Shown here piece after piece: positions 1 through 64,000 of a stretch of 64,000 nucleotides of DNA. Made by a program: the position numbers and the translations under genes. A model generated the notes under the pieces. That model saw only the letters and a program-made list of their open reading frames with translations, was not told the origin of the DNA and ran no database searches. Positions within the stretch are counted from its first letter, which is position 1. Each line of letters starts with the position of its first letter. Source of the DNA: Haloactinospora alba (GTDB taxonomy: Bacteria > Actinomycetota > Actinomycetes > Streptosporangiales > Streptosporangiaceae); assembly GCF_006717075.1 (NCBI RefSeq), contig NZ_VFQC01000003.1:124001-188000 (forward strand), given 5' to 3'.

Positions 1-492
1 CACCTCGAGAAGCTCGAACTCCTTGAGGGGAAGCTGGACGTCCTCCCCCCGGACGGTCACCACGTGGCGCTCCACGTCCATGCGCACCGGGCCCGCCTCC
101 ATCGTCCCGGGCAGGTCCTCCTCCTCGTCGTCACCGCGGCGCCGCAGTACCGCCCGGATGCGGGCCACGAGCTCGCGGGAGGAGAAGGGTTTGGTCACGT
201 AGTCGTCCGCGCCCAGCTCCAGGCCGACGACCTTGTCGATCTCGGAGTCCTTGGCCGTGAGCATGATCACCGGCACGTTGGACTTCTGCCGTAGGGTGCG
301 GCACACCTCGGTCCCGGAGAGTCCCGGAAGCATCAGGTCGAGCAGCACCAGGTCCGCTCCTGTGCGGTCGAACGTCTCCAGCGCCTCCGTCCCGGTCTGG
401 GCCACCGCGACCTCGAACCCCTCTTTGCGCAGCATGTACGACAGGGCATCGCTGTAGGATTCCTCGTCTTCGACGACGAGTACGCGCGTCAC
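1..492 (-). CDS. regX3: Response regulator RegX3/PhoP-like (3' end outside window)
   Basis: OmpR/PhoB-class response regulator, probably the DNA-binding partner of the adjacent SenX3-like kinase in phosphate-starvation signalling. The 164 visible residues hold a complete receiver domain: acidic pocket VEDEE near residues 7-11, phospho-acceptor D52 in LVLLDLMLPG, and the conserved lysine in DDYVTKPF near residue 101. The start of a winged-helix effector domain follows (PLKEFELLEV) before the window ends. The GTG start overlaps the kinase stop codon as GTGA, so the two are translationally coupled, kinase first. This kinase-regulator order and the divergent phoU are typical of actinobacterial sensory phosphate loci. 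The name rests on context and sequence style; a PhoP-type label would describe the same protein. Confidence 0.88.
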   Translation of the reverse strand, partial: MTRVLVVEDEESYSDALSYMLRKEGFEVAVAQTGTEALETFDRTGADLVLLDLMLPGLSGTEVCRTLRQKSNVPVIMLTAKDSEIDKVVGLELGADDYVTKPFSSRELVARIRAVLRRRGDDEEEDLPGTMEAGPVRMDVERHVVTVRGEDVQLPLKEFELLEV

Positions 493-1667
493 TGTGCTGC
501 CTCCCGATCGCTGTTCTCGCCGGGGCGGGGACGCTCCCGGTCCTGTGGTCCGGGAAGACGCAGTGTGAACGTCGACCCCGAACCCTCCTTGCTCCACACC
601 GTCACTTCCCCACGGTGGTGGGTCATGATGTGCTTGACGATGGCCAGGCCGAGGCCGGTGCCTCCCGTCGCCCGGCTGCGAGCGGCGTCCACCCGGTAGA
701 ACCGCTCGAAGATCCGCTCCACGTCCTGCGGTGAGATGCCGATCCCCTGGTCCGCGACGTGGATCTCCACCGTCTTCTCGTTGGCCGCGGCCGACACGGA
801 CACGCGGGTGCGCTCCGGGCTGTAGGCCACGGCGTTGGCCATGAGGTTGCGCACCGCGGTGGCCAGGAGGCTCTCGTCCCCCAGGGCGGTGAGGTCCTCG
901 GCCCCGCTGATGACGACCTCGATCTCCTTGGCCTCGGCAGCGGTGCGCACCGAGTCGTAGGCCTCGTCCAGCACGCTCTGTACGTCGACGCTTTCCGGGT
1001 TGGCCATGGGCTCCGCGCCCTGGATGCGGGAGAGGGTGATCAGGTCCTGGATGACACTGGTGAGCCGGTTGGTCTCCTGCTGCATCCGGCCGGTGAAGCG
1101 CCGCACCGCATCCGGGTCGTCGCTGGCGTCGGATATGGTCTCGGCGAGCAGCGACAGCGCCCCCACCGGGGTCTTAAGCTCGTGACTGATGTTGGCGACG
1201 AAATCCCGGCGCACCGCTTCCACGCGGCGCTGCTCCGTCTGGTCCTCGGCGAGGACCAGGACGAGTCCGGTGCCGCCGAGCGGGGCGACCCGCACCGCGA
1301 ACGAGGTCACCTCGGGGCCGAACCGGCGCACGGCGACCTCGATCTCGGTCTCGCGGATGACGCCGTCGCGGCGCACCTGGCGAGCGAGGGCGAGCACGTC
1401 GCTGATGACGAGTTCGTTGTCCCGCACGATGCCGTACGCTCGGGCAGCGGGGCTGGCACGCAGTACCTGGTCCGCCGAGTCGAGCACGACAGCCGAGGAC
1501 GGCAGCGCCGCGAGCACTTCGGCGATCCCCTGGGGCAGTTCGGTCCGCGCCGGGAGGTCGGCCTCATGGGCACGCCGTCCCGCTCGGCGCCGCAGTGCCG
1601 CGCCGACCGCAACACCGACCAGGAGTCCGAGGAACCCCGCGATCGCAGCCAGAAGTTCTGATTGCAC
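489..1667 (-). CDS. senX3: Sensor histidine kinase SenX3/PhoR-like
   Basis: Membrane-bound histidine kinase of 392 residues that phosphorylates the downstream response regulator. One N-terminal membrane helix (about residues 5-25) is followed by an Arg-rich stop-transfer. A PAS-like sensory region spans about 48-145. The H box FVANISHELKTP carries phospho-acceptor His162. The C-terminal ATPase domain shows N, G1 (DQGIGI), F (IFERFYR) and G2 (GTGLGLAIVKHI) boxes. It has a GTG start. The single membrane helix and short extracytoplasmic part fit SenX3, which senses phosphate indirectly through PhoU and the Pst transporter; this is family knowledge rather than something shown here. It diverges from phoU across an intergenic region holding a candidate PHO box. 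Confidence 0.88.
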   Translation of the reverse strand: MQSELLAAIAGFLGLLVGVAVGAALRRRAGRRAHEADLPARTELPQGIAEVLAALPSSAVVLDSADQVLRASPAARAYGIVRDNELVISDVLALARQVRRDGVIRETEIEVAVRRFGPEVTSFAVRVAPLGGTGLVLVLAEDQTEQRRVEAVRRDFVANISHELKTPVGALSLLAETISDASDDPDAVRRFTGRMQQETNRLTSVIQDLITLSRIQGAEPMANPESVDVQSVLDEAYDSVRTAAEAKEIEVVISGAEDLTALGDESLLATAVRNLMANAVAYSPERTRVSVSAAANEKTVEIHVADQGIGISPQDVERIFERFYRVDAARSRATGGTGLGLAIVKHIMTHHRGEVTVWSKEGSGSTFTLRLPGPQDRERPRPGENSDREAAQ

Positions 1668-1738
1668 ACTCCGATCGTAGGACGGCGCTACCCCTCGTTA
1701 ATCGATTGGGCAGGCGCGACAACCGGTATTTCGTAAAT

Positions 1739-1778
1739 ATTCACCATTACTTCGGAATTGATTCAGTTAGCATCTGGG
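1739..1778 (+). promoter_or_regulatory. Candidate PHO box (11-bp direct repeats) in the senX3-phoU intergenic region
   Basis: Units ATTCACC, CTTCGGA, ATTCAGT and ATCTGGG start at 1739, 1750, 1761 and 1772, exactly 11 bp apart and each followed by a 4-base spacer. Streptomyces PhoP binds GTTCACC-like units with this periodicity. Units 1 and 3 match well; 2 and 4 are weak. The site lies just upstream of phoU and would suit phosphate autoregulation of the divergent genes. Confidence 0.45.
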
Positions 1779-1790
1779 ACGATTTGAACT

Positions 1791-2453
1791 ATGCGCGACA
1801 GCTACCACGAGGAGCTCGAAGCCCTCAGTGAGCGCCTCGTCGAAATGACGAGGCAGGCGCGGCACGGTGTCGCTCGGGCGACGACCGCGCTGCTGGACTC
1901 CGACCTGAACGCAGCACAGGAGGTTATCTCCGGGGACGAGGAAATAAACCGGCTGGACGACGAGATCGAGGCCAGCGCCTTCGATCTGATGGCGCGCCAG
2001 CAGCCGGTGGCGCGGGACCTGCGCATCATCATCACGTCGCTGCACATGGCGGGGGACCTGGAGCGGATGGGCGACCACGCCGTCCATATCGCCAAGATCG
2101 CGCGCCGCCGGCACCCGGACTCCGCCATCCCGGCGGAGCTCCGCTCCATCGTGCTGGAGATGGGCCACCAGGCCGAGCTTCTGGTGATCAAGGCCGGCGA
2201 GGTGATCACCGAGGGGGACGCGGCCAAGGCCCGGGAACTGGACACCGACGACGACCAGATGGACAGGCTCCGGCGGCGGTTGCTGACCCGGATCCTCGAC
2301 CCGAGCTGGCAGCACGGCGTGGAGGCGACGATGGACGTCACGCTCGCCGGCCGGTTCTACGAGCGGTTCGGCGACCACGCGGTGCACGTGGCGGACAACC
2401 TGGTCTACATGGTCACGGGCGAGAAGCCGGAGGAGTCCGAGAACGAGGTGTGA
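1791..2453 (+). CDS. phoU: Phosphate signalling protein PhoU
   Basis: PhoU is a cytoplasmic all-helical protein that links the Pst phosphate transporter to the SenX3/PhoR kinase and represses the phosphate regulon when phosphate is plentiful. This one has 220 residues, the usual length for two three-helix PhoU repeats. Both repeats carry the metal-binding signature: DLERMGDHAVHIAKIA in the first and RFYERFGDHAVHVADN in the second. It is transcribed away from senX3-regX3, as in mycobacteria and streptomycetes. The ATG has only a weak purine stretch upstream, so the start is supported by family alignment rather than a ribosome-binding site. Confidence 0.93.
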   Translation: MRDSYHEELEALSERLVEMTRQARHGVARATTALLDSDLNAAQEVISGDEEINRLDDEIEASAFDLMARQQPVARDLRIIITSLHMAGDLERMGDHAVHIAKIARRRHPDSAIPAELRSIVLEMGHQAELLVIKAGEVITEGDAAKARELDTDDDQMDRLRRRLLTRILDPSWQHGVEATMDVTLAGRFYERFGDHAVHVADNLVYMVTGEKPEESENEV

Positions 2454-2530
2454 CGCCTCACTCCAGTGAGGAAAGTCACAGTACTCCGATCACGGGGGCG
2501 GGCGTGTCGCCCGGGCTTCACGGAGGGCAG

Positions 2531-2551
2531 TACGGCGGTGTCGCCGTATTT
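2531..2551 (+). terminator. Hairpin downstream of phoU
   Basis: TACGGCG-GTGT-CGCCGTA forms a 7-bp stem with a 4-base loop followed by TTT. The short U tract makes it a weak intrinsic terminator candidate for phoU. Confidence 0.4.
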
Positions 2552-2694
2552 CCGTACCGTCTGCCCCTGTTCGTTGTGCTCACCCTGGGTGTTCGCCGAA
2601 CTCCGGGGCGACCGGGAATAACTCCCTTCCGTCCGTGGTTAGGACGGGTGCCGAAGTATCGCCGGTATCCTTTGTCAAGGTCTAAAATGCCGCA

Positions 2695-2780
2695 TTGACC
2701 TGCGCGTTCGTAAACCGAATAGGTACGTTAAGACATCGAATCGTGGTACCCTTGATACCGGCGGAAGGGGTACTTGTCAC
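2695..2780 (+). promoter_or_regulatory. Promoter and leader region of carD
   Basis: The 327-bp gap between phoU and carD has no convincing gene. Its 3' part is AT-richer than its surroundings and holds TTGACC at 2695-2700 and a TAGGTA-like element at 2720-2725 (19-bp spacing), a plausible vegetative promoter. A GGAAGGGG stretch lies about 11 bases before the carD ATG. Confidence 0.35.
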
Positions 2781-3263
2781 ATGGCTTTCAAGGTCGGCGA
2801 CACCGTTGTCTACCCCCATCATGGGGCTGCCCGTATTGAGGCTATCGAGAGTCGCGTCATTAAGGGCGAGGACCGAACTTACCTGGTTCTGCGGGTGGAC
2901 AAGGGTGATCTCACGGTACGTGTGCCAGCCGAGAACGCCCAGGAGGTCGGGGTTCGTGACGTGGTGGGCCAGGAGGGCCTGGACCGGGTCTTCGAGGTGC
3001 TGCGCTCACCGCACGTGGAGGAGCCCACCAACTGGTCGCGGCGGTACAAGGCGAACCTGGAGAAGCTCGCCTCCGGGGACGTGAACAAAGTAGCAGAGGT
3101 CGTGCGCGACCTGTGGCGGCGCGACAAAGAACGGGGTCTTTCCGCTGGAGAAAAGCGCATGCTCGCCAAGGCAAGGCAGATTTTGGTGAGTGAACTCGCT
3201 CTCGCGGAAAAAACGAACGAGGACAAAGCCGAGGCACTTCTCGACGAGGTTCTCACGGACTAG
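2781..3263 (+). CDS. carD: CarD-family transcriptional regulator
   Basis: CarD binds the RNA polymerase beta subunit through an N-terminal Tudor-like domain and stabilises open promoter complexes, notably at rRNA promoters. The 160-residue protein starts with [22 protein letters not shown], diagnostic of the RNAP-interacting domain. The helical C-terminal DNA-binding domain carries the conserved tryptophan region ([22 protein letters not shown]). Length matches mycobacterial CarD. Its codon use is less GC-extreme than its neighbours, as often seen for highly expressed genes. ispF follows after 24 bases, so they are probably co-transcribed; ispD, often between them in other actinobacteria, is absent here. 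Confidence 0.95.
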
Positions 3264-3287
3264 GAAAAGCCAGAAGAGCACACGTTC

Positions 3288-3770
3288 ATGGCGAAAATAC
3301 CTCGGGTGGGCGTCGGGACCGACGTCCACCCTTTTACGGCCGGTCGCGTTCTTTTTCTCGCGGGTCTGGAATGGCCGGGGGAAGAGGGGGTCGGCGGACA
3401 CTCCGACGGTGACGTCGTCGCCCACGCCGCCTGTGACGCTGTGTTCTCCGCGTGCGGCATCGGGGACCTGGGGTCCCAGTTCGGCACGAGCGACCCCCGG
3501 TGGGCGGGTGCGGCGGGAACCGACCTGCTCGCTGAGACCGGGCGCCGCGCCGCCGCCGCAGGGTTCACAGTGGGCAATGTGGCGGTTCAGCTCATCGGGA
3601 ACCGGCCGAAGTTCGGGCCGCGCCGCGCGGAGGCGCAGCGGGTGCTGAGCGCGGCGCTGGGGGCGGACGTCACCGTGACGGCCACGACGACCGACGGTCT
3701 CGGTCTCACCGGCCGGGGCGAGGGGATCGCCGCCGTGGCGACCGCGCTGTGCGTCGCCGGCGGCGAGTGA
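3288..3770 (+). CDS. ispF: 2-C-methyl-D-erythritol 2,4-cyclodiphosphate synthase IspF
   Basis: IspF makes 2-C-methyl-D-erythritol 2,4-cyclodiphosphate in the non-mevalonate isoprenoid pathway, as a zinc-dependent homotrimer. The 160 residues carry the metal-binding motif GTDVHPF near residue 11, the [14 protein letters not shown] block near residue 45, and [16 protein letters not shown], which corresponds to the family's GDIGxHF...D box. The C-terminal [15 protein letters not shown] segment matches the family's TTxExLGFxGRxEGI end. It sits directly after carD and probably shares its transcript. Convergent with the DUF2637-type gene. Confidence 0.95.
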
Positions 3771-3825
3771 CCCGCCCCCGGGTGGAACGGTTTCCCGTCT
3801 GAGGTGAGGGCGTGCCGCGCGGGAC

Positions 3826-5208
3826 TCACTCCGCGGGCGGGGTGGGGCCGCTGCGTACCCGGCCGGACGGCGGCTCCTCGGGGAAGTCCGGCATCGGCGG
3901 ACGGGGCGGTTTCCGCGTCACCGGCCGTGTACCGATACCGGCCGACACCCTCTCCTCCGCGCCGGAGGAAGCCTCACCGTCCGGTTCCGGCTCCCCGGCC
4001 GGCTCCGGAGCCCCGTCGGCGTTCTCGGGCGTGCCGGGGGTCGCGTCCCCGGCTGTGATGTCGGCCTCGTCGCTGGTGGGGTCCGCTGGCGGCGGATCGT
4101 GCACGAACCCCTCGTCCGCGGCGGCGCTCCCGTCCGGAACGGGGTCCGCGCCGTGCGGCGCCTGTCCGTCCGTTTCCGCCTCGGGTTCCGGTGGCACGCC
4201 GGCGTGCCCCGGGTGCGCTGCCTGCTGCGGGGTGCGTTTCGGCAGCGGTTCGGCGTCCGGAACCGGCGCGCCCGCCGTGGTGGCTTCCGGTGCCGCCCCG
4301 GCTGTGTCCTCCGCCTCCGCGGCTTCCGTGCCGCCGGCGGCCTGCGTGTCCTCGGTCCCCGCTGCGACGGGTTCCGGCGGCTGGCCGACGGACGAGACGG
4401 GCGAGGGGTCGGACACCTCCGCCGGTGCGGTCTCCGCGGGGGAAGCCTCCCGGAGGTCCGTCTCGGCACCGCCCGTCTCGGGAGCGGGACCGTCCGGGGC
4501 GCTCCGCGGCGGGACCACCTCGACACCCTCGTCGCTGCCCGTGCCGCGGTCCCCGGCGTCCCGCGCCTCCGGGATGGGGGCCGTGTCCGCTTCCGCGGCC
4601 CCGTCGGTCCGGGGCGGGTCGGACTCCCCGCGCTCCGGGGGCTCCGGCTCGGACATGGGGACGATGTCCCGGTCCTGGTCGTCGCTCTGCCCGTCGCCGT
4701 CCTGGGCGGGGACGGGTTCCCGCCCCCGCTCCTGTGCGGTGGTGACCTCCCCGCGCAGGTACATCAGCACCCACAGGAAGATCCGGAAGGCCACCAGCAG
4801 CGCCAGCCACGGCGCGGCGGCGGTGACCACCACCGCGATGCGCCAGGCCAGGTGGTGGTCCGTGGCCTGCAGGACACTGGCGCCCGCCGCGACCAGGATC
4901 AGCGCGAGAATCAGCACGTCGACCCAGATCCGGCGGCGCCGCGGAGCGGCGCGGAGCAGGTAGCTGGTCCAGAACGACATCAACAGCAGGAGGGTGAAGC
5001 CCGCCGGGTACAGGTGGGCGTAACGCGGCTCGACGTTGCCCTGCAGCGCCACCTGGTAGATGCCGTTGTAGGAGAGCAGCACGGCGAACGCGGCGATGAT
5101 CAGCACACCGAGCCCGGTCAGTCCGATGGCGGCGGCGCCGGATCGTTGTCGGGGTTCGGCGCCGCCGGTGCCGGCGCTGGACGGTCTCGTGGAGGTTTTA
5201 GCGGCCAT
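3826..5208 (-). CDS. DUF2637-type membrane protein with long acidic Pro/Glu-rich tail
   Basis: Protein of about 460 residues with two distinct parts. The first ~170 residues hold four predicted membrane helices (IGLTGLGVLIIAAFAVLL, YPAGFTLLLLMSFW, WVDVLILALILVAAGASVL, AAPWLALLVAFRIFLWVL) in a layout resembling DUF2637/SpdB-like membrane proteins. The remaining ~290 residues are low-complexity, rich in Glu, Pro, Ala and Gly, probably disordered and cytoplasmic. I chose the ATG beginning MAAKTSTRPSS because it directly precedes the soluble head before helix 1; an in-frame start 38 codons upstream adds an Arg-rich stretch unlike a real N-terminus. Function unknown. It is divergent from cysS and convergent with ispF. 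Confidence 0.75.
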   Translation of the reverse strand: MAAKTSTRPSSAGTGGAEPRQRSGAAAIGLTGLGVLIIAAFAVLLSYNGIYQVALQGNVEPRYAHLYPAGFTLLLLMSFWTSYLLRAAPRRRRIWVDVLILALILVAAGASVLQATDHHLAWRIAVVVTAAAPWLALLVAFRIFLWVLMYLRGEVTTAQERGREPVPAQDGDGQSDDQDRDIVPMSEPEPPERGESDPPRTDGAAEADTAPIPEARDAGDRGTGSDEGVEVVPPRSAPDGPAPETGGAETDLREASPAETAPAEVSDPSPVSSVGQPPEPVAAGTEDTQAAGGTEAAEAEDTAGAAPEATTAGAPVPDAEPLPKRTPQQAAHPGHAGVPPEPEAETDGQAPHGADPVPDGSAAADEGFVHDPPPADPTSDEADITAGDATPGTPENADGAPEPAGEPEPDGEASSGAEERVSAGIGTRPVTRKPPRPPMPDFPEEPPSGRVRSGPTPPAE

Positions 5209-5436
5209 TGTGCGCAGCAGGGTAGCCCAGGAGATGCCACGAACACGAGATCGCACGCGGTATCGGTGGAAAACGGGAACGGGCGGCGCGTCGGGGAACG
5301 CCCGGCAGCGCCCGTGGAACACCTGCTCACCAGGTGAGGTGGGAGGTTTCGGGCATGGCCGATCGTGGTCAGCGGTCGTGCCCTTATTTCGGGTTCCGTG
5401 AACGGTGACGGGCGTGAAACGGCTACCCTTGGCAAC

Positions 5437-6840
<1,404 letters not shown>

Positions 6841-6894
6841 CGAGCGGGAATTCGCGGTCCCGCGCGACAGCGAACCAATGGGAGGGACGGCGTA

Positions 6895-7878
6895 ATGCCG
6901 GCCAAGAGAAACAAGAAGGGCCCCACAAAGGGCAGCGGCGGCAAAGGGAAACGCGCCCTCCAGGGGAAGAAGGGCACCCTTCCCGCCGAACAGCGGCACT
7001 GGTACCCGAAGAAACAGCACGCGAAAGCCGTTAAGCAGGAAAAGAGAGCGGAGCAGAAACCCGCCCCGGACAGAACCGCGCCCGCCGGCCGTCGGAATAC
7101 CGCACCGAGCGGAAAGGACGGTCCGGAACTGCTGGTCGGACGGAACCCGGTGGTGGAGGCGCTGCGTTCCGGCGTTCCGGCGACGAAACTGTTCCTGGCG
7201 AACAGCCTGGAGCAGGACGCGCGGGTGACCGAGGCGGCCCGCCTCGCCGGCGAGGCCGGGGTGACGGTGCACGAGGTGCGCCGCGCGGAGCTGGACCGCC
7301 AGTGCGAGAACAGCGGACAGGAGAAAGCGGCCCACCAGGGGCTGGTGCTGCAGGTGCGGCCGTACCGCTACTGGGCGGCCGAGGACCTGCTGGAGTCGGC
7401 GCGCGAGTCGTCCACATCGCCGCTGGTGGTGGCGCTGGACGGGGTGACCGACCCGCACAACCTGGGGGCGGTGGCGCGTTCCGCCGCCGCGTTCGGCGCG
7501 CACGGGCTCCTCGTTCCGGAACGCCGCGCGGCGGGTGTGACGACGGCGGCGTGGAAGACGTCGGCGGGTGCGCTCGCGCGTCTCCCGGTCGCCCAGGCCA
7601 CCAACCTGTCCCGCGCGTTGGCGGGCTACAAGCAGGAGGGGGTGTTCGTCGCGGGGCTGGACTCCGAGGGGGACACCCGGCTGGACGAGCTGCCGGTTGC
7701 GAGCGACCCGCTGGCGATCGTGGTCGGCTCGGAGGGCAAGGGAGTGAGCCGGCTCGTCCGCGAGACGTGCGACGTGGTCGCCACGATCCCGATCAGCGGT
7801 GTGGAGTCGCTGAACGCGTCGGTCGCCGCGGGGGTTTCCCTGTACGAGGTGAACCGCCGCCGCGCGTTTGGGCAGTAG
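6895..7878 (+). CDS. rlmB: 23S rRNA (guanosine-2'-O)-methyltransferase RlmB-like (SPOUT/TrmH family)
   Basis: SpoU/TrmH-class methyltransferase that 2'-O-methylates 23S rRNA, probably at the RlmB guanosine. The first ~75 residues are an extremely Lys-rich disordered extension (KRNKKGPTKGSGGKGKR) common in actinobacterial homologues. A SpoU substrate-binding domain begins at LLVGRNPVVEALRSG. The knotted SPOUT domain shows motif 1 (VVALDGVTDPHNLGAVARSA), motif 2 (IVVGSEGKGVSRL) and motif 3 (IPISGVESLNASVAAGVSLYEV). Length is 327 residues. It follows cysS by 54 bases, a conserved pairing, and precedes the tRNA-Thr gene. Confidence 0.92.
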   Translation: MPAKRNKKGPTKGSGGKGKRALQGKKGTLPAEQRHWYPKKQHAKAVKQEKRAEQKPAPDRTAPAGRRNTAPSGKDGPELLVGRNPVVEALRSGVPATKLFLANSLEQDARVTEAARLAGEAGVTVHEVRRAELDRQCENSGQEKAAHQGLVLQVRPYRYWAAEDLLESARESSTSPLVVALDGVTDPHNLGAVARSAAAFGAHGLLVPERRAAGVTTAAWKTSAGALARLPVAQATNLSRALAGYKQEGVFVAGLDSEGDTRLDELPVASDPLAIVVGSEGKGVSRLVRETCDVVATIPISGVESLNASVAAGVSLYEVNRRRAFGQ

Positions 7879-7918
7879 CCGCGAACCTGTACCATGCCTG
7901 TAGGGCCAGCGGCGCCCG

Positions 7919-7991
7919 GCCGACGTAGCTCAATCGGCAGAGCAATCGCCTTGTAAGCGATAGGTTAGGGGTTCGATTCCCCTCGTCGGCT
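7919..7991 (+). tRNA. tRNA-Thr (anticodon TGT)
   Basis: Folds into a full cloverleaf. The 7-bp acceptor stem is GCCGACG/CGTCGGC. The D arm is GCTCAATCGGCAGAGC. The anticodon stem ATCGC/GCGAT closes the loop CTTGTAA (anticodon TGT). The T arm is AGGGG-TTCGATT-CCCCT. The discriminator base is T and no CCA is encoded. Its 3' half from 7948 is the left copy of a perfect 135-bp direct repeat, which suggests use as an integration or recombination site. Confidence 0.95.
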
Positions 7992-8082
7992 CTTCTGCTG
8001 ACATGGTTCCAGATCACGGGCGAAACGACGGCGGCAGTCCGGGGTGCTCCCGGGTGGCCGCCGTTTTTGTTGGTGTGGTCGG
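7948..8082 (+). repeat. Direct repeat copy A: tRNA-Thr 3' half plus terminator (135 bp)
   Basis: By eye identical over 135 bp to 13841-13975. It starts at GCCTTGTAAG in the anticodon arm and runs through the tRNA 3' end, the intrinsic terminator, and into the spacer before the CRISPR array. A repeat beginning inside a tRNA gene is the classic footprint of tRNA-targeted integration, though no integrase is seen nearby. Confidence 0.9.
8028..8068 (+). terminator. Rho-independent terminator after tRNA-Thr
   Basis: Stem ACGGCGGC (8028-8035) pairs with GCCGCCGT (8057-8064). An inner CGGG/CCCG helix lies within the loop, and the stem runs directly into a T tract. It lies inside the duplicated block, so a second copy exists downstream. 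Confidence 0.8.
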
Positions 8083-8117
8083 CCGGGGCACGTCGTTCCC
8101 TGCGTTTCCGCGGACTG

Positions 8118-8391
8118 AGGTCTATCCCCGCGTGCGCGGGGCTCACGTTGGCCCACAGCTCGTAGTACTGACTCACGGGGGTCCATCCCCGCGTGCGCGG
8201 GGAGCATCGTGGTCATGTCGCTTGAGACATACGCCCGTGTGGGTCCATCCCCGCGTGCGCGGGGAGCATACGTAGTCGAGCTGCTGCTGCTCGATGTTGG
8301 AGGGTCCATCCCCGCGTGCGCGGGGAGCATACATACTCCAAGCGACCAGGAGCTCAAACATCGGGTCCATCCCCGCGTGCGCGGGGAGCAT
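8118..8391 (-). CRISPR. CRISPR array A, type I-E-like, 5 repeats and 4 spacers
   Basis: 29-bp repeats start at 8118, 8179, 8241, 8302 and 8363, separated by spacers of 32, 33, 32 and 32 bp. On the minus strand each repeat reads ATGCT, then the stem CCCCGC-GCAC-GCGGGG, then ATGGACCC. The stem and 8-nt 3' handle resemble type I-E crRNA handles. The four right-hand repeats are identical; the leftmost is degenerate (GCTCAC end, TCTATC). This places the leader on the right and transcription on the minus strand. All spacers are different from those of the second array. No cas gene is present in the window. Confidence 0.92.
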
Positions 8392-8667
8392 CCTCTCTGA
8401 CCTGGTCTTCTAGGTCGCGCGCATGCCCGTGTGTGCAACTTCTGGATATTCGGACATAGTACGCACACCCCTCACAAACGGACCACTGTCAGGCGGCGCG
8501 GCATCCACCACCGCGGCGAGGCCAGGAGACCACAACTGTCCTTACCGCGCACGCCCTGCCGACCACACCTCCGCGCGATCCCGGTGGGGTACCGAGGCTG
8601 AGAACGCGCCCCTACTCCCGCCCGTGTGTGGACCCGCTGCCAGCACAGCTCACAGGTGACCTCACCC
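8392..8667 (-). promoter_or_regulatory. Conserved leader of CRISPR array A
   Basis: The 276 bp to the right of the last perfect repeat align at roughly 90% identity with 14362-14636, next to the second array; the first ~100 bp are almost identical. Position next to the undegenerated repeats marks it as the leader, with promoter and spacer-integration site. No gene is supported in this stretch. Confidence 0.65.
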
Positions 8668-8757
8668 GGCCCCATCCCCACATACGTGGGGCTCACTCCC
8701 GAGTTGCCCATGTGGTGCACCACGACAGCGGTCCATCCCCACGTGCGTGGGGATCAC
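8668..8757 (-). CRISPR. CRISPR remnant B: two variant repeats flanking one 32-bp spacer
   Basis: Variant repeats lie at 8668-8696 and 8729-8757, exactly 32 bp apart. The core stem is CCCCAC-GTGC-GTGGGG in the right copy; the left copy is more decayed (ATAC in the loop). The stem sequence differs from array A but keeps the same GGTCCAT handle complement. To the right is an AT-rich stretch (GCGTTATTCTTTTGTGATTC) that could be the matching leader. The left repeat is also conserved beside the second array at 14637. Confidence 0.75.
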
Positions 8758-8959
8758 GGCCACCACCTGCGATAATGCGTGGCGTTATTCTTTTGTGATT
8801 CCACAGGGCCGGTATTCCGGCGAATGCGGTCAAGATCTGACCATACCGTTCCATCGGCCTGCACACATTCCCCTGAGAACACGAAAGTCTGGCCGCCCCT
8901 GGACGCAAGATGAAGGGGAAGAACGCCCGGGGGCGGAGTGTTCCCCCCATTACCTTTTA
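8758..8959. other. Intergenic stretch between CRISPR remnant and IS110 left region
   Basis: No gene or clear signal is seen beyond an imperfect ATAATGC/GCGTTAT dyad near 8770, which could belong to the leader of remnant B. The left boundary of the IS110 element is somewhere here or slightly to the right. Confidence 0.4.
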
Positions 8960-9105
8960 GGGCAGTTCCGCAACGGAACTCCCGGCCTTCGGCCCGGCAT
9001 GACTGCTCCCCCCTGTCACCCATGATCCGGGGGGTGGTGTCACTGGGACCGAAGGCACCGCCAGACCGCTAATAGAAGCACGATCCGCCCTGGGCAGGAT
9101 CTTCG
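8960..9105 (+). ncRNA. Candidate IS110 bridge RNA region (structured left-end leader)
   Basis: Three hairpins precede the transposase: GTTCCG-CAA-CGGAAC at 8965-8979, CCGGCC-TTC-GGCCCGG at 8982-8998, and GATCC-GCCC-T-GGGC-A-GGATC at 9082-9101. IS110-group elements are known to encode a structured bridge RNA in the non-coding left end that guides target and donor choice. Presence of structure at this position is seen; identity as bridge RNA is inference and the ends are approximate. Confidence 0.3.
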
Positions 9106-9171
9106 TAATGTGGATGCCGGCAGACGGTGCCCGCCACGGCCGGGAAGACACATCATCAGCCAGGAGCACAC

Positions 9172-10376
9172 GTGGCCGACACCCCCGATGACATCGGCGT
9201 CTACCTCGGCCTGGACGTCGGTAAAGGCGAACACCACGCCCGCGGCGTGACCCCCTCCGGAAAGACCGTGTTCGACAAGCGCCTGCCCAACAGCGAACCC
9301 AAACTCCGCCAGATGCTGGACAAGCTTTCCGCCAAGCACGGCACGGTGCTGGTCGTCGTCGACCAGCCCGCCTCGATCGGCGCGCTTCCGCTGGCTGTGG
9401 CCCGCGATGCCGGCTGCGCGGTGGCCTACCTGCCCGGACTGACCATGCGGCGTGTGGCCGACCTGTATCCCGGCGAGGCCAAGACTGATGCCCGTGATGC
9501 GGCGGTGATCGCTGATGCGGCCCGGGCAATGCCCCACACCTTGGGCGATGTGGCCCCTGATGACGAGACCACCGCCGCGCTGGCCATGATCGTAGGCCAC
9601 GACGACGACCTGGCCGCCGAGGCCACCCGCACCCGCAACCGGCTGCGTGGGCTGCTCACCCAGCTCCACCCCGCCCTGGAGCGCGTCGTGGGCCCCGGAT
9701 GGACCACCCCGCGGTGCTCACGCTCCTTCAGCGCCACCCCACACCTGCGCGTCTGCGCGAGGCCGAACGCGCTGGCCTGCTCGAGCTGATCCGCCCCGAG
9801 GCCCCTCGGATGGCCCAGCGCCTCATCGACGAGATCGTCGCGGCCCTGGACGAACAGACGGTCGTAGTGGCCGGTACCGAGGCTGCGGCCACCGTGATCA
9901 CCAACCTCGCTTCCTCCCTGCACACCACCCTGCAGCAACGCAGCGCCCTGGCCACCGAGGTCGAGACCCTGCTGGAGGCCCACCCTCTTGCGAGGGTCCT
10001 GACCTCGATGCCCGGAACCGGGGTCAGGACCGCAGCCAGGATCGTGATCGAGGTGGGCGACGGCTCGGCCTTTGCCAGTGCGTCCCACCTGGCCTCGTAT
10101 GCCGGGCTTGCGCCCGCCACCCGCGCTTCGGGCACCTCGATCAAGGGCGAACAGCCATCGAAGAGGGGAAACAAGCAGCTCAAACGCGCGCTCTTCCTCT
10201 CCGCGTTCGCCTCGCTGTCGCATCCGCCCTCACGGTCCTACTACGACCGAAAGATCGCCCAGGGCAAACGCCATAACCAGGCCCTGCTCTGCCTGGCACG
10301 TAGACGCTGCGACGTCCTGTTCGCGATGCTGCGCGACGGAACGTTCTACCAACCGCCCACCGCTCTCGCCGCTTGA
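9172..10376 (+). pseudogene. IS110-family transposase, interrupted by a -1 frameshift
   Basis: RNase H-like DEDD transposase plus C-terminal Transposase_20 domain. The N-terminal part shows IGVYLGLDVGKGEHH and later GEAKTDARDAAVIADAAR, both IS110 hallmarks. The C-terminal part shows MPGTGVRTAARIVIEVGD, the helix-hairpin-like region with the catalytic serine domain, and ends RRCDVLFAMLRDGTFY. The two parts are in different frames. A shift at GTG-GGC-CCC-GGA (9688-9699) restores VVGPRMDHPAVLTLL, the family consensus, giving about 401 residues. Either one C has been lost from a C run, or the G-GGC-CCC heptamer is a ribosomal slippage site. The GTG start is chosen for AGGAG five bases upstream. 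Confidence 0.85.
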
Positions 10377-10431
10377 CAAAACCATAGAAGCACCCCCCGG
10401 GCGCTGGGAGATAGTGGCAGCACCCAGGGAA

Positions 10432-10459
10432 GGGGGTGTGCGCCGCCACGCACACCCCC
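10432..10459. repeat. Perfect 11-bp inverted repeat downstream of the IS110 element
   Basis: GGGGGTGTGCG and CGCACACCCCC pair perfectly around a 6-base loop. No U tract follows, so it is not a convincing terminator. Role unknown; it could belong to the element's right flank. Confidence 0.5.
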
Positions 10460-10482
10460 CGTTGCGCGCCCGGGCCAGCGCG

Positions 10483-10539
10483 ATGTCCGTCGAGGAATCA
10501 CGCGCGTGGTTGGAGCGCCGCCTACAGACACTCGAATGA
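10483..10539 (+). pseudogene. Possible C-terminal remnant of an XRE/DUF5753 regulator
   Basis: Eighteen codons, MSVEESRAWLERRLQTLE, lie 12 bases before the DUF397 gene. In actinobacteria DUF397 genes normally follow an XRE-family DUF5753 regulator, whose last helix often looks like this. The rest of such a gene is missing to the left, where the IS110 element now sits, so I infer truncation by the insertion. Too short to be certain. Confidence 0.3.
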
Positions 10540-10551
10540 AGGAAGACGATT

Positions 10552-10746
10552 ATGCTTGCCGCATCCCACCTAAACTTCCGTAAGTCCAGCTACAGCAGCG
10601 CCAAGGGCGAAGATTGTGTGGAAGTCGCCGACACCGGGGCCAGGGCTGCGGTCCGCGACACCCAGAACCGGGGCGCCGGGCACCTGTCGTTCTCCGCCAC
10701 GGAGTGGAAGGCGCTCCTCGACGAGGTCCGCGCCGAGAACCTGTAA
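10552..10746 (+). CDS. DUF397 domain protein
   Basis: Small 64-residue protein with the full DUF397 pattern: FRKSSYSSAKGEDCVEVAD, then VRDTQNRGAGHLSFSATEWKALLDEV. DUF397 proteins are very common in actinomycetes, usually paired with an XRE regulator and linked to developmental control; biochemical role is unclear. GAAGGAAG precedes the ATG at good spacing. Its usual regulator partner appears truncated just upstream. Confidence 0.88.
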   Translation: MLAASHLNFRKSSYSSAKGEDCVEVADTGARAAVRDTQNRGAGHLSFSATEWKALLDEVRAENL

Positions 10747-10787
10747 TCCTTGCCCCGTGACGTCCCCGATCAGGGAACGAACGCAGT

Positions 10788-10822
10788 CAGCCCCTCGGCC
10801 TCGGCCGAGGGGCTGTTGTTGT
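10788..10822 (+). terminator. Strong intrinsic terminator after DUF397 gene
   Basis: CAGCCCCTCGGCC-TC-GGCCGAGGGGCTG forms a perfect 13-bp stem with a 2-base spacer loop followed by TTGTTGTTG. The stem is symmetric, so it could also stop transcripts coming from the right, from the methyltransferase gene. Confidence 0.85.
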
Positions 10823-10935
10823 GTCGGAGGTACCCTGGCATGACCACAAGCGCCTACCGCCCGTTGTGGTTCACTGGGCCAGAACTGCTGGTGTCATCAG
10901 GGGCCGGCCCACCCTCCTCGCGATGCTTCCCGAGG

Positions 10936-11616
10936 TCAGGAGCGGTGTGCTGTGACGATGAGGGTGCCCAGCAGGTCGTTCTCCGGGGCGGGGTGGATCC
11001 GGGAATCAATACTGGTGAAGCCGTGCTCGCGCAGGATGGTGGCCCACGTTTCGGGTTCGTAGGACCATCGGTAGATCCAGGTGCGGCGGCCGGTGAACCC
11101 ACCGCCGTACATCCCCTGTACGCCGTAGCTACCGGGCACGGGTGGCGCGTGGGAGAACACCAGCCGCCCGCCCGGGGCCAACCGGTCATGGATCAACGGC
11201 AGCAATAAGTCAGGATCGGTGAACCACAGCGCGCCCCAGATCGAGTAGATCGCGTCCCAGCGTTGGGACGCGTCAGCGAGGTAGGTACACACGTCGCCCT
11301 GGAGGAACGTGGCACCAGGCAGGTGGCCCCACCTGCTCTGGGCCTGTTCGCACTGCAGAGGTGAGACGTCGACCCCGGTAGCATCGAGCCCTTTGGACGC
11401 TAGGGCGGCGACGGCATTACCGCGACCGAACCCCAGTTCCAGAGTGGACAGCGAGTCCCCCAGGAGCTCGTCGCCGGGACCGTGCCCTTCGTACTGGCAC
11501 CAGCCGAACGCGTTCTTGAGGGCGTCCTCGGGGAGTTCCTCAGCCACGCCTGCGGCGTAGCGGTCCCAGTAGCGCGACATCCCAAAGATGTCCGTGGCGG
11601 CTGCGGACTCGGTCAT
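10936..11616 (-). CDS. Class I SAM-dependent methyltransferase
   Basis: 226-residue Rossmann-fold methyltransferase. Motif I is LELGFGRGNAVAALA (SAM glycine loop), the acidic motif II is ATGVDVSPLQCEQA, and motif post-I includes FLQGDVCTYL. A further conserved patch, YSIWGALWFTDPDLLLPLI, and RLAPGGRLVFSH follow. The substrate cannot be deduced. I chose the ATG starting MTESAAATD; upstream in-frame codons give an unlikely Arg/Cys-rich leader. It lies 126 bases downstream of the Cys-tailed protein gene on the same strand, and both are divergent from an XRE-TPR regulator, so the three probably form one functional unit. Confidence 0.82.
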   Translation of the reverse strand: MTESAAATDIFGMSRYWDRYAAGVAEELPEDALKNAFGWCQYEGHGPGDELLGDSLSTLELGFGRGNAVAALASKGLDATGVDVSPLQCEQAQSRWGHLPGATFLQGDVCTYLADASQRWDAIYSIWGALWFTDPDLLLPLIHDRLAPGGRLVFSHAPPVPGSYGVQGMYGGGFTGRRTWIYRWSYEPETWATILREHGFTSIDSRIHPAPENDLLGTLIVTAHRS

Positions 11617-11742
11617 GTGTGTGAAGCCTTTGTGACGACGGCGGAGCCCACACACTAGCGTCAGCGCGTACGTGGTAATTGGAAGACACACAAAATCGGG
11701 GCCGCACCCCGCAGGTGCGTCCCCGAGGTGATGGAAAAGGGG

Positions 11743-12189
11743 TCAGTGACAGTCGCTTCCCGGGAAGCACGGGGTGCACTTGGCACCGTCACGCTCCCAC
11801 AGTGGCCAGTCGACAGCGAAGCCGTTGTTCTCGATCACGTGGGCAGTCTTCATGACCGATCCGTCGTACTTGAACTCAATCTCGGGCGTGTGCTCCAGGA
11901 ACCCGCCGTTGAAGTGCCGAGCACAGAACTCGCGGTAGTTGACAGTGTCGAGGATGAAGCCGTGAACGGCGATGTCGATGAGCGGACCACATCCCAAGCC
12001 CAGGTGCTGGCCATACTTTTCCATAGCGGTGATCAGGTAGGACACAGCCTGACCGAAGCACCGTTCGGCCATCACACTGTCCCAGGGGTGATCTCGGGTA
12101 AGCAGCGCGATCTCGCGTTGCCACACCTGTGGAGACACGAACTGTCGAGGGTCACGGGTAGCGGTAAGCGCATCCACGTGTGCCGTCAT
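11743..12189 (-). CDS. Uncharacterised 148-aa protein with Cys-rich C-terminus (GRDP/DUF1399-like motif)
   Basis: I do not recognise a characterised family. A central segment, PLIDIAVHGFILDTVNYREFC, resembles the D-x-x-W-H-x-h pattern of DUF1399/glycine-rich-domain-like proteins, with Val replacing Trp. The last residues are KCTPCFPGSDCH: a CxxC followed by a third Cys and terminal His, which could bind metal or be modified. The ATG starting MTAHVDALTATRDP has GGGAGGAAGGAG upstream, though spaced 11 bases. Same strand and probable transcript as the methyltransferase; divergent from the XRE-TPR regulator. Confidence 0.7.
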   Translation of the reverse strand: MTAHVDALTATRDPRQFVSPQVWQREIALLTRDHPWDSVMAERCFGQAVSYLITAMEKYGQHLGLGCGPLIDIAVHGFILDTVNYREFCARHFNGGFLEHTPEIEFKYDGSVMKTAHVIENNGFAVDWPLWERDGAKCTPCFPGSDCH

Positions 12190-12362
12190 GGTTCTGATTC
12201 TCCTTCCTCCCAACGGGCCGGTCCCGCAGGGCGTAGTTCCAGGAGAAGCCACCGGCCACAGGCGAAACAATGCAGCTGTGGCAAGCACACATTGACCCGT
12301 TCGGCAATATTGCTCACCAACCCGCACGGGTACATTCATGATCCCCACCCCCTCCTTGGGAG

Positions 12363-13673
12363 ATGGACGTGACGGTTACCCGAGCCACCCGTGCCCAGAT
12401 CGCCCGCGAGGCCGCTCGTATCCGGGCCGACCAACAGCGCATCGGCGCTCCCGTGTCCGCGATCATCAACGAGATCACCCGAACCTTGCCCATCACATTT
12501 CTGGAAGCATGGCGGTTGGCCTACGGGTGGCCGCGCCGCCACGTCGTCGAAGCTGTTGTCGAGGTCTATCGGTCGGAGGGGCTCGCGCCTCCAGGGATCA
12601 CTACAGCGATGCTGTGCCGATGGGAACACGGGCATGCCCGTCCCGGACCGGAGTACGTCCATGCCCTGGCACGCGTCTACGGGGCGACGCCGGATCACCT
12701 CGGTTTTCCCGCTCCGAGGCACGTGTCGGGGTGGTACGGTCACTACACACCGCAGCGGCAACAGGAGCCTTTCATGCCTGCCGAGTATCCCGAACTCACA
12801 GCCGTCGCCGACAGCGTCGCGCTGAACGGTCCCGGTGCGGGTGCGGATGACCTCGCGAAACATGCTCTGGACTTCTACAGCCAGCGCTACAGCGATTACC
12901 CGCCTCGTGTTCTTGCTGGTGAAGTTGCCCGGTGCCGTTCCCTCCTGGTGGAACAGCAGAGCATCGATTCCCGGCGTGTATTGGGATGGCTGTCCGCGTT
13001 GCTGGGGAACCTCTCCCACCACACCGGAGACGCGGCGAGCGCGCTCATCCACCTCGGCACCGCTACCCGGCTCGGTACCGAGGTGGGGGATACACACTTG
13101 GCCGGGTGGGCTCTGGGAGCCCAGTCCATGGTCACAGTGGGCCAGGACCGGCCGGAAGAGGCATTGGACCTGGCTGACCGGGCGGATACCTATGCCGACA
13201 CGTCGCTGCGTCGGGCACAGGTGGATGCGTGGTGCCGCCTGCGTCCAATGGCGGCGCTTGGTGACGCGGAGAGGCTCGCGCGGACGGTCGCCTCCGCGCG
13301 GCGGCATATGGACACCGCCGAGGAGCAGCCGGGACGGTTCGGGTTCGACAGGGCGGAGTTCGAGTTACACCTGGCCGAGGCCCTGGTGAGCGGGGACCCT
13401 GGTGCATCCGCTTCTCACGCGGAGGCATCTGCCGGGTTGAAGCGTGCGGGCACGCCGGGATGGGCGGCTGCCACAACGGTGCTGGCACGGTCCCATGCCG
13501 CTCGGCGCGAGACTGACGACGCCTGCGCACTGGCCGAGGACGTTCTCGACGCGGTGCCGAACGAGCGGATGCGCTCGACCACCCGCAACCGCCTGAACAC
13601 TCTGCTGGCCGAGCTCGAATCCCAGCGTGTTCCCGGGCAGCAGGTGCGTGACCTCCGGGATCGACTCGCCTGA
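12363..13673 (+). CDS. XRE-family regulator with TPR-like C-terminal domain
   Basis: Protein of about 436 residues. Residues ~45-125 form a helix-turn-helix region (FLEAWRLAYGWPRRHVVEAVVE ... ITTAMLCRWEHGHARPGPEYVHALARVYG), with the W-E-x-G-x-x-x-P signature of actinobacterial XRE regulators. The remainder is an all-helical, Ala-rich array resembling TPR repeats (ALLGNLSHHTGDAASALIHL and similar), which in related regulators binds small ligands or peptides. GGGAG sits one base from the ATG but six bases from an in-frame GTG two codons later, so translation may start at 12369. It diverges from the Cys-tailed protein gene and likely controls that operon. Confidence 0.82.
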   Translation: MDVTVTRATRAQIAREAARIRADQQRIGAPVSAIINEITRTLPITFLEAWRLAYGWPRRHVVEAVVEVYRSEGLAPPGITTAMLCRWEHGHARPGPEYVHALARVYGATPDHLGFPAPRHVSGWYGHYTPQRQQEPFMPAEYPELTAVADSVALNGPGAGADDLAKHALDFYSQRYSDYPPRVLAGEVARCRSLLVEQQSIDSRRVLGWLSALLGNLSHHTGDAASALIHLGTATRLGTEVGDTHLAGWALGAQSMVTVGQDRPEEALDLADRADTYADTSLRRAQVDAWCRLRPMAALGDAERLARTVASARRHMDTAEEQPGRFGFDRAEFELHLAEALVSGDPGASASHAEASAGLKRAGTPGWAAATTVLARSHAARRETDDACALAEDVLDAVPNERMRSTTRNRLNTLLAELESQRVPGQQVRDLRDRLA

Positions 13674-13840
13674 GACCACGGGGCATGGTGCGTGATCCGA
13701 ACTCGGAAACAAAGAGAGATCCTGAACCTACCCAGTCTCTAAGTAGGGTCCCTGCTACTTCGGGACAGCTATCGCTTATCCGGCTCCCACTCGCCGGGAG
13801 CCTGCGGTTTCCCAGGACACTACACCGCTCAGAGCCACAC
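13674..13840. other. Intergenic spacer before the duplicated tRNA block
   Basis: No gene is supported. CAGAGC just before the repeat (13830-13835) also occurs in the intact tRNA D-arm, hinting that a longer piece of tRNA once stood here. Confidence 0.4.
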
Positions 13841-13884
13841 GCCTTGTAAGCGATAGGTTAGGGGTTCGATTCCCCTCGTCGGCT
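13841..13884 (+). pseudogene. tRNA-Thr fragment (3' half)
   Basis: Identical to the anticodon-loop-to-acceptor part of the intact tRNA-Thr: GCCTTGTAAG through CGTCGGCT. The 5' half is replaced by unrelated sequence (CTCAGAGCCACAC), so it cannot fold into a tRNA. It is the right-hand end of the duplicated block. Confidence 0.9.
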
Positions 13885-13920
13885 CTTCTGCTGACATGGT
13901 TCCAGATCACGGGCGAAACG

Positions 13921-13961
13921 ACGGCGGCAGTCCGGGGTGCTCCCGGGTGGCCGCCGTTTTT
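13921..13961 (+). terminator. Second copy of the tRNA-Thr terminator
   Basis: Same ACGGCGGC/GCCGCCGT stem and T tract as at 8028-8068, carried within the perfect duplication. Here it follows only a tRNA fragment. Confidence 0.75.
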
Positions 13962-13975
13962 GTTGGTGTGGTCGG

Positions 13976-14149
13976 GGCGGTACCTGCTCGTTGTCGGTGC
14001 CGCGGTTGTCGGTCCGGAGCGTGCCGCACGGGTGTGGTCCTTCCCTCCGGTGAACCAGATGTCCGGGCGGTCGCGTAGTGCCAGGTAGATCGCGTGTCGG
14101 GTTGGTCTGCTCGGTCGGGGCGCGTCGTTCCCTGTTTTCCCGCGGAGTG
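13976..14149. other. Spacer between tRNA fragment and array C
   Basis: About 137 bp here have no counterpart in copy A, followed by ~37 bp matching 8083-8117. No gene is supported. Confidence 0.4.
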
Positions 14150-14361
14150 GAGTCCATTCCCACATGCATGGGCAGCATCAGATCACCGCCCCCGATGGAG
14201 AGCCTCTCCAGGGGTCATCCCCGCGTGCGCGGGGAGCATCCGCCCCTCGGATAGTTCGGGTGATGACCGCGGGGTCCATCCCCGCGTGCGCGGGGAGCAT
14301 CGTACCGCCGGGTTCACGTGCCACCGGAGCGCGGGTCCATCCCCGCGTGCGCGGGGAGCAT
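14150..14361 (-). CRISPR. CRISPR array C, type I-E-like, 4 repeats and 3 spacers
   Basis: 29-bp repeats start at 14150, 14211, 14272 and 14333, with three 32-bp spacers. The two right-hand repeats equal the array A consensus; the second has lost one C near its start; the leftmost is strongly decayed (CCCACATGCATGGG stem). Decay on the left again places the leader on the right and crRNA transcription on the minus strand. None of its spacers matches array A, although both flanks are homologous. Confidence 0.92.
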
Positions 14362-14636
14362 CTCTCTGACCTGGTCTTCTAGGTCGCGCGCATGCCCGTG
14401 CGTGCAACTTCTGGATATTCGGACATAGCACGCACACCCCTCAAAAACGGACCACTGCTAGGCGGCGCGGCATCCACCACCGCGGCGAGGACAGGAGACC
14501 ACATCCGTCCTCACGACGCACACCCTGCCGGACACGATCACGCGCGATCCCGTTGGGACACCGAGGCTGAGAACGCGACCAGACTCCCGCCCGTGTGTGT
14601 ACCCGCTGCCAGCACAGCTCACAGATGACCTCACCC
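14362..14636 (-). promoter_or_regulatory. Conserved leader of CRISPR array C
   Basis: Homologue of the array A leader, about 90% identical, beginning CTCTCTGACCTGGTC directly beside the intact repeat. No gene is supported in it. Confidence 0.65.
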
Positions 14637-14665
14637 GGCCCCATCTCCACATGCGTGGGGCTCAC
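14637..14665 (-). repeat. Single degenerate CRISPR repeat (counterpart of remnant B)
   Basis: Matches the left repeat of remnant B: GGCCCCAT, a CTCCACATGCGTGGGG stem region, and CTCAC. Here no second repeat follows after 32 bp, so this is a solitary terminal repeat and the end of detectable homology between the two modules. Confidence 0.7.
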
Positions 14666-14793
14666 AGCGCTGCCGGGGCGTCACCGCGGCCTCCGGCAAG
14701 CCCGCCGTGCCATGGGGCGACGGCAGCGGCCACTGCCGTTCATGGAGGTCAGTGGCCAGCGCCTCTGCTGGTGGTGCCCGGGAGCGCCTCGGT

Positions 14794-15141
14794 TCAGCGG
14801 TGGCTCAGGACGTTGACCACCCGGCCGTTCGGGTCGACGGCGAAGAACCGGCGCACACCCCACTCCTCGTCCTGCAACGGGTGCACGATCTCCGCTCCGC
14901 TGTCGAGCACGGCCGCGTACACCGCGTCGACGTCCTCCACCTCAATGCTGATGTCGGGCCGGACGGGCGCGGTCTCGTCGCGGCTCATGAGAATGACCTG
15001 CGCGGTCGGGTTGGAGGGGGAGGCCAGCGTCATGACCCAGCCCAGGTTCATGACCTCCTCCAGCCCCAGACGGCCGTAGAAGTCGCGGCTCTCCTCCATG
15101 GCTTGCGACCCGATGTCGGGTACGACGCGGCGGACGGACAC
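14794..15141 (-). CDS. VOC-family (glyoxalase/bleomycin-resistance-like) protein
   Basis: 115-residue vicinal-oxygen-chelate protein made of two beta-alpha-beta-beta-beta units. The first spans VSVRRVVPDIGSQAMEESRDFYGRLGLEEV; the second contains ISIEVEDVDAVYAAVLDSGAEIV and ends with FAVDPNGRVVNVLSHR. Small stand-alone VOC proteins include lyases, dioxygenases and antibiotic-binding proteins; the substrate here is unknown. The GTG start is chosen because GAGGAG lies seven bases upstream. It is the first ordinary gene to the right of the CRISPR module. Confidence 0.85.
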   Translation of the reverse strand: MSVRRVVPDIGSQAMEESRDFYGRLGLEEVMNLGWVMTLASPSNPTAQVILMSRDETAPVRPDISIEVEDVDAVYAAVLDSGAEIVHPLQDEEWGVRRFFAVDPNGRVVNVLSHR

Positions 15142-15286
15142 CAGTGGCTCCTCTCGGCGGACGGAAGTACGTGTCACCGGACCCTCGCAGACGGCTGTGA
15201 CATGTTCCCGCCGCGACCCGCGTCCGCGACAGGTGCCGGAGCCGGTGAACGGGGCCTTCCGAGGGAGCGGACCCCCGTCGGGCGCC

Positions 15287-15765
15287 TCACTCGACGGTGA
15301 TGTCGGCGGTGCTCTCCCGCCCGTCGGTGACGACGACGCCGGTCACCTCGCCGGTACCCCCGCCGCTCCCGTCCTCGGGGCAGTGGGCGGTGAGGGTGTA
15401 CGTCGCTGGAGGCAGGGGCCAGTGGTAGCGGCCGTCGGCGCCGGTGAGCACGCCGATCTCCGGCACCGGCGGCGCCGGATGGGAGGTCGCCTCGGGTGAG
15501 ATCCCGCAGTTCTCCAGTGGGTCCCGTCGGTGGTGGCGACCCGGCCCGACACGCCCCCGTCCCGCTGCGGTCCCGGTGGGGAGCCGGGTGCGCCCGGCTC
15601 GTGGGAGACCGGCTCGTCACCCGCCGGGGGAGGAGAGCTCGGACCGCCGCCCGCTGGGGACACCGCTGGGGAAGCGGTGGGGTCGGGTTCCTGCTCGGCG
15701 CATCCGGCGGCGGTGCCTGTCAGCACGCACGCCGCGACGGCCGCCGGTGTCAGCCACGGTCTCAT
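15287..15765 (-). pseudogene. Lipoprotein with carboxypeptidase-regulatory-like domain, one-base frameshift
   Basis: The N-terminal frame encodes a lipoprotein signal (AAVAACVLTGTAAGC) and a Pro/Ser/Gly-rich linker, then VSGRVATTDGTH. The same strand one frame over continues LENCGISPEATSHP, EIGVLTGADGRYHWPLPPA, TYTLTAHCPEDG and STADITVE-stop, a clear beta-sandwich of the carboxypeptidase-regulatory type. Adding one C at 15519-15521 (GGGACC-CACTGG to GGGACC-CCACTGG) joins them into 159 residues. GGGAGG stands just before the ATG. The intact downstream frame suggests a very recent lesion or a sequencing under-call rather than an old pseudogene. Confidence 0.8.
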
Positions 15766-15988
15766 CGCACCTCCCGGTGCCTCATCCTGTGCTCCTGGGA
15801 CCGTCCTGGGCAACGGGGAGGTGGGAAGCCGCTGGTGACCGAATCGCGGCGGGGAGCTGATCACCACGGTGGGGCGCGGTCGGCCGTGTCACGGGAGCGG
15901 GCGGGTCTGGCCGAGTGCTGGCGCCGACCGGCGGGACCCCTGTCCTCGTGGGGCGCTGCCCGCGGAGAGCTGTGTAGGATCCGTGCTT

Positions 15989-16624
15989 ATGGACACGGCG
16001 TTGTTGATGGGGTTCGCGGCGGCGGCGTTCGTGCTGAGTATCGTGCCGGGACCGGACATGATGTTCATCGTCGCCCACGCGGCCACGGGCGGCCGGCGGG
16101 GCGGTCTGGTCGCCGCCGCGGGCATGTCCACCGGTGTGGTGGGACACACCCTGGCGGTCGCTTTCGGTCTCGGCGCGGTCATTCAGGCCGCCCCGGCGGC
16201 TCTGGACGCCGTGCGGGTCGTGGGCGCGCTTTTCCTGGTCTACCTCGCGGTCAGCACGTGGCGGGCCAGCCGCTCCCACCAGGAGAACCCGCCCGAACCC
16301 CGGAACCAGTCGCTGGGCAGGGTCTACGCGATGGCGGCGTTGACCAACCTGGCCAACCCCAAGGTGGTGCTGTTCTACCTGGCGTTCCTGCCCCAGTTCC
16401 TCACCACGGGAGCGGGCAGCTGGCCGGTCACCGTCCAGCTCCTGACGCTCGGCGCCGTGCTCCTCGCCGTCGGCCTGGCCGTGGACGCCTTCGTCGGCGT
16501 GCTGGCCGGGACCCTGTCCGAACGTCTGCTGTGGCGGGGCAGCGCGTTCCGTCGCTGGCTGGACCGCACGGCCGCCGTCGTGTTCGGGGGACTCGCCGCC
16601 CGTATCGCCCTCGACGCCCGGTAG
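15989..16624 (+). CDS. LysE-family amino acid/metabolite exporter
   Basis: 211-residue membrane protein of the LysE/RhtB superfamily, which exports amino acids or related small molecules by proton antiport. The diagnostic N-terminal motif is present: FVLSIVPGPDMMFIVAHAATGG RRGGL, with the paired GPDM. Six membrane segments can be traced, including GMSTGVVGHTLAVAFGLGAVI, LFLVYLAVSTW, VLFYLAFLPQF and LLTLGAVLLAVGLAVDAFVGV. NLANPKVVLFYLAFLPQF is the typical central motif. An AGGA lies nine bases before the ATG. Substrate unknown. Confidence 0.9.
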   Translation: MDTALLMGFAAAAFVLSIVPGPDMMFIVAHAATGGRRGGLVAAAGMSTGVVGHTLAVAFGLGAVIQAAPAALDAVRVVGALFLVYLAVSTWRASRSHQENPPEPRNQSLGRVYAMAALTNLANPKVVLFYLAFLPQFLTTGAGSWPVTVQLLTLGAVLLAVGLAVDAFVGVLAGTLSERLLWRGSAFRRWLDRTAAVVFGGLAARIALDAR

Positions 16625-16724
16625 CCCGCCGTCCACGCGTCACACGCGTCCGTTGACGGGCGGGGCTCGTCGCCGCGGGTCCGGCTGCGGTCGTCGGACC
16701 CACCCGCCGGCCTGTCGGCGTGTG

Positions 16725-17306
16725 CTACCGGGTGTCCGTGGGAAGAACGCCGCCGGTCAGGCGGCGCGCCCGCTCTAGGGGGTCGGGCACGCTCCGGAGC
16801 AGCAGCGCTGTGATCGTGCCCTCGTAGATCACCACGATGTCCGCCGCCGCCTGTTCCGGTTCGGCGGCTCCGGCCGCGCGCGTGAGCTCGGTGAGGCGCC
16901 GCCGCAGGTGCGCCTTGTGTTCGGTGATCGCGGCGAGCGCGGGGTGCTCGGCGTCGGTGATCTCGACAGCGGCGTCGACCTGCGCGCAGCCGCGGTAGCC
17001 GCCCTCGGCCGCCCACCACCGCTCCAGGGCGTCGAAGAGCGCCACGACGCGGTGCCGCGGGGTGGCAGCGGCGGCGATGGCGGCCTCCCAGTCCGCCCGC
17101 CAGCGGCGGTCGCGGTCCTCGAGGTAGGCGGCCACGAGCCGGTCCTTGCCTCCGAACTGCTTGTACAGCGTGGCCAGGGCCACGTCGGCGCGCGCGACGA
17201 CCGCGTCGATACCGGTGGCGTTGATGCCGTGGGCGTAGAACAGTTCGCCTGCGGCGGCGAGAAGGCGTTCGCGGGCCGATGGTTGAGGTTGCTGATCAGG
17301 TGCCAC
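16725..17306 (-). CDS. TetR/AcrR-family repressor
   Basis: 193-residue regulator. The N-terminal helix-turn-helix reads ERLLAAAGELFYAHGINATGIDAVVARADVALATLYKQFGGKDRL, fully typical of TetR. The C-terminal ligand-binding domain includes RGCAQVDAAVEITDAEHP, matching the TetR_C subfamily often called YcdC/AcrR-like. GTG start; upstream is almost leaderless. A near-perfect 15-bp inverted repeat overlaps the divergent promoter region, so it very likely represses itself and the adjacent hydrolase. Confidence 0.92.
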   Translation of the reverse strand: MAPDQQPQPSARERLLAAAGELFYAHGINATGIDAVVARADVALATLYKQFGGKDRLVAAYLEDRDRRWRADWEAAIAAAATPRHRVVALFDALERWWAAEGGYRGCAQVDAAVEITDAEHPALAAITEHKAHLRRRLTELTRAAGAAEPEQAAADIVVIYEGTITALLLRSVPDPLERARRLTGGVLPTDTR

Positions 17307-17314
17307 CGGACTAG

Positions 17315-17347
17315 TATAACGGTCGTTCTGGTAGAACGATCGTTATA
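17315..17347. promoter_or_regulatory. TetR operator between regulator and hydrolase
   Basis: Palindrome TATAACGGTCGTTCT-GGT-AGAACGATCGTTATA: 15-bp arms with one mismatch and a 3-base centre. It lies 8 bases from the repressor start codon and 40 from the hydrolase start, positioned to block both promoters. Confidence 0.85.
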
Positions 17348-17387
17348 CCTACGGTCGGGTTCCGTGCCCGTGGACAGGAGGAGTGCC

Positions 17388-18239
17388 GTGTCCGAGCTTC
17401 TGGACAGTGAGGTCGTGCTCGACGGCGTGCGACTGGCCTACCGCGACCGCGGCGCCGGTGAGCCCGTGGTGTTCCTGCACGGCACCCCGTCGCACTCGTT
17501 CATCTGGCGCGACATCGTTCCCGAGGTCGAGTGGGCCGGATACCGGGTCGTGCTGTTCGACCTGCTGGGCTACGGCCGCTCGGAACGGCCGCTGACCCGC
17601 GACACCTCGGTGGTCGGGCAGGTCCGGGTCCTTGAGGGGCTCCTGCGGCACCTGGGAATCGACCGGTTCTCCCTGGTCGCCCACGACATCGGCGGCGCCG
17701 TCGCCCAGCTCCTGGCCACCGCCCACCCTCGGCGCGTGCGCCGGCTGATGCTCGTCGACACGGTCAGCTACGACTCCTGGCCCTCGCAGACCTGGCGGAC
17801 GATCATCCGCGACCACCTCCCTGGCTACGCCGCCATGCCGGCGCGTGACTTCGAGGAGATGCTGACCGGTCAACTGCGGATGACCGTGGCGGACCCCGAC
17901 CGTATGAGCGGTGAGGTGCTGGAGGCCTACCTCGCGCCGCACCGGTCGGCGCTGGGGCGGATCTCGTTCTTCGAACACCAGGTCCGGCACTACGACTCCA
18001 GCCCCACACAGCGGGTCGCGCCCGCGCTGGCGCGGTTGACCATGCCGGTGCGCCTGCTGTGGGGAGCCCAGGACACCTGGCAGCCCCTCGCCTACGCCAG
18101 GCGGCTCGCCGCGGACATTCCCGGCTCGGAGCTGGCCGTGGTCGACGACGGCGGCCACTTCCTCATGGAGGACCAGCCGGCGCGGGTCCGCGGTGAGGTC
18201 CTCGACTTCCTGGCGTCCGGGGACGAGGGGCGACCGTAG
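17388..18239 (+). CDS. Alpha/beta hydrolase, haloalkane dehalogenase/epoxide hydrolase type
   Basis: 283-residue alpha/beta-fold hydrolase. The oxyanion motif HGTP is at residues 31-34 and is followed by SHSFIWRDIVP. The nucleophile elbow is AHDIGG with Asp100 instead of serine, as in haloalkane dehalogenases, epoxide hydrolases and fluoroacetate dehalogenases. The acid lies in LLWGAQDTWQP and the catalytic His in DDGGHFLMEDQP. FDLLGYGRSERP is also typical. The GTG start has AGGAGGA six bases upstream. Divergent from a TetR gene and behind its operator, so probably induced by a substrate or related toxic compound. Substrate undetermined. Confidence 0.88.
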   Translation: MSELLDSEVVLDGVRLAYRDRGAGEPVVFLHGTPSHSFIWRDIVPEVEWAGYRVVLFDLLGYGRSERPLTRDTSVVGQVRVLEGLLRHLGIDRFSLVAHDIGGAVAQLLATAHPRRVRRLMLVDTVSYDSWPSQTWRTIIRDHLPGYAAMPARDFEEMLTGQLRMTVADPDRMSGEVLEAYLAPHRSALGRISFFEHQVRHYDSSPTQRVAPALARLTMPVRLLWGAQDTWQPLAYARRLAADIPGSELAVVDDGGHFLMEDQPARVRGEVLDFLASGDEGRP

Positions 18240-18575
18240 GCCGCTCCGGGTGCCCGCCGCGCCATCCCGTGCGTCGCTGGTGCGGCAGGTGCGGTTCCGG
18301 CTGTGGTCGTCCGTGCCGTTGCCCGGCGGTTCATGCGGGTAGTAGCCCCGTCACGTCGGGAATCGCTACGACACGCCACTTCTGGGCTGTTTGCCCGTTT
18401 TGATGGGTTTTTCGTAACGAACGTGCATACTCCTTCGCGTGTGGGTTAGTAGTGCCACGCCGCGTGTCGGTGCCGAATCAACGAACGCGGCGCCGCCGCA
18501 AGGCAACGTTCGGCACAAGAAGACGGAAAAAAGTGGCAAAGTGATGACACACTGCCGACCTCGTATGGGACCGAT
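18240..18575. other. Intergenic region upstream of the GNAT gene
   Basis: No convincing gene. The stretch around 18390-18440 is AT-richer (GATGGGTTTTTCGTAACG) and may hold the promoter for the acetyltransferase; no clear operator is seen. Confidence 0.35.
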
Positions 18576-19313
18576 ATGTCATGCGCCATCTGCGGGGAAA
18601 CGCAGGACCATGTACCGTGCCCCAGATCCGGGTGCGTGAACTCCGCCGCGCCGGCGACGGAAGCGGAACCGTTGCTGGTGCGCGTCATGGAACTCACCGA
18701 CCTGCCCACGGCGGTCGCGATGCACAAGACACAGCTCCCCACCGGTTTCTTCGTGGAACTGGGGGAGCGCTTCCTCAGCCGCTACTACCGCACGTTCCTC
18801 ACCAGCCCCGCCGCCGTCGCACTGGTCGCCGACGTCGGTGGTGAGACGGCCGGATACCTCGTGGGATGCACCGACGAGTCGGCGCACCGCCGCCACGTAC
18901 TCCAGCTGGAACGGTGGAACCTCACCATGATCGGCGTGTCCTCGCTTCTGGCACGGCCGGCACTGACCGCGCACTTCGTACGCACCCGCGCGCAGCGCTA
19001 CCTGCGCCAACTCCGCCACGCCGGTGCGGCACCGTCACCCGACCCCGCCCCCACCGAGACGTCCGTGCGCACCGGGATGCTCAACCACATCGCCGTGGAC
19101 ACCCAGTACCGGGGGGCGGGGATCGGCGCGACACTCGTACGCAGCTTCGTGGAGATCGCCCGGACGCACGGAACCGGGCGCCTGCAGCTCTACACCGCCC
19201 GCGACAAGGAGAAGACCCAGCGGTTCTACGAACGGTTGGGCTGGACCGGCCACGAGCCGCTGACCGACGTGGACGGCAGGCAGTGGGTCCCCTTCTCACT
19301 GGAGCTCTCGTAA
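18576..19313 (+). CDS. GNAT-family N-acetyltransferase
   Basis: 245-residue acetyltransferase transferring acetyl from acetyl-CoA to an unknown amine. The CoA-binding motif A reads HIAVDTQYRGAGIGATLVRSFVEIA, with the Q/R-x-x-G-x-G/A loop, and is followed by LQLYTARDKEKTQRFYERLGW, the usual motif B. The start is uncertain. The ATG gives an N-terminal stretch with four cysteines (C3, C6, C15, C20) that could be a small metal site or an artefact of choosing too early a start; an in-frame GTG 20 codons later removes it. No strong ribosome-binding site supports either. Confidence 0.82.
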   Translation: MSCAICGETQDHVPCPRSGCVNSAAPATEAEPLLVRVMELTDLPTAVAMHKTQLPTGFFVELGERFLSRYYRTFLTSPAAVALVADVGGETAGYLVGCTDESAHRRHVLQLERWNLTMIGVSSLLARPALTAHFVRTRAQRYLRQLRHAGAAPSPDPAPTETSVRTGMLNHIAVDTQYRGAGIGATLVRSFVEIARTHGTGRLQLYTARDKEKTQRFYERLGWTGHEPLTDVDGRQWVPFSLELS

Positions 19314-19399
19314 CAAGGGGCCGTATCCCGGAGGGGAACCGGGCGTCGGTACGCTTCGTCCCATGGCAAGACCGTGCCGGACGAGCGACGGGAGCCCCC

Positions 19400-19849
19400 G
19401 TGGACGGTGAGACGACCAAGGAACTGTTCGGATGGCTCGTCATGACGGCCTTCGGCGCCGGATTCGCGGGCTTCGGCGGGTGGTACCTGCGGCGGCTGGT
19501 GTGGCTGCGCAGGAACGGCCTCCGCGTCCCGGGCCGCGTGGGCGGGCGGAACTGGTCGCTGACCGTGGACACGGACGGGCCGACGAGCGTCAGCGCCAGG
19601 TCCAGCTCCCGCTACCGGTTCCGCACGGCGGAGGGAGAGGAGGTCAGCGCCGCGCAACGGTTCGCGTTCTCCCACAACATGCTGCGCGAGGGCCAGCACG
19701 TCACCGTGGCCTACAACCCCGCCAACCCGCGGGAGTCGGAGATCGTGGAGGCCAAGTCGCAGGTCATCAGCGCGCTGCTGTTCCTGTTGCTGGGCGGGTT
19801 GTTCCTCGTCATCGGCCTACTCCTGGTCGCCGCCACCCTCACCCCCTGA
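19400..19849 (+). CDS. DUF3592-type membrane protein
   Basis: 149 residues with one N-terminal helix (WLVMTAFGAGFAGFGGWYL), a soluble beta-rich segment, and one C-terminal helix (ALLFLLLGGLFLVIGLLLVA). The middle carries the DUF3592 pattern: RVPGRV, SRYRFRTAEGEEVSA, and VTVAYNPANPRESEIVE. Function unknown. GTG start chosen for GGGAG five bases upstream. Its 3' end overlaps the 3' end of otsB on the opposite strand by 33 bases. Confidence 0.8.
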   Translation: MDGETTKELFGWLVMTAFGAGFAGFGGWYLRRLVWLRRNGLRVPGRVGGRNWSLTVDTDGPTSVSARSSSRYRFRTAEGEEVSAAQRFAFSHNMLREGQHVTVAYNPANPRESEIVEAKSQVISALLFLLLGGLFLVIGLLLVAATLTP

Positions 19850-20671
19850 CGGCGCCTCCGGCAGCGCCGCCCGGAGCTCGGCCAGCAGCCCGGCGACACC
19901 GGCCGGGCCTCCGACCACGAGGTCGGCGCGTTCGGCCAGGGCCGCCACCTCCTCCGAGGCGCTGCACACCGTGACACCCGCGACCCCCTGGCCGCGCAGG
20001 TGCTCGACCGCGTCGAAAGCGGCGAGGTCGGCCAGGTCGTCCCCGGCGTACAGCACGCTGGTGGCGCCCCACTCGCGGACGAGGGGCTGCAACGCCGCCC
20101 CCTTGTCCATGCCGGGCGGGCGCAGCTCGAGTACCAACCGGCCCGGCTCCACCACCAGACCGTGGCGCTGCGCCAGCTCCTCCAACGACGGCCGCACCAG
20201 AGCCAGCGCCGCCTGGGGGCCGGCCGCGTTGCGGGTGTGCACCGCCAGAGCCTGCCCCTTGTCCTCCACGCTGGTGCCCTCCGGAGCACCCACCCGCTCC
20301 AGCAGCCCGGGCAGTTCCCGACGGACCCGCTCCACCCCGGGCGGCGGCGCGGGGGTGGTGACGGCGCCGCCGTCCCAACGCTCCCGCCCGTACTGGCCCA
20401 GCACGGTGACCCCGCCGATCCCGGCGAGTCCGCCGTAGTCCACCGCCGTTCGGGCGGGGCGCCCGGTGACGACGGCCACCCGCCCCACCCGCGGGGACAG
20501 CCGTGCCAGCTCGGACACCGCCCCGGGGTGGGCGCGCGCGTCACTCGGGTCCGCCACGATCGGCGCCAACGTGCCGTCGAAGTCGAACGCGAGCAGGGCC
20601 GTTCCGGGAGCGGCGGTCAGCCGGTCGAGCCCGTCGGCGCCCGCGCGCGTGCGGGGGCGGGGCAGCGCCAC
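19817..20671 (-). CDS. otsB: Trehalose-6-phosphate phosphatase
   Basis: HAD-superfamily phosphatase releasing trehalose from trehalose 6-phosphate, the second step of the OtsAB pathway. About 284 residues. HAD motif I is LAFDFDGTLAPIVADP with the catalytic aspartates, motif II VAVVTGRPA, motif III the lysine in PPGMDKGAAL, and motif IV VLYAGDDLADLAAF. I chose the GTG giving VALPRPRTRAG because GAGGAG lies seven bases upstream; an upstream GTG adds 19 Pro/Arg-rich residues. The matching synthase gene otsA is about 20 kb away beyond the biosynthetic operon. The PKS-NRPS operon ends 94 bases upstream on the same strand. Confidence 0.93.
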   Translation of the reverse strand: MALPRPRTRAGADGLDRLTAAPGTALLAFDFDGTLAPIVADPSDARAHPGAVSELARLSPRVGRVAVVTGRPARTAVDYGGLAGIGGVTVLGQYGRERWDGGAVTTPAPPPGVERVRRELPGLLERVGAPEGTSVEDKGQALAVHTRNAAGPQAALALVRPSLEELAQRHGLVVEPGRLVLELRPPGMDKGAALQPLVREWGATSVLYAGDDLADLAAFDAVEHLRGQGVAGVTVCSASEEVAALAERADLVVGGPAGVAGLLAELRAALPEAPSGGEGGGDQE

Positions 20672-20704
20672 AGCGTAACTCCTCGGGTCGGGGCGGGCGG
20701 GCGG

Positions 20705-20730
20705 GCGTGGAATCGGTCGCGGTTCCACGC
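20705..20730 (-). terminator. Hairpin between thioesterase gene and otsB
   Basis: Perfect 8-bp stem GCGTGGAA/TTCCACGC with a 10-base loop, placed between the end of the biosynthetic operon and otsB. No U tract follows on the minus strand, so termination may be partial and otsB could receive read-through. Confidence 0.4.
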
Positions 20731-20765
20731 TAGCGGCAACGGCGGCGCCGGGAGCGCTTCGCCCC

Positions 20766-21500
20766 TCACTGTTCCGGAACGCACTCCGCGCGGAGGTGCT
20801 CCAGCAGCTCCCCTTCCCGCTGCCGCGGGTAGAAGTGGCCGCCGGGAAACTGGAGGAACCGGAACGGCCCGGTGGTGGTCTCGCTCCACCGCCGCACCTC
20901 CGCCGCGGTGAACAACGGGTCGCGACGCCCCCGGAGGGCGGTGACCGGTGCCGCCAGCGCCTTCCGCTCGGCGGGGCGGTAGGTCTCGCACAGCCTCAGG
21001 TCGTTGCGGAGCACGGCGAGGACGGGAGCCAGCACGTCCCGGTGCCCGGAGAGCTCCCCGTCGGAGAGCGTGTCGAGGTGCTCCATGAGGCGGTCGTCCG
21101 GTGCCAGGTGGAACTGTTCCCGTGTCCCCGGCAGGTGCGGTGCCCGGTAGCTGGAGGCGAACAGGCGGCTGGGGACGGCGCCGAGCTCCGAGACCCGGTG
21201 GGCCAGCTCGAAGGCGAGCAGCGCCCCCATGCTGTGCCCGAAGAACGCGAACGGGCCGCGCAGCTGTTCGAGGAGCGGGTCCAGCAGGGCCTCCGCGACC
21301 GCCGGGACCGACGCGGGCGGCGGTTCCGACCAGCGCGCGCCCCGCCCCGGAAGCCGCACCGACAGCAGCTCCACCGCCGGGGCGAGCGCCGGCCCCCAGT
21401 CGGCGAACGGCGGGGACAGGGAACCCGCGTAGGGGAAGCACACGAGCTGGAACGGGGCGTCGCTCGCGTTGTTGTCCGGACGCAGCCACGCGCTGGTCAT
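20766..21500 (-). CDS. Type II thioesterase of the PKS-NRPS operon
   Basis: External thioesterase of 244 residues that removes misprimed or stalled acyl groups from carrier proteins. The alpha/beta-hydrolase features are CFPYAGSLSPPFADW near residue 21, the nucleophile elbow FFGHSMGALLAFELAH with Ser90, and a C-terminal FPGGHFYPRQ with the catalytic histidine. The P-G-R-G patch LLSVRLPGRGARW is typical of RifR/SrfD-type enzymes. The ATG overlaps the stop of the condensation gene as ATGA. No TE domain is fused to the megasynthase, so this enzyme might also assist release, although editing is the usual role. Confidence 0.93.
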   Translation of the reverse strand: MTSAWLRPDNNASDAPFQLVCFPYAGSLSPPFADWGPALAPAVELLSVRLPGRGARWSEPPPASVPAVAEALLDPLLEQLRGPFAFFGHSMGALLAFELAHRVSELGAVPSRLFASSYRAPHLPGTREQFHLAPDDRLMEHLDTLSDGELSGHRDVLAPVLAVLRNDLRLCETYRPAERKALAAPVTALRGRRDPLFTAAEVRRWSETTTGPFRFLQFPGGHFYPRQREGELLEHLRAECVPEQ

Positions 21501-22987
21501 CGCCACTCCGCCACGGTGAGGGAAGGGGTGTCGAGGAGGTCCGCCAGCAGGGACCGGTACCGCCGGGTCCACTCCCGGACGGTCCCGGTGGTGAGGAAGT
21601 CGGTGGAAAGCTCCCAGAAGAACCGGAGGCCGTCCTCCGGGGAGGCGGTAGCTCCCAGGTCGGACCGGGCACCCGAGGTGGTCACCTCCGTGACCGTGGC
21701 GTCGGGGCCGCCCAGGTCCAGGGAGCGGGGCTCCGGCGGGTTCAGCACGAACCAGGTCTGCGGGAAGCGTTCCCCGCCGGGGTACTCGTGCAGCCGCAGC
21801 CACTCCCGCAGCAGCGGCAGCGGGAGCGCCTGGTGCTCGACGGCGCCCAGCACCGTCCGCCCCGTGGCGCGCACCGCGTCCTGCACCGTGCTCGCGGGGT
21901 CGAACCGGACACGGAGCGGCAGCGCCGTCATGAGCATCCCCACCAGCGGTTCGAACTCCCGGCGCTCCCGGTTGGCGAAGTTCCCGATGACGACGGCCTC
22001 GTCCCGCCCGGTCAGCAGGGTCAGCAGCCGCGCGAACACCGTCAGCAGGACCGTGTACACGGTCACCCCCGACGACCGGGCGCACTCCTCCAGCCGGTCG
22101 GTGAGCGCGCGGTCGAGCGGCATCGGGCACACCGCCCCCGCCCCGGACAGCTGGTCGGGGCGGGGGCGGTCACCCGGCAGCGGCGTGTCGAGGGCGGCTC
22201 CGGCGAGCTCCTCGCGCCAGTAGTGTTCCAGCCGCCGCCCGTGCGGTCCCTCGAGGAGCTGGTTCTGCCACCGGGCGTGGTCCACGAGCCGGGTGGTGAG
22301 GGGCGGGAGCGGACCCGCGTCCCCGGGTTCCGCGGTGTACAGCGCCTCCAGCTCACGGAGCAGGACGCCGACGGACACCGCGTCGGTGACCATGTGGTGC
22401 TGGACCAGCACCAGCACCCACTCCCGCGGGCCGACGCGGGCGAGCGGCGCGCGGAACAGCGGCCCGCGGGCCGGGTCGAAGGGGGCGCGGGCGGCGTCGC
22501 CGCACCACCGGGCGACCTCCTCCTCCGGCGCGCGGGACCGGTCGGCGCCGGGCCGCAGGTCCACCGTGTCCGGGCGGGGCGGGAACTCCGGCAGCACCTC
22601 CTGGACGAGCCGGCCCGCGTACTCCCGGAAGCGGGTGCGCAGCCCCTGGTGGCGGTCCGCGAGCGCGCGCAGGGCGCGGTCCAGCCGGGAGGTGTCGAGC
22701 GGCCCCGAGATGTCCAGCCGGTAGGCGACGTTCCAGGTCTCCGGGGTGTTGGTGCGGGAGTGGCGGTCCGCGAGGTAGCGCTGCATCCACGCCGCCGGGC
22801 CGCTCGCCGCCAACGGGGGAGCGCCCGGGGGCAGTTCGGCCAGCAGCCGCGGCTTGTGGCGGCGCAGCTCCGCGAGCACGGTGTCGGTGAGCGCCCCCTC
22901 CGGCGCGTCGAACGCGAGGCTCCCGTCCCGGTTGGACAGTTGGATGTCCTCCTCGCGCAGGTGCAGGACAAGCTCGTGAACGTTCAC
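21497..22987 (-). CDS. Free-standing NRPS condensation protein with TubC-like docking domain
   Basis: 496 residues. The first ~55 (VNVHELVLHLREEDIQL ... GALTDTVLAELRRHKPRLLAEL) form a TubC-type N-terminal docking domain, which binds the C-terminus of an upstream NRPS protein. The rest is one condensation domain with active-site HHMVTDA at residues 197-203 (HHxxxD kept, last Gly replaced by Ala) and a late VIGNFANRE segment corresponding to the conserved latch region. There is no adenylation or carrier domain. It would therefore take the chain from the last PCP and condense it with a free nucleophile or cyclise it. GTG start overlaps the upstream stop as GTGA. Confidence 0.9.
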   Translation of the reverse strand: MNVHELVLHLREEDIQLSNRDGSLAFDAPEGALTDTVLAELRRHKPRLLAELPPGAPPLAASGPAAWMQRYLADRHSRTNTPETWNVAYRLDISGPLDTSRLDRALRALADRHQGLRTRFREYAGRLVQEVLPEFPPRPDTVDLRPGADRSRAPEEEVARWCGDAARAPFDPARGPLFRAPLARVGPREWVLVLVQHHMVTDAVSVGVLLRELEALYTAEPGDAGPLPPLTTRLVDHARWQNQLLEGPHGRRLEHYWREELAGAALDTPLPGDRPRPDQLSGAGAVCPMPLDRALTDRLEECARSSGVTVYTVLLTVFARLLTLLTGRDEAVVIGNFANRERREFEPLVGMLMTALPLRVRFDPASTVQDAVRATGRTVLGAVEHQALPLPLLREWLRLHEYPGGERFPQTWFVLNPPEPRSLDLGGPDATVTEVTTSGARSDLGATASPEDGLRFFWELSTDFLTTGTVREWTRRYRSLLADLLDTPSLTVAEWR

Positions 22988-25900
22988 ACGGTCCCCTCTA
23001 CTCGGTTGCCCGGTGCGGTCGGCGCGGCGGCGGTTCCCGGGTCGGCCTGCTCGAGGCGTTCCGCCATGCCGCGGACGGTGGGCGCCCGGAAGAACTCGGT
23101 CAGGGACACCTCCCCGCCCAGTTCGTCCCGGATCCGGTTGAGCAGGGCCACGGCCTGCAGCGAGTGCCCGCCGAGCTCGAAGAACGAGGTGTCCGGATGG
23201 ACACCGGAGACACCGAGGTGGGACTCCCACACCCGCCGGACCCGCTCAGCGGCGTCGCTGAGGGGAGCCGGGGGGTCCTGCCGCTCCGGGGCCGCTGGGG
23301 GAAGGGCCGCGCGGTCCACCTTGCCGTTGACGCCCATCGGCAGGGACGGCAGGAAGACCCAGGCGGTGGGGACCATGTAGTGGGGCAGCGTCCGGTGGAG
23401 CTCCGCCGCCAGCTCGGCCCGGACCGCCGGGGTGCCGCCGTCCCCGGCGTCGTCGGTCAGCGTGACGTAGGCGGCGAGGTACGGTTCGGCGCCGCCGTCC
23501 TGCACCAGCACCACCGCCTGCCGCACCGGGTCGGTGCCGTTGAGGGCGTGCTCCACCTCCCCCGGCTCCACCCGCCAGCCGCGGATCTTGGTCTGGTCGT
23601 CCTCCCGTCCCAGGTACTCCAGCGTCCCGTCGCCGCGCCACCGGCCCAGGTCGCCGGTGCGGTACATACGCCGCCGCGGTTCGGAGGAGAAGGGGTCGGT
23701 CCCGAACGCGCGTCCCGTCTCCTCGGGCCGGCCGACGTAACCGCGCGCCACCCCGGAACCGGAGACGTGGATCTCGCCGACCGCGCCGACCGGCACCGGT
23801 CTGCCACCGGGGTCCAGGAGGCGCAGGGTCGTGTCCGCGACCGGGCCGCCCACGGGCGGGACCGGATCGTCGAGGTCGGTGACGCGGTGGGCGGCGACCA
23901 CGTGCGTCTCGGTGGGGCCGTACTCGTTGAACAGGGCGCAGTCGGGGTTCTCGGTGAGGAACCGCCGGACCGGGGACGTGATGGTGAGGCGTTCCGCGGT
24001 GTTCACCACCTCACGCAGGTGCGGTGCCGGCCCCTCCGCCGACAGCGCCTCCAGGAGGTGCCGCAGCGGGGTGAACGGCACGATGACGCGTTCCACGCGC
24101 TGGTCGCGGACCACGGCCGCCAGCGCCCGCGGGTCGAAGCGCTGCTCCTCGCTGACCAGCACCAGGCTCCCGCCGGTGGTGAGGGCGGTGAAGATCTCCT
24201 GGCTGGCGACGTCGAACCCGCAGGACGCGAACTGCAGGGTCCGCATCGGCGTCCGGTTCGCGGCGTACCAGTCCGTGAGCGCCACCAGGCAGCGGTGGGG
24301 CATCGCGATGCCCTTGGGGCGTCCCGTCGACCCGGACGTGTACAGGCAGTACAGCAGGTTGTCGGGGGTGGTGACGCAGTCGGGGTCGGAGTCGTCGGCA
24401 CCGTCCGGGACGGTGGCGGCCTCGGGGATGTCGAGCACCGTGACACCGTCGGGTATCCGCATCGGCGCCTCCCCGGCCTGGTCGGTCACGAGCACCCCGG
24501 CGCCGCTGTCGTCGAGCATGAACGCGAGGCGCTCCCCGCCGAGGAGCGCGTCGAGGGGCAGGTAGGCCCCGCCGGCCTTGGCGACGGCCAGCAGCGCCAC
24601 CACGAGGCGGGGGGACCGGGACACGAGCACACCGACACTGTCGTCGGGGCGGACCCCCGCCGCGCGCAGCCGGTGGGCGAGCTGGTTCGCGGCGGCGTTG
24701 AGCTCCCGGTAGGTCCACGTCTCGTCGCCGCTGAGCACGGCGGTGGCGTCGGGGGTGGCGGCGACCTGACGCTCGACGCGCTGGTGCAGGCACTCCTCCG
24801 GCGGCGGGGCGGGCCGCGCCTGGTGCTCCAGCAGGAACCGCCGGTCGCCCTCGGTCAGCCCGCCGGTGGCGGAGAGGGGTGCCTCCGGTTCGGCGACGGC
24901 GGCATCGAGGGTGGTGTGGAGGTAGTCGAGGAGGCGCCGGGCCGTGGCGGGGTCGAACACGTCCGTGTTGTACTCCAGGTGGCACTGGACGCCCTCGGGG
25001 CGGTTCTCCAGGTAGAGGGTGAGGTCGAACGGTGCCTTCTCCACCCCGGCGTTCAGCAGCCGCGCCTCCACGCCCGGCAGGTCGAACTCGAAGACCGGTT
25101 CGTTCTCGAACTCCACCATGACCTGGAAGACCGGGGTGCGGCCGGGATCGCGTTCCGGTGCGACGCGCCGCACGACCTCCTCGAAGGGCGCGTCCTCGTG
25201 GTCCTGGGCGTCCAGCAGGGTGGTGCGTGTCCGGGTGACCAGGTCGGCGAACGTGGGGTCGCCGGCGAGGTCGAGCCGCAGCGCGAGGGTGTTGGCGAAG
25301 AACCCCACGAGGTCCCCCGTGCCCTCCGGTCTTCCGGCGACGGGAGTGCCCACCAGGATGTCGTCCTGACCGCTGAACCTGTGGAGCACCTCCCCCAGCC
25401 CGGCGAGGAGGGTCGTGAACAGTGTCGCCCGCTGCCCGCGGGAGAACTCCCGCAGCCGTTCCGACAGGTCCCGCGGCAGCAGGTGGAACAGGGAACCGCC
25501 GGGGGAGACCGGTACCTGCGGGCGCGGCCGGTCGAACGGCAGCCGCAGTTCCGGCAGCGGACCCGCGAGCTGGTTCGTCCAGTAGCGCAGGCTCTCCTCG
25601 GCGGAGCCGCCGTCCACCGCCGCGCGCTGCTCCCGGGCGTGGCGGGTGTAGGTCGTCGTCAGTTCCGGCAGGTCGGGGGCGCGGCCCTCGGCACTGGCCC
25701 GGTAGGTCTCGGACAGCTCCCTGGTCAGCACGAGCGCGGAGAGACTGTCGATGACGATGTGGTGCATCGCCAGCACCAGCACGTGGTGGGTGTCGGAGAA
25801 CCGCAGCAGCCGCGCCCGGATGAGGGGGCCGTTCTCCAGGTCGAAGGGGTGGTTCCCCTCCTCGGCGGTCACCTCCCGCAGCGCGGACTCGACACTGTCG

Positions 25901-28900
25901 CCGGCGCGCTCAACGACGGGGCAGGGAACCGCGACGCGGCCCAGCACGACCTGCCGGGGCTCCCCGCCGGTGTCGTGGAAGACCGTGCGCAGCGCCGGGT
26001 GCCGGTCGGCCATGTGCTGGACCGCGGCCCGCAGCGCGTTCGTGTCCAACGGGCCGTCGAGGTCGATCGCCTTGACCTCCTTGTAGGTGGAACGGCCGGG
26101 AAGCATCCGCTCCAGGAACCAGATCCGCTGCTGGGCGAAGGACAGCGGGGCGGTGTCGGTGACCGCCGTGCGGGAGGCGGCCGCCGGCCGCGCCGGACCG
26201 GTGGCGGGCCGGTCCTCCCGGTCCTGGTAGCGCCTCCGCAGGGCGTCGAGAGCGGGCAGACCCGCCAGGACCTCCTCCCCGGGAAGGCCGAAGTCGAGGA
26301 AGGCGGCGATCTCGTCCGCCCCGGCGTCCAGCAGCGCCTCCACGACCGGGGCGCAGCTGTCCGGAGTCCCGATGAGGGCGCGGCTCTCGCAGTAGCGGTC
26401 GAACGCCATCCCGAGCATGAACTCCACGTCCTCCTCCGGCGTGTTCTCCAGGTCGATGGAGAGGCCGAGGCTGTTGGTCATCTGGCCGAACAGCGACAGG
26501 GAGGACCGCAGGTACCGGCAGAACGGCTCGCGGGCGGCGGCGCGGGCCTGCTCCGCGTCGTCGCCGAGGTAGGTGTGGACGAGCACGGTGACCCGGCCGG
26601 CGCCGGGGTCGAGGCCGTTCTCGGCCCGGGTGGTCCGGTACAGCTCGATGTTCTCGGCGAGCTGCTCGACCGACTGCGCCATGAGGTTGGTGACGACGCC
26701 GAGGTCGTGCTCGGCCGCCATCCGGTAACTGTCCGGGTTGCCGACGACCGCCGCCGACATGGGCAGGTCGCGCTGGACCGGTTTGGGGTACAGCCCCACC
26801 TCGACGCGGTCGCCGCTCCCGGACCGGCCGGGAACGCTCCCGCCCCGCCACAGCCGCCGGACGGTGTCGATCCCCTCGTACATCGCGGCCTTGTGGCGCC
26901 CGTACCGTTCCGGGAAGAACACGAAGTCGTTGGCGTGCCAGCCGCTGGCGCAGCCGAGCCGCCCGACGCGCCCGTTCGACAGGTTGTCGACCAGCGACCA
27001 CTCCTCCGCCACCCGGATGGGGTTGTGCAGCGGGAGCACGACACTGCCCGAGTTCAGCCGTATCCGGCTGGTCTGGGACGCCAGCGCGGCCGCCAGGACG
27101 GACGGGTTCGGGAATATCCCCCCGAACGAGTGGAAGTGCCGCTCCGGGAGCCAGACCGCGTGGAAACCGTTCTCGTCGCCGAACCGGGCGCACTCCTGGA
27201 TCATCCGGTAGGCGTCCTCGCGGGAGACGTCCTCCGGGTAGTCGCCGAAGAAGTAGATGCTGAAGTCGGGGACGTCCGTCCGTCGCGGTTCGACCTCCGG
27301 TACCGGGGGGCGGGACGGCTCCTCCGCGGGTCCGCCCTCCGCTGCCGGTCCGGGGGAGGGGGCGGGTGCCGCGGCCGTTTTCGCCGCCGGTGCGGTCGTG
27401 CCGCTGCCGGCGGGCAGGAGCCCGCCGCGGCGCATCCCCCGCAGCGACTCCTTCACCGCGTCGATGACGAAGGCGACGTCCTCGTCGGTGTGCGCGGTGG
27501 AGAGGAAGAAGTTCCGCCACTCCCACACGTGCACGCCGTTGAGGAGGAGGTGGTGGAAGAACAGCTCCATGTTCCCCCGGTACTCGAACCGGAACTGCGA
27601 CCCGAAGCGCGCGACGTGGACCGGGAACTCCTCCTCGGCGAAGAACGCGTTCAGCGTGTCGGCGAGGTGGCGGGTGCGGTCGTTGAGCCGGTCCTGCAAC
27701 CCGGGGCTGTGCTGCTCCAGGTGGCCGAGCACGGCCCGGGCGGCCGACATGGCCAGCGGGTGCTGGGCGTAGGTGCCGCCGAAGAACGTGGTGTCCGCCT
27801 GCGGGTGGCTGGCGTCCCCGTAGCGCCAGAACCCGCCGTCGACACCGTCCATGATGGCGGCGGGGCCGGCGATGGCGCCGATCGGGAACCCGCCGCCGAT
27901 GACCTTCCCGTAGGTCGCCAGGTCCGGTTCCACCCCGAAGTGGCCCCGCGCGCCGCGCGGGTGGGGGCGGAACCCGGTGAGCATCTCGTCGAAGAGGAGC
28001 ACGCTGCCGTGCCGCCGGGTCACCTCGCGCAGCCGCCGCAGGAACTCCGCGGGCTGGCGGTCCGGGCGGCGGCTCTGCACCGGCTCGACCAGGACGGCAG
28101 CGACGTCCGACCCCAGCTGGTCGATGGTGGCGAGGCTCTCTTCGGCCCCGTACTCCAGCACGACCACGTCGCGCACCGCGTTGTCCGGGATGCCGGTGGA
28201 CACGGGGAAGGTGCGCAGCCCCCCGCCGTCCGGCGCGCTGTGCGCCAGCACGCTGTCGATGTGGCCGTGGTAGGAGCCGGAGAACATCACCACCGTGTCG
28301 CGGCCGGTCGCCGCCCGGGCCAGCCGGATGGCGGCGGAGTTCGCCTCCGTCCCGGAGGTGGCGAACGCTGCCCGTTCCGTTCCGGTGAGGCGGGTCAGGA
28401 GCTCGGCCGCCTCACCGGTCTCCTCGTTGCGCGCGCCGAGCCGCAGCCCCCGGGACAGGTGGCGCTGCACCGCCTCGGTCACGAACTCCGGTTCGTGGCC
28501 GAACAGGAGGATGCCGAAACCCATGGTGATGTCGACGTAGCGGTTCCCGTCCACGTCGTCGAGGTGGGCGCCGGACGCCCTGTCGGCCGCGAGCGGGTAG
28601 AGCATCTCCTTCGTCGCGCCGCGGAAACCCACGACCGAGCGGCTGTCCGCCAGCGCGGAGCGGTACCGCTGCGCGAGGTCCTTGGAGGTGCGGGTGGAGG
28701 ACTCGTAGTCGCGGACCAGGTTCCGCAGGTGGTTCTGCTGCTCCGGTGCGGACTCCCCGGTCACCATCCCCGAGTCGCGCGGGACGGAGACGCGGGGGCC
28801 GTGCGCGCTGGGAGCCTCCGCTGCCGCGTCGGAGCCCGCGCCCCGCGAGGCCCCGGTTCCCGGACCCGGCCCCGCGCCGGTCGCGGACGCCGGGTCACCG

Positions 28901-31900
28901 CCCGTGCCCTCCGCGGGGGCCGGGGACGGCACGGTGCCGGGAGAGTCGGCGGTGTGTCCCGGGTTCCGGCCGGTTCCGCCGGACCGGAGCAGGGCGAGCT
29001 GTTCGGACATCACGCCGGAGAGCTGTTCGATGATCCCCAGCTGCCGGTTGACGATCCCCTCCGCGGTGTCCCCGCCCGCGGGCGTCCCGGTGGTGGGAGG
29101 CGCGGGTACGGCAGGATCCGGGGGCGCGCCCCGGTCGGGTGGCGCGGTCTCCGGTGCGGCGCCCGCGGCGGCCGTGCCCGCCTCCGCCGGGGTGTCGGCG
29201 GGTGCGGTCCCGCCGGCGGGAGCATCCCGAGCGGGATCCGCGCCACCGCCGCTGGAGGCCGTGATCCTCTCCGCCTGCTCGGGGGTGAGGCGCTCGACGA
29301 CCGCCCCGGCGAGCCGGTGCGCGGTGTCGGCGGTCTCGAACAGCTCGCGCATCGGGACGCGGACCGCGAACCTCTGCTCGATGTCGCGCAGCATGTTGAC
29401 CATGCCCAGCGAGTCGGCGCCGAGCTCCACGAAGGCGTCGCCCGTACCGAGCTGGTCCGCCTCCATCCCGAAATGGTGGGCGGCGCGCTCCCGCACCGTC
29501 TCCACCACGTTTGTGAACAGGGGGTCCTCTGCTTCCGGTTCGTGATATGTCGTCATATCCATCCCTGAGGCGGGCGGTCCGGTGGTGTGCGGTGCGGGGG
29601 AGCCGCGGGTGTCCCCGCGGTCGTCGGTCCGGTCCGGTTGTGCCGGTTCGGGCCAGTAGGACCCGCGCTGGAACGGGTAGGCGGGCGGCCGCTCCCGCAC
29701 CGCCCCCGCGGGCGCCAGGCGGTGCCACCGCACGGCGGCGCCGCCCGCGTGGAGCCGGGCGAGAGCCTCCCCGATGTCCTGGTCCGCCGAGACCGCGGGG
29801 GTGTGCGAGGCGACGAACTCCAGCTCGGGGTGTTCCCGGCGTCCGATACCCGTCAGGGTCGCCCCCGGGCCGACCTCCAGGAACGTGCCCCCGCCCGCGG
29901 CGGCGTCGCCCAGGGCGAGGTCGAACCGGGCCGTCTCGCGGATCTGCCGGCGCAGGTAGTCCACCCCGAGCGTGCCCCCCGCCTCCACCCGGGCCCCGTC
30001 CGTGTTGCGGGAGAACGGCCTGTCCAGCGGGGCGAGGCGCACCCCGTGGGCGTGCTCCTCGAACGCGTCCAGCAGCGGGTCCATCGAGGCCGTGTGGAAC
30101 GCGCGGTCGGCCTCCAACCACCGGGTGGCCACCCCCTGCCGGTCCAGTGCGTCCCCGGCGGCGGCGACAGCGGCGCGGGGGCCGCCCACCACACAGTGCG
30201 AGGCGCCGTTGACCACGGCCACCTCCACCTCCGGGTGGTCGGCCAGCGTGTCGCCGACCTCCCCGTGACCGGCGAGGACCGCGAGCAGCGCCCCTTCCTC
30301 GGCGGCCTCCCGCATGAGCCGGCCGCGCACGGCGGCCAGGTGGAGCCCCTCCTCCAGGGAGAACGCCCCGGCGGCCCACAGCGCGGCGTACTCCCCGGCG
30401 CTGTGGCCGACCACGTGCGCGGGGTCCACCCCCAGCTCCCGCCACAGCGTCGTCAGCGCCGCCTGGTAGGTGAACAGGGCGGGCTGCAGCAGGTCGGTGG
30501 TCCACGCCTCCGGTCCCTCGCCCCCCACCAGCGCCGAGGTAAGGCTCTCGTCCCACGTCCGCGCGTGGTGGGAGTCGCACTCGTCCACCACCGCCCGGAA
30601 CGCCGGGTAGCGGTGGTAGAGGGTCCGGGCCATGCCCGGGGCGTGGTTCCCCTGCCCGGGGTAGAGGAAGACGAACCGTTCGTTGGCGGCACCGTCCCCG
30701 GTCGAGGACACCACCCCGCCGGGGAGGGCGGCGGTGGTGTCCGGCCGCGCCGTGACGAACCCGTCCAGGGCGTCGGCGAGCTCGGAGGCGGAACTCCCCG
30801 TGGCCGCGATCCGGTGGTGCATCGGCCGGGAGGCCCCGGCAGCGGACAGGAGCAGCCCGCCGGGGGCGCCACCCCCGCGCAGCCGGTCCCGGTACTGTTC
30901 CGCGCGCTCGGTGAGCGCCTCCGGGGTGTGCGCCGACAGCGGCAGGACCCCGGGCCCGTCCCACTCCGGTTCCGGTTCCGGGGCGGGCGGCTCCTCCAGC
31001 ACCACGTGGGCGTTGGTGCCGCCCACCCCCAGGGAGCACACCCCGGCCCGGCGCGGCCGGGACGACTCCGGCCACGGGTGGGTTGACTCGCTGATCCGGA
31101 ACGGGGTCTCGGCCAGCCGCAGTTCGGGGTTGATCCCGTTGACGTTGATCTGTCCGGGAACGACGCCGTGCTTCAGCACCAGGACGGCCTTGACCAGGCC
31201 CGCCATTCCGGCGCAGCTGTCCAGGTGGCCGATGTTGGCCTTCACCGACCCCAGCTCGCAGGGAGCGGCGCGGTCGTCTCCCGAACCGAACGCCCGGGCC
31301 AGCCCCTGCACCTCGATCGGGTCGCCGAGCGCGGTCCCCGTGCCGTGCGCCTCGACGTAGCCGACCGTGTCCGGGTGGACGCCGGCGCGGTCCAACGCGG
31401 AGCGCACCACCGCCGCCTGGCCGGCGACGCTGGGGGCGGTGTAGCCGACCTTGGCGGCGCCGTCGTTGTTGACCGCCGTTCCCAGGACGATGGCGTGGAC
31501 GGGGGCGCCGTCGGCGCGCGCGGCCTCCAGCGGCTTGACCACCACCGCGGCGACGCCGCTTCCGCCCACCGTCCCGTCGGCGTCCGCGCTGAACGGCCGG
31601 CACACCCCGCTCGCGGACAGGATGGACCCCTCCGTGTACCGGTAGCCGGCGTCCTGGGGCACGTGGACGGCCGCCGCTCCCACCAGGGCCATCCCCGCGT
31701 CGCCGTTCCGCAGCGCCTGCGCCGCCGTGTGCAGGGCGACCAGGGAGGTGGAGCACGCGGTCTGCACGGAGACGGCGGGACCGGTCAGTCCCAGGCGGAA
31801 CGCCACCCGGCTGCTGAGGAAGTCGGGCTGGTTGCCGATGGCCGTCTGCACGCCGGTGACCGGGTCGTCGCCGGCGCCGTGGAGTTGGGTGAGGAGGTAG

Positions 31901-32274
31901 GACCGCTGGGGGTAGAGGTTCATGCCGCTGCCCGCGAACACGCCGATCCGGGTCCCCGGCGGCTCGCTGGTGTATCCGGCGTCCTCCAGCGCGTGGTAGG
32001 AGGTCTCCAGGAACAGGCGGTGCTGGGGGTCGGTCAGCCGGGCCTCCCGGGGCGTCATCCCGAAGAACCCGGCGTCGAACAGGTCGATGCCGTCCAGTCT
32101 CCCGCCGGCGTCCACGTGGTCGGTCGGGGTGCGCGCCGTTGTCCCGCGCGCGGCGGCACTGTCGGTTCCCGCACGCACGTTGTGCCAGTACTCGGTGGTG
32201 TCCCCGGCTCCGGGGAACCGTGCCGCCATGCCGATGACGGCCAGCGGGAGGCGCTGGTCTGCTTCCGTGCTCAT
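22984..32274 (-). CDS. Hybrid PKS-NRPS megasynthase KS-AT-ACP-AMT-MOX-C-A-PCP
   Basis: 3096 residues. Domains in order: KS ~10-430 (Cys174 in QTACSTSL, His in EAHGTGT and KANIGH). AT ~530-870 (Ser625 in GHSAGEY; RAFH suggests malonyl-CoA). ACP with Ser955 (LGADSL). A long Pro/Gly/Ala linker. PLP aminotransferase ~1180-1615 (Lys1457 in TYGKVIGGG). Luciferase-like monooxygenase ~1668-2015 (YFFGDYP, WLPERHFHSFGG). Condensation ~2040-2480 (HHIVIDS at 2171). Adenylation ~2510-3000 (YTSGSTGRPKG, NEYGPTE, YRTGDLG, GVNGKVDR). PCP with Ser3038 (LGGHSL). The order predicts malonyl extension, beta-transamination and alpha-hydroxylation to a 3-amino-2-hydroxyacyl unit, then amide coupling to one amino acid. 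By-eye specificity residues of the A domain read DVQIVTEVVK; I cannot assign the substrate. Start overlaps the upstream stop as ATGA. Confidence 0.93.
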   Translation of the reverse strand: MSTEADQRLPLAVIGMAARFPGAGDTTEYWHNVRAGTDSAAARGTTARTPTDHVDAGGRLDGIDLFDAGFFGMTPREARLTDPQHRLFLETSYHALEDAGYTSEPPGTRIGVFAGSGMNLYPQRSYLLTQLHGAGDDPVTGVQTAIGNQPDFLSSRVAFRLGLTGPAVSVQTACSTSLVALHTAAQALRNGDAGMALVGAAAVHVPQDAGYRYTEGSILSASGVCRPFSADADGTVGGSGVAAVVVKPLEAARADGAPVHAIVLGTAVNNDGAAKVGYTAPSVAGQAAVVRSALDRAGVHPDTVGYVEAHGTGTALGDPIEVQGLARAFGSGDDRAAPCELGSVKANIGHLDSCAGMAGLVKAVLVLKHGVVPGQINVNGINPELRLAETPFRISESTHPWPESSRPRRAGVCSLGVGGTNAHVVLEEPPAPEPEPEWDGPGVLPLSAHTPEALTERAEQYRDRLRGGGAPGGLLLSAAGASRPMHHRIAATGSSASELADALDGFVTARPDTTAALPGGVVSSTGDGAANERFVFLYPGQGNHAPGMARTLYHRYPAFRAVVDECDSHHARTWDESLTSALVGGEGPEAWTTDLLQPALFTYQAALTTLWRELGVDPAHVVGHSAGEYAALWAAGAFSLEEGLHLAAVRGRLMREAAEEGALLAVLAGHGEVGDTLADHPEVEVAVVNGASHCVVGGPRAAVAAAGDALDRQGVATRWLEADRAFHTASMDPLLDAFEEHAHGVRLAPLDRPFSRNTDGARVEAGGTLGVDYLRRQIRETARFDLALGDAAAGGGTFLEVGPGATLTGIGRREHPELEFVASHTPAVSADQDIGEALARLHAGGAAVRWHRLAPAGAVRERPPAYPFQRGSYWPEPAQPDRTDDRGDTRGSPAPHTTGPPASGMDMTTYHEPEAEDPLFTNVVETVRERAAHHFGMEADQLGTGDAFVELGADSLGMVNMLRDIEQRFAVRVPMRELFETADTAHRLAGAVVERLTPEQAERITASSGGGADPARDAPAGGTAPADTPAEAGTAAAGAAPETAPPDRGAPPDPAVPAPPTTGTPAGGDTAEGIVNRQLGIIEQLSGVMSEQLALLRSGGTGRNPGHTADSPGTVPSPAPAEGTGGDPASATGAGPGPGTGASRGAGSDAAAEAPSAHGPRVSVPRDSGMVTGESAPEQQNHLRNLVRDYESSTRTSKDLAQRYRSALADSRSVVGFRGATKEMLYPLAADRASGAHLDDVDGNRYVDITMGFGILLFGHEPEFVTEAVQRHLSRGLRLGARNEETGEAAELLTRLTGTERAAFATSGTEANSAAIRLARAATGRDTVVMFSGSYHGHIDSVLAHSAPDGGGLRTFPVSTGIPDNAVRDVVVLEYGAEESLATIDQLGSDVAAVLVEPVQSRRPDRQPAEFLRRLREVTRRHGSVLLFDEMLTGFRPHPRGARGHFGVEPDLATYGKVIGGGFPIGAIAGPAAIMDGVDGGFWRYGDASHPQADTTFFGGTYAQHPLAMSAARAVLGHLEQHSPGLQDRLNDRTRHLADTLNAFFAEEEFPVHVARFGSQFRFEYRGNMELFFHHLLLNGVHVWEWRNFFLSTAHTDEDVAFVIDAVKESLRGMRRGGLLPAGSGTTAPAAKTAAAPAPSPGPAAEGGPAEEPSRPPVPEVEPRRTDVPDFSIYFFGDYPEDVSREDAYRMIQECARFGDENGFHAVWLPERHFHSFGGIFPNPSVLAAALASQTSRIRLNSGSVVLPLHNPIRVAEEWSLVDNLSNGRVGRLGCASGWHANDFVFFPERYGRHKAAMYEGIDTVRRLWRGGSVPGRSGSGDRVEVGLYPKPVQRDLPMSAAVVGNPDSYRMAAEHDLGVVTNLMAQSVEQLAENIELYRTTRAENGLDPGAGRVTVLVHTYLGDDAEQARAAAREPFCRYLRSSLSLFGQMTNSLGLSIDLENTPEEDVEFMLGMAFDRYCESRALIGTPDSCAPVVEALLDAGADEIAAFLDFGLPGEEVLAGLPALDALRRRYQDREDRPATGPARPAAASRTAVTDTAPLSFAQQRIWFLERMLPGRSTYKEVKAIDLDGPLDTNALRAAVQHMADRHPALRTVFHDTGGEPRQVVLGRVAVPCPVVERAGDSVESALREVTAEEGNHPFDLENGPLIRARLLRFSDTHHVLVLAMHHIVIDSLSALVLTRELSETYRASAEGRAPDLPELTTTYTRHAREQRAAVDGGSAEESLRYWTNQLAGPLPELRLPFDRPRPQVPVSPGGSLFHLLPRDLSERLREFSRGQRATLFTTLLAGLGEVLHRFSGQDDILVGTPVAGRPEGTGDLVGFFANTLALRLDLAGDPTFADLVTRTRTTLLDAQDHEDAPFEEVVRRVAPERDPGRTPVFQVMVEFENEPVFEFDLPGVEARLLNAGVEKAPFDLTLYLENRPEGVQCHLEYNTDVFDPATARRLLDYLHTTLDAAVAEPEAPLSATGGLTEGDRRFLLEHQARPAPPPEECLHQRVERQVAATPDATAVLSGDETWTYRELNAAANQLAHRLRAAGVRPDDSVGVLVSRSPRLVVALLAVAKAGGAYLPLDALLGGERLAFMLDDSGAGVLVTDQAGEAPMRIPDGVTVLDIPEAATVPDGADDSDPDCVTTPDNLLYCLYTSGSTGRPKGIAMPHRCLVALTDWYAANRTPMRTLQFASCGFDVASQEIFTALTTGGSLVLVSEEQRFDPRALAAVVRDQRVERVIVPFTPLRHLLEALSAEGPAPHLREVVNTAERLTITSPVRRFLTENPDCALFNEYGPTETHVVAAHRVTDLDDPVPPVGGPVADTTLRLLDPGGRPVPVGAVGEIHVSGSGVARGYVGRPEETGRAFGTDPFSSEPRRRMYRTGDLGRWRGDGTLEYLGREDDQTKIRGWRVEPGEVEHALNGTDPVRQAVVLVQDGGAEPYLAAYVTLTDDAGDGGTPAVRAELAAELHRTLPHYMVPTAWVFLPSLPMGVNGKVDRAALPPAAPERQDPPAPLSDAAERVRRVWESHLGVSGVHPDTSFFELGGHSLQAVALLNRIRDELGGEVSLTEFFRAPTVRGMAERLEQADPGTAAAPTAPGNRVEGTV

Positions 32275-35200
32275 ACCTCTCCTTGCGCGGGGGAGGAGTG
32301 TCGGAGGCCGGACAGATAACCCGCCAGGGCGGTGACCGTGGGGTGCTCGAACAGGGCGGTCTGGGGAATGGGCATGTCCAGTGCCGACTCCAGCCGGGCG
32401 TGGGCCTGCAGGATCTGCAGCGACCCCAGTCCCAGTTCGTGGAATCCGCGTTCGGTGTCCGGGTCGGTGGCCAGGAGCCCCCGGAAGACCTCCTCGACCC
32501 GGCGGAGGGTCTCCGGGTCGGCCGGGGCCGTCCCGGACGGCTGTCCGCCGTGGCCGTCCCCGTCCCGCTGCCGGACGAGCACCGGCGGGTGGTGTGCCCC
32601 GACGGCGTCCGTGACGGCGGGCGGCCCGTCGGGGAACGCGTCCGGGTCGGCGAGTACCACCGCCCGTTCCAGCGGCAGGTGCTCGGTGCCCTGGACCAGC
32701 CTCCGTACGGGGGGAGCGGCGCCGTTGAGCCCGACGAGGTGGGTCCCCGCGTCCTGGCGGAGCACGAGCCTGGTCAGGAGCGCCCCCTGCTGCGGGGAGA
32801 GGCTCAGCAGCCCCCGCTGCCGGATCGCGCTCTCGTAGGGATTGCCCTGGTTGACGCCCACGTCCTGCCAGGCGCCCCAGAGGACACTGTGCACCGACAG
32901 GTCGGTGTGCGCCGCGAGGTGCGCGCAGAGGGCGTCGGCGGCGGCGCTGGCGGCGGCGTAGCCGCCGAACCCCACGGAGGGGCTGAACCCCAGCAGCGAG
33001 GAGAAGACGACGAGGTGGCTCCCGGGGCGTTCCCGCAGCAGCGCGGCCACGTTGCGGGTGCCCCGGGTCTTCGCCCGGAGCGCCTCCCGCCACGACTCGC
33101 CGGTCTCCTCGGCCAACAGGCGGAACCGGTACCCGCTCTCGGCCAGGTGCACGGCGCCCGCCGGGGATCCGCCCCACTTCCGTTCCGTCTCGGCGACGAC
33201 CCGCCGCAGCTCCTCCGGGTCGCACACGTCGGCGGCGCGGTGGCGCACGGCCCCGCGCTCGCCCTCGGCTACGTTGCGGCTGACGACCAGGAACCGCGTC
33301 CGGTAGCGCTGGGCGAGGTCCTCCAGTAGTACCGAACCGATGCCTCCGGCGCCGCCGGTGACCAGGTACCACCCGCCGCGCCGCAACGCGTCGCGGGCGG
33401 GAGCGTCCTCCACCCCGGGACGCAGGGAGAGCACGTGGGGGCGGCCGTCCCGCCAGACCGTCTCGCCACCGTCCCCGGAACGGTGCCCCAGCGCCGACTC
33501 GAACGCCGCGGCGTCGTCGGCGGCCGTGCCGCCCGGGAGGTCGACGTGGCGGGTCTCCACCCCCGGCGTCTCCGCGGTGAGCAGGGAGGACACCGCCGCC
33601 GTCTGGGCCGCCGGATAGCACACCCCCTCCTTACCGGTGACGGGGCGCAGCTGCCGGCTGGCCGTCACGACCCGCGCCCCCTCCCCGGAGGCGAGGGGAA
33701 GCAGCTCCCGGACGGTGGTGAGGAGCAGCTCCCCGCACCTGTTCATGGCGCGGTCCAGCTCGGCGTCCCCGCAGTGCGGCGCCGGCGCGGGGAGGTAGCT
33801 GGGGAGGTAGAGCAGCGTTCCCCACCGGAACCCGGAGGTGTGTAGGTCGTTCCGCAACCGGTCCCAGTCCGAGGGGGAGGCCGGGTCCACCACGTAGCCC
33901 TCGGGGGTCTCGGCGAAGGACTCGCCCGCCCGCACCGTCACCGTCGTGCTGTCGGGCGTGAGGTGGTCCGCCAGTCCGTGGCCGTCCGCGACGACGATCC
34001 GGGGGCCGGAGGGGAGCGGATCCGGTACCGGCTCCACGGGCACCCACTCGGGGCGGTAGGCGCACTCCGGGAACGTCGGGTCGGTGCCGGGGAGGGAGGA
34101 GTCGAACTCGCCCTCGCGGGTCCGGCGCACCAGCTCGGAGCGCTGGATCTTCCCGCTCGACGTGCGCGGGAACTCGGACCGGTGCAGCGGAACGAGGCGG
34201 GCGGCCGCTAGCCGGAACCGCTCCGCCACGACGGCCCGCAACCGGGATCGGACCTCGGACGCGTCGAGCGGGGAGGAGGTGTCGGGCACGTAGAAGACCC
34301 CGAGGGACGCGCTTCCCGTGGCGTCGTCGGGCAGGCTGCAGGCGGCCACGAACCCGTTGCTCACCCCCTCCACCCCGCCGCAGGCGTCCTCGATGTCGTG
34401 GCAGTAGTAGTTCGCGCCGTTGATGACGATCTGTTCCTTCGCGCGGCCCGTGACGACGAGTTCGCCGTCGACGGCGAAGGCGAGGTCGCCGGTGTCGAAC
34501 CAGCCGTCCCCGGAAAACGCCGCGGCGTTGGTCTCCGGAGCGTCGAGGTAGCCCGGCGTGACCCGGTCCGCCCTGATGCGGACCCGTCCGACCGTGCGCT
34601 CCGGCAGGACACGTCCGTCGTCCCCGACGACCCGTATCCGCACTCCCGGCACCGGCGGCCCCATGGTGGCGAACTCGACGCCGTCGTCGCCCGCGGTCTC
34701 CGGCACGGTCCGGACGGCGCCGTCCAGCGACGCCGGCTCCACCGTGACCGAGCTCGCCCGTTCGGAGACGAACTTGTAGACGACGCCGGTCGCGGTCTCG
34801 GCCATGCCCCAGGCGAACACCATGTTCCCGGGGTGTATCCCGAACCGGGCGGTCCGTTCGAGGACGGCGCGGACCACCGGCATGGTGCACTGCTCCCCGC
34901 CGTTGAGCAGGGTCCGCACCGAGGACAGGTCCCAATGGCGCTCCGGCGCCGCGTCCAGGGCGTCGGTCAGCATCTTGTACCCGAAGTTCGGCGACCAGGA
35001 GTGGTTGACCCGGTACCGCTCCATGATGTCGAGCCATCGCAGCGGGTCCTGGGCCACGTGGTCGGTGGGCGCGTGGACGCCGGCGCAGCCCAGGACGGTG
35101 TCGCGCAGGTGGAACATCACCACCGGGACCACGTGGTCCATCGGCAGCCAGTTGAAGGTGACGTCCCCAGCCGATATCCGGTTGTGGCTCCGGGCGGTGA

Positions 35201-36275
35201 CGGCCATGTGGACGATCGCCCGGTGGGTGATCGGGATGATCTTCGGTCGTCCGGTGCTTCCGGACGACAGTTGCAGAACGGCGACCTCGCCGGGCTCCGC
35301 CCGGTGGACCGCGTCGCTCGGCTCGGAGCGCTCCAGCTCCGGGACCGGTGCCACGTCCACCTCCGCGCCCCGCGGTTGGGTGGCGAGGGCGCCGGAGAGC
35401 GCCGCGGCCCCGGCGGAGCTGGTGATGACGGGCGGGGAACCGAGCTGCTGGTGGACGTCGAGCAGTCCCTCCAACGCGGGGGCGTCCGGCCCGTACGACG
35501 GGGGAGAGGCGACGGTGGCGCACTGGATGCCGCCGAGCAGGCAGGCCCACAGCGCGGGGAAGTACTCCTCCAGGTCGTCGCTCTGCAGCACGGCACGGGA
35601 CCCCGGGCCGAGGCCGCGCTCCCGGAGGCCGCCCAGGACGCGCCGGGCCCGGTCGAGGAGGGTCCGCGGACGGGTGTGGCTGTCGCGTTCGGCGGTGACC
35701 ACGCGCACGCCCGCTTCGGGACTTCGCCGTGGGGCGGAGAGCAGCGCCTCGGTGACGGTGCGGGGGTCGCCGTCCTCTAGCCGCAGCTCTCCCCCGTCCA
35801 GCTCCGCGGCCGGCAGGGGGCCGGGGTCGCTGGTGCCGTGGCGTCCCTCCGCTGCCGTTTCTGGGGGAGCGTCGCGGTCGTGGGGCAGGAAGCGCCGCGG
35901 CTCCTCCGGAACCGGTCGCAGTTCGACCCGTGGCGCCGCCGCGGGGAGGGCCGCGGTCAGCTCCTCCTCGTAGTCCCGGATCCGGGCGGGGGTGAGTACC
36001 GGCAGGGCGAGCAGTGCCTCGGTGTCCGGGGAGCCGTCACCCGACCGGGGAATCCTCCGGAGGGGGACGACGGCTGTGGAACCGGCACCGATCAGCGCGG
36101 CGCTCACGCGCCTCCTGAGACGGAGGAGGTCGGCGTTGGGAGCGGGGACGACATAGACGGTCAGCAGACCGTTCCGGTCGTCGGGCCGGGTCAGCGCCAC
36201 GCATTCCGTGACAGTGTCGACGGTGAGGATTTTCTTTTCCAGGTCCGCCCTGCGAGGAGCGTCGTGACCCGTCAT
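32271..36275 (-). CDS. Loading protein: acyl-AMP ligase, ketoreductase, ACP
   Basis: 1334 residues. Residues ~15-130 resemble a detached C-terminal subdomain of an adenylating enzyme (TVTECVALTRPDD ... IPRSGDGSPDTEALLALPVLT). Residues ~195-725 are an AMP-dependent ligase (LQLSSGSTGRPKIIPITH, FAWGMAETATG, GWFDTGDLAF, GRAKEQIVINGANYY) of the starter-unit type. Residues ~725-1215 are a ketoreductase with structural and catalytic halves (WYLVTGGAGGIGSVLL; catalytic Lys in LRAKTRGTRN, VVFSSLLGF, Tyr in FGGYAAASAAADA; the usual Asn is Ser). An ACP with Ser1285 (LGLGSL) ends the protein. It would activate and load the starter acid for the KS of the next protein. The KR may reduce an alpha-keto starter; its real substrate is unknown. 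Confidence 0.88.
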   Translation of the reverse strand: MTGHDAPRRADLEKKILTVDTVTECVALTRPDDRNGLLTVYVVPAPNADLLRLRRRVSAALIGAGSTAVVPLRRIPRSGDGSPDTEALLALPVLTPARIRDYEEELTAALPAAAPRVELRPVPEEPRRFLPHDRDAPPETAAEGRHGTSDPGPLPAAELDGGELRLEDGDPRTVTEALLSAPRRSPEAGVRVVTAERDSHTRPRTLLDRARRVLGGLRERGLGPGSRAVLQSDDLEEYFPALWACLLGGIQCATVASPPSYGPDAPALEGLLDVHQQLGSPPVITSSAGAAALSGALATQPRGAEVDVAPVPELERSEPSDAVHRAEPGEVAVLQLSSGSTGRPKIIPITHRAIVHMAVTARSHNRISAGDVTFNWLPMDHVVPVVMFHLRDTVLGCAGVHAPTDHVAQDPLRWLDIMERYRVNHSWSPNFGYKMLTDALDAAPERHWDLSSVRTLLNGGEQCTMPVVRAVLERTARFGIHPGNMVFAWGMAETATGVVYKFVSERASSVTVEPASLDGAVRTVPETAGDDGVEFATMGPPVPGVRIRVVGDDGRVLPERTVGRVRIRADRVTPGYLDAPETNAAAFSGDGWFDTGDLAFAVDGELVVTGRAKEQIVINGANYYCHDIEDACGGVEGVSNGFVAACSLPDDATGSASLGVFYVPDTSSPLDASEVRSRLRAVVAERFRLAAARLVPLHRSEFPRTSSGKIQRSELVRRTREGEFDSSLPGTDPTFPECAYRPEWVPVEPVPDPLPSGPRIVVADGHGLADHLTPDSTTVTVRAGESFAETPEGYVVDPASPSDWDRLRNDLHTSGFRWGTLLYLPSYLPAPAPHCGDAELDRAMNRCGELLLTTVRELLPLASGEGARVVTASRQLRPVTGKEGVCYPAAQTAAVSSLLTAETPGVETRHVDLPGGTAADDAAAFESALGHRSGDGGETVWRDGRPHVLSLRPGVEDAPARDALRRGGWYLVTGGAGGIGSVLLEDLAQRYRTRFLVVSRNVAEGERGAVRHRAADVCDPEELRRVVAETERKWGGSPAGAVHLAESGYRFRLLAEETGESWREALRAKTRGTRNVAALLRERPGSHLVVFSSLLGFSPSVGFGGYAAASAAADALCAHLAAHTDLSVHSVLWGAWQDVGVNQGNPYESAIRQRGLLSLSPQQGALLTRLVLRQDAGTHLVGLNGAAPPVRRLVQGTEHLPLERAVVLADPDAFPDGPPAVTDAVGAHHPPVLVRQRDGDGHGGQPSGTAPADPETLRRVEEVFRGLLATDPDTERGFHELGLGSLQILQAHARLESALDMPIPQTALFEHPTVTALAGYLSGLRHSSPAQGEV

Positions 36276-37579
36276 CCCGTTTCTCCTTGTTCCTTCGCGG
36301 AAGAATCGGACGCGGATTCCCCGTCACGTTTCCGGGTTTTCTCCTTCCTTTCTCTGGTGAGCGGGAACGCGATAAGGAAAACGAGCGCGGAGGCGATCGC
36401 GAGGCCGTGCGCCGCCCCGACGACGGGCAGTGGCGCCCAGAGCTCCAGCAGCGCGGAGCTGATGAGCATCCCGACACCCAGTCCGCCGGTCTCCAGCAGG
36501 TGGGAGACGCCGAACACGGTCCCGCGCTCCCGCTCCGGGACGGTCTGGAGCCGCGAGTTGTAGGCGATCTCCGTGTAGCCGTCCGCGAGGCCGGCGCAGG
36601 CGGCGACGGCGACGAGGGCGTACAGCGGCAGTCCCGTGAAGGCGAGGATGAAGAACACCGACATCAGGCCGGTGCCCAGGACGAAGCCGCGCTCCCCGCT
36701 GGTGTCGCCGCCCGCCGCGATCGTCCGGCCGAACAGGCGGTAGGCGCTGAGGCTCCCGACCGCCCAGGCGGTCCAGAACCCGCTGACGAACCAGGCGGGG
36801 TTCTCGGGGTACTCCAGGGAGGCGAAGATCGGGATGCCGATGTTGTGCGACGCGGAACCGAACGCGTCCATGCCCCGCACCACCAGCATGAACGCCAGTA
36901 CGGGAACGGCCGCGACCGTGCGCACGGCCGCCCGCTGCGCGCGCCAGAACCCGGTGCGGTCCGGCTGGGCGGGCTGCCCGTCCCCCTCCGGGGCGGACTC
37001 CCCCGGCCTGGGGAACCGCAGCGGGACGGCGGCCAGGATCACGGCCGAGACGAGGAAGGTGGCCGCGTCCACGAGGAAGGCCACCTCGTAACCGACGAAG
37101 GCCACGATGGCTCCGGCCGAGGCGAACCCCAGCGTCATCGCGGTGGAGCGTCCGGTGACGAGGTACCCGTTGGCGCGCACGCGCTGCTCCGCCCCCACGA
37201 GGGCGGGAACGCTGCTGCGCAGGAGGACGTTGGAGACCGAGGCGCCGGCGCCGAGCAGCACCGCGAGGGCGTAGGCCAGGATCTCCTGCCAGGGGGACGG
37301 CGCGAGCACGAACGCGACGAGGGCGGAACCCTGGACCGTGTCGGCACCGACCATCGCGACCCTGCGGTTGACCCGGTTGGCCAACCCCCCGATGGCGGGC
37401 GCCGTCACGAGGCTGGTGAGGAGGCGGATGGCCAGGAAGAGTCCGGTGTCCAGCGCGCGTCCGGTCAACTGGTAGACGAACAGGCCCAGCGCGACCATGT
37501 TGAGGTACGTCCCGAAGGACGAGACCGAGTAGCCCGCCGTGAGCCAGACGAAGTGCCGGAACGCGGGTGTGGGGGGCAT
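36272..37579 (-). CDS. MFS transporter, probable product exporter
   Basis: 435-residue major facilitator, first gene of the biosynthetic operon. About twelve membrane helices can be traced, starting FVWLTAGYSVSSFGTYLNMVALGLFVYQL. The loop 2-3 motif is IGGLANRVNRRVAMVGAD, as in MFS_3/EntS-like drug and siderophore exporters. A charged Lys/Glu-rich tail closes the protein. AGGAAGG lies about six bases before the ATG, and the stop overlaps the loading-protein start as ATGA. Position in the operon suggests export of, or self-protection against, the operon's product. Confidence 0.9.
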   Translation of the reverse strand: MPPTPAFRHFVWLTAGYSVSSFGTYLNMVALGLFVYQLTGRALDTGLFLAIRLLTSLVTAPAIGGLANRVNRRVAMVGADTVQGSALVAFVLAPSPWQEILAYALAVLLGAGASVSNVLLRSSVPALVGAEQRVRANGYLVTGRSTAMTLGFASAGAIVAFVGYEVAFLVDAATFLVSAVILAAVPLRFPRPGESAPEGDGQPAQPDRTGFWRAQRAAVRTVAAVPVLAFMLVVRGMDAFGSASHNIGIPIFASLEYPENPAWFVSGFWTAWAVGSLSAYRLFGRTIAAGGDTSGERGFVLGTGLMSVFFILAFTGLPLYALVAVAACAGLADGYTEIAYNSRLQTVPERERGTVFGVSHLLETGGLGVGMLISSALLELWAPLPVVGAAHGLAIASALVFLIAFPLTRERKEKTRKRDGESASDSSAKEQGETG

Positions 37580-38016
37580 GCCCGACCTTCCTGGTGACGG
37601 TAGCGCCCGCTGCGCGGACGGGTGTCGGCTGCGCAGGGCGTTCGGATATGAATTTTTCCGGGATTTCAGAAGTGCGGTGCGTCGGTATTCGGGAACGCCC
37701 GTACAACCGTTCCCTTTCGTGCTCGAACGTCCGGACGCACCCTACTCGCGGAAGAATTGTCCGATCAATATGTGTACGCCAGAGTGATCCACGTCACACC
37801 AAGAAAAGGGGGATTGCCGGACCGTGTTACATTCCGGCCCTTTTTCCGTGTCGCGGTGCTCCCTTTCCCGCCGTCCCGTTCCGGAACTCCCGGATGCGGC
37901 CTTTCCGGCGGCGCGGGACCGGGGCCGGTACCGGACGGCCGTGCCGCCGGTGCTCCGGCGCCGGCCCGACCCGCGGGGCCGGTACCGGTGACGGCCGCAG
38001 CGCGGGGAGCGTCACC
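37580..38016 (-). other. Promoter/leader region of the biosynthetic operon
   Basis: This 437-bp gap contains no convincing gene. It is AT-richer than its neighbours at 37660-37860 and separates the operon start from the DUF3263 gene on the same strand. It contains the CRP-like palindrome listed separately. The transcription start cannot be fixed by eye. Confidence 0.45.
37783..37798. promoter_or_regulatory. CRP/GlxR-like palindrome upstream of the biosynthetic operon
   Basis: AGTGA-TCCACG-TCACA matches the TGTGA-N6-TCACA consensus of CRP-family regulators at nine of ten arm positions. It lies about 200 bp upstream of the MFS gene, a workable activator position. Short motif, so chance occurrence is possible. 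Confidence 0.4.
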
Positions 38017-38355
38017 TCAGGACTGGCCGCCCAGAGTGCGGGCGGTGCGCTGGCGCCGCCGGTTGGCGCGCAGCCGCCGCAGCCGTTTGACGGTGAGGGG
38101 GTCGAAGGCGAGTGCCTCCGGACGGTCGACGAGAGCGTTCAACAGCTGGTAGTAGCGCGTGGGGGAGAAGTCGAACGTGCTCCGGATGGCCTGTTCCTTG
38201 GAACCCTCGAACTTCCACCACTGGCTCTCGAACTCGAGTATCCGCCGCTCGCGCTCGCTCAGTTCCGGTTCCTCGGCGGGCGGTGGTACCTCTGGTGGTG
38301 TCGCCTGCGCCGCGGGGTCGGGGGCCTCGGGGTCGAAATGCACGGTGTCTGACAT
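38017..38355 (-). CDS. DUF3263 domain protein
   Basis: 112 residues. After a Pro-rich N-terminus the DUF3263 signature is complete: LSERERRILEFESQWWKFEGSKEQAIRSTFDFSPTRYYQLLNALVDRPEALAFDPLTVKRLRRLR. The family is restricted to actinobacteria and looks like a small helix-turn-helix DNA-binding protein with a basic tail; role unknown. ATG start with GGAGG-like sequence upstream. It is divergent from the DUF62 gene. Confidence 0.92.
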   Translation of the reverse strand: MSDTVHFDPEAPDPAAQATPPEVPPPAEEPELSERERRILEFESQWWKFEGSKEQAIRSTFDFSPTRYYQLLNALVDRPEALAFDPLTVKRLRRLRANRRRQRTARTLGGQS

Positions 38356-38424
38356 GGGGCGCCTCCTCGTCCGGCTCAGCGCGACTCATGGTAGTGGCCC
38401 GGTACTCGTGGACGGAGAAGAACG

Positions 38425-39264
38425 ATGACCACAGCCAACGGCTACAGCTGCCTCTCCTTCCTGACCGACTACGGGCGTGCGGACGGCTTCGTCGCCATCT
38501 GCCACGGCCAGATGGCGAAACGTGCCCCGACAGCGCGCGTCATCGACATCACCCACGATATCGGCCCCGGGGACGTGCGGCGCGGGGCCGCCGTGCTGGC
38601 CGAAACCGTCCCCGAACTCCCGCCGGCCGTGCACGTCGCCGTCGTCGACCCGGGGGTGGGGACCCGCCGGCGCAGCATCGCCGTGGCCGCGGGCGGACAC
38701 GTGCTCGTCGGGCCCGACAACGGGGTGCTGATGTGGGCGGCCGACGCCCTGGGAGGCGCCGAGGCCTGCCACGAGCTGACCGAACCGGGGCTCTGGCGGC
38801 ACCCGGTGTCGGCGACGTTCCACGGCCGGGACATCTACGCCCCGGTGGGGGCGAGTGTGGCCGCCGGAACACCCCTGTCCGAGGTGGGGCCGGAACTGGC
38901 CGACCCCGTGCGTCTACCCGCGCCGCGGCGTGAGGTCTCCGGTACGGCGGCCGGCGGCGAGGTGCGGGCTGTGGACCGGTTCGGGAACTGCCAGCTGAGC
39001 GTGTTCGCCAGCGACCTCAGCCGGACGGTTCCCGGCGGCACCCCCGAGCGGGTGGAGGTGCGCGCGCACGGGAACCGGTGGACGGTGCCCGTCGCCGACA
39101 CGTTCGCCTCGGTCGCCCACCGGCAACCACTGCTGCTCACGGACTCGGCCGGTTACCTCGCCCTCGCGCAGAACGGCGGGGACGCCGCCCACGGGTTCGG
39201 GTTGCGCGCGGGAGACCCGGTGGACCTGGTCCCGGTTTCGGAAATACCCGCCAACCCGGTGTGA
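38425..39264 (+). CDS. SAM hydroxide adenosyltransferase (DUF62 family)
   Basis: 279 residues of the DUF62/SAM_adeno_trans family, which hydrolyses S-adenosylmethionine to adenosine and methionine; relatives are fluorinase and chlorinase. The N-terminal domain begins SCLSFLTDYGRADGFVAICHGQM, with the ITHDIGPGDVRRGA and VAVVDPGVGTRRR blocks. GPDNGVLMWA and TFHGRDIYAPVGA follow; the C-terminal beta domain contains AVDRFGNCQLSV. No halogenase-specific insertion is evident, so the hydrolase is the best call. Confidence 0.9.
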   Translation: MTTANGYSCLSFLTDYGRADGFVAICHGQMAKRAPTARVIDITHDIGPGDVRRGAAVLAETVPELPPAVHVAVVDPGVGTRRRSIAVAAGGHVLVGPDNGVLMWAADALGGAEACHELTEPGLWRHPVSATFHGRDIYAPVGASVAAGTPLSEVGPELADPVRLPAPRREVSGTAAGGEVRAVDRFGNCQLSVFASDLSRTVPGGTPERVEVRAHGNRWTVPVADTFASVAHRQPLLLTDSAGYLALAQNGGDAAHGFGLRAGDPVDLVPVSEIPANPV

Positions 39265-39356
39265 CGTGCCGAAACCGTCCTTCCGCGGCGGGGGAGGCGT
39301 CTCACCGGGTGGTCGCCGACTTGACGGCCGCACCCCGTCACCCGGACGCTTTGGCC

Positions 39357-39938
39357 ATGCCCTCCAGCGATAGGACCCAGCCGCTGCCCATGCGCGGTGA
39401 CGACACCGCCGCGGTACGCGACAGCCCCGCCCTGGCCGACGGCCGCGTCCAACTGTCGGACTACGACCCGAAATGGCCGTACCTGTTCGGCCGGGAGGCG
39501 GACCGGGTCCGGGGCGCCCTCCGCGCCCGTGCGCTACGCATCGAACACGTCGGTTCCACGGCCGTCCCCGGACTGAGCGCCCACCCGTGCGTGGACATCC
39601 TGCTGCTGGTGGCCGACGCCACCGACGAGGACCGGTACCGCCCGGCACTGGAACACGCCGGCTACACGCTGCTCGCCCGCGAACCGCAGCGCGGCGGACG
39701 CCGCACGTTCCGCGGTCCCGACGTCAACGCCACCCTGTACGTCCTCACCGAGGGAGCCCCGGAGGCGGAGCGGATGCTGCTGTTCCGGGACCGGCTACGC
39801 ACCGACGAGAACGAACGCGCGGTCTACGACCGGGCGAAACAGGACCTGGCGCGGTACGACTGGCACAGCGCGCGGGAGTACGCCGAGGCCAAGTCCGACG
39901 TGGTGGAGGCGATCCTCGCCCGCGCCCCCGACACCTAG
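39357..39938 (+). CDS. GrpB family protein
   Basis: 193-residue GrpB/UPF0157 protein, related to nucleotidyltransferases. The family core is clear: VQLSDYDPKWPYLFGREADRVRGAL, RIEHVGSTAVPGLSAHPCVDILLLV, and KQDLARYDWHSAREYAEAKSDVVEAIL. Function unknown in general; some GrpB domains are fused to CoaE. The start chosen is the ATG before PSSDRTQPL; a later Met (MRGDDTAA) is possible. The TAG stop lies inside a CTAG that forms the edge of a small inverted-repeat element. Confidence 0.85.
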   Translation: MPSSDRTQPLPMRGDDTAAVRDSPALADGRVQLSDYDPKWPYLFGREADRVRGALRARALRIEHVGSTAVPGLSAHPCVDILLLVADATDEDRYRPALEHAGYTLLAREPQRGGRRTFRGPDVNATLYVLTEGAPEAERMLLFRDRLRTDENERAVYDRAKQDLARYDWHSAREYAEAKSDVVEAILARAPDT

Positions 39939-40103
39939 GTCCTGTTTTTCGGACGCTTGTCCTGCTGCGCGCCGCCCCGGCACACCGCCCGGCGGCGTTC
40001 TCGTCGGTCGACGGAGGGTCCGCTCCGCCTCCCTCCTCGGCCGTGCCGGGCGGCACCGGAGACGCCGCTCGCGACGAACAGCGCCCGAAAAACAGGACCT
40101 AGG
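39934..40103. mobile_element. MITE-like 170-bp element with perfect terminal inverted repeats
   Basis: CCTAGGTCCTGTTTTTCGG at the left end is repeated perfectly in inverse at the right end (CCGAAAAACAGGACCTAGG, ending 40103); similarity continues for a few more bases. CTAG at each edge could be a 4-bp target duplication. The interior is non-coding and GC-rich. The size, ITRs and absence of a transposase fit a miniature inverted-repeat element; it sits over the grpB stop codon, in the gap before otsA. Confidence 0.7.
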
Positions 40104-40176
40104 CTGTCCGGTGGACGCCGTTCGCGGTGGGGCGAGCGCCCGCCGGGCGGGAGCCGGTCCCCGCACCGCCGGCGCG

Positions 40177-41628
40177 TCAGCGCAGCGCGCGCAACTGCTC
40201 GGTGAACCACCGTTGCGGGGGTGCCGCGGCGGCGGCCTCGGCGAGGCGCCCGCAGCGCGCGGCGCGCTCCTGTCGGGGCATGGACAGCGCGGCGTGCAGG
40301 GCGTTGGCCGTCTCGGTGACGTCGAACGGGTTGACGAGCAGCGCGTCCGCGCCGAGCTCGTCGGCCGCGCCCGCCTCGGTGGACAGCACCAGCGCGCACC
40401 CGTCGTCGGAAACCGTGACCCCCTCCTTGGCGACCAGGTTCATACCGTCCCGGACGGGGTTCACCAGCAGCGCGTCCGCCATCCGGTAGGCGGCCAGCGA
40501 CCGGGGGAAGTCGTCGTCCATCTCCAGAACCAGCGGGGTCCACTCGGCGGTGGCGAACTCGTCGTTGATCTCCTTGGCCATGCTCCGCACCGTCTCGGTG
40601 TACTCCCGGTACTCCGGAACGTCGCCCCGGCTGGGGTAGACGAAGGCGAGGTGGGTGACCGCGCCGCGCCACTCGGGGCGAGTGGTGAGGAGCTCACGGT
40701 AGGCCGCGAACCCGCGCACGATGTTCTTGGAGAGCTCGGTGCGGTCCACCCGCACGATGGTCCTCCGGTCGCCCACGCGGCGCCGCAGCGTCTCGCGGCG
40801 TTCGGTGACGTCCGCGGCGGCGGCCCTTTCCCGCAGGTCGCCCGGGTCGGCCCCCAGCGGGTGCACCCCCACGGTGATGACGCGGCCGCCGAACTCCACG
40901 GTGCGGGCCGCAGTGTCCACGGCCACGTTGAGGAACGCCGCGCAGCAGTCCAGGAACGCGTCGGCCCAGCGGGGGCTGTGGAACCCCAGGTGGTCCGCGC
41001 CGAGCATGCCCTCCAACAGCTCCCGCGCGACGTCGGTGGGCAGCAGCCGGAAGTACTCGGGCGGAGCCCAGGGGGTGTGCGAGAAGTGCGTGATCCGCAG
41101 GTCGGGGCGGCGCTGGCGCAGCATCCACGGCACGAGGGAGAGGTGGTAGTCCTGCACGGCCACGCGGGCGTCGCCGGCGGCACCGTGCAGCAGCGCCTCG
41201 CAGAACGCGGTGTTGTACTCGCGGTACCGCTCCCAGTCGGCCCGGAAGCCACTACCGAAGGCGGGTTTGTTCGGGACGTCGTACAGCATGTGCTGGACGA
41301 ACCACAGGGTCGAGTTCGCCACGGAGGTGTAGGCGCTGGCGAACGTGTCCGCGGGAATGTCCAGCATCCGTACCCGCATCCCCTCCGGGGCGTGACCGGT
41401 GTGGTCGATCCGCCCGTCGGGCGCGGCCGCCGCGGCCTCCCGGTCGGCGTCGGACAGCGCCGCGCACACCCACAGCGCGTCGGACTCGGTGGCGACCGAG
41501 CTCATCCCGGCTACCAGGCCTCCGCCGCCACGCCGGTGCTCCAGGGAACCGTCCTGTCGGTGTACGAACGAGACCGGACCCCGGTTCGAAGCGATGAGGA
41601 GCTGCGCCTTGTCCACCTGAGTGCCCAC
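40177..41628 (-). CDS. otsA: Alpha,alpha-trehalose-phosphate synthase
   Basis: GT20 glycosyltransferase joining UDP- or GDP-glucose and glucose 6-phosphate to trehalose 6-phosphate. 483 residues. Family blocks are LLIASNRGPVSF and RRGGGGLVAGM at the N-terminus, VAVQDYHLSLVPWMLRQRRPDLRITHFSHTPWAPPEYFRLLP in the acceptor region, VRVDRTELSKNIVRGFAAY, and the donor-site block DALLVNPVRDGMNLVAKEGV. The start is uncertain between two in-frame GTG codons four residues apart; GAGAGG fits the second better. Works with OtsB at the other side of the biosynthetic operon. Confidence 0.93.
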   Translation of the reverse strand: MGTQVDKAQLLIASNRGPVSFVHRQDGSLEHRRGGGGLVAGMSSVATESDALWVCAALSDADREAAAAAPDGRIDHTGHAPEGMRVRMLDIPADTFASAYTSVANSTLWFVQHMLYDVPNKPAFGSGFRADWERYREYNTAFCEALLHGAAGDARVAVQDYHLSLVPWMLRQRRPDLRITHFSHTPWAPPEYFRLLPTDVARELLEGMLGADHLGFHSPRWADAFLDCCAAFLNVAVDTAARTVEFGGRVITVGVHPLGADPGDLRERAAAADVTERRETLRRRVGDRRTIVRVDRTELSKNIVRGFAAYRELLTTRPEWRGAVTHLAFVYPSRGDVPEYREYTETVRSMAKEINDEFATAEWTPLVLEMDDDFPRSLAAYRMADALLVNPVRDGMNLVAKEGVTVSDDGCALVLSTEAGAADELGADALLVNPFDVTETANALHAALSMPRQERAARCGRLAEAAAAAPPQRWFTEQLRALR

Positions 41629-41885
41629 CTCTCACGTGAGATCGTGTCGTTGTCCGCGGGTGCCGACCGCTCCCTGTGGGGAGCGCGGCGGCCACGGTAG
41701 GTGTTGTCGGTGTCGCCTCCGCGGCCGGGCCGCAAACCCGCTGTGCGGGCCGAAACGCCGGCGGGTGCGCGCGACCGGCGGGGACGCGGGGGTGTTACCC
41801 GCGTCACGATTGGTGGAAAAACGGACACCCCGTGGGTTAGGGTGACCCGCGAATCCGAACCGGATCCGCAACAAATTTCATATTG

Positions 41886-42024
41886 CTCATCCAGAGGGGT
41901 GGAGGGACCGGCCCTGCGAAGCCCCGGCAACCACCTAGGCGCGCGCTTCTCGCGGAAATTGCGAGGCCGCCTGGCAGGTGCCAACTCCGGCCCGGTACCA
42001 GATCGGTTCCGCGGAAAGATGAGG
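41886..42024 (+). promoter_or_regulatory. SAM-I (S-box) riboswitch
   Basis: All conserved SAM-I blocks are present in order. P1 is CTCATC (41886-41891) pairing with GATGAG (42019-42024). AGAGGGGTGGAGGGACCGGC and GAAGCCCCGGCAACC form the P2/kink-turn region. GGTGCCAACTCCGGCC forms the P3/P4 binding core. The 3' P1 strand runs straight into the GGGGAG ribosome-binding site of the next gene, which favours translational control: SAM binding would stabilise P1 and hide the site. Confidence 0.95.
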
Positions 42025-42037
42025 GGAGACGCCTCGC

Positions 42038-43309
42038 ATGGCGACTGTCGCCACCGAACCCCATCCGACGGCGAACGACGCTTTCGGCCCCGCCGCGGCC
42101 CTGTCCTGTCGGGAGTGCGGCCACCGTTACGAGCTGGGCCCGCGTTTCGCGTGCGAGTTCTGCTTCGGCCCGCTCGAGATCGCCTACGAGTTCGACAGCA
42201 CCCGTGTGACCCGGGACGCCATCGCGCGCGGTCCCGCCAACATGTGGCGGTACGCTGACCTGCTGCCGGTCCCGCGCAACGTCGCCGAACTGCCGAACAT
42301 GAACCCGGGCCTGACCTCGCTGGTCGCCGCCGACCGGCTCGCGGGCGAACTGGGGATGCGCTCGCTGCACGTCAAGGACGACTCCGCCAACCCGACGCAC
42401 TCGTTCAAGGACCGGGTGGTGGCCATGGCGGTGGAGGCGGCCCGCACGTTCGGGTTCACCACCCTGTCGTGCTCCTCCACCGGCAACCTCGCCGGCGCGA
42501 TCGGCGCCGCCGCAGCCCGCGCCGGCTTCGAGTCGTGCGTGTTCATCCCGGCCGGCCTGGAGCGGGGCAAGGTCGTGATGGCGGCCGTGTACGGCGGCAA
42601 GGTGGTGGCGCTGGACGGCACCTACGACGACGTCAACCGGTTCTGCTCCGAGCTCATCGGAGACCCGGCCGGTGAGGGCTGGGGCTTTGTCAACGTCAAC
42701 CTGCGGCCCTACTACGCGGAGGGCTCCAAGACGCTGGCCTACGAGATCGCCGAGCAGCTCGGGTGGCGCCTCCCGGAGCAGATCATCGTACCGATCGCGT
42801 CCGGTTCCCAGCTCACCAAGATCGACAAGGGCTTCCAGGAGCTGATCAAGACCGGGCTGGTCGAGGACCGCCCGTACCGGATCTTCGGTGCCCAGGCCAG
42901 CGGGTGCGGACCCGTAGCCGGCGCCTGGGAGCGGGGCCACGACGTCGTCCAGCCGGTGAAGCCGGACACCATCGCCAAGTCGCTGGCGATCGGGAACCCC
43001 GCCGACGGCCCCTACGTCCTGGACGTCTGCGCCCGTACCGGTGGCGCCGTGGCGCACGTGGACGACGGGCAGATCGTGGACGCGATGAAGCTGCTCGCCC
43101 GGACCGAGGGCGTGTTCGCCGAGACGGCCGGCGGCGTCACCACCGGCGTGCTGCGCTCGCTGCTCGCCGAGGGGACGCTGGACCCGGAGGCCGAGACGGT
43201 GGTGCTCAACACCGGCGACGGCCTCAAGACCCTGGACGCGGTGGACTCCGGCGTCACCGCGACCCTCGCGCCGTCCCTGGACGCGTTCAAGGACGCCGGG
43301 CTGCTCTGA
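42038..43309 (+). CDS. Threonine-synthase-like PLP enzyme with N-terminal zinc ribbon (riboswitch-controlled)
   Basis: 423 residues. Four cysteines (24, 27, 39, 42; CRECG and CEFCF) form a rubredoxin-like zinc ribbon. The fold-type II PLP core has its lysine at 124 in NPTHSFKDRVV, followed by SCSSTGNLAGAIGAAAARAG and SGCGPVAGAWERG. Threonine synthase uses O-phosphohomoserine and water to make threonine. However, it is under a SAM-I riboswitch and 76 bases upstream of a CysO/ThiS-like carrier gene. This suggests instead that a protein thiocarboxylate replaces water to give homocysteine, as CysM does with O-phosphoserine. The catalytic assignment to threonine synthase is by homology; the methionine role is inference. 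Confidence 0.88.
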   Translation: MATVATEPHPTANDAFGPAAALSCRECGHRYELGPRFACEFCFGPLEIAYEFDSTRVTRDAIARGPANMWRYADLLPVPRNVAELPNMNPGLTSLVAADRLAGELGMRSLHVKDDSANPTHSFKDRVVAMAVEAARTFGFTTLSCSSTGNLAGAIGAAAARAGFESCVFIPAGLERGKVVMAAVYGGKVVALDGTYDDVNRFCSELIGDPAGEGWGFVNVNLRPYYAEGSKTLAYEIAEQLGWRLPEQIIVPIASGSQLTKIDKGFQELIKTGLVEDRPYRIFGAQASGCGPVAGAWERGHDVVQPVKPDTIAKSLAIGNPADGPYVLDVCARTGGAVAHVDDGQIVDAMKLLARTEGVFAETAGGVTTGVLRSLLAEGTLDPEAETVVLNTGDGLKTLDAVDSGVTATLAPSLDAFKDAGLL

Positions 43310-43385
43310 CCGCGTCGTCGCGGTGCGAGCGCCGGACGCCCGAACGCCGGCCGCGCGCCGGCTGCCAACCATCCGAGGAGTGACC

Positions 43386-43664
43386 GTGAGCGTTAATGTC
43401 CGTGTCCCGACCATCTTGCGCAGCTACACCAAGGACGCGGCGCAGGTGACGGCCGAGGGGGAGAACCTGAAGGCCGTGCTGGCCGACCTGGAGGCGAACT
43501 ACCCCGGAATCCTGGACCGGATCGTGGACGACTCCGGTAAGATCCGCCGGTTCGTCAACGTGTACGTGGGTGAGGAGGACGTCCGGTTCGCCGAGGGGCT
43601 GGAGACCGCGACGGCGGACGGCACCCAGGTCTCGATCATCCCGGCGGTGGCGGGCGGCTGCTGA
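43386..43664 (+). CDS. CysO/ThiS/MoaD-like sulfur-carrier protein with -AGGC terminus
   Basis: 92-residue ubiquitin-fold sulfur carrier, close in pattern to mycobacterial CysO: VSVNVRVPTILRSYT, LADLEANYPGILDRIVD, FVNVYVGEEDVRFAEGL, and VSIIPAVAGG. Such proteins are adenylated and thiocarboxylated on a C-terminal diglycine by an E1-like enzyme. Here one extra residue, Cys, follows the GG and would need removal, for example by a JAMM peptidase like Mec+. GTG start with GAGGAG seven bases upstream. It follows the threonine-synthase-like gene, ends at a strong terminator, and shares the riboswitch. Confidence 0.9.
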   Translation: MSVNVRVPTILRSYTKDAAQVTAEGENLKAVLADLEANYPGILDRIVDDSGKIRRFVNVYVGEEDVRFAEGLETATADGTQVSIIPAVAGGC

Positions 43665-43697
43665 CCGCGCGCCGCGCGCCCCGCTGGGCAACCTGTC

Positions 43698-43738
43698 AAC
43701 CCGCGCCCGTGAGTGAACGCGACACGGGCGCGGGTTTT
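43698..43738 (+). terminator. Intrinsic terminator of the riboswitch operon
   Basis: Perfect 14-bp stem AACCCGCGCCCGTG/CACGGGCGCGGGTT with an 11-base loop, followed by a T tract. Confidence 0.9.
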
Positions 43739-43814
43739 CGTGTGCGCGGGTGAGGTGTCCTGCGGGTTCGCCGACGGCGTTACCGTGGACACGACGTTTG
43801 CAGTCTCCCCGGGA

Positions 43815-45628
<1,814 letters not shown>

Positions 45629-45685
45629 GTTCCCCGCCACCGGCGGAACCCCGAAGACTAGCTGCGCCTCCCGCGCACTGTGGCG

Positions 45686-45717
45686 AACGGGCGGCCCCGT
45701 ACCAGGGCCGCCCGTTT
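45686..45717 (+). terminator. Intrinsic terminator of groEL
   Basis: Perfect 12-bp stem AACGGGCGGCCC/GGGCCGCCCGTT with a 7-base loop; only three T residues follow. Confidence 0.8.
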
Positions 45718-45879
45718 CGCTTGTCCCGTCCCCGCGGCTCCCGACCCGTCCCCACCGGCCGTGCGGCGGGGGCGGGGGTAGGATGCCGCCGGCGCGCCAC
45801 CTCCTCCGCGCCGCGTTCCGCGGGGGGAGCGGAGGGCGCCGCGGGGACGGGACACCACCGGCCGGGGAGGGGCGCGGAC

Positions 45880-46364
45880 GTGCGGATCACCAAGTACGGG
45901 CACGCCTGCGTGCGGCTGGAGAAGGAATCCGGGGCCGTCACCATCGACCCCGGGGCGCTCACCCCCGAACCCGAGGCGTTCGACGGCGTCTCAGCGGTCC
46001 TCGTCACCCACGGCGACACGCTGTCGGTCGCGGGCTTCGACATCACCGTGGTGGGAGAGAAGCACCACCACAGCCACCCCGACACGGAACCGGCGGACAA
46101 CGTCGGTTTCCTCGTGGACGGCGAGGTGTTCCACCCCGGCGACGCGCTGACGGTCATCGACGCCCCCACCCTGCTGGTACCGGGCCAGGCACCGTGGCTC
46201 ACCGTCCCCGCCATGCTCACCTACCTGCGCGAGGCGGGGCCGTCCACGACGGGCTCATCAACGAGTGGGGCGCCATGGTGCTGGACAACGTGCTCCAGCG
46301 GGAGAGCGAACGCGCGGGCGCTGAGCTCCGCCGCCTGCGTCCCGGGGAGAGCGTCGACGTCTGA
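45880..46364 (+). pseudogene. MBL-fold metal-dependent hydrolase (UlaG-like), one-base frameshift
   Basis: The first frame reads VRITKYGHACVRLEKESGAVTIDPGAL, then AVLVTHGDTLSV and NVGFLVDGEVFHPGDAL, the pattern of small UlaG-like metallo-beta-lactamase-fold hydrolases. The expected C-terminus, AVHDGLINEWGAMVLDNVL ending GESVDV, is present one frame over. One extra G in the GGGG run at 46237-46240 would join them into 161 residues. The putative zinc-ligand loop THGDT is shorter than the usual HxHxDH, so catalytic activity was doubtful even before the shift. GTG start behind GGGGAGG. Confidence 0.78.
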
Positions 46365-46473
46365 ACCCTCCCGGAGGGTCGGTCCCCCGAACCCGTCGGC
46401 CTTCGGTACCGTTCCCTCCCGGGCCGGGGAAACCGTTCTCCCGCCGCGACGCCGACGCCACAGGAGCCCCCCC

Positions 46474-47244
46474 ATGACCGAACCCGCCCTCGACCCCGAC
46501 TCCCCGCGCGAGGTCCTCTCCGCCGTCACCGCCGCCACCGAGCGGCTGACGGCCACCGCCGCCGAGCTCACCCCCGAACGGTTGGGCGGGGAGTCGCTGT
46601 GCCCCGGTTGGACCCGCGGCCACGTGCTCGCCCACCTGGCGCGCAACGCCGACGCCCTCACCGGGACGCTCGCCGGCGCCGGCAGGGGCGAGCAGGTCCC
46701 GATGTACGCCGGGCCCGAGGCGCGGGAGAGCGACATCGAGGAGGGCGCGCCCAGGCCGCTGGCCGACCAGCTGGCCGACCTCCGCGCCACGGCGGAGGAG
46801 TTCGCCCGCACCGTCGACACGTTGCCGCAGGACGCCTGGACGTTCGCGGTGCGGATGCGTTCCGGCAGCGTCCTCCCGGCCAGCTCGCTGCCGTGGTTCC
46901 GGCTGCGGGAACTGGAGTACCACCACGTGGACCTGGACGCGGGATACACCCCCGGCCACTGGCCCGCGGACTTCGTCGCACACGAACTGTCCACCCTGGC
47001 CGAACGGTTCACGCGCCCCGGCAGCGGCGAGGCGCACCGTCTGCGGCTGGTCACCACCGACACCCGCCGCGAGTACGGCGTCCCCGAGCACGAGGGTCCG
47101 GAACTGACCGTGGAGGGCCCTGCCGCCGCCCTGGTGGCCTGGCTGTCCGGCCGGGCCGGGGCCGACGGGCTCGCCGCCTACCGCGACGGGCAACGCGTCG
47201 CCGACGCCGCCTCGGCCGTACCCGAGTTGCCGCCCATGGCGTGA
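46474..47244 (+). CDS. Maleylpyruvate isomerase family (mycothiol-dependent, MDMPI/DinB-like) protein
   Basis: 256 residues. The N-terminal four-helix DinB/MDMPI domain carries LCPGWTRGHVLAHLARNADAL, with the first metal-ligand histidine in HVLAHL, and later LRELEYHHVDLDAGY with the other histidines. A C-terminal sterol-carrier-like domain follows (LRLVTTDTRREYG). Members use mycothiol as a cofactor or transfer target; the substrate is unknown. AGGAG lies seven bases before the ATG. Confidence 0.88.
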   Translation: MTEPALDPDSPREVLSAVTAATERLTATAAELTPERLGGESLCPGWTRGHVLAHLARNADALTGTLAGAGRGEQVPMYAGPEARESDIEEGAPRPLADQLADLRATAEEFARTVDTLPQDAWTFAVRMRSGSVLPASSLPWFRLRELEYHHVDLDAGYTPGHWPADFVAHELSTLAERFTRPGSGEAHRLRLVTTDTRREYGVPEHEGPELTVEGPAAALVAWLSGRAGADGLAAYRDGQRVADAASAVPELPPMA

Positions 47245-47303
47245 AACCGCCGCACCCGGGTCGATCCGGGAATTTCGCGTGCGCGTGTGTGTTGCACCGC
47301 GGT

Positions 47304-48320
47304 GTGATAGCGGATTCCACCCGACTCTCGGTTCTGGACCGGTCCAGCAACCGCGCGGGCACGAGCCAGCCGCGGGCGCTGCGGGACACGGTCCGGTTCG
47401 CACGCCAGGCGGAAGCGCTGGGGTACCACCGCTTCTGGGTCTCCGAACACCACAGCGTCCCCGGCGTGGCGGGGACGGCCCCCACGGTGCTCACCGCCGC
47501 GATCGCCGCCGCGACCGACCGCATCCGCGCCGGAACGGGCGGGGTGATGCTGCCCAACCACCGCCCGCTGGTGGTGGCGGAACAGTTCGGCGTGCTGGAG
47601 TCGCTGCACCCGGGCCGGATCGACATGGGGTTGGGCCGGTCGCTGGCGTTCACCGGCGGCATCCGCCGGGCGCTGGGCACCAGCAAGGACGACGCCGAGG
47701 GCTTCGGGGCGCAGCTCGCGGAACTGCTCGGATACTTCACCGGTGAGCAGGACGTTCACCCCAACGTGCACGCCAACCCGGCCGACGGTCTGCGGCCCGC
47801 CCCGTTCGTGCTCGCCACCGGCTCCGGTGCCGAGACCGCAGCCGAGGCGGGACTGCCCGTCGTCGTCGCGCCGGTGCGCGGCGAGGACGAGATGCTGCGG
47901 GTGATCGGGCGCTACCGGGAGCGGTTCCGGCCCTCCGCGTGGGCGGACCGGCCCTACGTCGTCGTGTCCGGCACCGTGGCCGTAGCCGACACCGACGCCC
48001 GCGCCCGGGAGCTGCTCGTCCCCGAGGCGTGGGCGCACGCCCAGGCCCGCACCCGCGGGGTGTTCCCGCCGCTGGAGCCGCCGGAGCGGAGCGACCCGGC
48101 CGGGATGTCCCCGCGGGAACGGGAACGGTTCGACGAGGCGATGCGCGGCCACATCCACGGCACCGAGGACACGGTCGGCGCCGCGCTGGAGGGGCTCGTC
48201 TCCCGGACGGGAGCGGACGAGGTGCTGGTCACCATGAGCACCTTCGACCGGGAGGAGATGCTGGACTCCTACCGGCGCCTGGCCCGGGTCGCCGGTCTCA
48301 CCGCTCCGGCCGGACAGTAG
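47304..48320 (+). CDS. LLM-class flavin-dependent oxidoreductase
   Basis: About 338 residues of the bacterial-luciferase-like superfamily, MsnO8/YhbW type. It begins VIADSTRLSVLDRSSNRAG, followed by ARQAEALGYHRFWVSEHHSVPGVAGTAPTVLTAAIAAATDRIRAGTGGVMLPNHRPLVVAEQFGVLESLHPGRIDMGLGRS, the defining core. Flavin (FMN or F420) is expected as cofactor; substrate unknown. No clear ribosome-binding site decides the start; the GTG chosen is the last before the conserved RLSVLDRS strand. Confidence 0.87.
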   Translation: MIADSTRLSVLDRSSNRAGTSQPRALRDTVRFARQAEALGYHRFWVSEHHSVPGVAGTAPTVLTAAIAAATDRIRAGTGGVMLPNHRPLVVAEQFGVLESLHPGRIDMGLGRSLAFTGGIRRALGTSKDDAEGFGAQLAELLGYFTGEQDVHPNVHANPADGLRPAPFVLATGSGAETAAEAGLPVVVAPVRGEDEMLRVIGRYRERFRPSAWADRPYVVVSGTVAVADTDARARELLVPEAWAHAQARTRGVFPPLEPPERSDPAGMSPRERERFDEAMRGHIHGTEDTVGAALEGLVSRTGADEVLVTMSTFDREEMLDSYRRLARVAGLTAPAGQ

Positions 48321-48421
48321 GCCGCGTCCGGGAAAGCCGCGGCTCCGTCGGGCCGTGGTGGGACACCCCGCACCGAGCGGGGATAATCTGAGGCGTGCCC
48401 GAACCTCAGGAGGAGACACCG

Positions 48422-49009
48422 ATGCCGGGGCGGCCGCGCACCGTCACCGACGAGCGCATCTTCGCAGCCGTGCGGTCCGCCGTGGGGCGCGTGGGGGTGG
48501 AGCGGCTCACGCTCGCCGAGGTCGCCGCGGACGCGGGAGTGACCACCGGTGCGCTGGCGCGGCGGTTCTCCACGAAACGCAACCTGCTGCTGAGCTTCTC
48601 CCGCACTATGGCCGACGGCGCGGCCCGCGTGCGGGAGGTGTACGCCTCGGCCGCCAGTCCTCTGGCCGGGGTGGTGGCGGCGATGGTCGACCTCGTCGAC
48701 GCTGACGCGGACCCGGTCGAGCTCGCCAACCACGTGAGCTTCCTGGGTATGGAGATCGCCGACCCGGAGTTCCGCGAGGTGCTGGCCGCCCACAACAGGG
48801 AGGTGCACGCCGCGCTGGAGGAGTTCCTGCGGGCCGCGGCGGCCGAGGGGGAACTGGAGGTGGCCGACCCGCCTGCGCTGGCGCGGGTCCTCGTGTCCCT
48901 GTGGCACGGGGTGCAGATCAACTGGTCGCTGGGCGGGGAGACCTCCCCGGCGGGAGAGATGCGCCGCCAGGTGGAGAGCGTGCTCGCTCCGTTGCGCCTC
49001 CGCGGATAG
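48422..49009 (+). CDS. TetR-family regulator
   Basis: 195 residues. The helix-turn-helix region is TDERIFAAVRSAVGRVGVERLTLAEVAADAGVTTGALARRFSTKRNLLLSF, with the helical C-terminal ligand domain after it. I start at MPGRPRTV because AGGAGG lies seven bases upstream. It precedes an SDR gene on the same strand, with a dyad operator between them, so it most likely controls the SDR. Confidence 0.9.
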   Translation: MPGRPRTVTDERIFAAVRSAVGRVGVERLTLAEVAADAGVTTGALARRFSTKRNLLLSFSRTMADGAARVREVYASAASPLAGVVAAMVDLVDADADPVELANHVSFLGMEIADPEFREVLAAHNREVHAALEEFLRAAAAEGELEVADPPALARVLVSLWHGVQINWSLGGETSPAGEMRRQVESVLAPLRLRG

Positions 49010-49123
49010 GAGACCCTGTGCGGTGGACGCGTGCGCGGCGCTGGCCGCGCCGTTCGTGACGGACGGCGCCCATCGAACAGGGCGGGCGGCTTCCGGCTTC
49101 TCCGGTACGCACGATCGCCCCTA

Positions 49124-49149
49124 TTGGATAATGTACGCTTATTATCTAA
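49124..49149. promoter_or_regulatory. Dyad operator upstream of the SDR gene
   Basis: TTGGATAAT-GTACGCTT-ATTATCTAA: 9-bp arms with one mismatch in an otherwise GC-rich region. It is 24 bases before the SDR start, in promoter position, and is the likely site of the TetR regulator just upstream. Confidence 0.75.
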
Positions 49150-49172
49150 TTGTCCGCCGCGAGGAGTGACAC

Positions 49173-50078
49173 ATGGGAACACCGCTGGCACACACCACCG
49201 CCCTCGTCGCCGGGGCGACCCGGGGCGCGGGCCGGGCGATCGCCGTGGAGCTCGGCGCGCTCGGCGCGACCGTCTACTGCACCGGCCGCAGCACCGAGGC
49301 CGCCCCCTCGGACATGGCCCGGCCCGAGACGATCGAGGGCACGGCCCGACGGGTGACCGAGGCGGGCGGCCAGGGGGTGGCGGTGCCCACCGACCACCTG
49401 GACCCCCAGCAGGTCGCCGCTCTCGTGCGTCGCGTCGACACGGAACAGGGCGCGCTGGACGTCCTCGTCAACGACGTGTGGGGCGGGGACCCGCTGGCCG
49501 AGTGGGACGCGCGGCTGTGGGAGCACGACCTGGAGAACGGGCGGAAACTGCTCCGCCGCGCGGTGGACACCCACATCATCACCAGCCACCACGCGCTCCC
49601 GCTGCTCACCCGCCGCCCCGGCGGGCTGGTGCTGGAGATCACCGACGGCACCGACCGGGACACCTACCGCGGCTCGTTCTTCTACGACCTCGCCAAGGAC
49701 GCCGTCATCCGCATGGCCCAGGCCCAGGCCGCCGAGCTCGGGCCGCTCAGCGGAACCGCTGTCGCTCTCACGCCGGGTTTCCTGCGTTCCGAGGCGATGC
49801 TCGACATCTTCGGTGTCACCGAGGAGAACTGGCGGGAGGCGACCGCGAAAGAACCGCACTTCTGCGCCTCGGAGAGTCCCGCCTACGTCGGGCGGGCCGC
49901 AGCGGCGCTGGCCGCCGACCCCGATGTGGGGCAGTGGAACGGCCGGGCGGTGTCCAGTTGGGCGATGGCCGGGGAGTACGGCTTCACCGACGCTGACGGT
50001 ACGCGGCCCGACTGGGGGCGCTACATGGCCGAGGTCGTCCTGACGGGAGCCACCCCATCCGACGAGGGATACCGGTGA
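49173..50078 (+). CDS. Short-chain dehydrogenase/reductase
   Basis: 301-residue SDR oxidoreductase. The NAD(P)-binding motif reads TALVAGATRGAGRAIAVELGALGATVYCTGRS; the R in CTGRS suggests NADPH. VLVNDVWGGD replaces the usual NNAG loop, and EITDGT precedes the catalytic tyrosine in SFFYDLAKDAVIRMAQ (YxxxK as YDLAK). The C-terminal extension (PDWGRYMAEVVL) is common in this actinobacterial subgroup. GAGGAG lies close before the ATG. Expression is probably controlled by the TetR gene and dyad upstream. Confidence 0.9.
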   Translation: MGTPLAHTTALVAGATRGAGRAIAVELGALGATVYCTGRSTEAAPSDMARPETIEGTARRVTEAGGQGVAVPTDHLDPQQVAALVRRVDTEQGALDVLVNDVWGGDPLAEWDARLWEHDLENGRKLLRRAVDTHIITSHHALPLLTRRPGGLVLEITDGTDRDTYRGSFFYDLAKDAVIRMAQAQAAELGPLSGTAVALTPGFLRSEAMLDIFGVTEENWREATAKEPHFCASESPAYVGRAAAALAADPDVGQWNGRAVSSWAMAGEYGFTDADGTRPDWGRYMAEVVLTGATPSDEGYR

Positions 50079-50126
50079 CCGGTGCCGACGCTGCCTGGTA
50101 ACCCGGGCAGCGGGGCCCCTCCGGGT

Positions 50127-50353
50127 TCACAGCAGGCGGCGTAGCTCTTCCCTGTCCATGCACGCCTGGGACAGGACCGAGGTGAGGGTTCCGCGCTTGA
50201 GTTCCTTGTGCAACGGGACGATGACGGTGCGGTTGTCACTGTCCCGGCGCAGTTTGGCGTGGTCCCCGCGGGTGGAGACGTGGCGGAAGCCGCACTGCTC
50301 CAACACGCGTGTGACCTTCGCGCCGGAGACGGAGGCAGGCGGCTGGTGCTCAC
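50127..50353 (-). pseudogene. hicA: HicA-like toxin, one-base frameshift near the start
   Basis: HicA toxins are small mRNA interferases with a double-stranded-RNA-binding fold and one catalytic histidine. The main frame reads VSGAKVTRVLEQCGFRHVSTRGDHAKLRRDSDNRTVIVPLHKELKRGTLTSVLSQACMDREELRRLL, family-typical, with the histidine in GDHAKL. No start codon exists in that frame. A GTG overlapping the hicB stop (GTGA) gives MSTSRLPP in the next frame; adding one G near 50329 yields LPPVSGAKV, the family consensus, and 75 residues. Confidence 0.75.
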
Positions 50354-50550
50354 GCCGACAACCGTACGTCCACCGAGGTCACCATGGGCGCGCTCTCCAC
50401 CGGGGTCGGGGCGTCCTCGAAGTACAGCTCCAGGGCCTCCCGGAGGTTGGCCAGCGCGTCCTCGACGGTCTCGCCCCGGGAAAAACACCTCGGTGGGACG
50501 GCCGAGCGCTGTGCGGCCGTCCCTGTGTTCCAGTGCGGTCGCTCTAGCAC
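50350..50550 (-). CDS. hicB: HicB-like antitoxin
   Basis: Short antitoxin of about 66 residues, partner of the adjacent HicA. The C-terminal two thirds match HicB well: CFSRGETVEDALANLREALELYFED, then VTSVDVRLSA. The N-terminal strand region (VLERPHWNTGTAAQRSAVPP) is less typical, so the start is uncertain and the protein may be altered. Antitoxin-first order with a 4-base overlap is a common hicBA arrangement. Confidence 0.55.
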   Translation of the reverse strand: MLERPHWNTGTAAQRSAVPPRCFSRGETVEDALANLREALELYFEDAPTPVESAPMVTSVDVRLSA

Positions 50551-51213
50551 GGTGAGACCCGGGTACGACTGGTATGCACTGTTGCTGCGACGGAGCGGGG
50601 GACGGGTCCGCCGACGCAGGCGACGGGACGACACCGCATCTGCGGCAGCCCCGTGCTTCCCGGCTGCCAGCGGCATCGTTGTCGCCGAGTCTGCACCGTC
50701 GGTCGGCATGACCCGTCAGGACACGGGGAAAGCCGACTTCCGGTGTTGGCCGCCCCCGGTCCCGGTGTTACCCAGGGCGCCGGGATTCGCAGTGTGAACC
50801 GTGTTGCCTTAGGACGCGTTGGCATGTTCCGCGCGGCAGTGCTGCGGTCCATCCTCTCTGTACTTCGGTCTCCATGGATGAACATTTGCCGGCCTGTCAT
50901 CCACGAGGGCCGTCTCGCCGTCCAACAGACATACGTCGAACCGGCGGTCCGGGCAGTGGCAGGAGGAACGTGGCCTTCCCCGGTATCCGGGTGTTCGCGC
51001 CGACGGCCTCCCCCGACAGGGAGCGCTTGCTCCCTGAGGCCGGGGCGCATCGCTGTTCGCGCAGCAGGCTCTGTGAGCGACTGTGCGGCAGGAATTTCCG
51101 GCTGCTGTCCGAGTGGGGACGCGTATCCGTACCGTAACAGCTTAGTTTCTTCCGCTACGTCGGAATAATCCCGTTGCTATGGTTCCTGCACTGTTCGTCG
51201 CGAAGGAGTGGGT
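50551..51213. other. Long intergenic stretch with no supported gene
   Basis: About 660 bp between hicB and the nuclease gene. Reading frames on both strands have unnatural, Arg/Pro/Cys-rich composition and no family resemblance. Probably decayed accessory DNA; promoter sequences for the nuclease gene should lie at its right end. Confidence 0.5.
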
Positions 51214-52296
51214 GTGGAATACAGCGAGAAGGTCGCTTCGGTGGCAGCCAAGGTGCAGCAACAGCTTGGTGTTATCCAGACCGAGGAGGCAACGAAGAAC
51301 GCCTTCGTCATGCCGTTCATATCGACGGTTCTCGGATACGACGTATTCGACCCTCAGGAAGTGATTCCCGAGTTTACCGCCGATGTCGGTGTGAAAAAGA
51401 ACGAGAAAGTCGATTACGCTATTATCCGTGACGGTGAGGTCCGGATACTCATTGAATGCAAGAAGGCGAGCGAGCCGCTGGCGGTTGACCATGCTTCGCA
51501 GCTCTACCGGTACTTCACCGTCACGAACGCTCGGATAGCGATACTCACCAACGGGGTTACGTACCAGTTCTACACGGACCTCGATTCGTCGAACCGGATG
51601 GACAAAAAACCGTTTCTCGTTCTAGACCTCAACGACGTGGACGAGAGCCTCCTTCCCGAGCTGCGGAAGCTGACGAAGGACGCCTTCGACCTCGACTCCG
51701 TGATCAACGCCGCCGAGAGACTCAAGTACATCGGAGAGATCAAACGAACTCTCGTGTCCCAGTTCCATGATCCCGAGGACGAGTGGGTGAAGTTCTTTGC
51801 CTCCCGCGTCTATGACGGATCGTTCACCAAGAAGGTGCGCGAGCAGTTCGCACCCCTGGTGAGGGAAGCAGCGTCACAGTTCCTCAACGACCAGGTCAAC
51901 GACCGGCTGAAAAGCGCTCTCGACTCGAGGTTCTCCTACTCTGACAGGGAACCGTCCAACGGGAACGAGGAGGAGACGGACGACGCGAGTTACGGGACCG
52001 GTGTTGAGACCACCCTGGAGGAGCTGGAGGGATACCGGATCGTGAAGGCGATCGCGTGTAGCGAGGTGAGCTCCCAACGTATCGCCCACCGCGATTCCAA
52101 AACGTATTTCGCGATATTCCTCGATGACAACAACCGTAAACCGATCGCCCGGCTCCACTTCAACGGGAAATCGAAAAAGTATGTGGGGACGTTCGACTCC
52201 GCGAAGAACGAGACACGGCACCTGCTGAATTCCCCTGATGACATATACCTCCACGCGGAGGAGATCCGGGGCGCTGTCAGGAATTACCTCGACTGA
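51214..52296 (+). CDS. Solitary HsdR-N-like restriction nuclease domain protein
   Basis: 360 residues resembling the N-terminal nuclease domain of type I restriction R subunits and stand-alone relatives. The region AFVMPFISTVLGYDVFDPQEVIPEF is typical. The PD-(D/E)xK core is visible as KVDYAIIRDGEVRILIECKKAS (Asp, then E-x-K), followed by LYRYFTVTNARIAILTNG. There is no helicase motor. The C-terminal part (YFAIFLDDNNRKPIARLHFN...KKYVGTFDSAKNETRHLL) resembles a small substrate-binding domain. AAGGAG five bases before the GTG fixes the start. Base composition is clearly less GC-rich than the neighbours, a sign of acquisition. Probably a defence or DNA-processing nuclease. Confidence 0.82.
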   Translation: MEYSEKVASVAAKVQQQLGVIQTEEATKNAFVMPFISTVLGYDVFDPQEVIPEFTADVGVKKNEKVDYAIIRDGEVRILIECKKASEPLAVDHASQLYRYFTVTNARIAILTNGVTYQFYTDLDSSNRMDKKPFLVLDLNDVDESLLPELRKLTKDAFDLDSVINAAERLKYIGEIKRTLVSQFHDPEDEWVKFFASRVYDGSFTKKVREQFAPLVREAASQFLNDQVNDRLKSALDSRFSYSDREPSNGNEEETDDASYGTGVETTLEELEGYRIVKAIACSEVSSQRIAHRDSKTYFAIFLDDNNRKPIARLHFNGKSKKYVGTFDSAKNETRHLLNSPDDIYLHAEEIRGAVRNYLD

Positions 52297-52399
52297 CGGG
52301 CACGCCCGGTAGTTCTCCGACAGGGCCAAGCGCGGACACCGCACCCGGCTGTCCGACACTCGCTCGCCGGGTGCCGGAAGCCGGACGGCGGGCGAAGCC

Positions 52400-53032
52400 G
52401 TGGGAACCCCGCTGGTGCGGTGCGCGTCCGAACCGGATGTGCAGGACCTTTTTCACACCTCGCCGATCGTCGTGAAGCAGCCGAAACGGTTCCTCGTCGA
52501 CGAGTCGGAGTACAACTGTTTCGACCAGTACACGCGCCACCTCGCCCACGTCCACGAGGTCGACCTGGGCGCAGGCATGCACGCGCTGCGGTTCCTGGCC
52601 AACAACACCACGGGTTTCGCCCGCAAGGTGATGGTGAACGACGCGTGGCGCCGTCCCCGGCTCTACATCGAGAAGTCCTGGGCGATGTTCACGGCCACCA
52701 CCACGGTCGCGTGGCCGAACGGAACCCCCATCGGTTACATCGACCAGGACTTCGCGTTCTTCAAGGCCGGATTCCGGCTGCTGGACCCCTTCAAGCGCCA
52801 CATCGGCACGATCCAGGGCAACTTCTGGGGCCGGAACTTCCAGATCACCGACGCCAACGAGCACGAGGTCGCCCGGGTGAACCAGCAGTTCCCCGACGTG
52901 GGCGAGTTCTTCACCCCCGCCAACACCTACGTGCTGTGGCAGCGCTACCCGGCCCTGCCGGAGCCGCTGAACACCCTCGTCGTCTCCTCCGGAATCGTCA
53001 TCGACCTGGTCCTGGCCGAGGGGCACTGGTAG
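52400..53032 (+). CDS. LURP-one/phospholipid scramblase-related protein
   Basis: About 200 residues with a Tubby-like beta-barrel pattern, as in LURP-one-related and bacterial scramblase-like proteins: LFHTSPIVVKQPKRFLVDESEYNCFD, ARKVMVNDAWRRPRLYIEKSWAMFTATTTVAWPNGTPIGYIDQDF, and GTIQGNFWGRNFQITDANEHEVARVNQQF. Function in bacteria is unknown. The start is uncertain: GTG codons at 52400, 52415 and 52439 are in frame, and the last, just before QDLFHTSP, fits the fold best. Confidence 0.72.
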   Translation: MGTPLVRCASEPDVQDLFHTSPIVVKQPKRFLVDESEYNCFDQYTRHLAHVHEVDLGAGMHALRFLANNTTGFARKVMVNDAWRRPRLYIEKSWAMFTATTTVAWPNGTPIGYIDQDFAFFKAGFRLLDPFKRHIGTIQGNFWGRNFQITDANEHEVARVNQQFPDVGEFFTPANTYVLWQRYPALPEPLNTLVVSSGIVIDLVLAEGHW

Positions 53033-53154
53033 CGGCGCGGGGCCGTGTCCGGGGCGGACGAACCACGGAACCGGCCGCCTACAGGTTCGCGAGCTGAGCA
53101 GATACGGTTGCAACGCCCTTGAATCGCGGGTACCAGAGACGAGAGGAAGGCACC

Positions 53155-53904
53155 ATGGGCGCCGCTGGTGGGGAAGTCATCGTCACGGCCTTCACGAACC
53201 GGGGGGCGGTCCGTCCCGCCAATGAGGACAGCCTGACCGTGGGCTCGATGGTCGTGGGGACGAGTATGAGCTATCCGGTCCGCTGCGTGCTGCCTCTCCG
53301 GGAACCGTGCATCCTGGCGGTGGCCGACGGTATCGGCGGCCACGCGGCCGGAGAGATCGCCTCGGAACACCTCTCCCGGCGCCTCGCGGAGCTCGGGGCG
53401 ACCGTCAGTACCTCCGCCGACCTCACGCAGGCGCTCACCAACATCGACGACGAACTCAAGAAGCACGCCCGGTCCTACGAGGAGTTCGACGGGATGGGCA
53501 CCACGGTGGCCGGGGTCCTCATCCACGGGAACGGGAACCTCTGGTTCAACGTCGGCGACTCCCGCTCCTACCGGATCGAGGGGAACCAGCTCGTCCAGAT
53601 CACGGTGGACGACTCCCTCTCCGCCGTGTCGCCGGACGGGATGCGCTCCGGGGCGTCCAACTTCATCACCCAGTCGCTGGGTGGAAGCGCGGACCGGGAG
53701 ATGGTCCCGCACACCGGCCAGGACCACGGGAACGCCTGGCTGCTGTGCAGTGACGGACTGTCCGACCTGGTGCCGCACGAGGAGATGGAGCGTCTGATCG
53801 CCACGGCGGGCAGTGACGAGGAGGCGGTGTACTCCCTGTGGCAGTCGGCTATGGAGCAGGGCGGGAAGGACAACATAGCCATCCTCCTGGCTCGGACACG
53901 CTGA
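53155..53904 (+). CDS. PP2C-family serine/threonine phosphatase
   Basis: 249-residue metal-dependent phosphatase of the PppA/Stp type. Motifs in order: TNRGAVRPANEDSLTVG, ILAVADGIGGHAAGEIAS (metal Asp), GMGTTVAGVLI, NVGDSRSYRI, WLLCSDGLSDLVPHEEME, and GKDNIAILLAR. All metal-ligand aspartates are present, so it should be active against phospho-Ser/Thr proteins. GAGAGGAAGG precedes the ATG. No kinase gene is adjacent in this window. Confidence 0.94.
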   Translation: MGAAGGEVIVTAFTNRGAVRPANEDSLTVGSMVVGTSMSYPVRCVLPLREPCILAVADGIGGHAAGEIASEHLSRRLAELGATVSTSADLTQALTNIDDELKKHARSYEEFDGMGTTVAGVLIHGNGNLWFNVGDSRSYRIEGNQLVQITVDDSLSAVSPDGMRSGASNFITQSLGGSADREMVPHTGQDHGNAWLLCSDGLSDLVPHEEMERLIATAGSDEEAVYSLWQSAMEQGGKDNIAILLARTR

Positions 53905-53965
53905 CGGTCCGCGCGGGGAGCCCCCGCGGAAGGCCGCGCTTCCGGAACTCCGCGCGTGTCGTGCC

Positions 53966-54169
53966 CTAGAGGGAGGAAACGGTCCGGAGGAGGGCCAACA
54001 GCTCTGTTCGTCCCAACCGTAGGGAAACCGCGCCCGGGTTCTTGGAGTCGCGGAGGAGAACGGTGAGGGAACCGGGAGAAACCCCCACCTCCACGCATCC
54101 CCGGATCGGATTGCGCATACTGTAACTGCTCGTTCTCCACGCCACGTCTCGGAGGGAACCAGTACCCAC
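53966..54169 (-). CDS. DUF397 domain protein
   Basis: Second DUF397 protein of the window, about 67 residues: VAWRTSSYSMRNPIRGCVEVG, then LLRDSKNPGAVSLRLGRTELLALL. The GTG chosen follows GGAG by five bases; a TTG nine codons upstream or a GTG directly before AWRTSSYS are alternatives. No XRE partner is adjacent. Convergent with the PP2C gene. Confidence 0.78.
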   Translation of the reverse strand: MGTGSLRDVAWRTSSYSMRNPIRGCVEVGVSPGSLTVLLRDSKNPGAVSLRLGRTELLALLRTVSSL

Positions 54170-54552
54170 GCGCGCTCCCTGGACCAGCCGGATCAAGCAG
54201 TTCTTTGTTCACCACCGTAGCATTCCGAAACTGGCACGGGCGCCCCTGCGGTGTTTCCTGTGTTTCAAACAGCGATTCCGTTTTTCCGGTTTTGCGGGAA
54301 CGCGCGGGAGCGCGGCCGCGAAATCCGTGAGGGGGAAACGGATTCGGAGAGGAAAGGAAACGTCGCTCCGGGCGGCGGATTCTGCCACCGGAACGGCGGG
54401 CCCTCCGACCCGTGGCAACACGCGGTGCCTCGGGGAGGATGCGGGCGCGGCTCCCGCCGTGGCGCTCCGGGCGTTGGGCGCCGGGCGCCGCCACGGTTCC
54501 GGGCACCGCCTGGCGCCGGCCGGGGGAGGCACCAGGCGGTGGCACGGGCGGC
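54170..54552. other. Intergenic stretch between DUF397 and R2lox genes
   Basis: About 380 bp without a supported gene. Its middle (54230-54370) is less GC-rich. Both flanking genes are on the minus strand, so it should hold the DUF397 promoter and the end of the oxidase transcript; no clear hairpin terminator was found. Confidence 0.4.
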
Positions 54553-55551
54553 TCAGTCGAGCTTGGCCATGGCCTCGCGGTCCTCGGCGCCGAAGCGCTC
54601 CTCCAGTTCCTCGGGGGAGGCGTCCACGTCGATCTTGGACAACGGGGCGCCGCGGGCGGTCTCGATTGCGCCGAGACGCCGCTTGGCCCGGTCGCTGGCG
54701 TAGTTGACGAGCTCCTCCTGCGAGGGCTGGAACCGTTTGCCCTCCTCGGACTCCATCGGTTCGTCCCCCCGCTCGACGGTGGCGACCACGTGGGGGAGGA
54801 GTTCGTCCAACCGTTCGGAGATGGTCTGCCAGTTCCTGTCGTCGGCGGCCACGTGCCGGCGGCAGGTGAAGGTGCCCCAGGCCATGTGGCGGCGCTCGTC
54901 GTCCCCGATGAGCTTGATGATCCGCTGCATCCCCGGGAAGATGCCGCGTGCCTTGCACACGTGGTTCCAGGCGTAGTAGCCGGTGAGGGCCAGCGAGCCC
55001 TCGATGACGTGGTTGTAGGTCACGGAGGCGCGCACCTGGTTGCGCGGGCTGGGGTCCTCGCGCAGCGCCTCCAGCGAGGCGGGGAGCTCCTCGTAGAACA
55101 GCGCCCGGTAGCCGGGGCTGCGGTCCACGTAGTCGTGCAGGTCCTCGGTGACCCCGAGCGCGTCCAGCCACATCCGGAACACCTGGGTGTGCTTGGCCTC
55201 CTCGAACGCGAACTGGGTCAGGTACATCTCGTCGCCCAGACGCCCCTCGGAGGCCATGGCGTGGATGAACGGCTGGATGTCCTCGGTGACCGCCTCCTCG
55301 CCGGCGACGAACTGGGAGCACAGCCGCAGGATGCGGTCCTTGGCCTCGTCGCCGAGCTCCTTCCAGTCCTGGGCGTCCTGGGACATGTCGATGTCGCCCG
55401 GGTTCCAGAACTTGGTGTTTCCCTTGCTGAACAGTCGGAGCGGGAAGGAGTCCCAGTTCAGACCGCCGCGGCGCAGCGAGCCGAATCCCTGGCGGTACTG
55501 CCCCTTTACTCCGGTGGAGCTGTCGTTGGCGGGGTGGGGGGTGTCGGGCAT
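54553..55551 (-). CDS. R2-like ligand-binding oxidase (ribonucleotide reductase R2 homologue)
   Basis: 332 residues of the R2lox family (mycobacterial Rv0233 type), a Mn/Fe di-metal oxidase with a bound fatty-acid-like ligand. Metal-ligand helices are visible: [16 protein letters not shown] (first Glu), [12 protein letters not shown] (ExxH), [19 protein letters not shown], and [15 protein letters not shown] (second ExxH). The Val before GEE and the Tyr region match the R2lox Val-Tyr crosslink positions better than the radical tyrosine of true R2 subunits. No ribonucleotide-reductase large subunit is adjacent. Physiological substrate unknown. Confidence 0.9.
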
Positions 55552-55799
55552 TATGGAACCTCCGTGTCAGCAGACCTCCCCCCATCATTTGACGTACCAG
55601 GCACTGATGTAAAGACCGAGTGGGGTTCGGGCCGGTGAGGGGCGGGCACCCACCGTGACCTCGTGGCGCGGCAGCGCCCCGGGCGGCACGATACGGTCGT
55701 GGTCGCGGCCCCCGGTCGGGTGACCATAACCCCGGCGGCTCTCCCGCGGTCGGCGGAGGGACCGGGCGGCCAGCCCGACAGGCAGACCCGGGAGGCGAC

Positions 55800-56036
55800 G
55801 TGTTCTGTGGCGATCCGCTCAGCGCCGGTTACGAGAAGTGCACCGACCAGATGGCGCTGTTCGCGCTCGCCTCCATGATCCCGGCCGCCCTCGCGCTGGC
55901 CCTCATGGTCACCGCGTTCACCGCGCCCTCGACCCGGCGCAGCCCTGCCCTGCGGACCCAGACACTGGGATTCTCCCTGCTGGCGTGGGGCATCGCGGGC
56001 GCCACCTACATCATGGGCGGCCTCCCCTCGTTCTGA
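55800..56036 (+). CDS. Small two-helix membrane protein
   Basis: 78 residues with two predicted membrane helices (MALFALASMIPAALALALMVTAF and FSLLAWGIAGATYIMGGL) joined by a short basic loop. GTG start four bases after GGGAGG. I do not recognise the family. It ends 51 bases before the PPOX gene and may be co-transcribed with it. Confidence 0.5.
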   Translation: MFCGDPLSAGYEKCTDQMALFALASMIPAALALALMVTAFTAPSTRRSPALRTQTLGFSLLAWGIAGATYIMGGLPSF

Positions 56037-56087
56037 GGCCGCGACACCCCGCCCGGTGCTACCGCCGGCGGAGGCGGACACCGCACA

Positions 56088-56507
56088 ATGGCGGACGTGG
56101 CTTTCGAACTCACACCGCGACTCCGCCAGCGCGTCGACACCGAGCGGATACTGTGGCTCAGCACCGCCTCCCCGTCGGGGCAACCCGCCCCGCGCCCCGT
56201 GTGGTTCATCTGGGACGGGGAGGCGTTCGTGGTCTACACCTTCCCGGCGTCGGCCAAGGTCGCCCACATCCGCGCCAACCCCAAGGTCGCCGTGCACTTC
56301 AACGCCGACTTCTCCGGTGAGGAGGTCGACGTCCTCAGCGGCCTCGCCGAGGTGGTGACCGACCCCCGGCCGCCCTCGGACGTTCCCGCCTACCGCGAGA
56401 AGTACGAGCCGCTGGTTCCCGAGATCGGTCTCACCATGGCGCAGGTGGACGAGTTCTACTCCGTGTCGGTGCGCGTCACACCGCACCGCGTCTGGGACGT
56501 CGGCTAG
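56088..56507 (+). CDS. PPOX-class F420/flavin-binding split-barrel protein (Rv3369-like)
   Basis: 139-residue split-barrel protein of the pyridoxamine-phosphate-oxidase superfamily. The pattern ILWLSTASPSGQPAPRPVWFIWDGEAFVVYTFPASAKVAHIRANPKVAVHFN is typical of the TIGR03667/Rv3369 group; the C-terminal YSVSVRVTPHRVWDVG completes the barrel. Such proteins bind F420 or FMN and act as reductases; substrate unknown. Its TAG stop lies within the perfect palindrome shared with the convergent XPB gene. Confidence 0.88.
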   Translation: MADVAFELTPRLRQRVDTERILWLSTASPSGQPAPRPVWFIWDGEAFVVYTFPASAKVAHIRANPKVAVHFNADFSGEEVDVLSGLAEVVTDPRPPSDVPAYREKYEPLVPEIGLTMAQVDEFYSVSVRVTPHRVWDVG

Positions 56508-56546
56508 GTGCTGTGTGACGGGCACCGCCCGTCACACAGCACCTAG
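56504..56546. terminator. Perfect 20-bp inverted repeat between convergent genes
   Basis: CTAGGTGCTGTGTGACGGGC, an ACC loop, and its exact complement ending in CTAG. The palindrome spans both the TAG stop of the PPOX gene and the TAG stop of the XPB gene. It would fold on either transcript and probably acts as a bidirectional terminator, though T tracts are absent. Its CTAGGTnCTGT edge resembles the MITE-like element at 39934. Confidence 0.7.
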
Positions 56547-58195
56547 AGCTCCTCGCCCGCGAGGACGTCGTTCGCGTCGGCGATCCGGTAGGTGTAGCCG
56601 CGCTCGGCCAGGAACCGCTGGCGGTGCGCGGCGTACTCCTGGTCCAGCGTGTCCCGGGTGACCACCGCGTAGAACCGGGCGCGGCGCGCCGCCGTCTTCG
56701 GGCGCAGCAGCCGCCCCAGCCGCTGGGCCTCCTCCTGCCGGGAGCCGAACGAACCCGACACCTGGATCGCCACCCCGGCCTCGGGCAGGTCGATGGAGAA
56801 GTTGGCGACCTTGGACACCGCCAGTGTCCCCACCTCGCCGGACCGGAACCGGTCGAACAGCCGCTCGCGTTCCCGCACCGGGGTGTCCCCGGTGACGAGC
56901 GGCGCGTCCACGGCCTCGGCGAGTTCGGTCAGCTGGTCGATGTAGGTGCCGATGATCAGCGTCTGCTCCCCGGCGTGCCGCTGCACCAGCTCCCGCACGA
57001 TCTCCGTCTTGGACCCGGAGGAGGCGCAGAACCGGTACCGGTCCTGGGAGTCGGCGGTCGCGTAGGCGAGCCGCTCCGCCTCGGTGAGGTCCGCCCGGAC
57101 CTCCACGCAGTCCGCCGGGGCGATCCAGCCCTGCTCCTCCATCTCCTTCCACGGCGCGTCGTAGCGTTTCGGCCCGATGAGGGAGAACACGTCCTCCTCC
57201 CGGCCGTCCTCACGCACCAGTGTCGCGGTCAGCCCGAGCCGCCGGCGGGCCTGCAGCTCGGCGGTCTCCCGGAAGATCGGGGCGGGGAGGAGGTGCACCT
57301 CGTCGTAGATGATCAGGCCCCAGTCCCGCGCGTCGAACAGTTCCCGGTGCAGCGGGGCGCCCTTCCTCCGCGTCGCCAGCACCTGGTAGGTCGCGATCGT
57401 GACCGGCCGGACGTCCTTGCGGGAGCCGCTGTACTCGCCGATCTCCTCAGCGGTGAGGGTGGTGCGGCGCAGCAGTTCGCTGCGCCACTGGTGCACCGCG
57501 ACCGTGTTGGTGACCAGGATCAGGGTGGTCGCCTGGGCCAGGGACATCGCGGCCGCCCCGACGAGGGTCTTGCCGGCCCCGCAGGGCAGTACCACCACTC
57601 CGGACCCGCCGGCGTGGAAACTGTCGGCGGCCTCCCGCTGGTAGTCGCGCAGCTGCCACGTGTCCTGGTTCAACGCGACCGGGTGGTACTCACCGTCGAC
57701 GTGTCCCGCGAGGTCCTCGGCGGGCCAGCCGAGCTTGAGCAGGGCCTGTTTGAGGTTGCCGCGCTCGCTGGGGTGGACGGTGGCGGTGTCCGGCTCGACC
57801 CGCTCGCCGAGCATGCCCGCCGTCGCCGCGGCGCGGGCGACCTCCTCCAGCACGTCCGTGTCGGTGGCGTGCAGGACGAGACCGTGCGCCGGGTGGGAGA
57901 GCAGCCGCAGCTTCCCGTACCGGTCCATCGTCTCGGTGATGTCCACCAGAAGCGAGTGCGGGACCGGGAACCGGGAGTAGGCGAGGAGGACGTCGATGAC
58001 CTGCTCGGCGTCGTGCCCCGCGGCCCGGGCGTTCCACAGCGCCAGTGGTGTGACCCGGTAGGTGTGCACGTGCTCGGGAGCACGCTCCAGCTCCGCGAAC
58101 GGGGCGATGGCGCGGCGGCACTCGTCGGCCAGCCCCTGGTCGATCTCCAGCAGCAGGGTCTTGTCGGATTGGACGATGAGCGGTCCGTCGGGCAC
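56543..58195 (-). CDS. XPB-type DNA repair helicase
   Basis: 550-residue SF2 helicase, the bacterial homologue of eukaryotic XPB. An N-terminal domain (IVQSDKTLLLEID ... RVTPLALWNARAAGHDAEQVIDVLLAYSRFPVP) precedes the motor. Helicase motifs are Q (WQLRDYQREAADSF), I (VLPCGAGKTLVGA), II (IIYDEVHLLPA), III (GLTATLVREDG), V (TLAVSKVANFSIDLPEA) and VI (EEAQRLGRLLRPK). The RED motif is visible in LVREDGREED. It likely acts in DNA unwinding for repair. Nearby 59384-61828 encodes a partner with the same N-terminal-type domain. Confidence 0.95.
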   Translation of the reverse strand: MPDGPLIVQSDKTLLLEIDQGLADECRRAIAPFAELERAPEHVHTYRVTPLALWNARAAGHDAEQVIDVLLAYSRFPVPHSLLVDITETMDRYGKLRLLSHPAHGLVLHATDTDVLEEVARAAATAGMLGERVEPDTATVHPSERGNLKQALLKLGWPAEDLAGHVDGEYHPVALNQDTWQLRDYQREAADSFHAGGSGVVVLPCGAGKTLVGAAAMSLAQATTLILVTNTVAVHQWRSELLRRTTLTAEEIGEYSGSRKDVRPVTIATYQVLATRRKGAPLHRELFDARDWGLIIYDEVHLLPAPIFRETAELQARRRLGLTATLVREDGREEDVFSLIGPKRYDAPWKEMEEQGWIAPADCVEVRADLTEAERLAYATADSQDRYRFCASSGSKTEIVRELVQRHAGEQTLIIGTYIDQLTELAEAVDAPLVTGDTPVRERERLFDRFRSGEVGTLAVSKVANFSIDLPEAGVAIQVSGSFGSRQEEAQRLGRLLRPKTAARRARFYAVVTRDTLDQEYAAHRQRFLAERGYTYRIADANDVLAGEEL

Positions 58196-58291
58196 GGTCC
58201 TCCTTCCGGGGCGCGACCTCCCAGGCTACCGGTCGTGTTCCGCGACGCAGCGGCTCCGGCCGAGAGGACGGGACCGACGGTTCCCGGACCG

Positions 58292-58714
58292 TCACACCGT
58301 CAGGAGCAGGGTGACCATCCCGGCGATGGCGAGGGCGACCACCAGGAGGTACAGGATCGTGGCCCCCCAGGTGTAGGCGATGAACCGTTCCACTTCCTCC
58401 GGGTCACCGGTTCTGGCCAGTGTGGCGGCCCCGAAGGCGATCCCGGGGACGTTCACCAGTACCGCGAACGGGAGCACACCCAGCACCAGCGTGAAGAACG
58501 CGGGGATGGCGAGGGTCAGCACGGCGCAGACCAGGGCGGTGACCGCGCTGCCCACACGCGGCGGCGGTCCGCTCGCCGGGTGCGGCGCCCCGTACGTGTA
58601 GGACGGGGGAACAGCCGCGGGAACATCGGCGCGTTGGTCCGCCGGAGCCCGGCCCGCGACGGCCGGGCCGGTGTCCTCCCAGAACCGCCGGGGATCGGGT
58701 CGCTGGTGTGGCAT
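58292..58714 (-). CDS. DUF4190-like small membrane protein
   Basis: 140 residues: a Pro-rich cytoplasmic N-terminus of ~50 residues, then GSAVTALVCAVLTLAIPAFFTLVLGVLPFAVLVNVPGIAFGAATLA, the two-helix DUF4190 core, and a third helix (ATILYLLVVALAIAGMVTLLLTV). Unknown function. It lies upstream of XPB on the same strand. Confidence 0.75.
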   Translation of the reverse strand: MPHQRPDPRRFWEDTGPAVAGRAPADQRADVPAAVPPSYTYGAPHPASGPPPRVGSAVTALVCAVLTLAIPAFFTLVLGVLPFAVLVNVPGIAFGAATLARTGDPEEVERFIAYTWGATILYLLVVALAIAGMVTLLLTV

Positions 58715-58738
58715 CGCCGCTCCCGTTCGTCCACGGCC

Positions 58739-58847
58739 CTACGGCCGAAACGCGAGGTGCAACATGGCGAAAGGGACGATCATCGCCAGTCCGGCCACTA
58801 TAGCTGTCCAGGCATAACGGATAAAGCGGTCCTGAGGTCTCAGACAT
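58739..58847 (-). pseudogene. Possible remnant of a second small membrane protein gene
   Basis: The frame QDRFIRYAWTAIVAGL AMIVPFAMLHLAFRP-stop resembles the tail of the neighbouring DUF4190-like protein (VERFIAYTWGATILYLL...). A GGGAGGA plus ATG (58847) is present just upstream, but in a different frame. This may be a decayed paralogue or a small gene with an insertion. Weak call. Confidence 0.3.
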
Positions 58848-58896
58848 TCCTCCCGCACCACCACAGGAACACCACGGTGCGCGCGAGAGCCGGCAC

Positions 58897-59295
58897 CTAC
58901 CAGAGGGACTCGGGCGCCGGGCCTCCCACCCAGGAGCCGGCCTGGGTGAAGATCCAGAGGGACAGCCCAAACATCACCACGGCCATGACCGCCGCGGCCC
59001 CCAACGAGTACCACGAGTAGCGGGTGAGGACCTCGGCCTCCTCGTACAACCCCCGGTCCCGTTTGTGCGCGGCACGCACCGCGAACACGATCCCGATCAC
59101 GCCGAAGATCCAGTTGCCGCAGCACACGAACGTCAGGGCGTGCAGCATCAACGCCATGGTGGAACTGCTGGAACCCGCGGCCCGCGCCTCCTCGCGGCCC
59201 TGATCCCGCCCCGCGCCGCGGTCCCGCGTGCCCGCGGCGCCGTCCTGGTCGTCCCTGGGGGAGGAGGCTCCCGGGGGGAGTGACTGGTTGTTCAC
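58897..59295 (-). CDS. CD225/dispanin-like membrane protein
   Basis: 132 residues. After a hydrophilic, Asp/Arg-rich N-terminus of ~45 residues there are two membrane segments (LMLHALTFVCCGNWIFGVIGIVFAV and SWYSLGAAAVMAVVMFGLSLWIFT) joined by RAAHKRDRGLYEEAEVLTR. This helix-CC-helix-loop layout with a Y-x-x-A loop is that of CD225/dispanin domains. Function in bacteria is unknown. GTG start after GGAAG. Confidence 0.68.
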   Translation of the reverse strand: MNNQSLPPGASSPRDDQDGAAGTRDRGAGRDQGREEARAAGSSSSTMALMLHALTFVCCGNWIFGVIGIVFAVRAAHKRDRGLYEEAEVLTRYSWYSLGAAAVMAVVMFGLSLWIFTQAGSWVGGPAPESLW

Positions 59296-59383
59296 GCTGG
59301 CTTCCCTCGTCTGCGTCCTGCACCGGCTCGGGTCGGGCGACGCCGCGCCCGACACCCTCCTACCTACCGCGCCCGGAAGCGCC

Positions 59384-61828
59384 TTATGCGGTGGCCCCCG
59401 CCGCGTCGAGGTCGGCGACGCCCGTTATCCGCTGCACCGCGAAACGGTGCACCGCGGCACGGGTGGCGTCGTAGGCGGTGAGGTACCCGCCGTCGACCCG
59501 GGACGGTTCGACGATCCTGCTGCTCCTGCGGCCGTCGGAACCCAGGTAACCGATCCACACCTGGCGCCCGTGCTCCGCCGCCTCGGCCAACTCGGACAGG
59601 GTCGTCTCGGGCCGCGCCCCCGAGGCGGAACCGGCCGAGGCCGCGGTGTCCCCGGCGCGTACGGCCCGGGCCGCGGCCTCCCGCAGCTTCGGGTCCGGCA
59701 CCGTGGGCCCCTCCAGGCCGCTGCCGGTGGGGCTCTCACTGGCCCGCTGGCCCTCGGAACGGCTGAGCTGCACCGACCCTTCCGTCGTCTCGGCGACGGG
59801 GTGGTAGCCCAGCGACGTCAACCGTTCCAGCAGTACCGGGCGGGTGCTGCGGCTGGCGACGACCGTGGGTGCCAACCGGATGAGGACGAGGTCACCGGTG
59901 CGGGTGTCGTGCGTCAGCTCGTCCAACAGGGCGGGATCGTCGCACCGCAGGTAGCTGGACGCGGTACCCGCGCGCAGCCGCCCGTGTTTGCGGGCGGTGT
60001 CGGAGATGAGGTACCGCAGCGGCTGCGGCAGCGGGGTGCGGGAGTGGCGCTCCAGGAAGCCGGTCAGTTCCTCCGCGTCGCGCCCGGCGTCTAGGGCGCG
60101 ACGCACCGACTCGGTGGTGAACCGGTACACGGTGGCGCCGCCGGTGGACTCCACGTCGGCGGCCAGCGCCAGCTCCCGGGCCAGCTCCGGGACGAGCGGC
60201 CCCGGCGCGACCGCGGTGAGGTCGCCCTGCACCAGCACCTCCGAACTCGGCCGGGGCAGCTCGGCGGCCAGTTCCGCGGCTGCGCGGGAGTCCTCCCGGT
60301 CGGCGGTGCGGGTGTCGCCGCCGGCGGCCTCCTCCAGCAGCGCGCGGGCGTGCGGGGCCAGCGCGCCCCGTCCCGTGAAGCCCAGTACCGTCGCCTCGCG
60401 CAGCGCGGCCTCGGCGAGCTCCCCGTAGGCCTCGCCCTGGCGGCGCGGCCGCAACCACTCCAGGTAAGCGGTCACGGAGTCGTGTCGGGGCGCCGTGCCC
60501 TCGGCCGTGGCGGCGAGCGCCGTCAGCACGTCGAACCGCACCTCCGGGGCGAGCCGCCGGTCCAAACCCTCGCCGAGGACGTTGCGGGTGCGGCCGCGTT
60601 CGTCCTTGGAACCGCTGAGGGCGGGAACCCGGGTGGAGTGCAGCCACGCCTCGGCGAGCCGCAGCCAGCGCCGCTCCGGCGGGGTGCGGCGCCACAGGTC
60701 GTATCCGGGGGCCGGCAGCCACGCCCCCGACACCCCGCCGTCGGTGGCGATGAGACCCGCCGCCCGCGCGGTTTCGATGAGCAGCGCGGCGTCCGGCTCC
60801 TCGAGCTCCAGTGTCTGGGCGGCGTGGCGTACGTCCCGCACGCCCAGGCCGCCGTTGCGCAACACTCCCGGAGGGTCGTGCGCCCACTGTTCCAGCAGTT
60901 CCTCGACCGCGCGCAGGACGGCGAACGCCTGGCCCGCGGCCGCCTGGGTGGCCGCCGCGGGGGAACGCGCGGGCCCGTCGAGGGCGGGGGGCTCCGAGGC
61001 GGCCTGGTGGAACAGGTGCCCCTCACGCAGGAACAGCCCCACCTCGCGGGGGAGGGCGACGGTGGTGTCGTCGAGCGGCACCAGCAGCGCCCGGGCGAGG
61101 AGCCGGGCGATGGGGGAGGCGTGCGGCGAGGGGTCGATGTCGCGGGTGGCACCGGTGAGAGTGCCGTGGGGCGGACCCCACACGAGCCGGTCCACGACCG
61201 GGCGGGCGTCGTCGCCCGCGTCGGCGAGCAGGGAGCCGATCCGGTCCGGGGCGCCGACGTGCGCGGCCAGCCGTTCGGCCAGTTCGCTTCCGTCCTCCCC
61301 GGTTCCCGCGGTGGCGGGGTCGAGGCCGGTGGCGGCGGCGATGCCCTCCAGCCGGGAGGTGGGAAGGTCGCCGAGCAGCACCCGCAGGGGAGGACCGAGC
61401 CCCGCCGGTGGGGCGAGGATCTCGGTGAGGCCGGGAAGCGGGTGCAGGCGGTGGCTGTCCTCCCAGACCAGGGCGGCGCGGCGCAACGGTTCCAGGGCCC
61501 GCCGCACCGGTGCCGGGTCGGTTCCCAGCGCGGCGGCGAGCTCCTCCGGTGCGGTGCCGGGCTCCCCGGTGCCGCGGCCGTCCCCGAGTGCGGCCACCCC
61601 CTCGAGTACCTGGAGGCTGAACCGGTCGAGCCGGTCCAGGAGGCGCGTCACGGACGGGCGGGCACTGGCCCGGTCCGCGAGGTCGGCCATGTCGGCGGGA
61701 ACCGGGGTGCCGAGGTCGGGGCGTGCGGCGAACAGCTCCGCGATGTCGGTGTCGGGAAGGGCGCGCAGCCACGACGTGAATCCGCAAGGACGCCCGGCGG
61801 CGCGACCCGCGGTAGCGTCATCGGTCAT
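59384..61828 (-). CDS. Helicase_C_3/XPB-associated domain protein with WYL-like C-terminus
   Basis: 814 residues, widespread in actinobacteria beside XPB. It begins with a helical region containing FTSWLRALPDTDIAELFAARPDL and winged-helix-like segments (LDRFSLQVLEGVAAL). Around residues 525-640 lies the Helicase_C_3 domain (VLVQGDLTAVAPGPLVPELARELALAADVES ... LPQPLRYLISDTARKHGRLRAG), related to the XPB N-terminal domain. The last ~80 residues (VWIGYLGSDGRRSSRIVEPSRVDGGYLTAYDATRAAVHRFAVQRI) form a WYL-like ligand/DNA-sensing domain. It may recruit or regulate XPB in repair; that is inference from context. Confidence 0.88.
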   Translation of the reverse strand: MTDDATAGRAAGRPCGFTSWLRALPDTDIAELFAARPDLGTPVPADMADLADRASARPSVTRLLDRLDRFSLQVLEGVAALGDGRGTGEPGTAPEELAAALGTDPAPVRRALEPLRRAALVWEDSHRLHPLPGLTEILAPPAGLGPPLRVLLGDLPTSRLEGIAAATGLDPATAGTGEDGSELAERLAAHVGAPDRIGSLLADAGDDARPVVDRLVWGPPHGTLTGATRDIDPSPHASPIARLLARALLVPLDDTTVALPREVGLFLREGHLFHQAASEPPALDGPARSPAAATQAAAGQAFAVLRAVEELLEQWAHDPPGVLRNGGLGVRDVRHAAQTLELEEPDAALLIETARAAGLIATDGGVSGAWLPAPGYDLWRRTPPERRWLRLAEAWLHSTRVPALSGSKDERGRTRNVLGEGLDRRLAPEVRFDVLTALAATAEGTAPRHDSVTAYLEWLRPRRQGEAYGELAEAALREATVLGFTGRGALAPHARALLEEAAGGDTRTADREDSRAAAELAAELPRPSSEVLVQGDLTAVAPGPLVPELARELALAADVESTGGATVYRFTTESVRRALDAGRDAEELTGFLERHSRTPLPQPLRYLISDTARKHGRLRAGTASSYLRCDDPALLDELTHDTRTGDLVLIRLAPTVVASRSTRPVLLERLTSLGYHPVAETTEGSVQLSRSEGQRASESPTGSGLEGPTVPDPKLREAAARAVRAGDTAASAGSASGARPETTLSELAEAAEHGRQVWIGYLGSDGRRSSRIVEPSRVDGGYLTAYDATRAAVHRFAVQRITGVADLDAAGATA

Positions 61829-61890
61829 CGCTCATAACGTTACGCGATCGCCGGGCGCAGCGGGACCGGGGCCGCTGCGCCCGGGGCGTC

Positions 61891-62211
61891 TCACCCGTCG
61901 AACTGCAGGTGTACGGAGCGGACCCCGTCCAGCGGCGGTATCCACTGGGAGTCGTCGCGGCCGCTGCCCAGCGGGGCGCCGGTGCAGTCCGGGCCGGAGT
62001 AGAACATGTAGTCGGCGACGGGGTCGGAGTCGGCGAAGCCCACCATGCGCCGGTCGAAGGTGTGGCAACCGTCGCCGACGTCGAGGACTTGGTAGTTGAT
62101 TCCGGGGCCGGAGTACATCTCCAGGCTGCCGGTCTGTCCGTGGGCCGGCGGCGCGGCGAGGAACGCGGCCGCCGCGGCGGCGCTCAGGACAGCGGGAACG
62201 CGCAAGCGCAT
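61891..62211 (-). CDS. Small secreted protein
   Basis: 106 residues with a clear signal peptide (RLRVPAVLSAAAAAAFLAAPPAHG, cleavage near AHG-Q). The mature part of ~80 residues has two cysteines (GDGCHTF and GPDCTGAP), likely a disulfide, and a beta-rich pattern vaguely like peptidase-inhibitor I36 or crystallin-type secreted proteins. Family not recognised with confidence. GGAG lies five bases before the ATG. Confidence 0.7.
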   Translation of the reverse strand: MRLRVPAVLSAAAAAAFLAAPPAHGQTGSLEMYSGPGINYQVLDVGDGCHTFDRRMVGFADSDPVADYMFYSGPDCTGAPLGSGRDDSQWIPPLDGVRSVHLQFDG

Positions 62212-62393
62212 CCGTGCTCCACTCTCGTTGCAGGGTGCAGGGGTTGTCGCTGCGCCATCCTACATATGCGAACAGTAGTCGGAAGGTAACTTTTCGTTCG
62301 GGAAGCGGGAGTGCGCGGCGTGCCCCCGTGACCGGGATCCGGCATAGGGCCGCAAACCGGAACAGACCCCATATGTGCGGCACTATGGGGCGT

Positions 62394-63158
62394 ATGAGCG
62401 AGCGCGCCGAACAACTGGTGCTGTCCTACCTGTCACGCGTCGGAGACGCCGCCTACGGGGCCCTGTCACCGCGCCACCGCGCCTCCTACCTCGCCGGTCT
62501 GCGATCCCGGATCGAGGCCGCCTGTATCGGAGGGAAGGCAACGCGGGTGGAGGACGTCCGGCGCGTCCTGGAGGAGTTCGGGGATCCCGCCGAGCTCGTC
62601 TCCCGCGAGTGCGCGACCGAGGCCGTGCCCGGCCCTCCCGGAGGTCCGGGCGCCGCGGTCACCCCCGAGGAGGAGTCCCAACCGGAGAACCCGAGGCGGG
62701 TGCGGCGCGACCCGCCACCCTGGCGCGGCGGTCCCGACGGTGGCTGGCTCGGCCGGGGAGGGGCGTTCGGCCGGCCTTCGGAGGGGATCGCGCCGGGACG
62801 GGCCCTGGGCGACCTGGCGCGTGCGGCGCGCCGGAACCCACCGGAGCTGTTGGCCCTTCTCCTCTACCTCGCCAGCGCGGCCGGTTCGGCGCTGGCCGCC
62901 GTGTGGCTCCTGGGCGCCGCCCTGGCGGCGCTGAGCCGGGTGTGGACACGGCGCGACAAGTGGGTGGCGCTGGGGGTGCCCGTTGCCGCGACGGCTCTGG
63001 GGATGCTGCTGTGGCCGGGAGAGGCGCCCTACATCGACCAGGTCCTTCTCGGTTCTCTCGCGGACACGGGTGTGTACGGGCTGCGTGCCGCCGCGGTGTG
63101 CGTTGCGTTCTATTTGGCCGCGCGGACCTCACGCATCACCCGGGAGGCCGCGGACTGA
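62394..63158 (+). CDS. HAAS-domain membrane protein
   Basis: 254 residues. The N-terminal ~65 residues (VLSYLSRVGDAAYGALSPRHRASYLAGLRSRIEAAC ... VEDVRRVLEEFGDPAELV) resemble the HAAS/DUF1700 helical domain that pairs with PadR-type regulators and membrane modules. A Pro/Gly-rich linker follows, then about three membrane helices (LLALLLYLASAAGSALAAVWLLGAALAAL and others). No PadR gene is adjacent. Start uncertain by a few codons (MCGTMGR upstream). Confidence 0.7.
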   Translation: MSERAEQLVLSYLSRVGDAAYGALSPRHRASYLAGLRSRIEAACIGGKATRVEDVRRVLEEFGDPAELVSRECATEAVPGPPGGPGAAVTPEEESQPENPRRVRRDPPPWRGGPDGGWLGRGGAFGRPSEGIAPGRALGDLARAARRNPPELLALLLYLASAAGSALAAVWLLGAALAALSRVWTRRDKWVALGVPVAATALGMLLWPGEAPYIDQVLLGSLADTGVYGLRAAAVCVAFYLAARTSRITREAAD

Positions 63159-63656
63159 CCGGCCCGCACGCCGTGCGGGTCAGACGGGGGTAAAGCTTCG
63201 CCAATATTCCGGTTGTCGCGCGGTTCGCGGCACGTCCCGCGGGCGTGTCCCGGAGCATGATGCTCGTGCGTTCCGCGTCGCCCCGCTACAGGGGCGGTCG
63301 GGACTCCGCTCAGGTACGGGTACGTGACCGCACCGCATCCAGGATTGGTGGCACCCCGGCTCCGCCGGGTCCCGTCCCACACTCCGCAACCCGCGGGACA
63401 GGGGGTGTCGCTGATGGAGGGGCCCGGAGGACCGCATCCGGGCCCCTCACCGCTGGTGGCACGCCACCCGGCCCGGCCGGGGAGCGCGGCGCGGCGTGTC
63501 CGCGGGCCACTTGGGGAACGGAACTCTGAGAAGTAACCTTTGAATGCCCCTGTGCGAGGATGGGGCGTGCGGAAGCTGCGGGAGACTCTCCGGTTGACGC
63601 GGCCGGTTCGCCGGGCTTCCCTCCTTCGGTCCGACGGCGAGAGCGTGAGGTCACCC
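63159..63656. other. Intergenic region upstream of the cold-shock gene
   Basis: About 500 bp with no supported gene. It holds a perfect 12-bp hairpin, GAGGGGCCCGGA/TCCGGGCCCCTC at 63417-63448, and an AT-richer patch near 63530 that may be the cold-shock promoter. The ~110-base leader after it could carry the temperature-responsive 5' UTR usual for csp genes. Confidence 0.45.
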
Positions 63657-64000
63657 GTGCCCACCGGCAAGGTCAAGTGGTACGACAGCGACAAGGGGTT
63701 CGGCTTTCTCACCCGCGATGACGGCGGGGAGGTCTTCGTGCATTCCTCCGCGCTACCTCAGGGCGCGACGTCCCTGCGCGCCGGCCAGCGGGTCGAGTTC
63801 GGCGTGGTCGAGGGCCGAAAGGGGATGCAGGCGCTCCAGCTGAAGCTCCTCGACGCCCCGCGGTCGGTCGCCAAGGCGACACGCAAGAAGCCGGACGAGA
63901 TGGTGAGCCTCGTCGAGGACCTGATCCGTCTCCTGGACGGCGTGTCCGGTACGTACCGCAAGGGCAAGCACCCCGACCGCCAGGAGGCGAGCAAGATCGC
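63657..64000 (+). CDS. Cold-shock protein with C-terminal extension (3' end outside window)
   Basis: CspA-fold nucleic-acid chaperone. The RNA-binding motifs are complete: GKVKWYDSDKGFGFLTRDDG (RNP1) and EVFVHSSAL (RNP2). After the ~65-residue cold-shock domain an extra helical segment follows (KKPDEMVSLVEDLIRLLDG), making it the longer actinobacterial variant rather than a 67-residue CspA. GTG start with GTGAGG seven bases upstream. Cut by the window end after 114 codons. Confidence 0.92.
   Translation, partial: MPTGKVKWYDSDKGFGFLTRDDGGEVFVHSSALPQGATSLRAGQRVEFGVVEGRKGMQALQLKLLDAPRSVAKATRKKPDEMVSLVEDLIRLLDGVSGTYRKGKHPDRQEASKI

Follow-up and report, generated by a model that had tools for sequence, protein, structure and literature searches.

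In Streptomyces, the homocysteine synthase MetM reportedly acts together with thiocarboxylated MetO, its sulfur carrier, to turn O-phosphohomoserine into homocysteine (Hasebe 2024). A protein-thiocarboxylate route is also reported from Wolinella succinogenes (Krishnamoorthy and Begley 2011), where the HcyS/HcyD/HcyF/MetY system starts from O-acetylhomoserine and its enzyme is of fold type I. According to PMC12172450, MetM was identified as homocysteine synthase in Streptomyces by Hasebe et al. (2024, AEM e01247-24, doi 10.1128/aem.01247-24), S. albulus metO is a relative in the sulfur-carrier family and S. albulus metM has a SAM riboswitch upstream. In Mycobacterium tuberculosis, the carrier CysO is charged by MoeZR and the CysO-cysteine adduct is hydrolysed by Mec (PMC3227635). 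Capping of sulfur carriers is itself already known from S. platensis, where PtmS3 is capped by a single Cys and PtmS2 by MetVal; deletion of the JAMM protease PtmS1 abolished formation of the thiocarboxylate product (PMC6006322).

We analysed a window of 64,000 nucleotides (the whole stretch of DNA under study) from Haloactinospora alba. The earlier note had described a riboswitch followed by a PLP enzyme, a carrier and a terminator. This description was accurate, and all four parts were recovered (Table 1). With a probability of about 93%, the gene pair would represent the MetM/MetO pathway, forming homocysteine from O-phosphohomoserine and carrier-held sulfur under control of a SAM riboswitch. 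Within the genome, this reading builds on the riboswitch, a separate hom-thrC-thrB cluster, MoeZ, a mec-cysO-cysM cluster, MetH and the failure to find MetX or MetA. Among relatives, it builds on a MetM family of its own and on the conserved riboswitch, carrier and Mec, with MetX missing from most MetM genomes. Fixed residue differences from threonine synthase (ThrC) and the published Streptomyces pathway, as described in PMC12172450, add to this. The homocysteine inference of the earlier note was thus right, but it is not new, as MetM/MetO was already published for Streptomyces in 2024. The distribution of the pathway, its relationship to MetX, the residue differences between ThrC and MetM and the survey of carrier caps are small extensions.

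Table 1. Features of the metMO locus (window coordinates).
Feature	Position	Strand	Evidence
SAM-I riboswitch aptamer	41884..42025	+	RF00162, 68.6 bits, full model
metM, threonine-synthase-like PLP enzyme, 423 aa	42038..43309	+	PALP and thrC-family matches
metO, CysO/ThiS-type sulfur carrier, 92 aa, GTG start	43386..43664	+	ThiS family, CysO 3dwg
Intrinsic terminator, GC-rich hairpin of at least 12 pairs, then TTTTC	about 43700..43737	+	fold -32.5 kcal/mol, z -4.6

The aptamer ahead of the two genes is indeed complete and scores well above the gathering score of 44.4. It is the sole SAM-I match in the genome (4.94 Mb, searched likewise for ThrC, MetX, MetA, MoeZ, Mec and MetH). The minimum free energy fold of the entire leader is no stabler than shuffles (z -0.7), and the evidence for the riboswitch therefore comes from the covariance model together with conservation. 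The 3' strand of P1, GATGAG, continues into GAGGGGAG, the likely ribosome-binding sequence. Across Nocardiopsaceae relatives, roughly twelve bases separate the end of the aptamer from the start codon, with P1 again running into GAGGGGAG. A pattern scan found no terminator-like site between aptamer and metM. Together with the position of P1, this makes translational control by the riboswitch likely. The strong terminator reported after the second gene corresponds to the hairpin in Table 1, which was absent from the listing of the simple terminator pattern scan.

The arrangement is conserved. Each of 40 relatives that we checked has a SAM-I aptamer ahead of MetM. At 108 of 110 loci, the next gene encodes a MetO-like carrier, and of the two exceptions, one is truncated at a contig end. 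The survey proposed by the earlier note therefore bore out the pairing; chance is ruled out for the observed arrangement by this conservation, and riboswitch-metM-metO is a conserved unit across actinobacteria. The nearest MetM relatives belong to the Nocardiopsaceae (Streptomonospora alba, 87% identity; Nocardiopsis, 80-85%). The operon is flanked by a gene that, from reading its sequence, we take to encode a trehalose-phosphate-synthase-like protein (40177-41628, minus strand) and by groEL (43992-45628, plus strand). By tblastn, these neighbours recur in 77 and 64 of 80 relative loci, respectively. Upstream of groEL, the inverted repeat TTAGCACTC-N9-GAGTGCTAA (window 43834-43860) is a candidate CIRCE operator, matching the consensus bound by HrcA. 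Elsewhere in the window (32271-36275, minus strand), a 1334-residue protein reads as a synthase with AMP-ligase, ketoreductase and carrier domains and lies beside an MFS-like transporter; from its sequence, a secondary-metabolite role of this locus is possible.

Gene 2 matches Pfam ThiS (55.8 bits), and its closest solved relative is M. tuberculosis CysO (3dwg, E 5.8e-28). Its assignment as a CysO/ThiS-type carrier, located downstream of metM, therefore stands. A detail missed in the earlier note is its C-terminus, which is no free Gly-Gly: MetO ends in AVAGG-C, with one Cys beyond the reactive diglycine. As encoded, Cys-capped MetO cannot be charged directly, which counts against the MetM/MetO reading. 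With its GGC end, the carrier probably has to be trimmed, most likely by Mec: the adduct of CysO and cysteine, which Mec cleaves, likewise ends in GG-Cys. Both proteins that the earlier note had suggested looking for are encoded in the genome. One MoeZ-type activating enzyme combines ThiF (283.9 bits) and rhodanese (59.9 bits) domains in a single chain, and a Mec-like JAMM protease is found in a separate mec-cysO-cysM cluster.

Carrier tails were compared in 108 sequences (73 GG, 31 GGC, 4 other). GGC is found in 21 of the 24 carriers of the Nocardiopsaceae set and GG in most of the sampled Streptomyces. Whichever of the two tails the carrier has, Mec is encoded alongside it in nearly every genome (69 of 70), the lone exception being a metagenome-assembled genome; its presence is thus uninformative as a test of the cap. 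We also considered selection on the Cys residue itself, an explanation weakened by the finding that duplicating three bases is enough to turn GGCTGA into GGCTGCTGA. Instead, the cap might have arisen by neutral slippage of these three bases and be trimmed by any carboxypeptidase rather than read by Mec. Every GGC tail is coded TGC followed by TGA, consistent with a tandem duplication of GCT in GGCTGA, and on the MetM tree of 77 rows the GG and capped states swap repeatedly (14 changes). Against slippage stand the retention of the cap in the Nocardiopsaceae set and S. platensis, where loss of the JAMM protease abolished sulfur delivery and the candidate carriers are capped (PMC6006322). On balance, we regard neutral slippage as a tenable but less probable account of the cap.

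The CysO protein of the same genome (C1:707115-707393; L025:5116-5394) ends in GG-Thr-Arg. In related families, 28 of 30 CysO loci have a tail of GG, then Ser, Met, Thr or Ala, then Arg, and CysO appears, judging by these tails, to be a capped pro-carrier as well. A more speculative and rather doubtful idea is that Nocardiopsaceae MetO, with its Cys, and CysO, with its two-residue tail ending in Arg, are both pro-carriers activated by a single Mec. Capped MetO, sharing its GG-Cys end with the CysO-cysteine adduct, would then compete for this protease and tie methionine synthesis to cysteine flux.

The genome was searched family by family for other sources of homocysteine. Neither MetX nor MetA was found in the 4.94 Mb, and the canonical acyl-homoserine routes therefore look absent. 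MetH is present (1411.7 bits). Two PF01053 enzymes are encoded. The first lies near cystathionine beta-synthase, a neighbourhood that would fit the cystathionine lyase of reverse transsulfuration, although its top NCBIfam match is named cystathionine gamma-synthase. The second (C2:61842-62987, minus strand) resembles O-acetylhomoserine sulfhydrylase but scores 392 bits, below the cut-off of 495. As MetX and MetA were not found, both are left without a visible acyl-homoserine substrate. In principle they could use O-phosphohomoserine, a point counted against the MetM/MetO reading. In a phylum-wide sample of 296 genomes, 110 carry the MetM group, and MetX is missing from 80 of these (Fisher p 0.004 with an odds ratio of 0.48, uncorrected for shared ancestry). 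Its presence in the other 30 also counts against this reading. With a separate ThrC, MoeZ and Mec present and MetX and MetA not found, the homocysteine reading of the earlier note is supported; each of the genome checks that it had suggested came out in favour of this reading.

In vitro, sulfide often serves as a substrate for PLP sulfhydrylases. MetM might accordingly make homocysteine from O-phosphohomoserine with free sulfide as main donor, MetO being employed otherwise. We consider this very unlikely, as metM and the carrier gene stay tightly paired in one operon across diverse actinobacteria and MetO reportedly was characterised as the sulfur carrier of MetM (Hasebe 2024).

MetM matches Pfam PALP (211.5 bits) and TIGR00260 thrC (254.1 bits, cut-off 167.1). 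Its N-terminus carries a zinc-ribbon-like Cys quartet (C24, C27, C39, C42), which is invariant in 110 aligned relatives and absent from the ThrCs compared. Gene 1 is thus a fold-type II PLP enzyme of the threonine-synthase family with a zinc-ribbon-like motif, in line with what had been proposed from the sequence. The earlier note had advised a search for a second threonine synthase in a hom-thrC-thrB cluster and would have abandoned its reading if gene 1 were the only one. Indeed, the only further match to MetM in the genome (36% identity) was found between the genes for homoserine dehydrogenase and homoserine kinase. It fits TIGR00260 better than MetM does (314 versus 254 bits) and is the true ThrC of the genome; gene 1 is not its threonine synthase. 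Among the matches listed from the 296 genomes of the phylum, an empty gap separates two groups, MetM at 48% identity or more and ThrC, which reaches about 39% at most. MetM belongs to the former group, being 70-77% identical to most Streptomyces orthologues. In the catalytic domain, MetM and ThrC differ at residues fixed within each group, for example L151/T91, E175/A116, R223/N160 and Y226/R163.

A cysteate synthase identity was rejected (47 bits, cut-off 325). ThrC models match gene 1 far better than cysteine synthase models do, and metM and metO belong neither to the mec-cysO-cysM location nor, for the enzyme, to the CysM family. In vitro, a homologue from Microcystis that shares 51.6% identity with MetM forms threonine and also deaminates it, and its authors judged that it does not fully take the role of MetM in cells; its threonine activity would count against the MetM/MetO reading (PMC12172450). 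Still, that gene 1 encodes another genuine threonine synthase, with an incidental carrier, as this activity and the TIGR00260 score above cut-off might suggest, is hardly credible given the canonical hom-thrC-thrB cluster, the SAM riboswitch ahead of gene 1 in 40/40 relatives, the carrier conserved beside it, the catalytic-domain residues fixed otherwise than in ThrC and the failure to find MetX or MetA in the genome.

In the MetM/MetO pathway as we picture it, MetO would be made with its one-residue Cys cap after Gly-Gly, which Mec would remove. By the precedents of CysO and PtmS, MoeZ would adenylate the exposed Gly-Gly and its rhodanese domain bring the sulfur, yielding MetO thiocarboxylate. 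By orthology, MetM would then eliminate phosphate from O-phosphohomoserine on PLP and place the carrier sulfur onto C-gamma. The homocysteine formed would be converted to methionine by MetH, and threonine would come from the separate ThrC. At high SAM, P1 may close over the ribosome-binding site and stop translation of the operon.

MetM/MetO is thus not confined to Streptomyces but forms a conserved unit under SAM regulation, and MetM is present in 110 of the 296 genomes sampled across the phylum. Many automated "threonine synthase" calls are probably homocysteine synthases, with consequences for metabolic models and for the prediction of auxotrophies. The MetO cap raises the testable question of how Mec connects the synthesis of cysteine with that of methionine.

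Compared with known systems, the locus would share a protein-thiocarboxylate route to homocysteine with Wolinella, but its substrate would be O-phosphohomoserine and its enzyme is ThrC-like and of fold type II. With CysM/CysO/Mec of M. tuberculosis it shares a fold-type II PLP enzyme, a CysO-like thiocarboxylate carrier and, presumably, charging by MoeZ (PMC3227635), whereas the substrate there is O-phosphoserine and the product cysteine. PtmS3 of S. platensis, with 91 residues and a Cys cap, has the length and tail of MetO and may be its orthologue, as judged from these two features rather than from an alignment; the PtmS system, however, was described for thioplatensimycin and not for methionine (PMC6006322). 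Closest is Streptomyces MetM/MetO, with the same gene pair, the same riboswitch-metM-metO order and most orthologues in the 70-77% identity range. Here, as in most Nocardiopsaceae relatives, the carrier ends in GGC, in contrast to the GG of most sampled Streptomyces.
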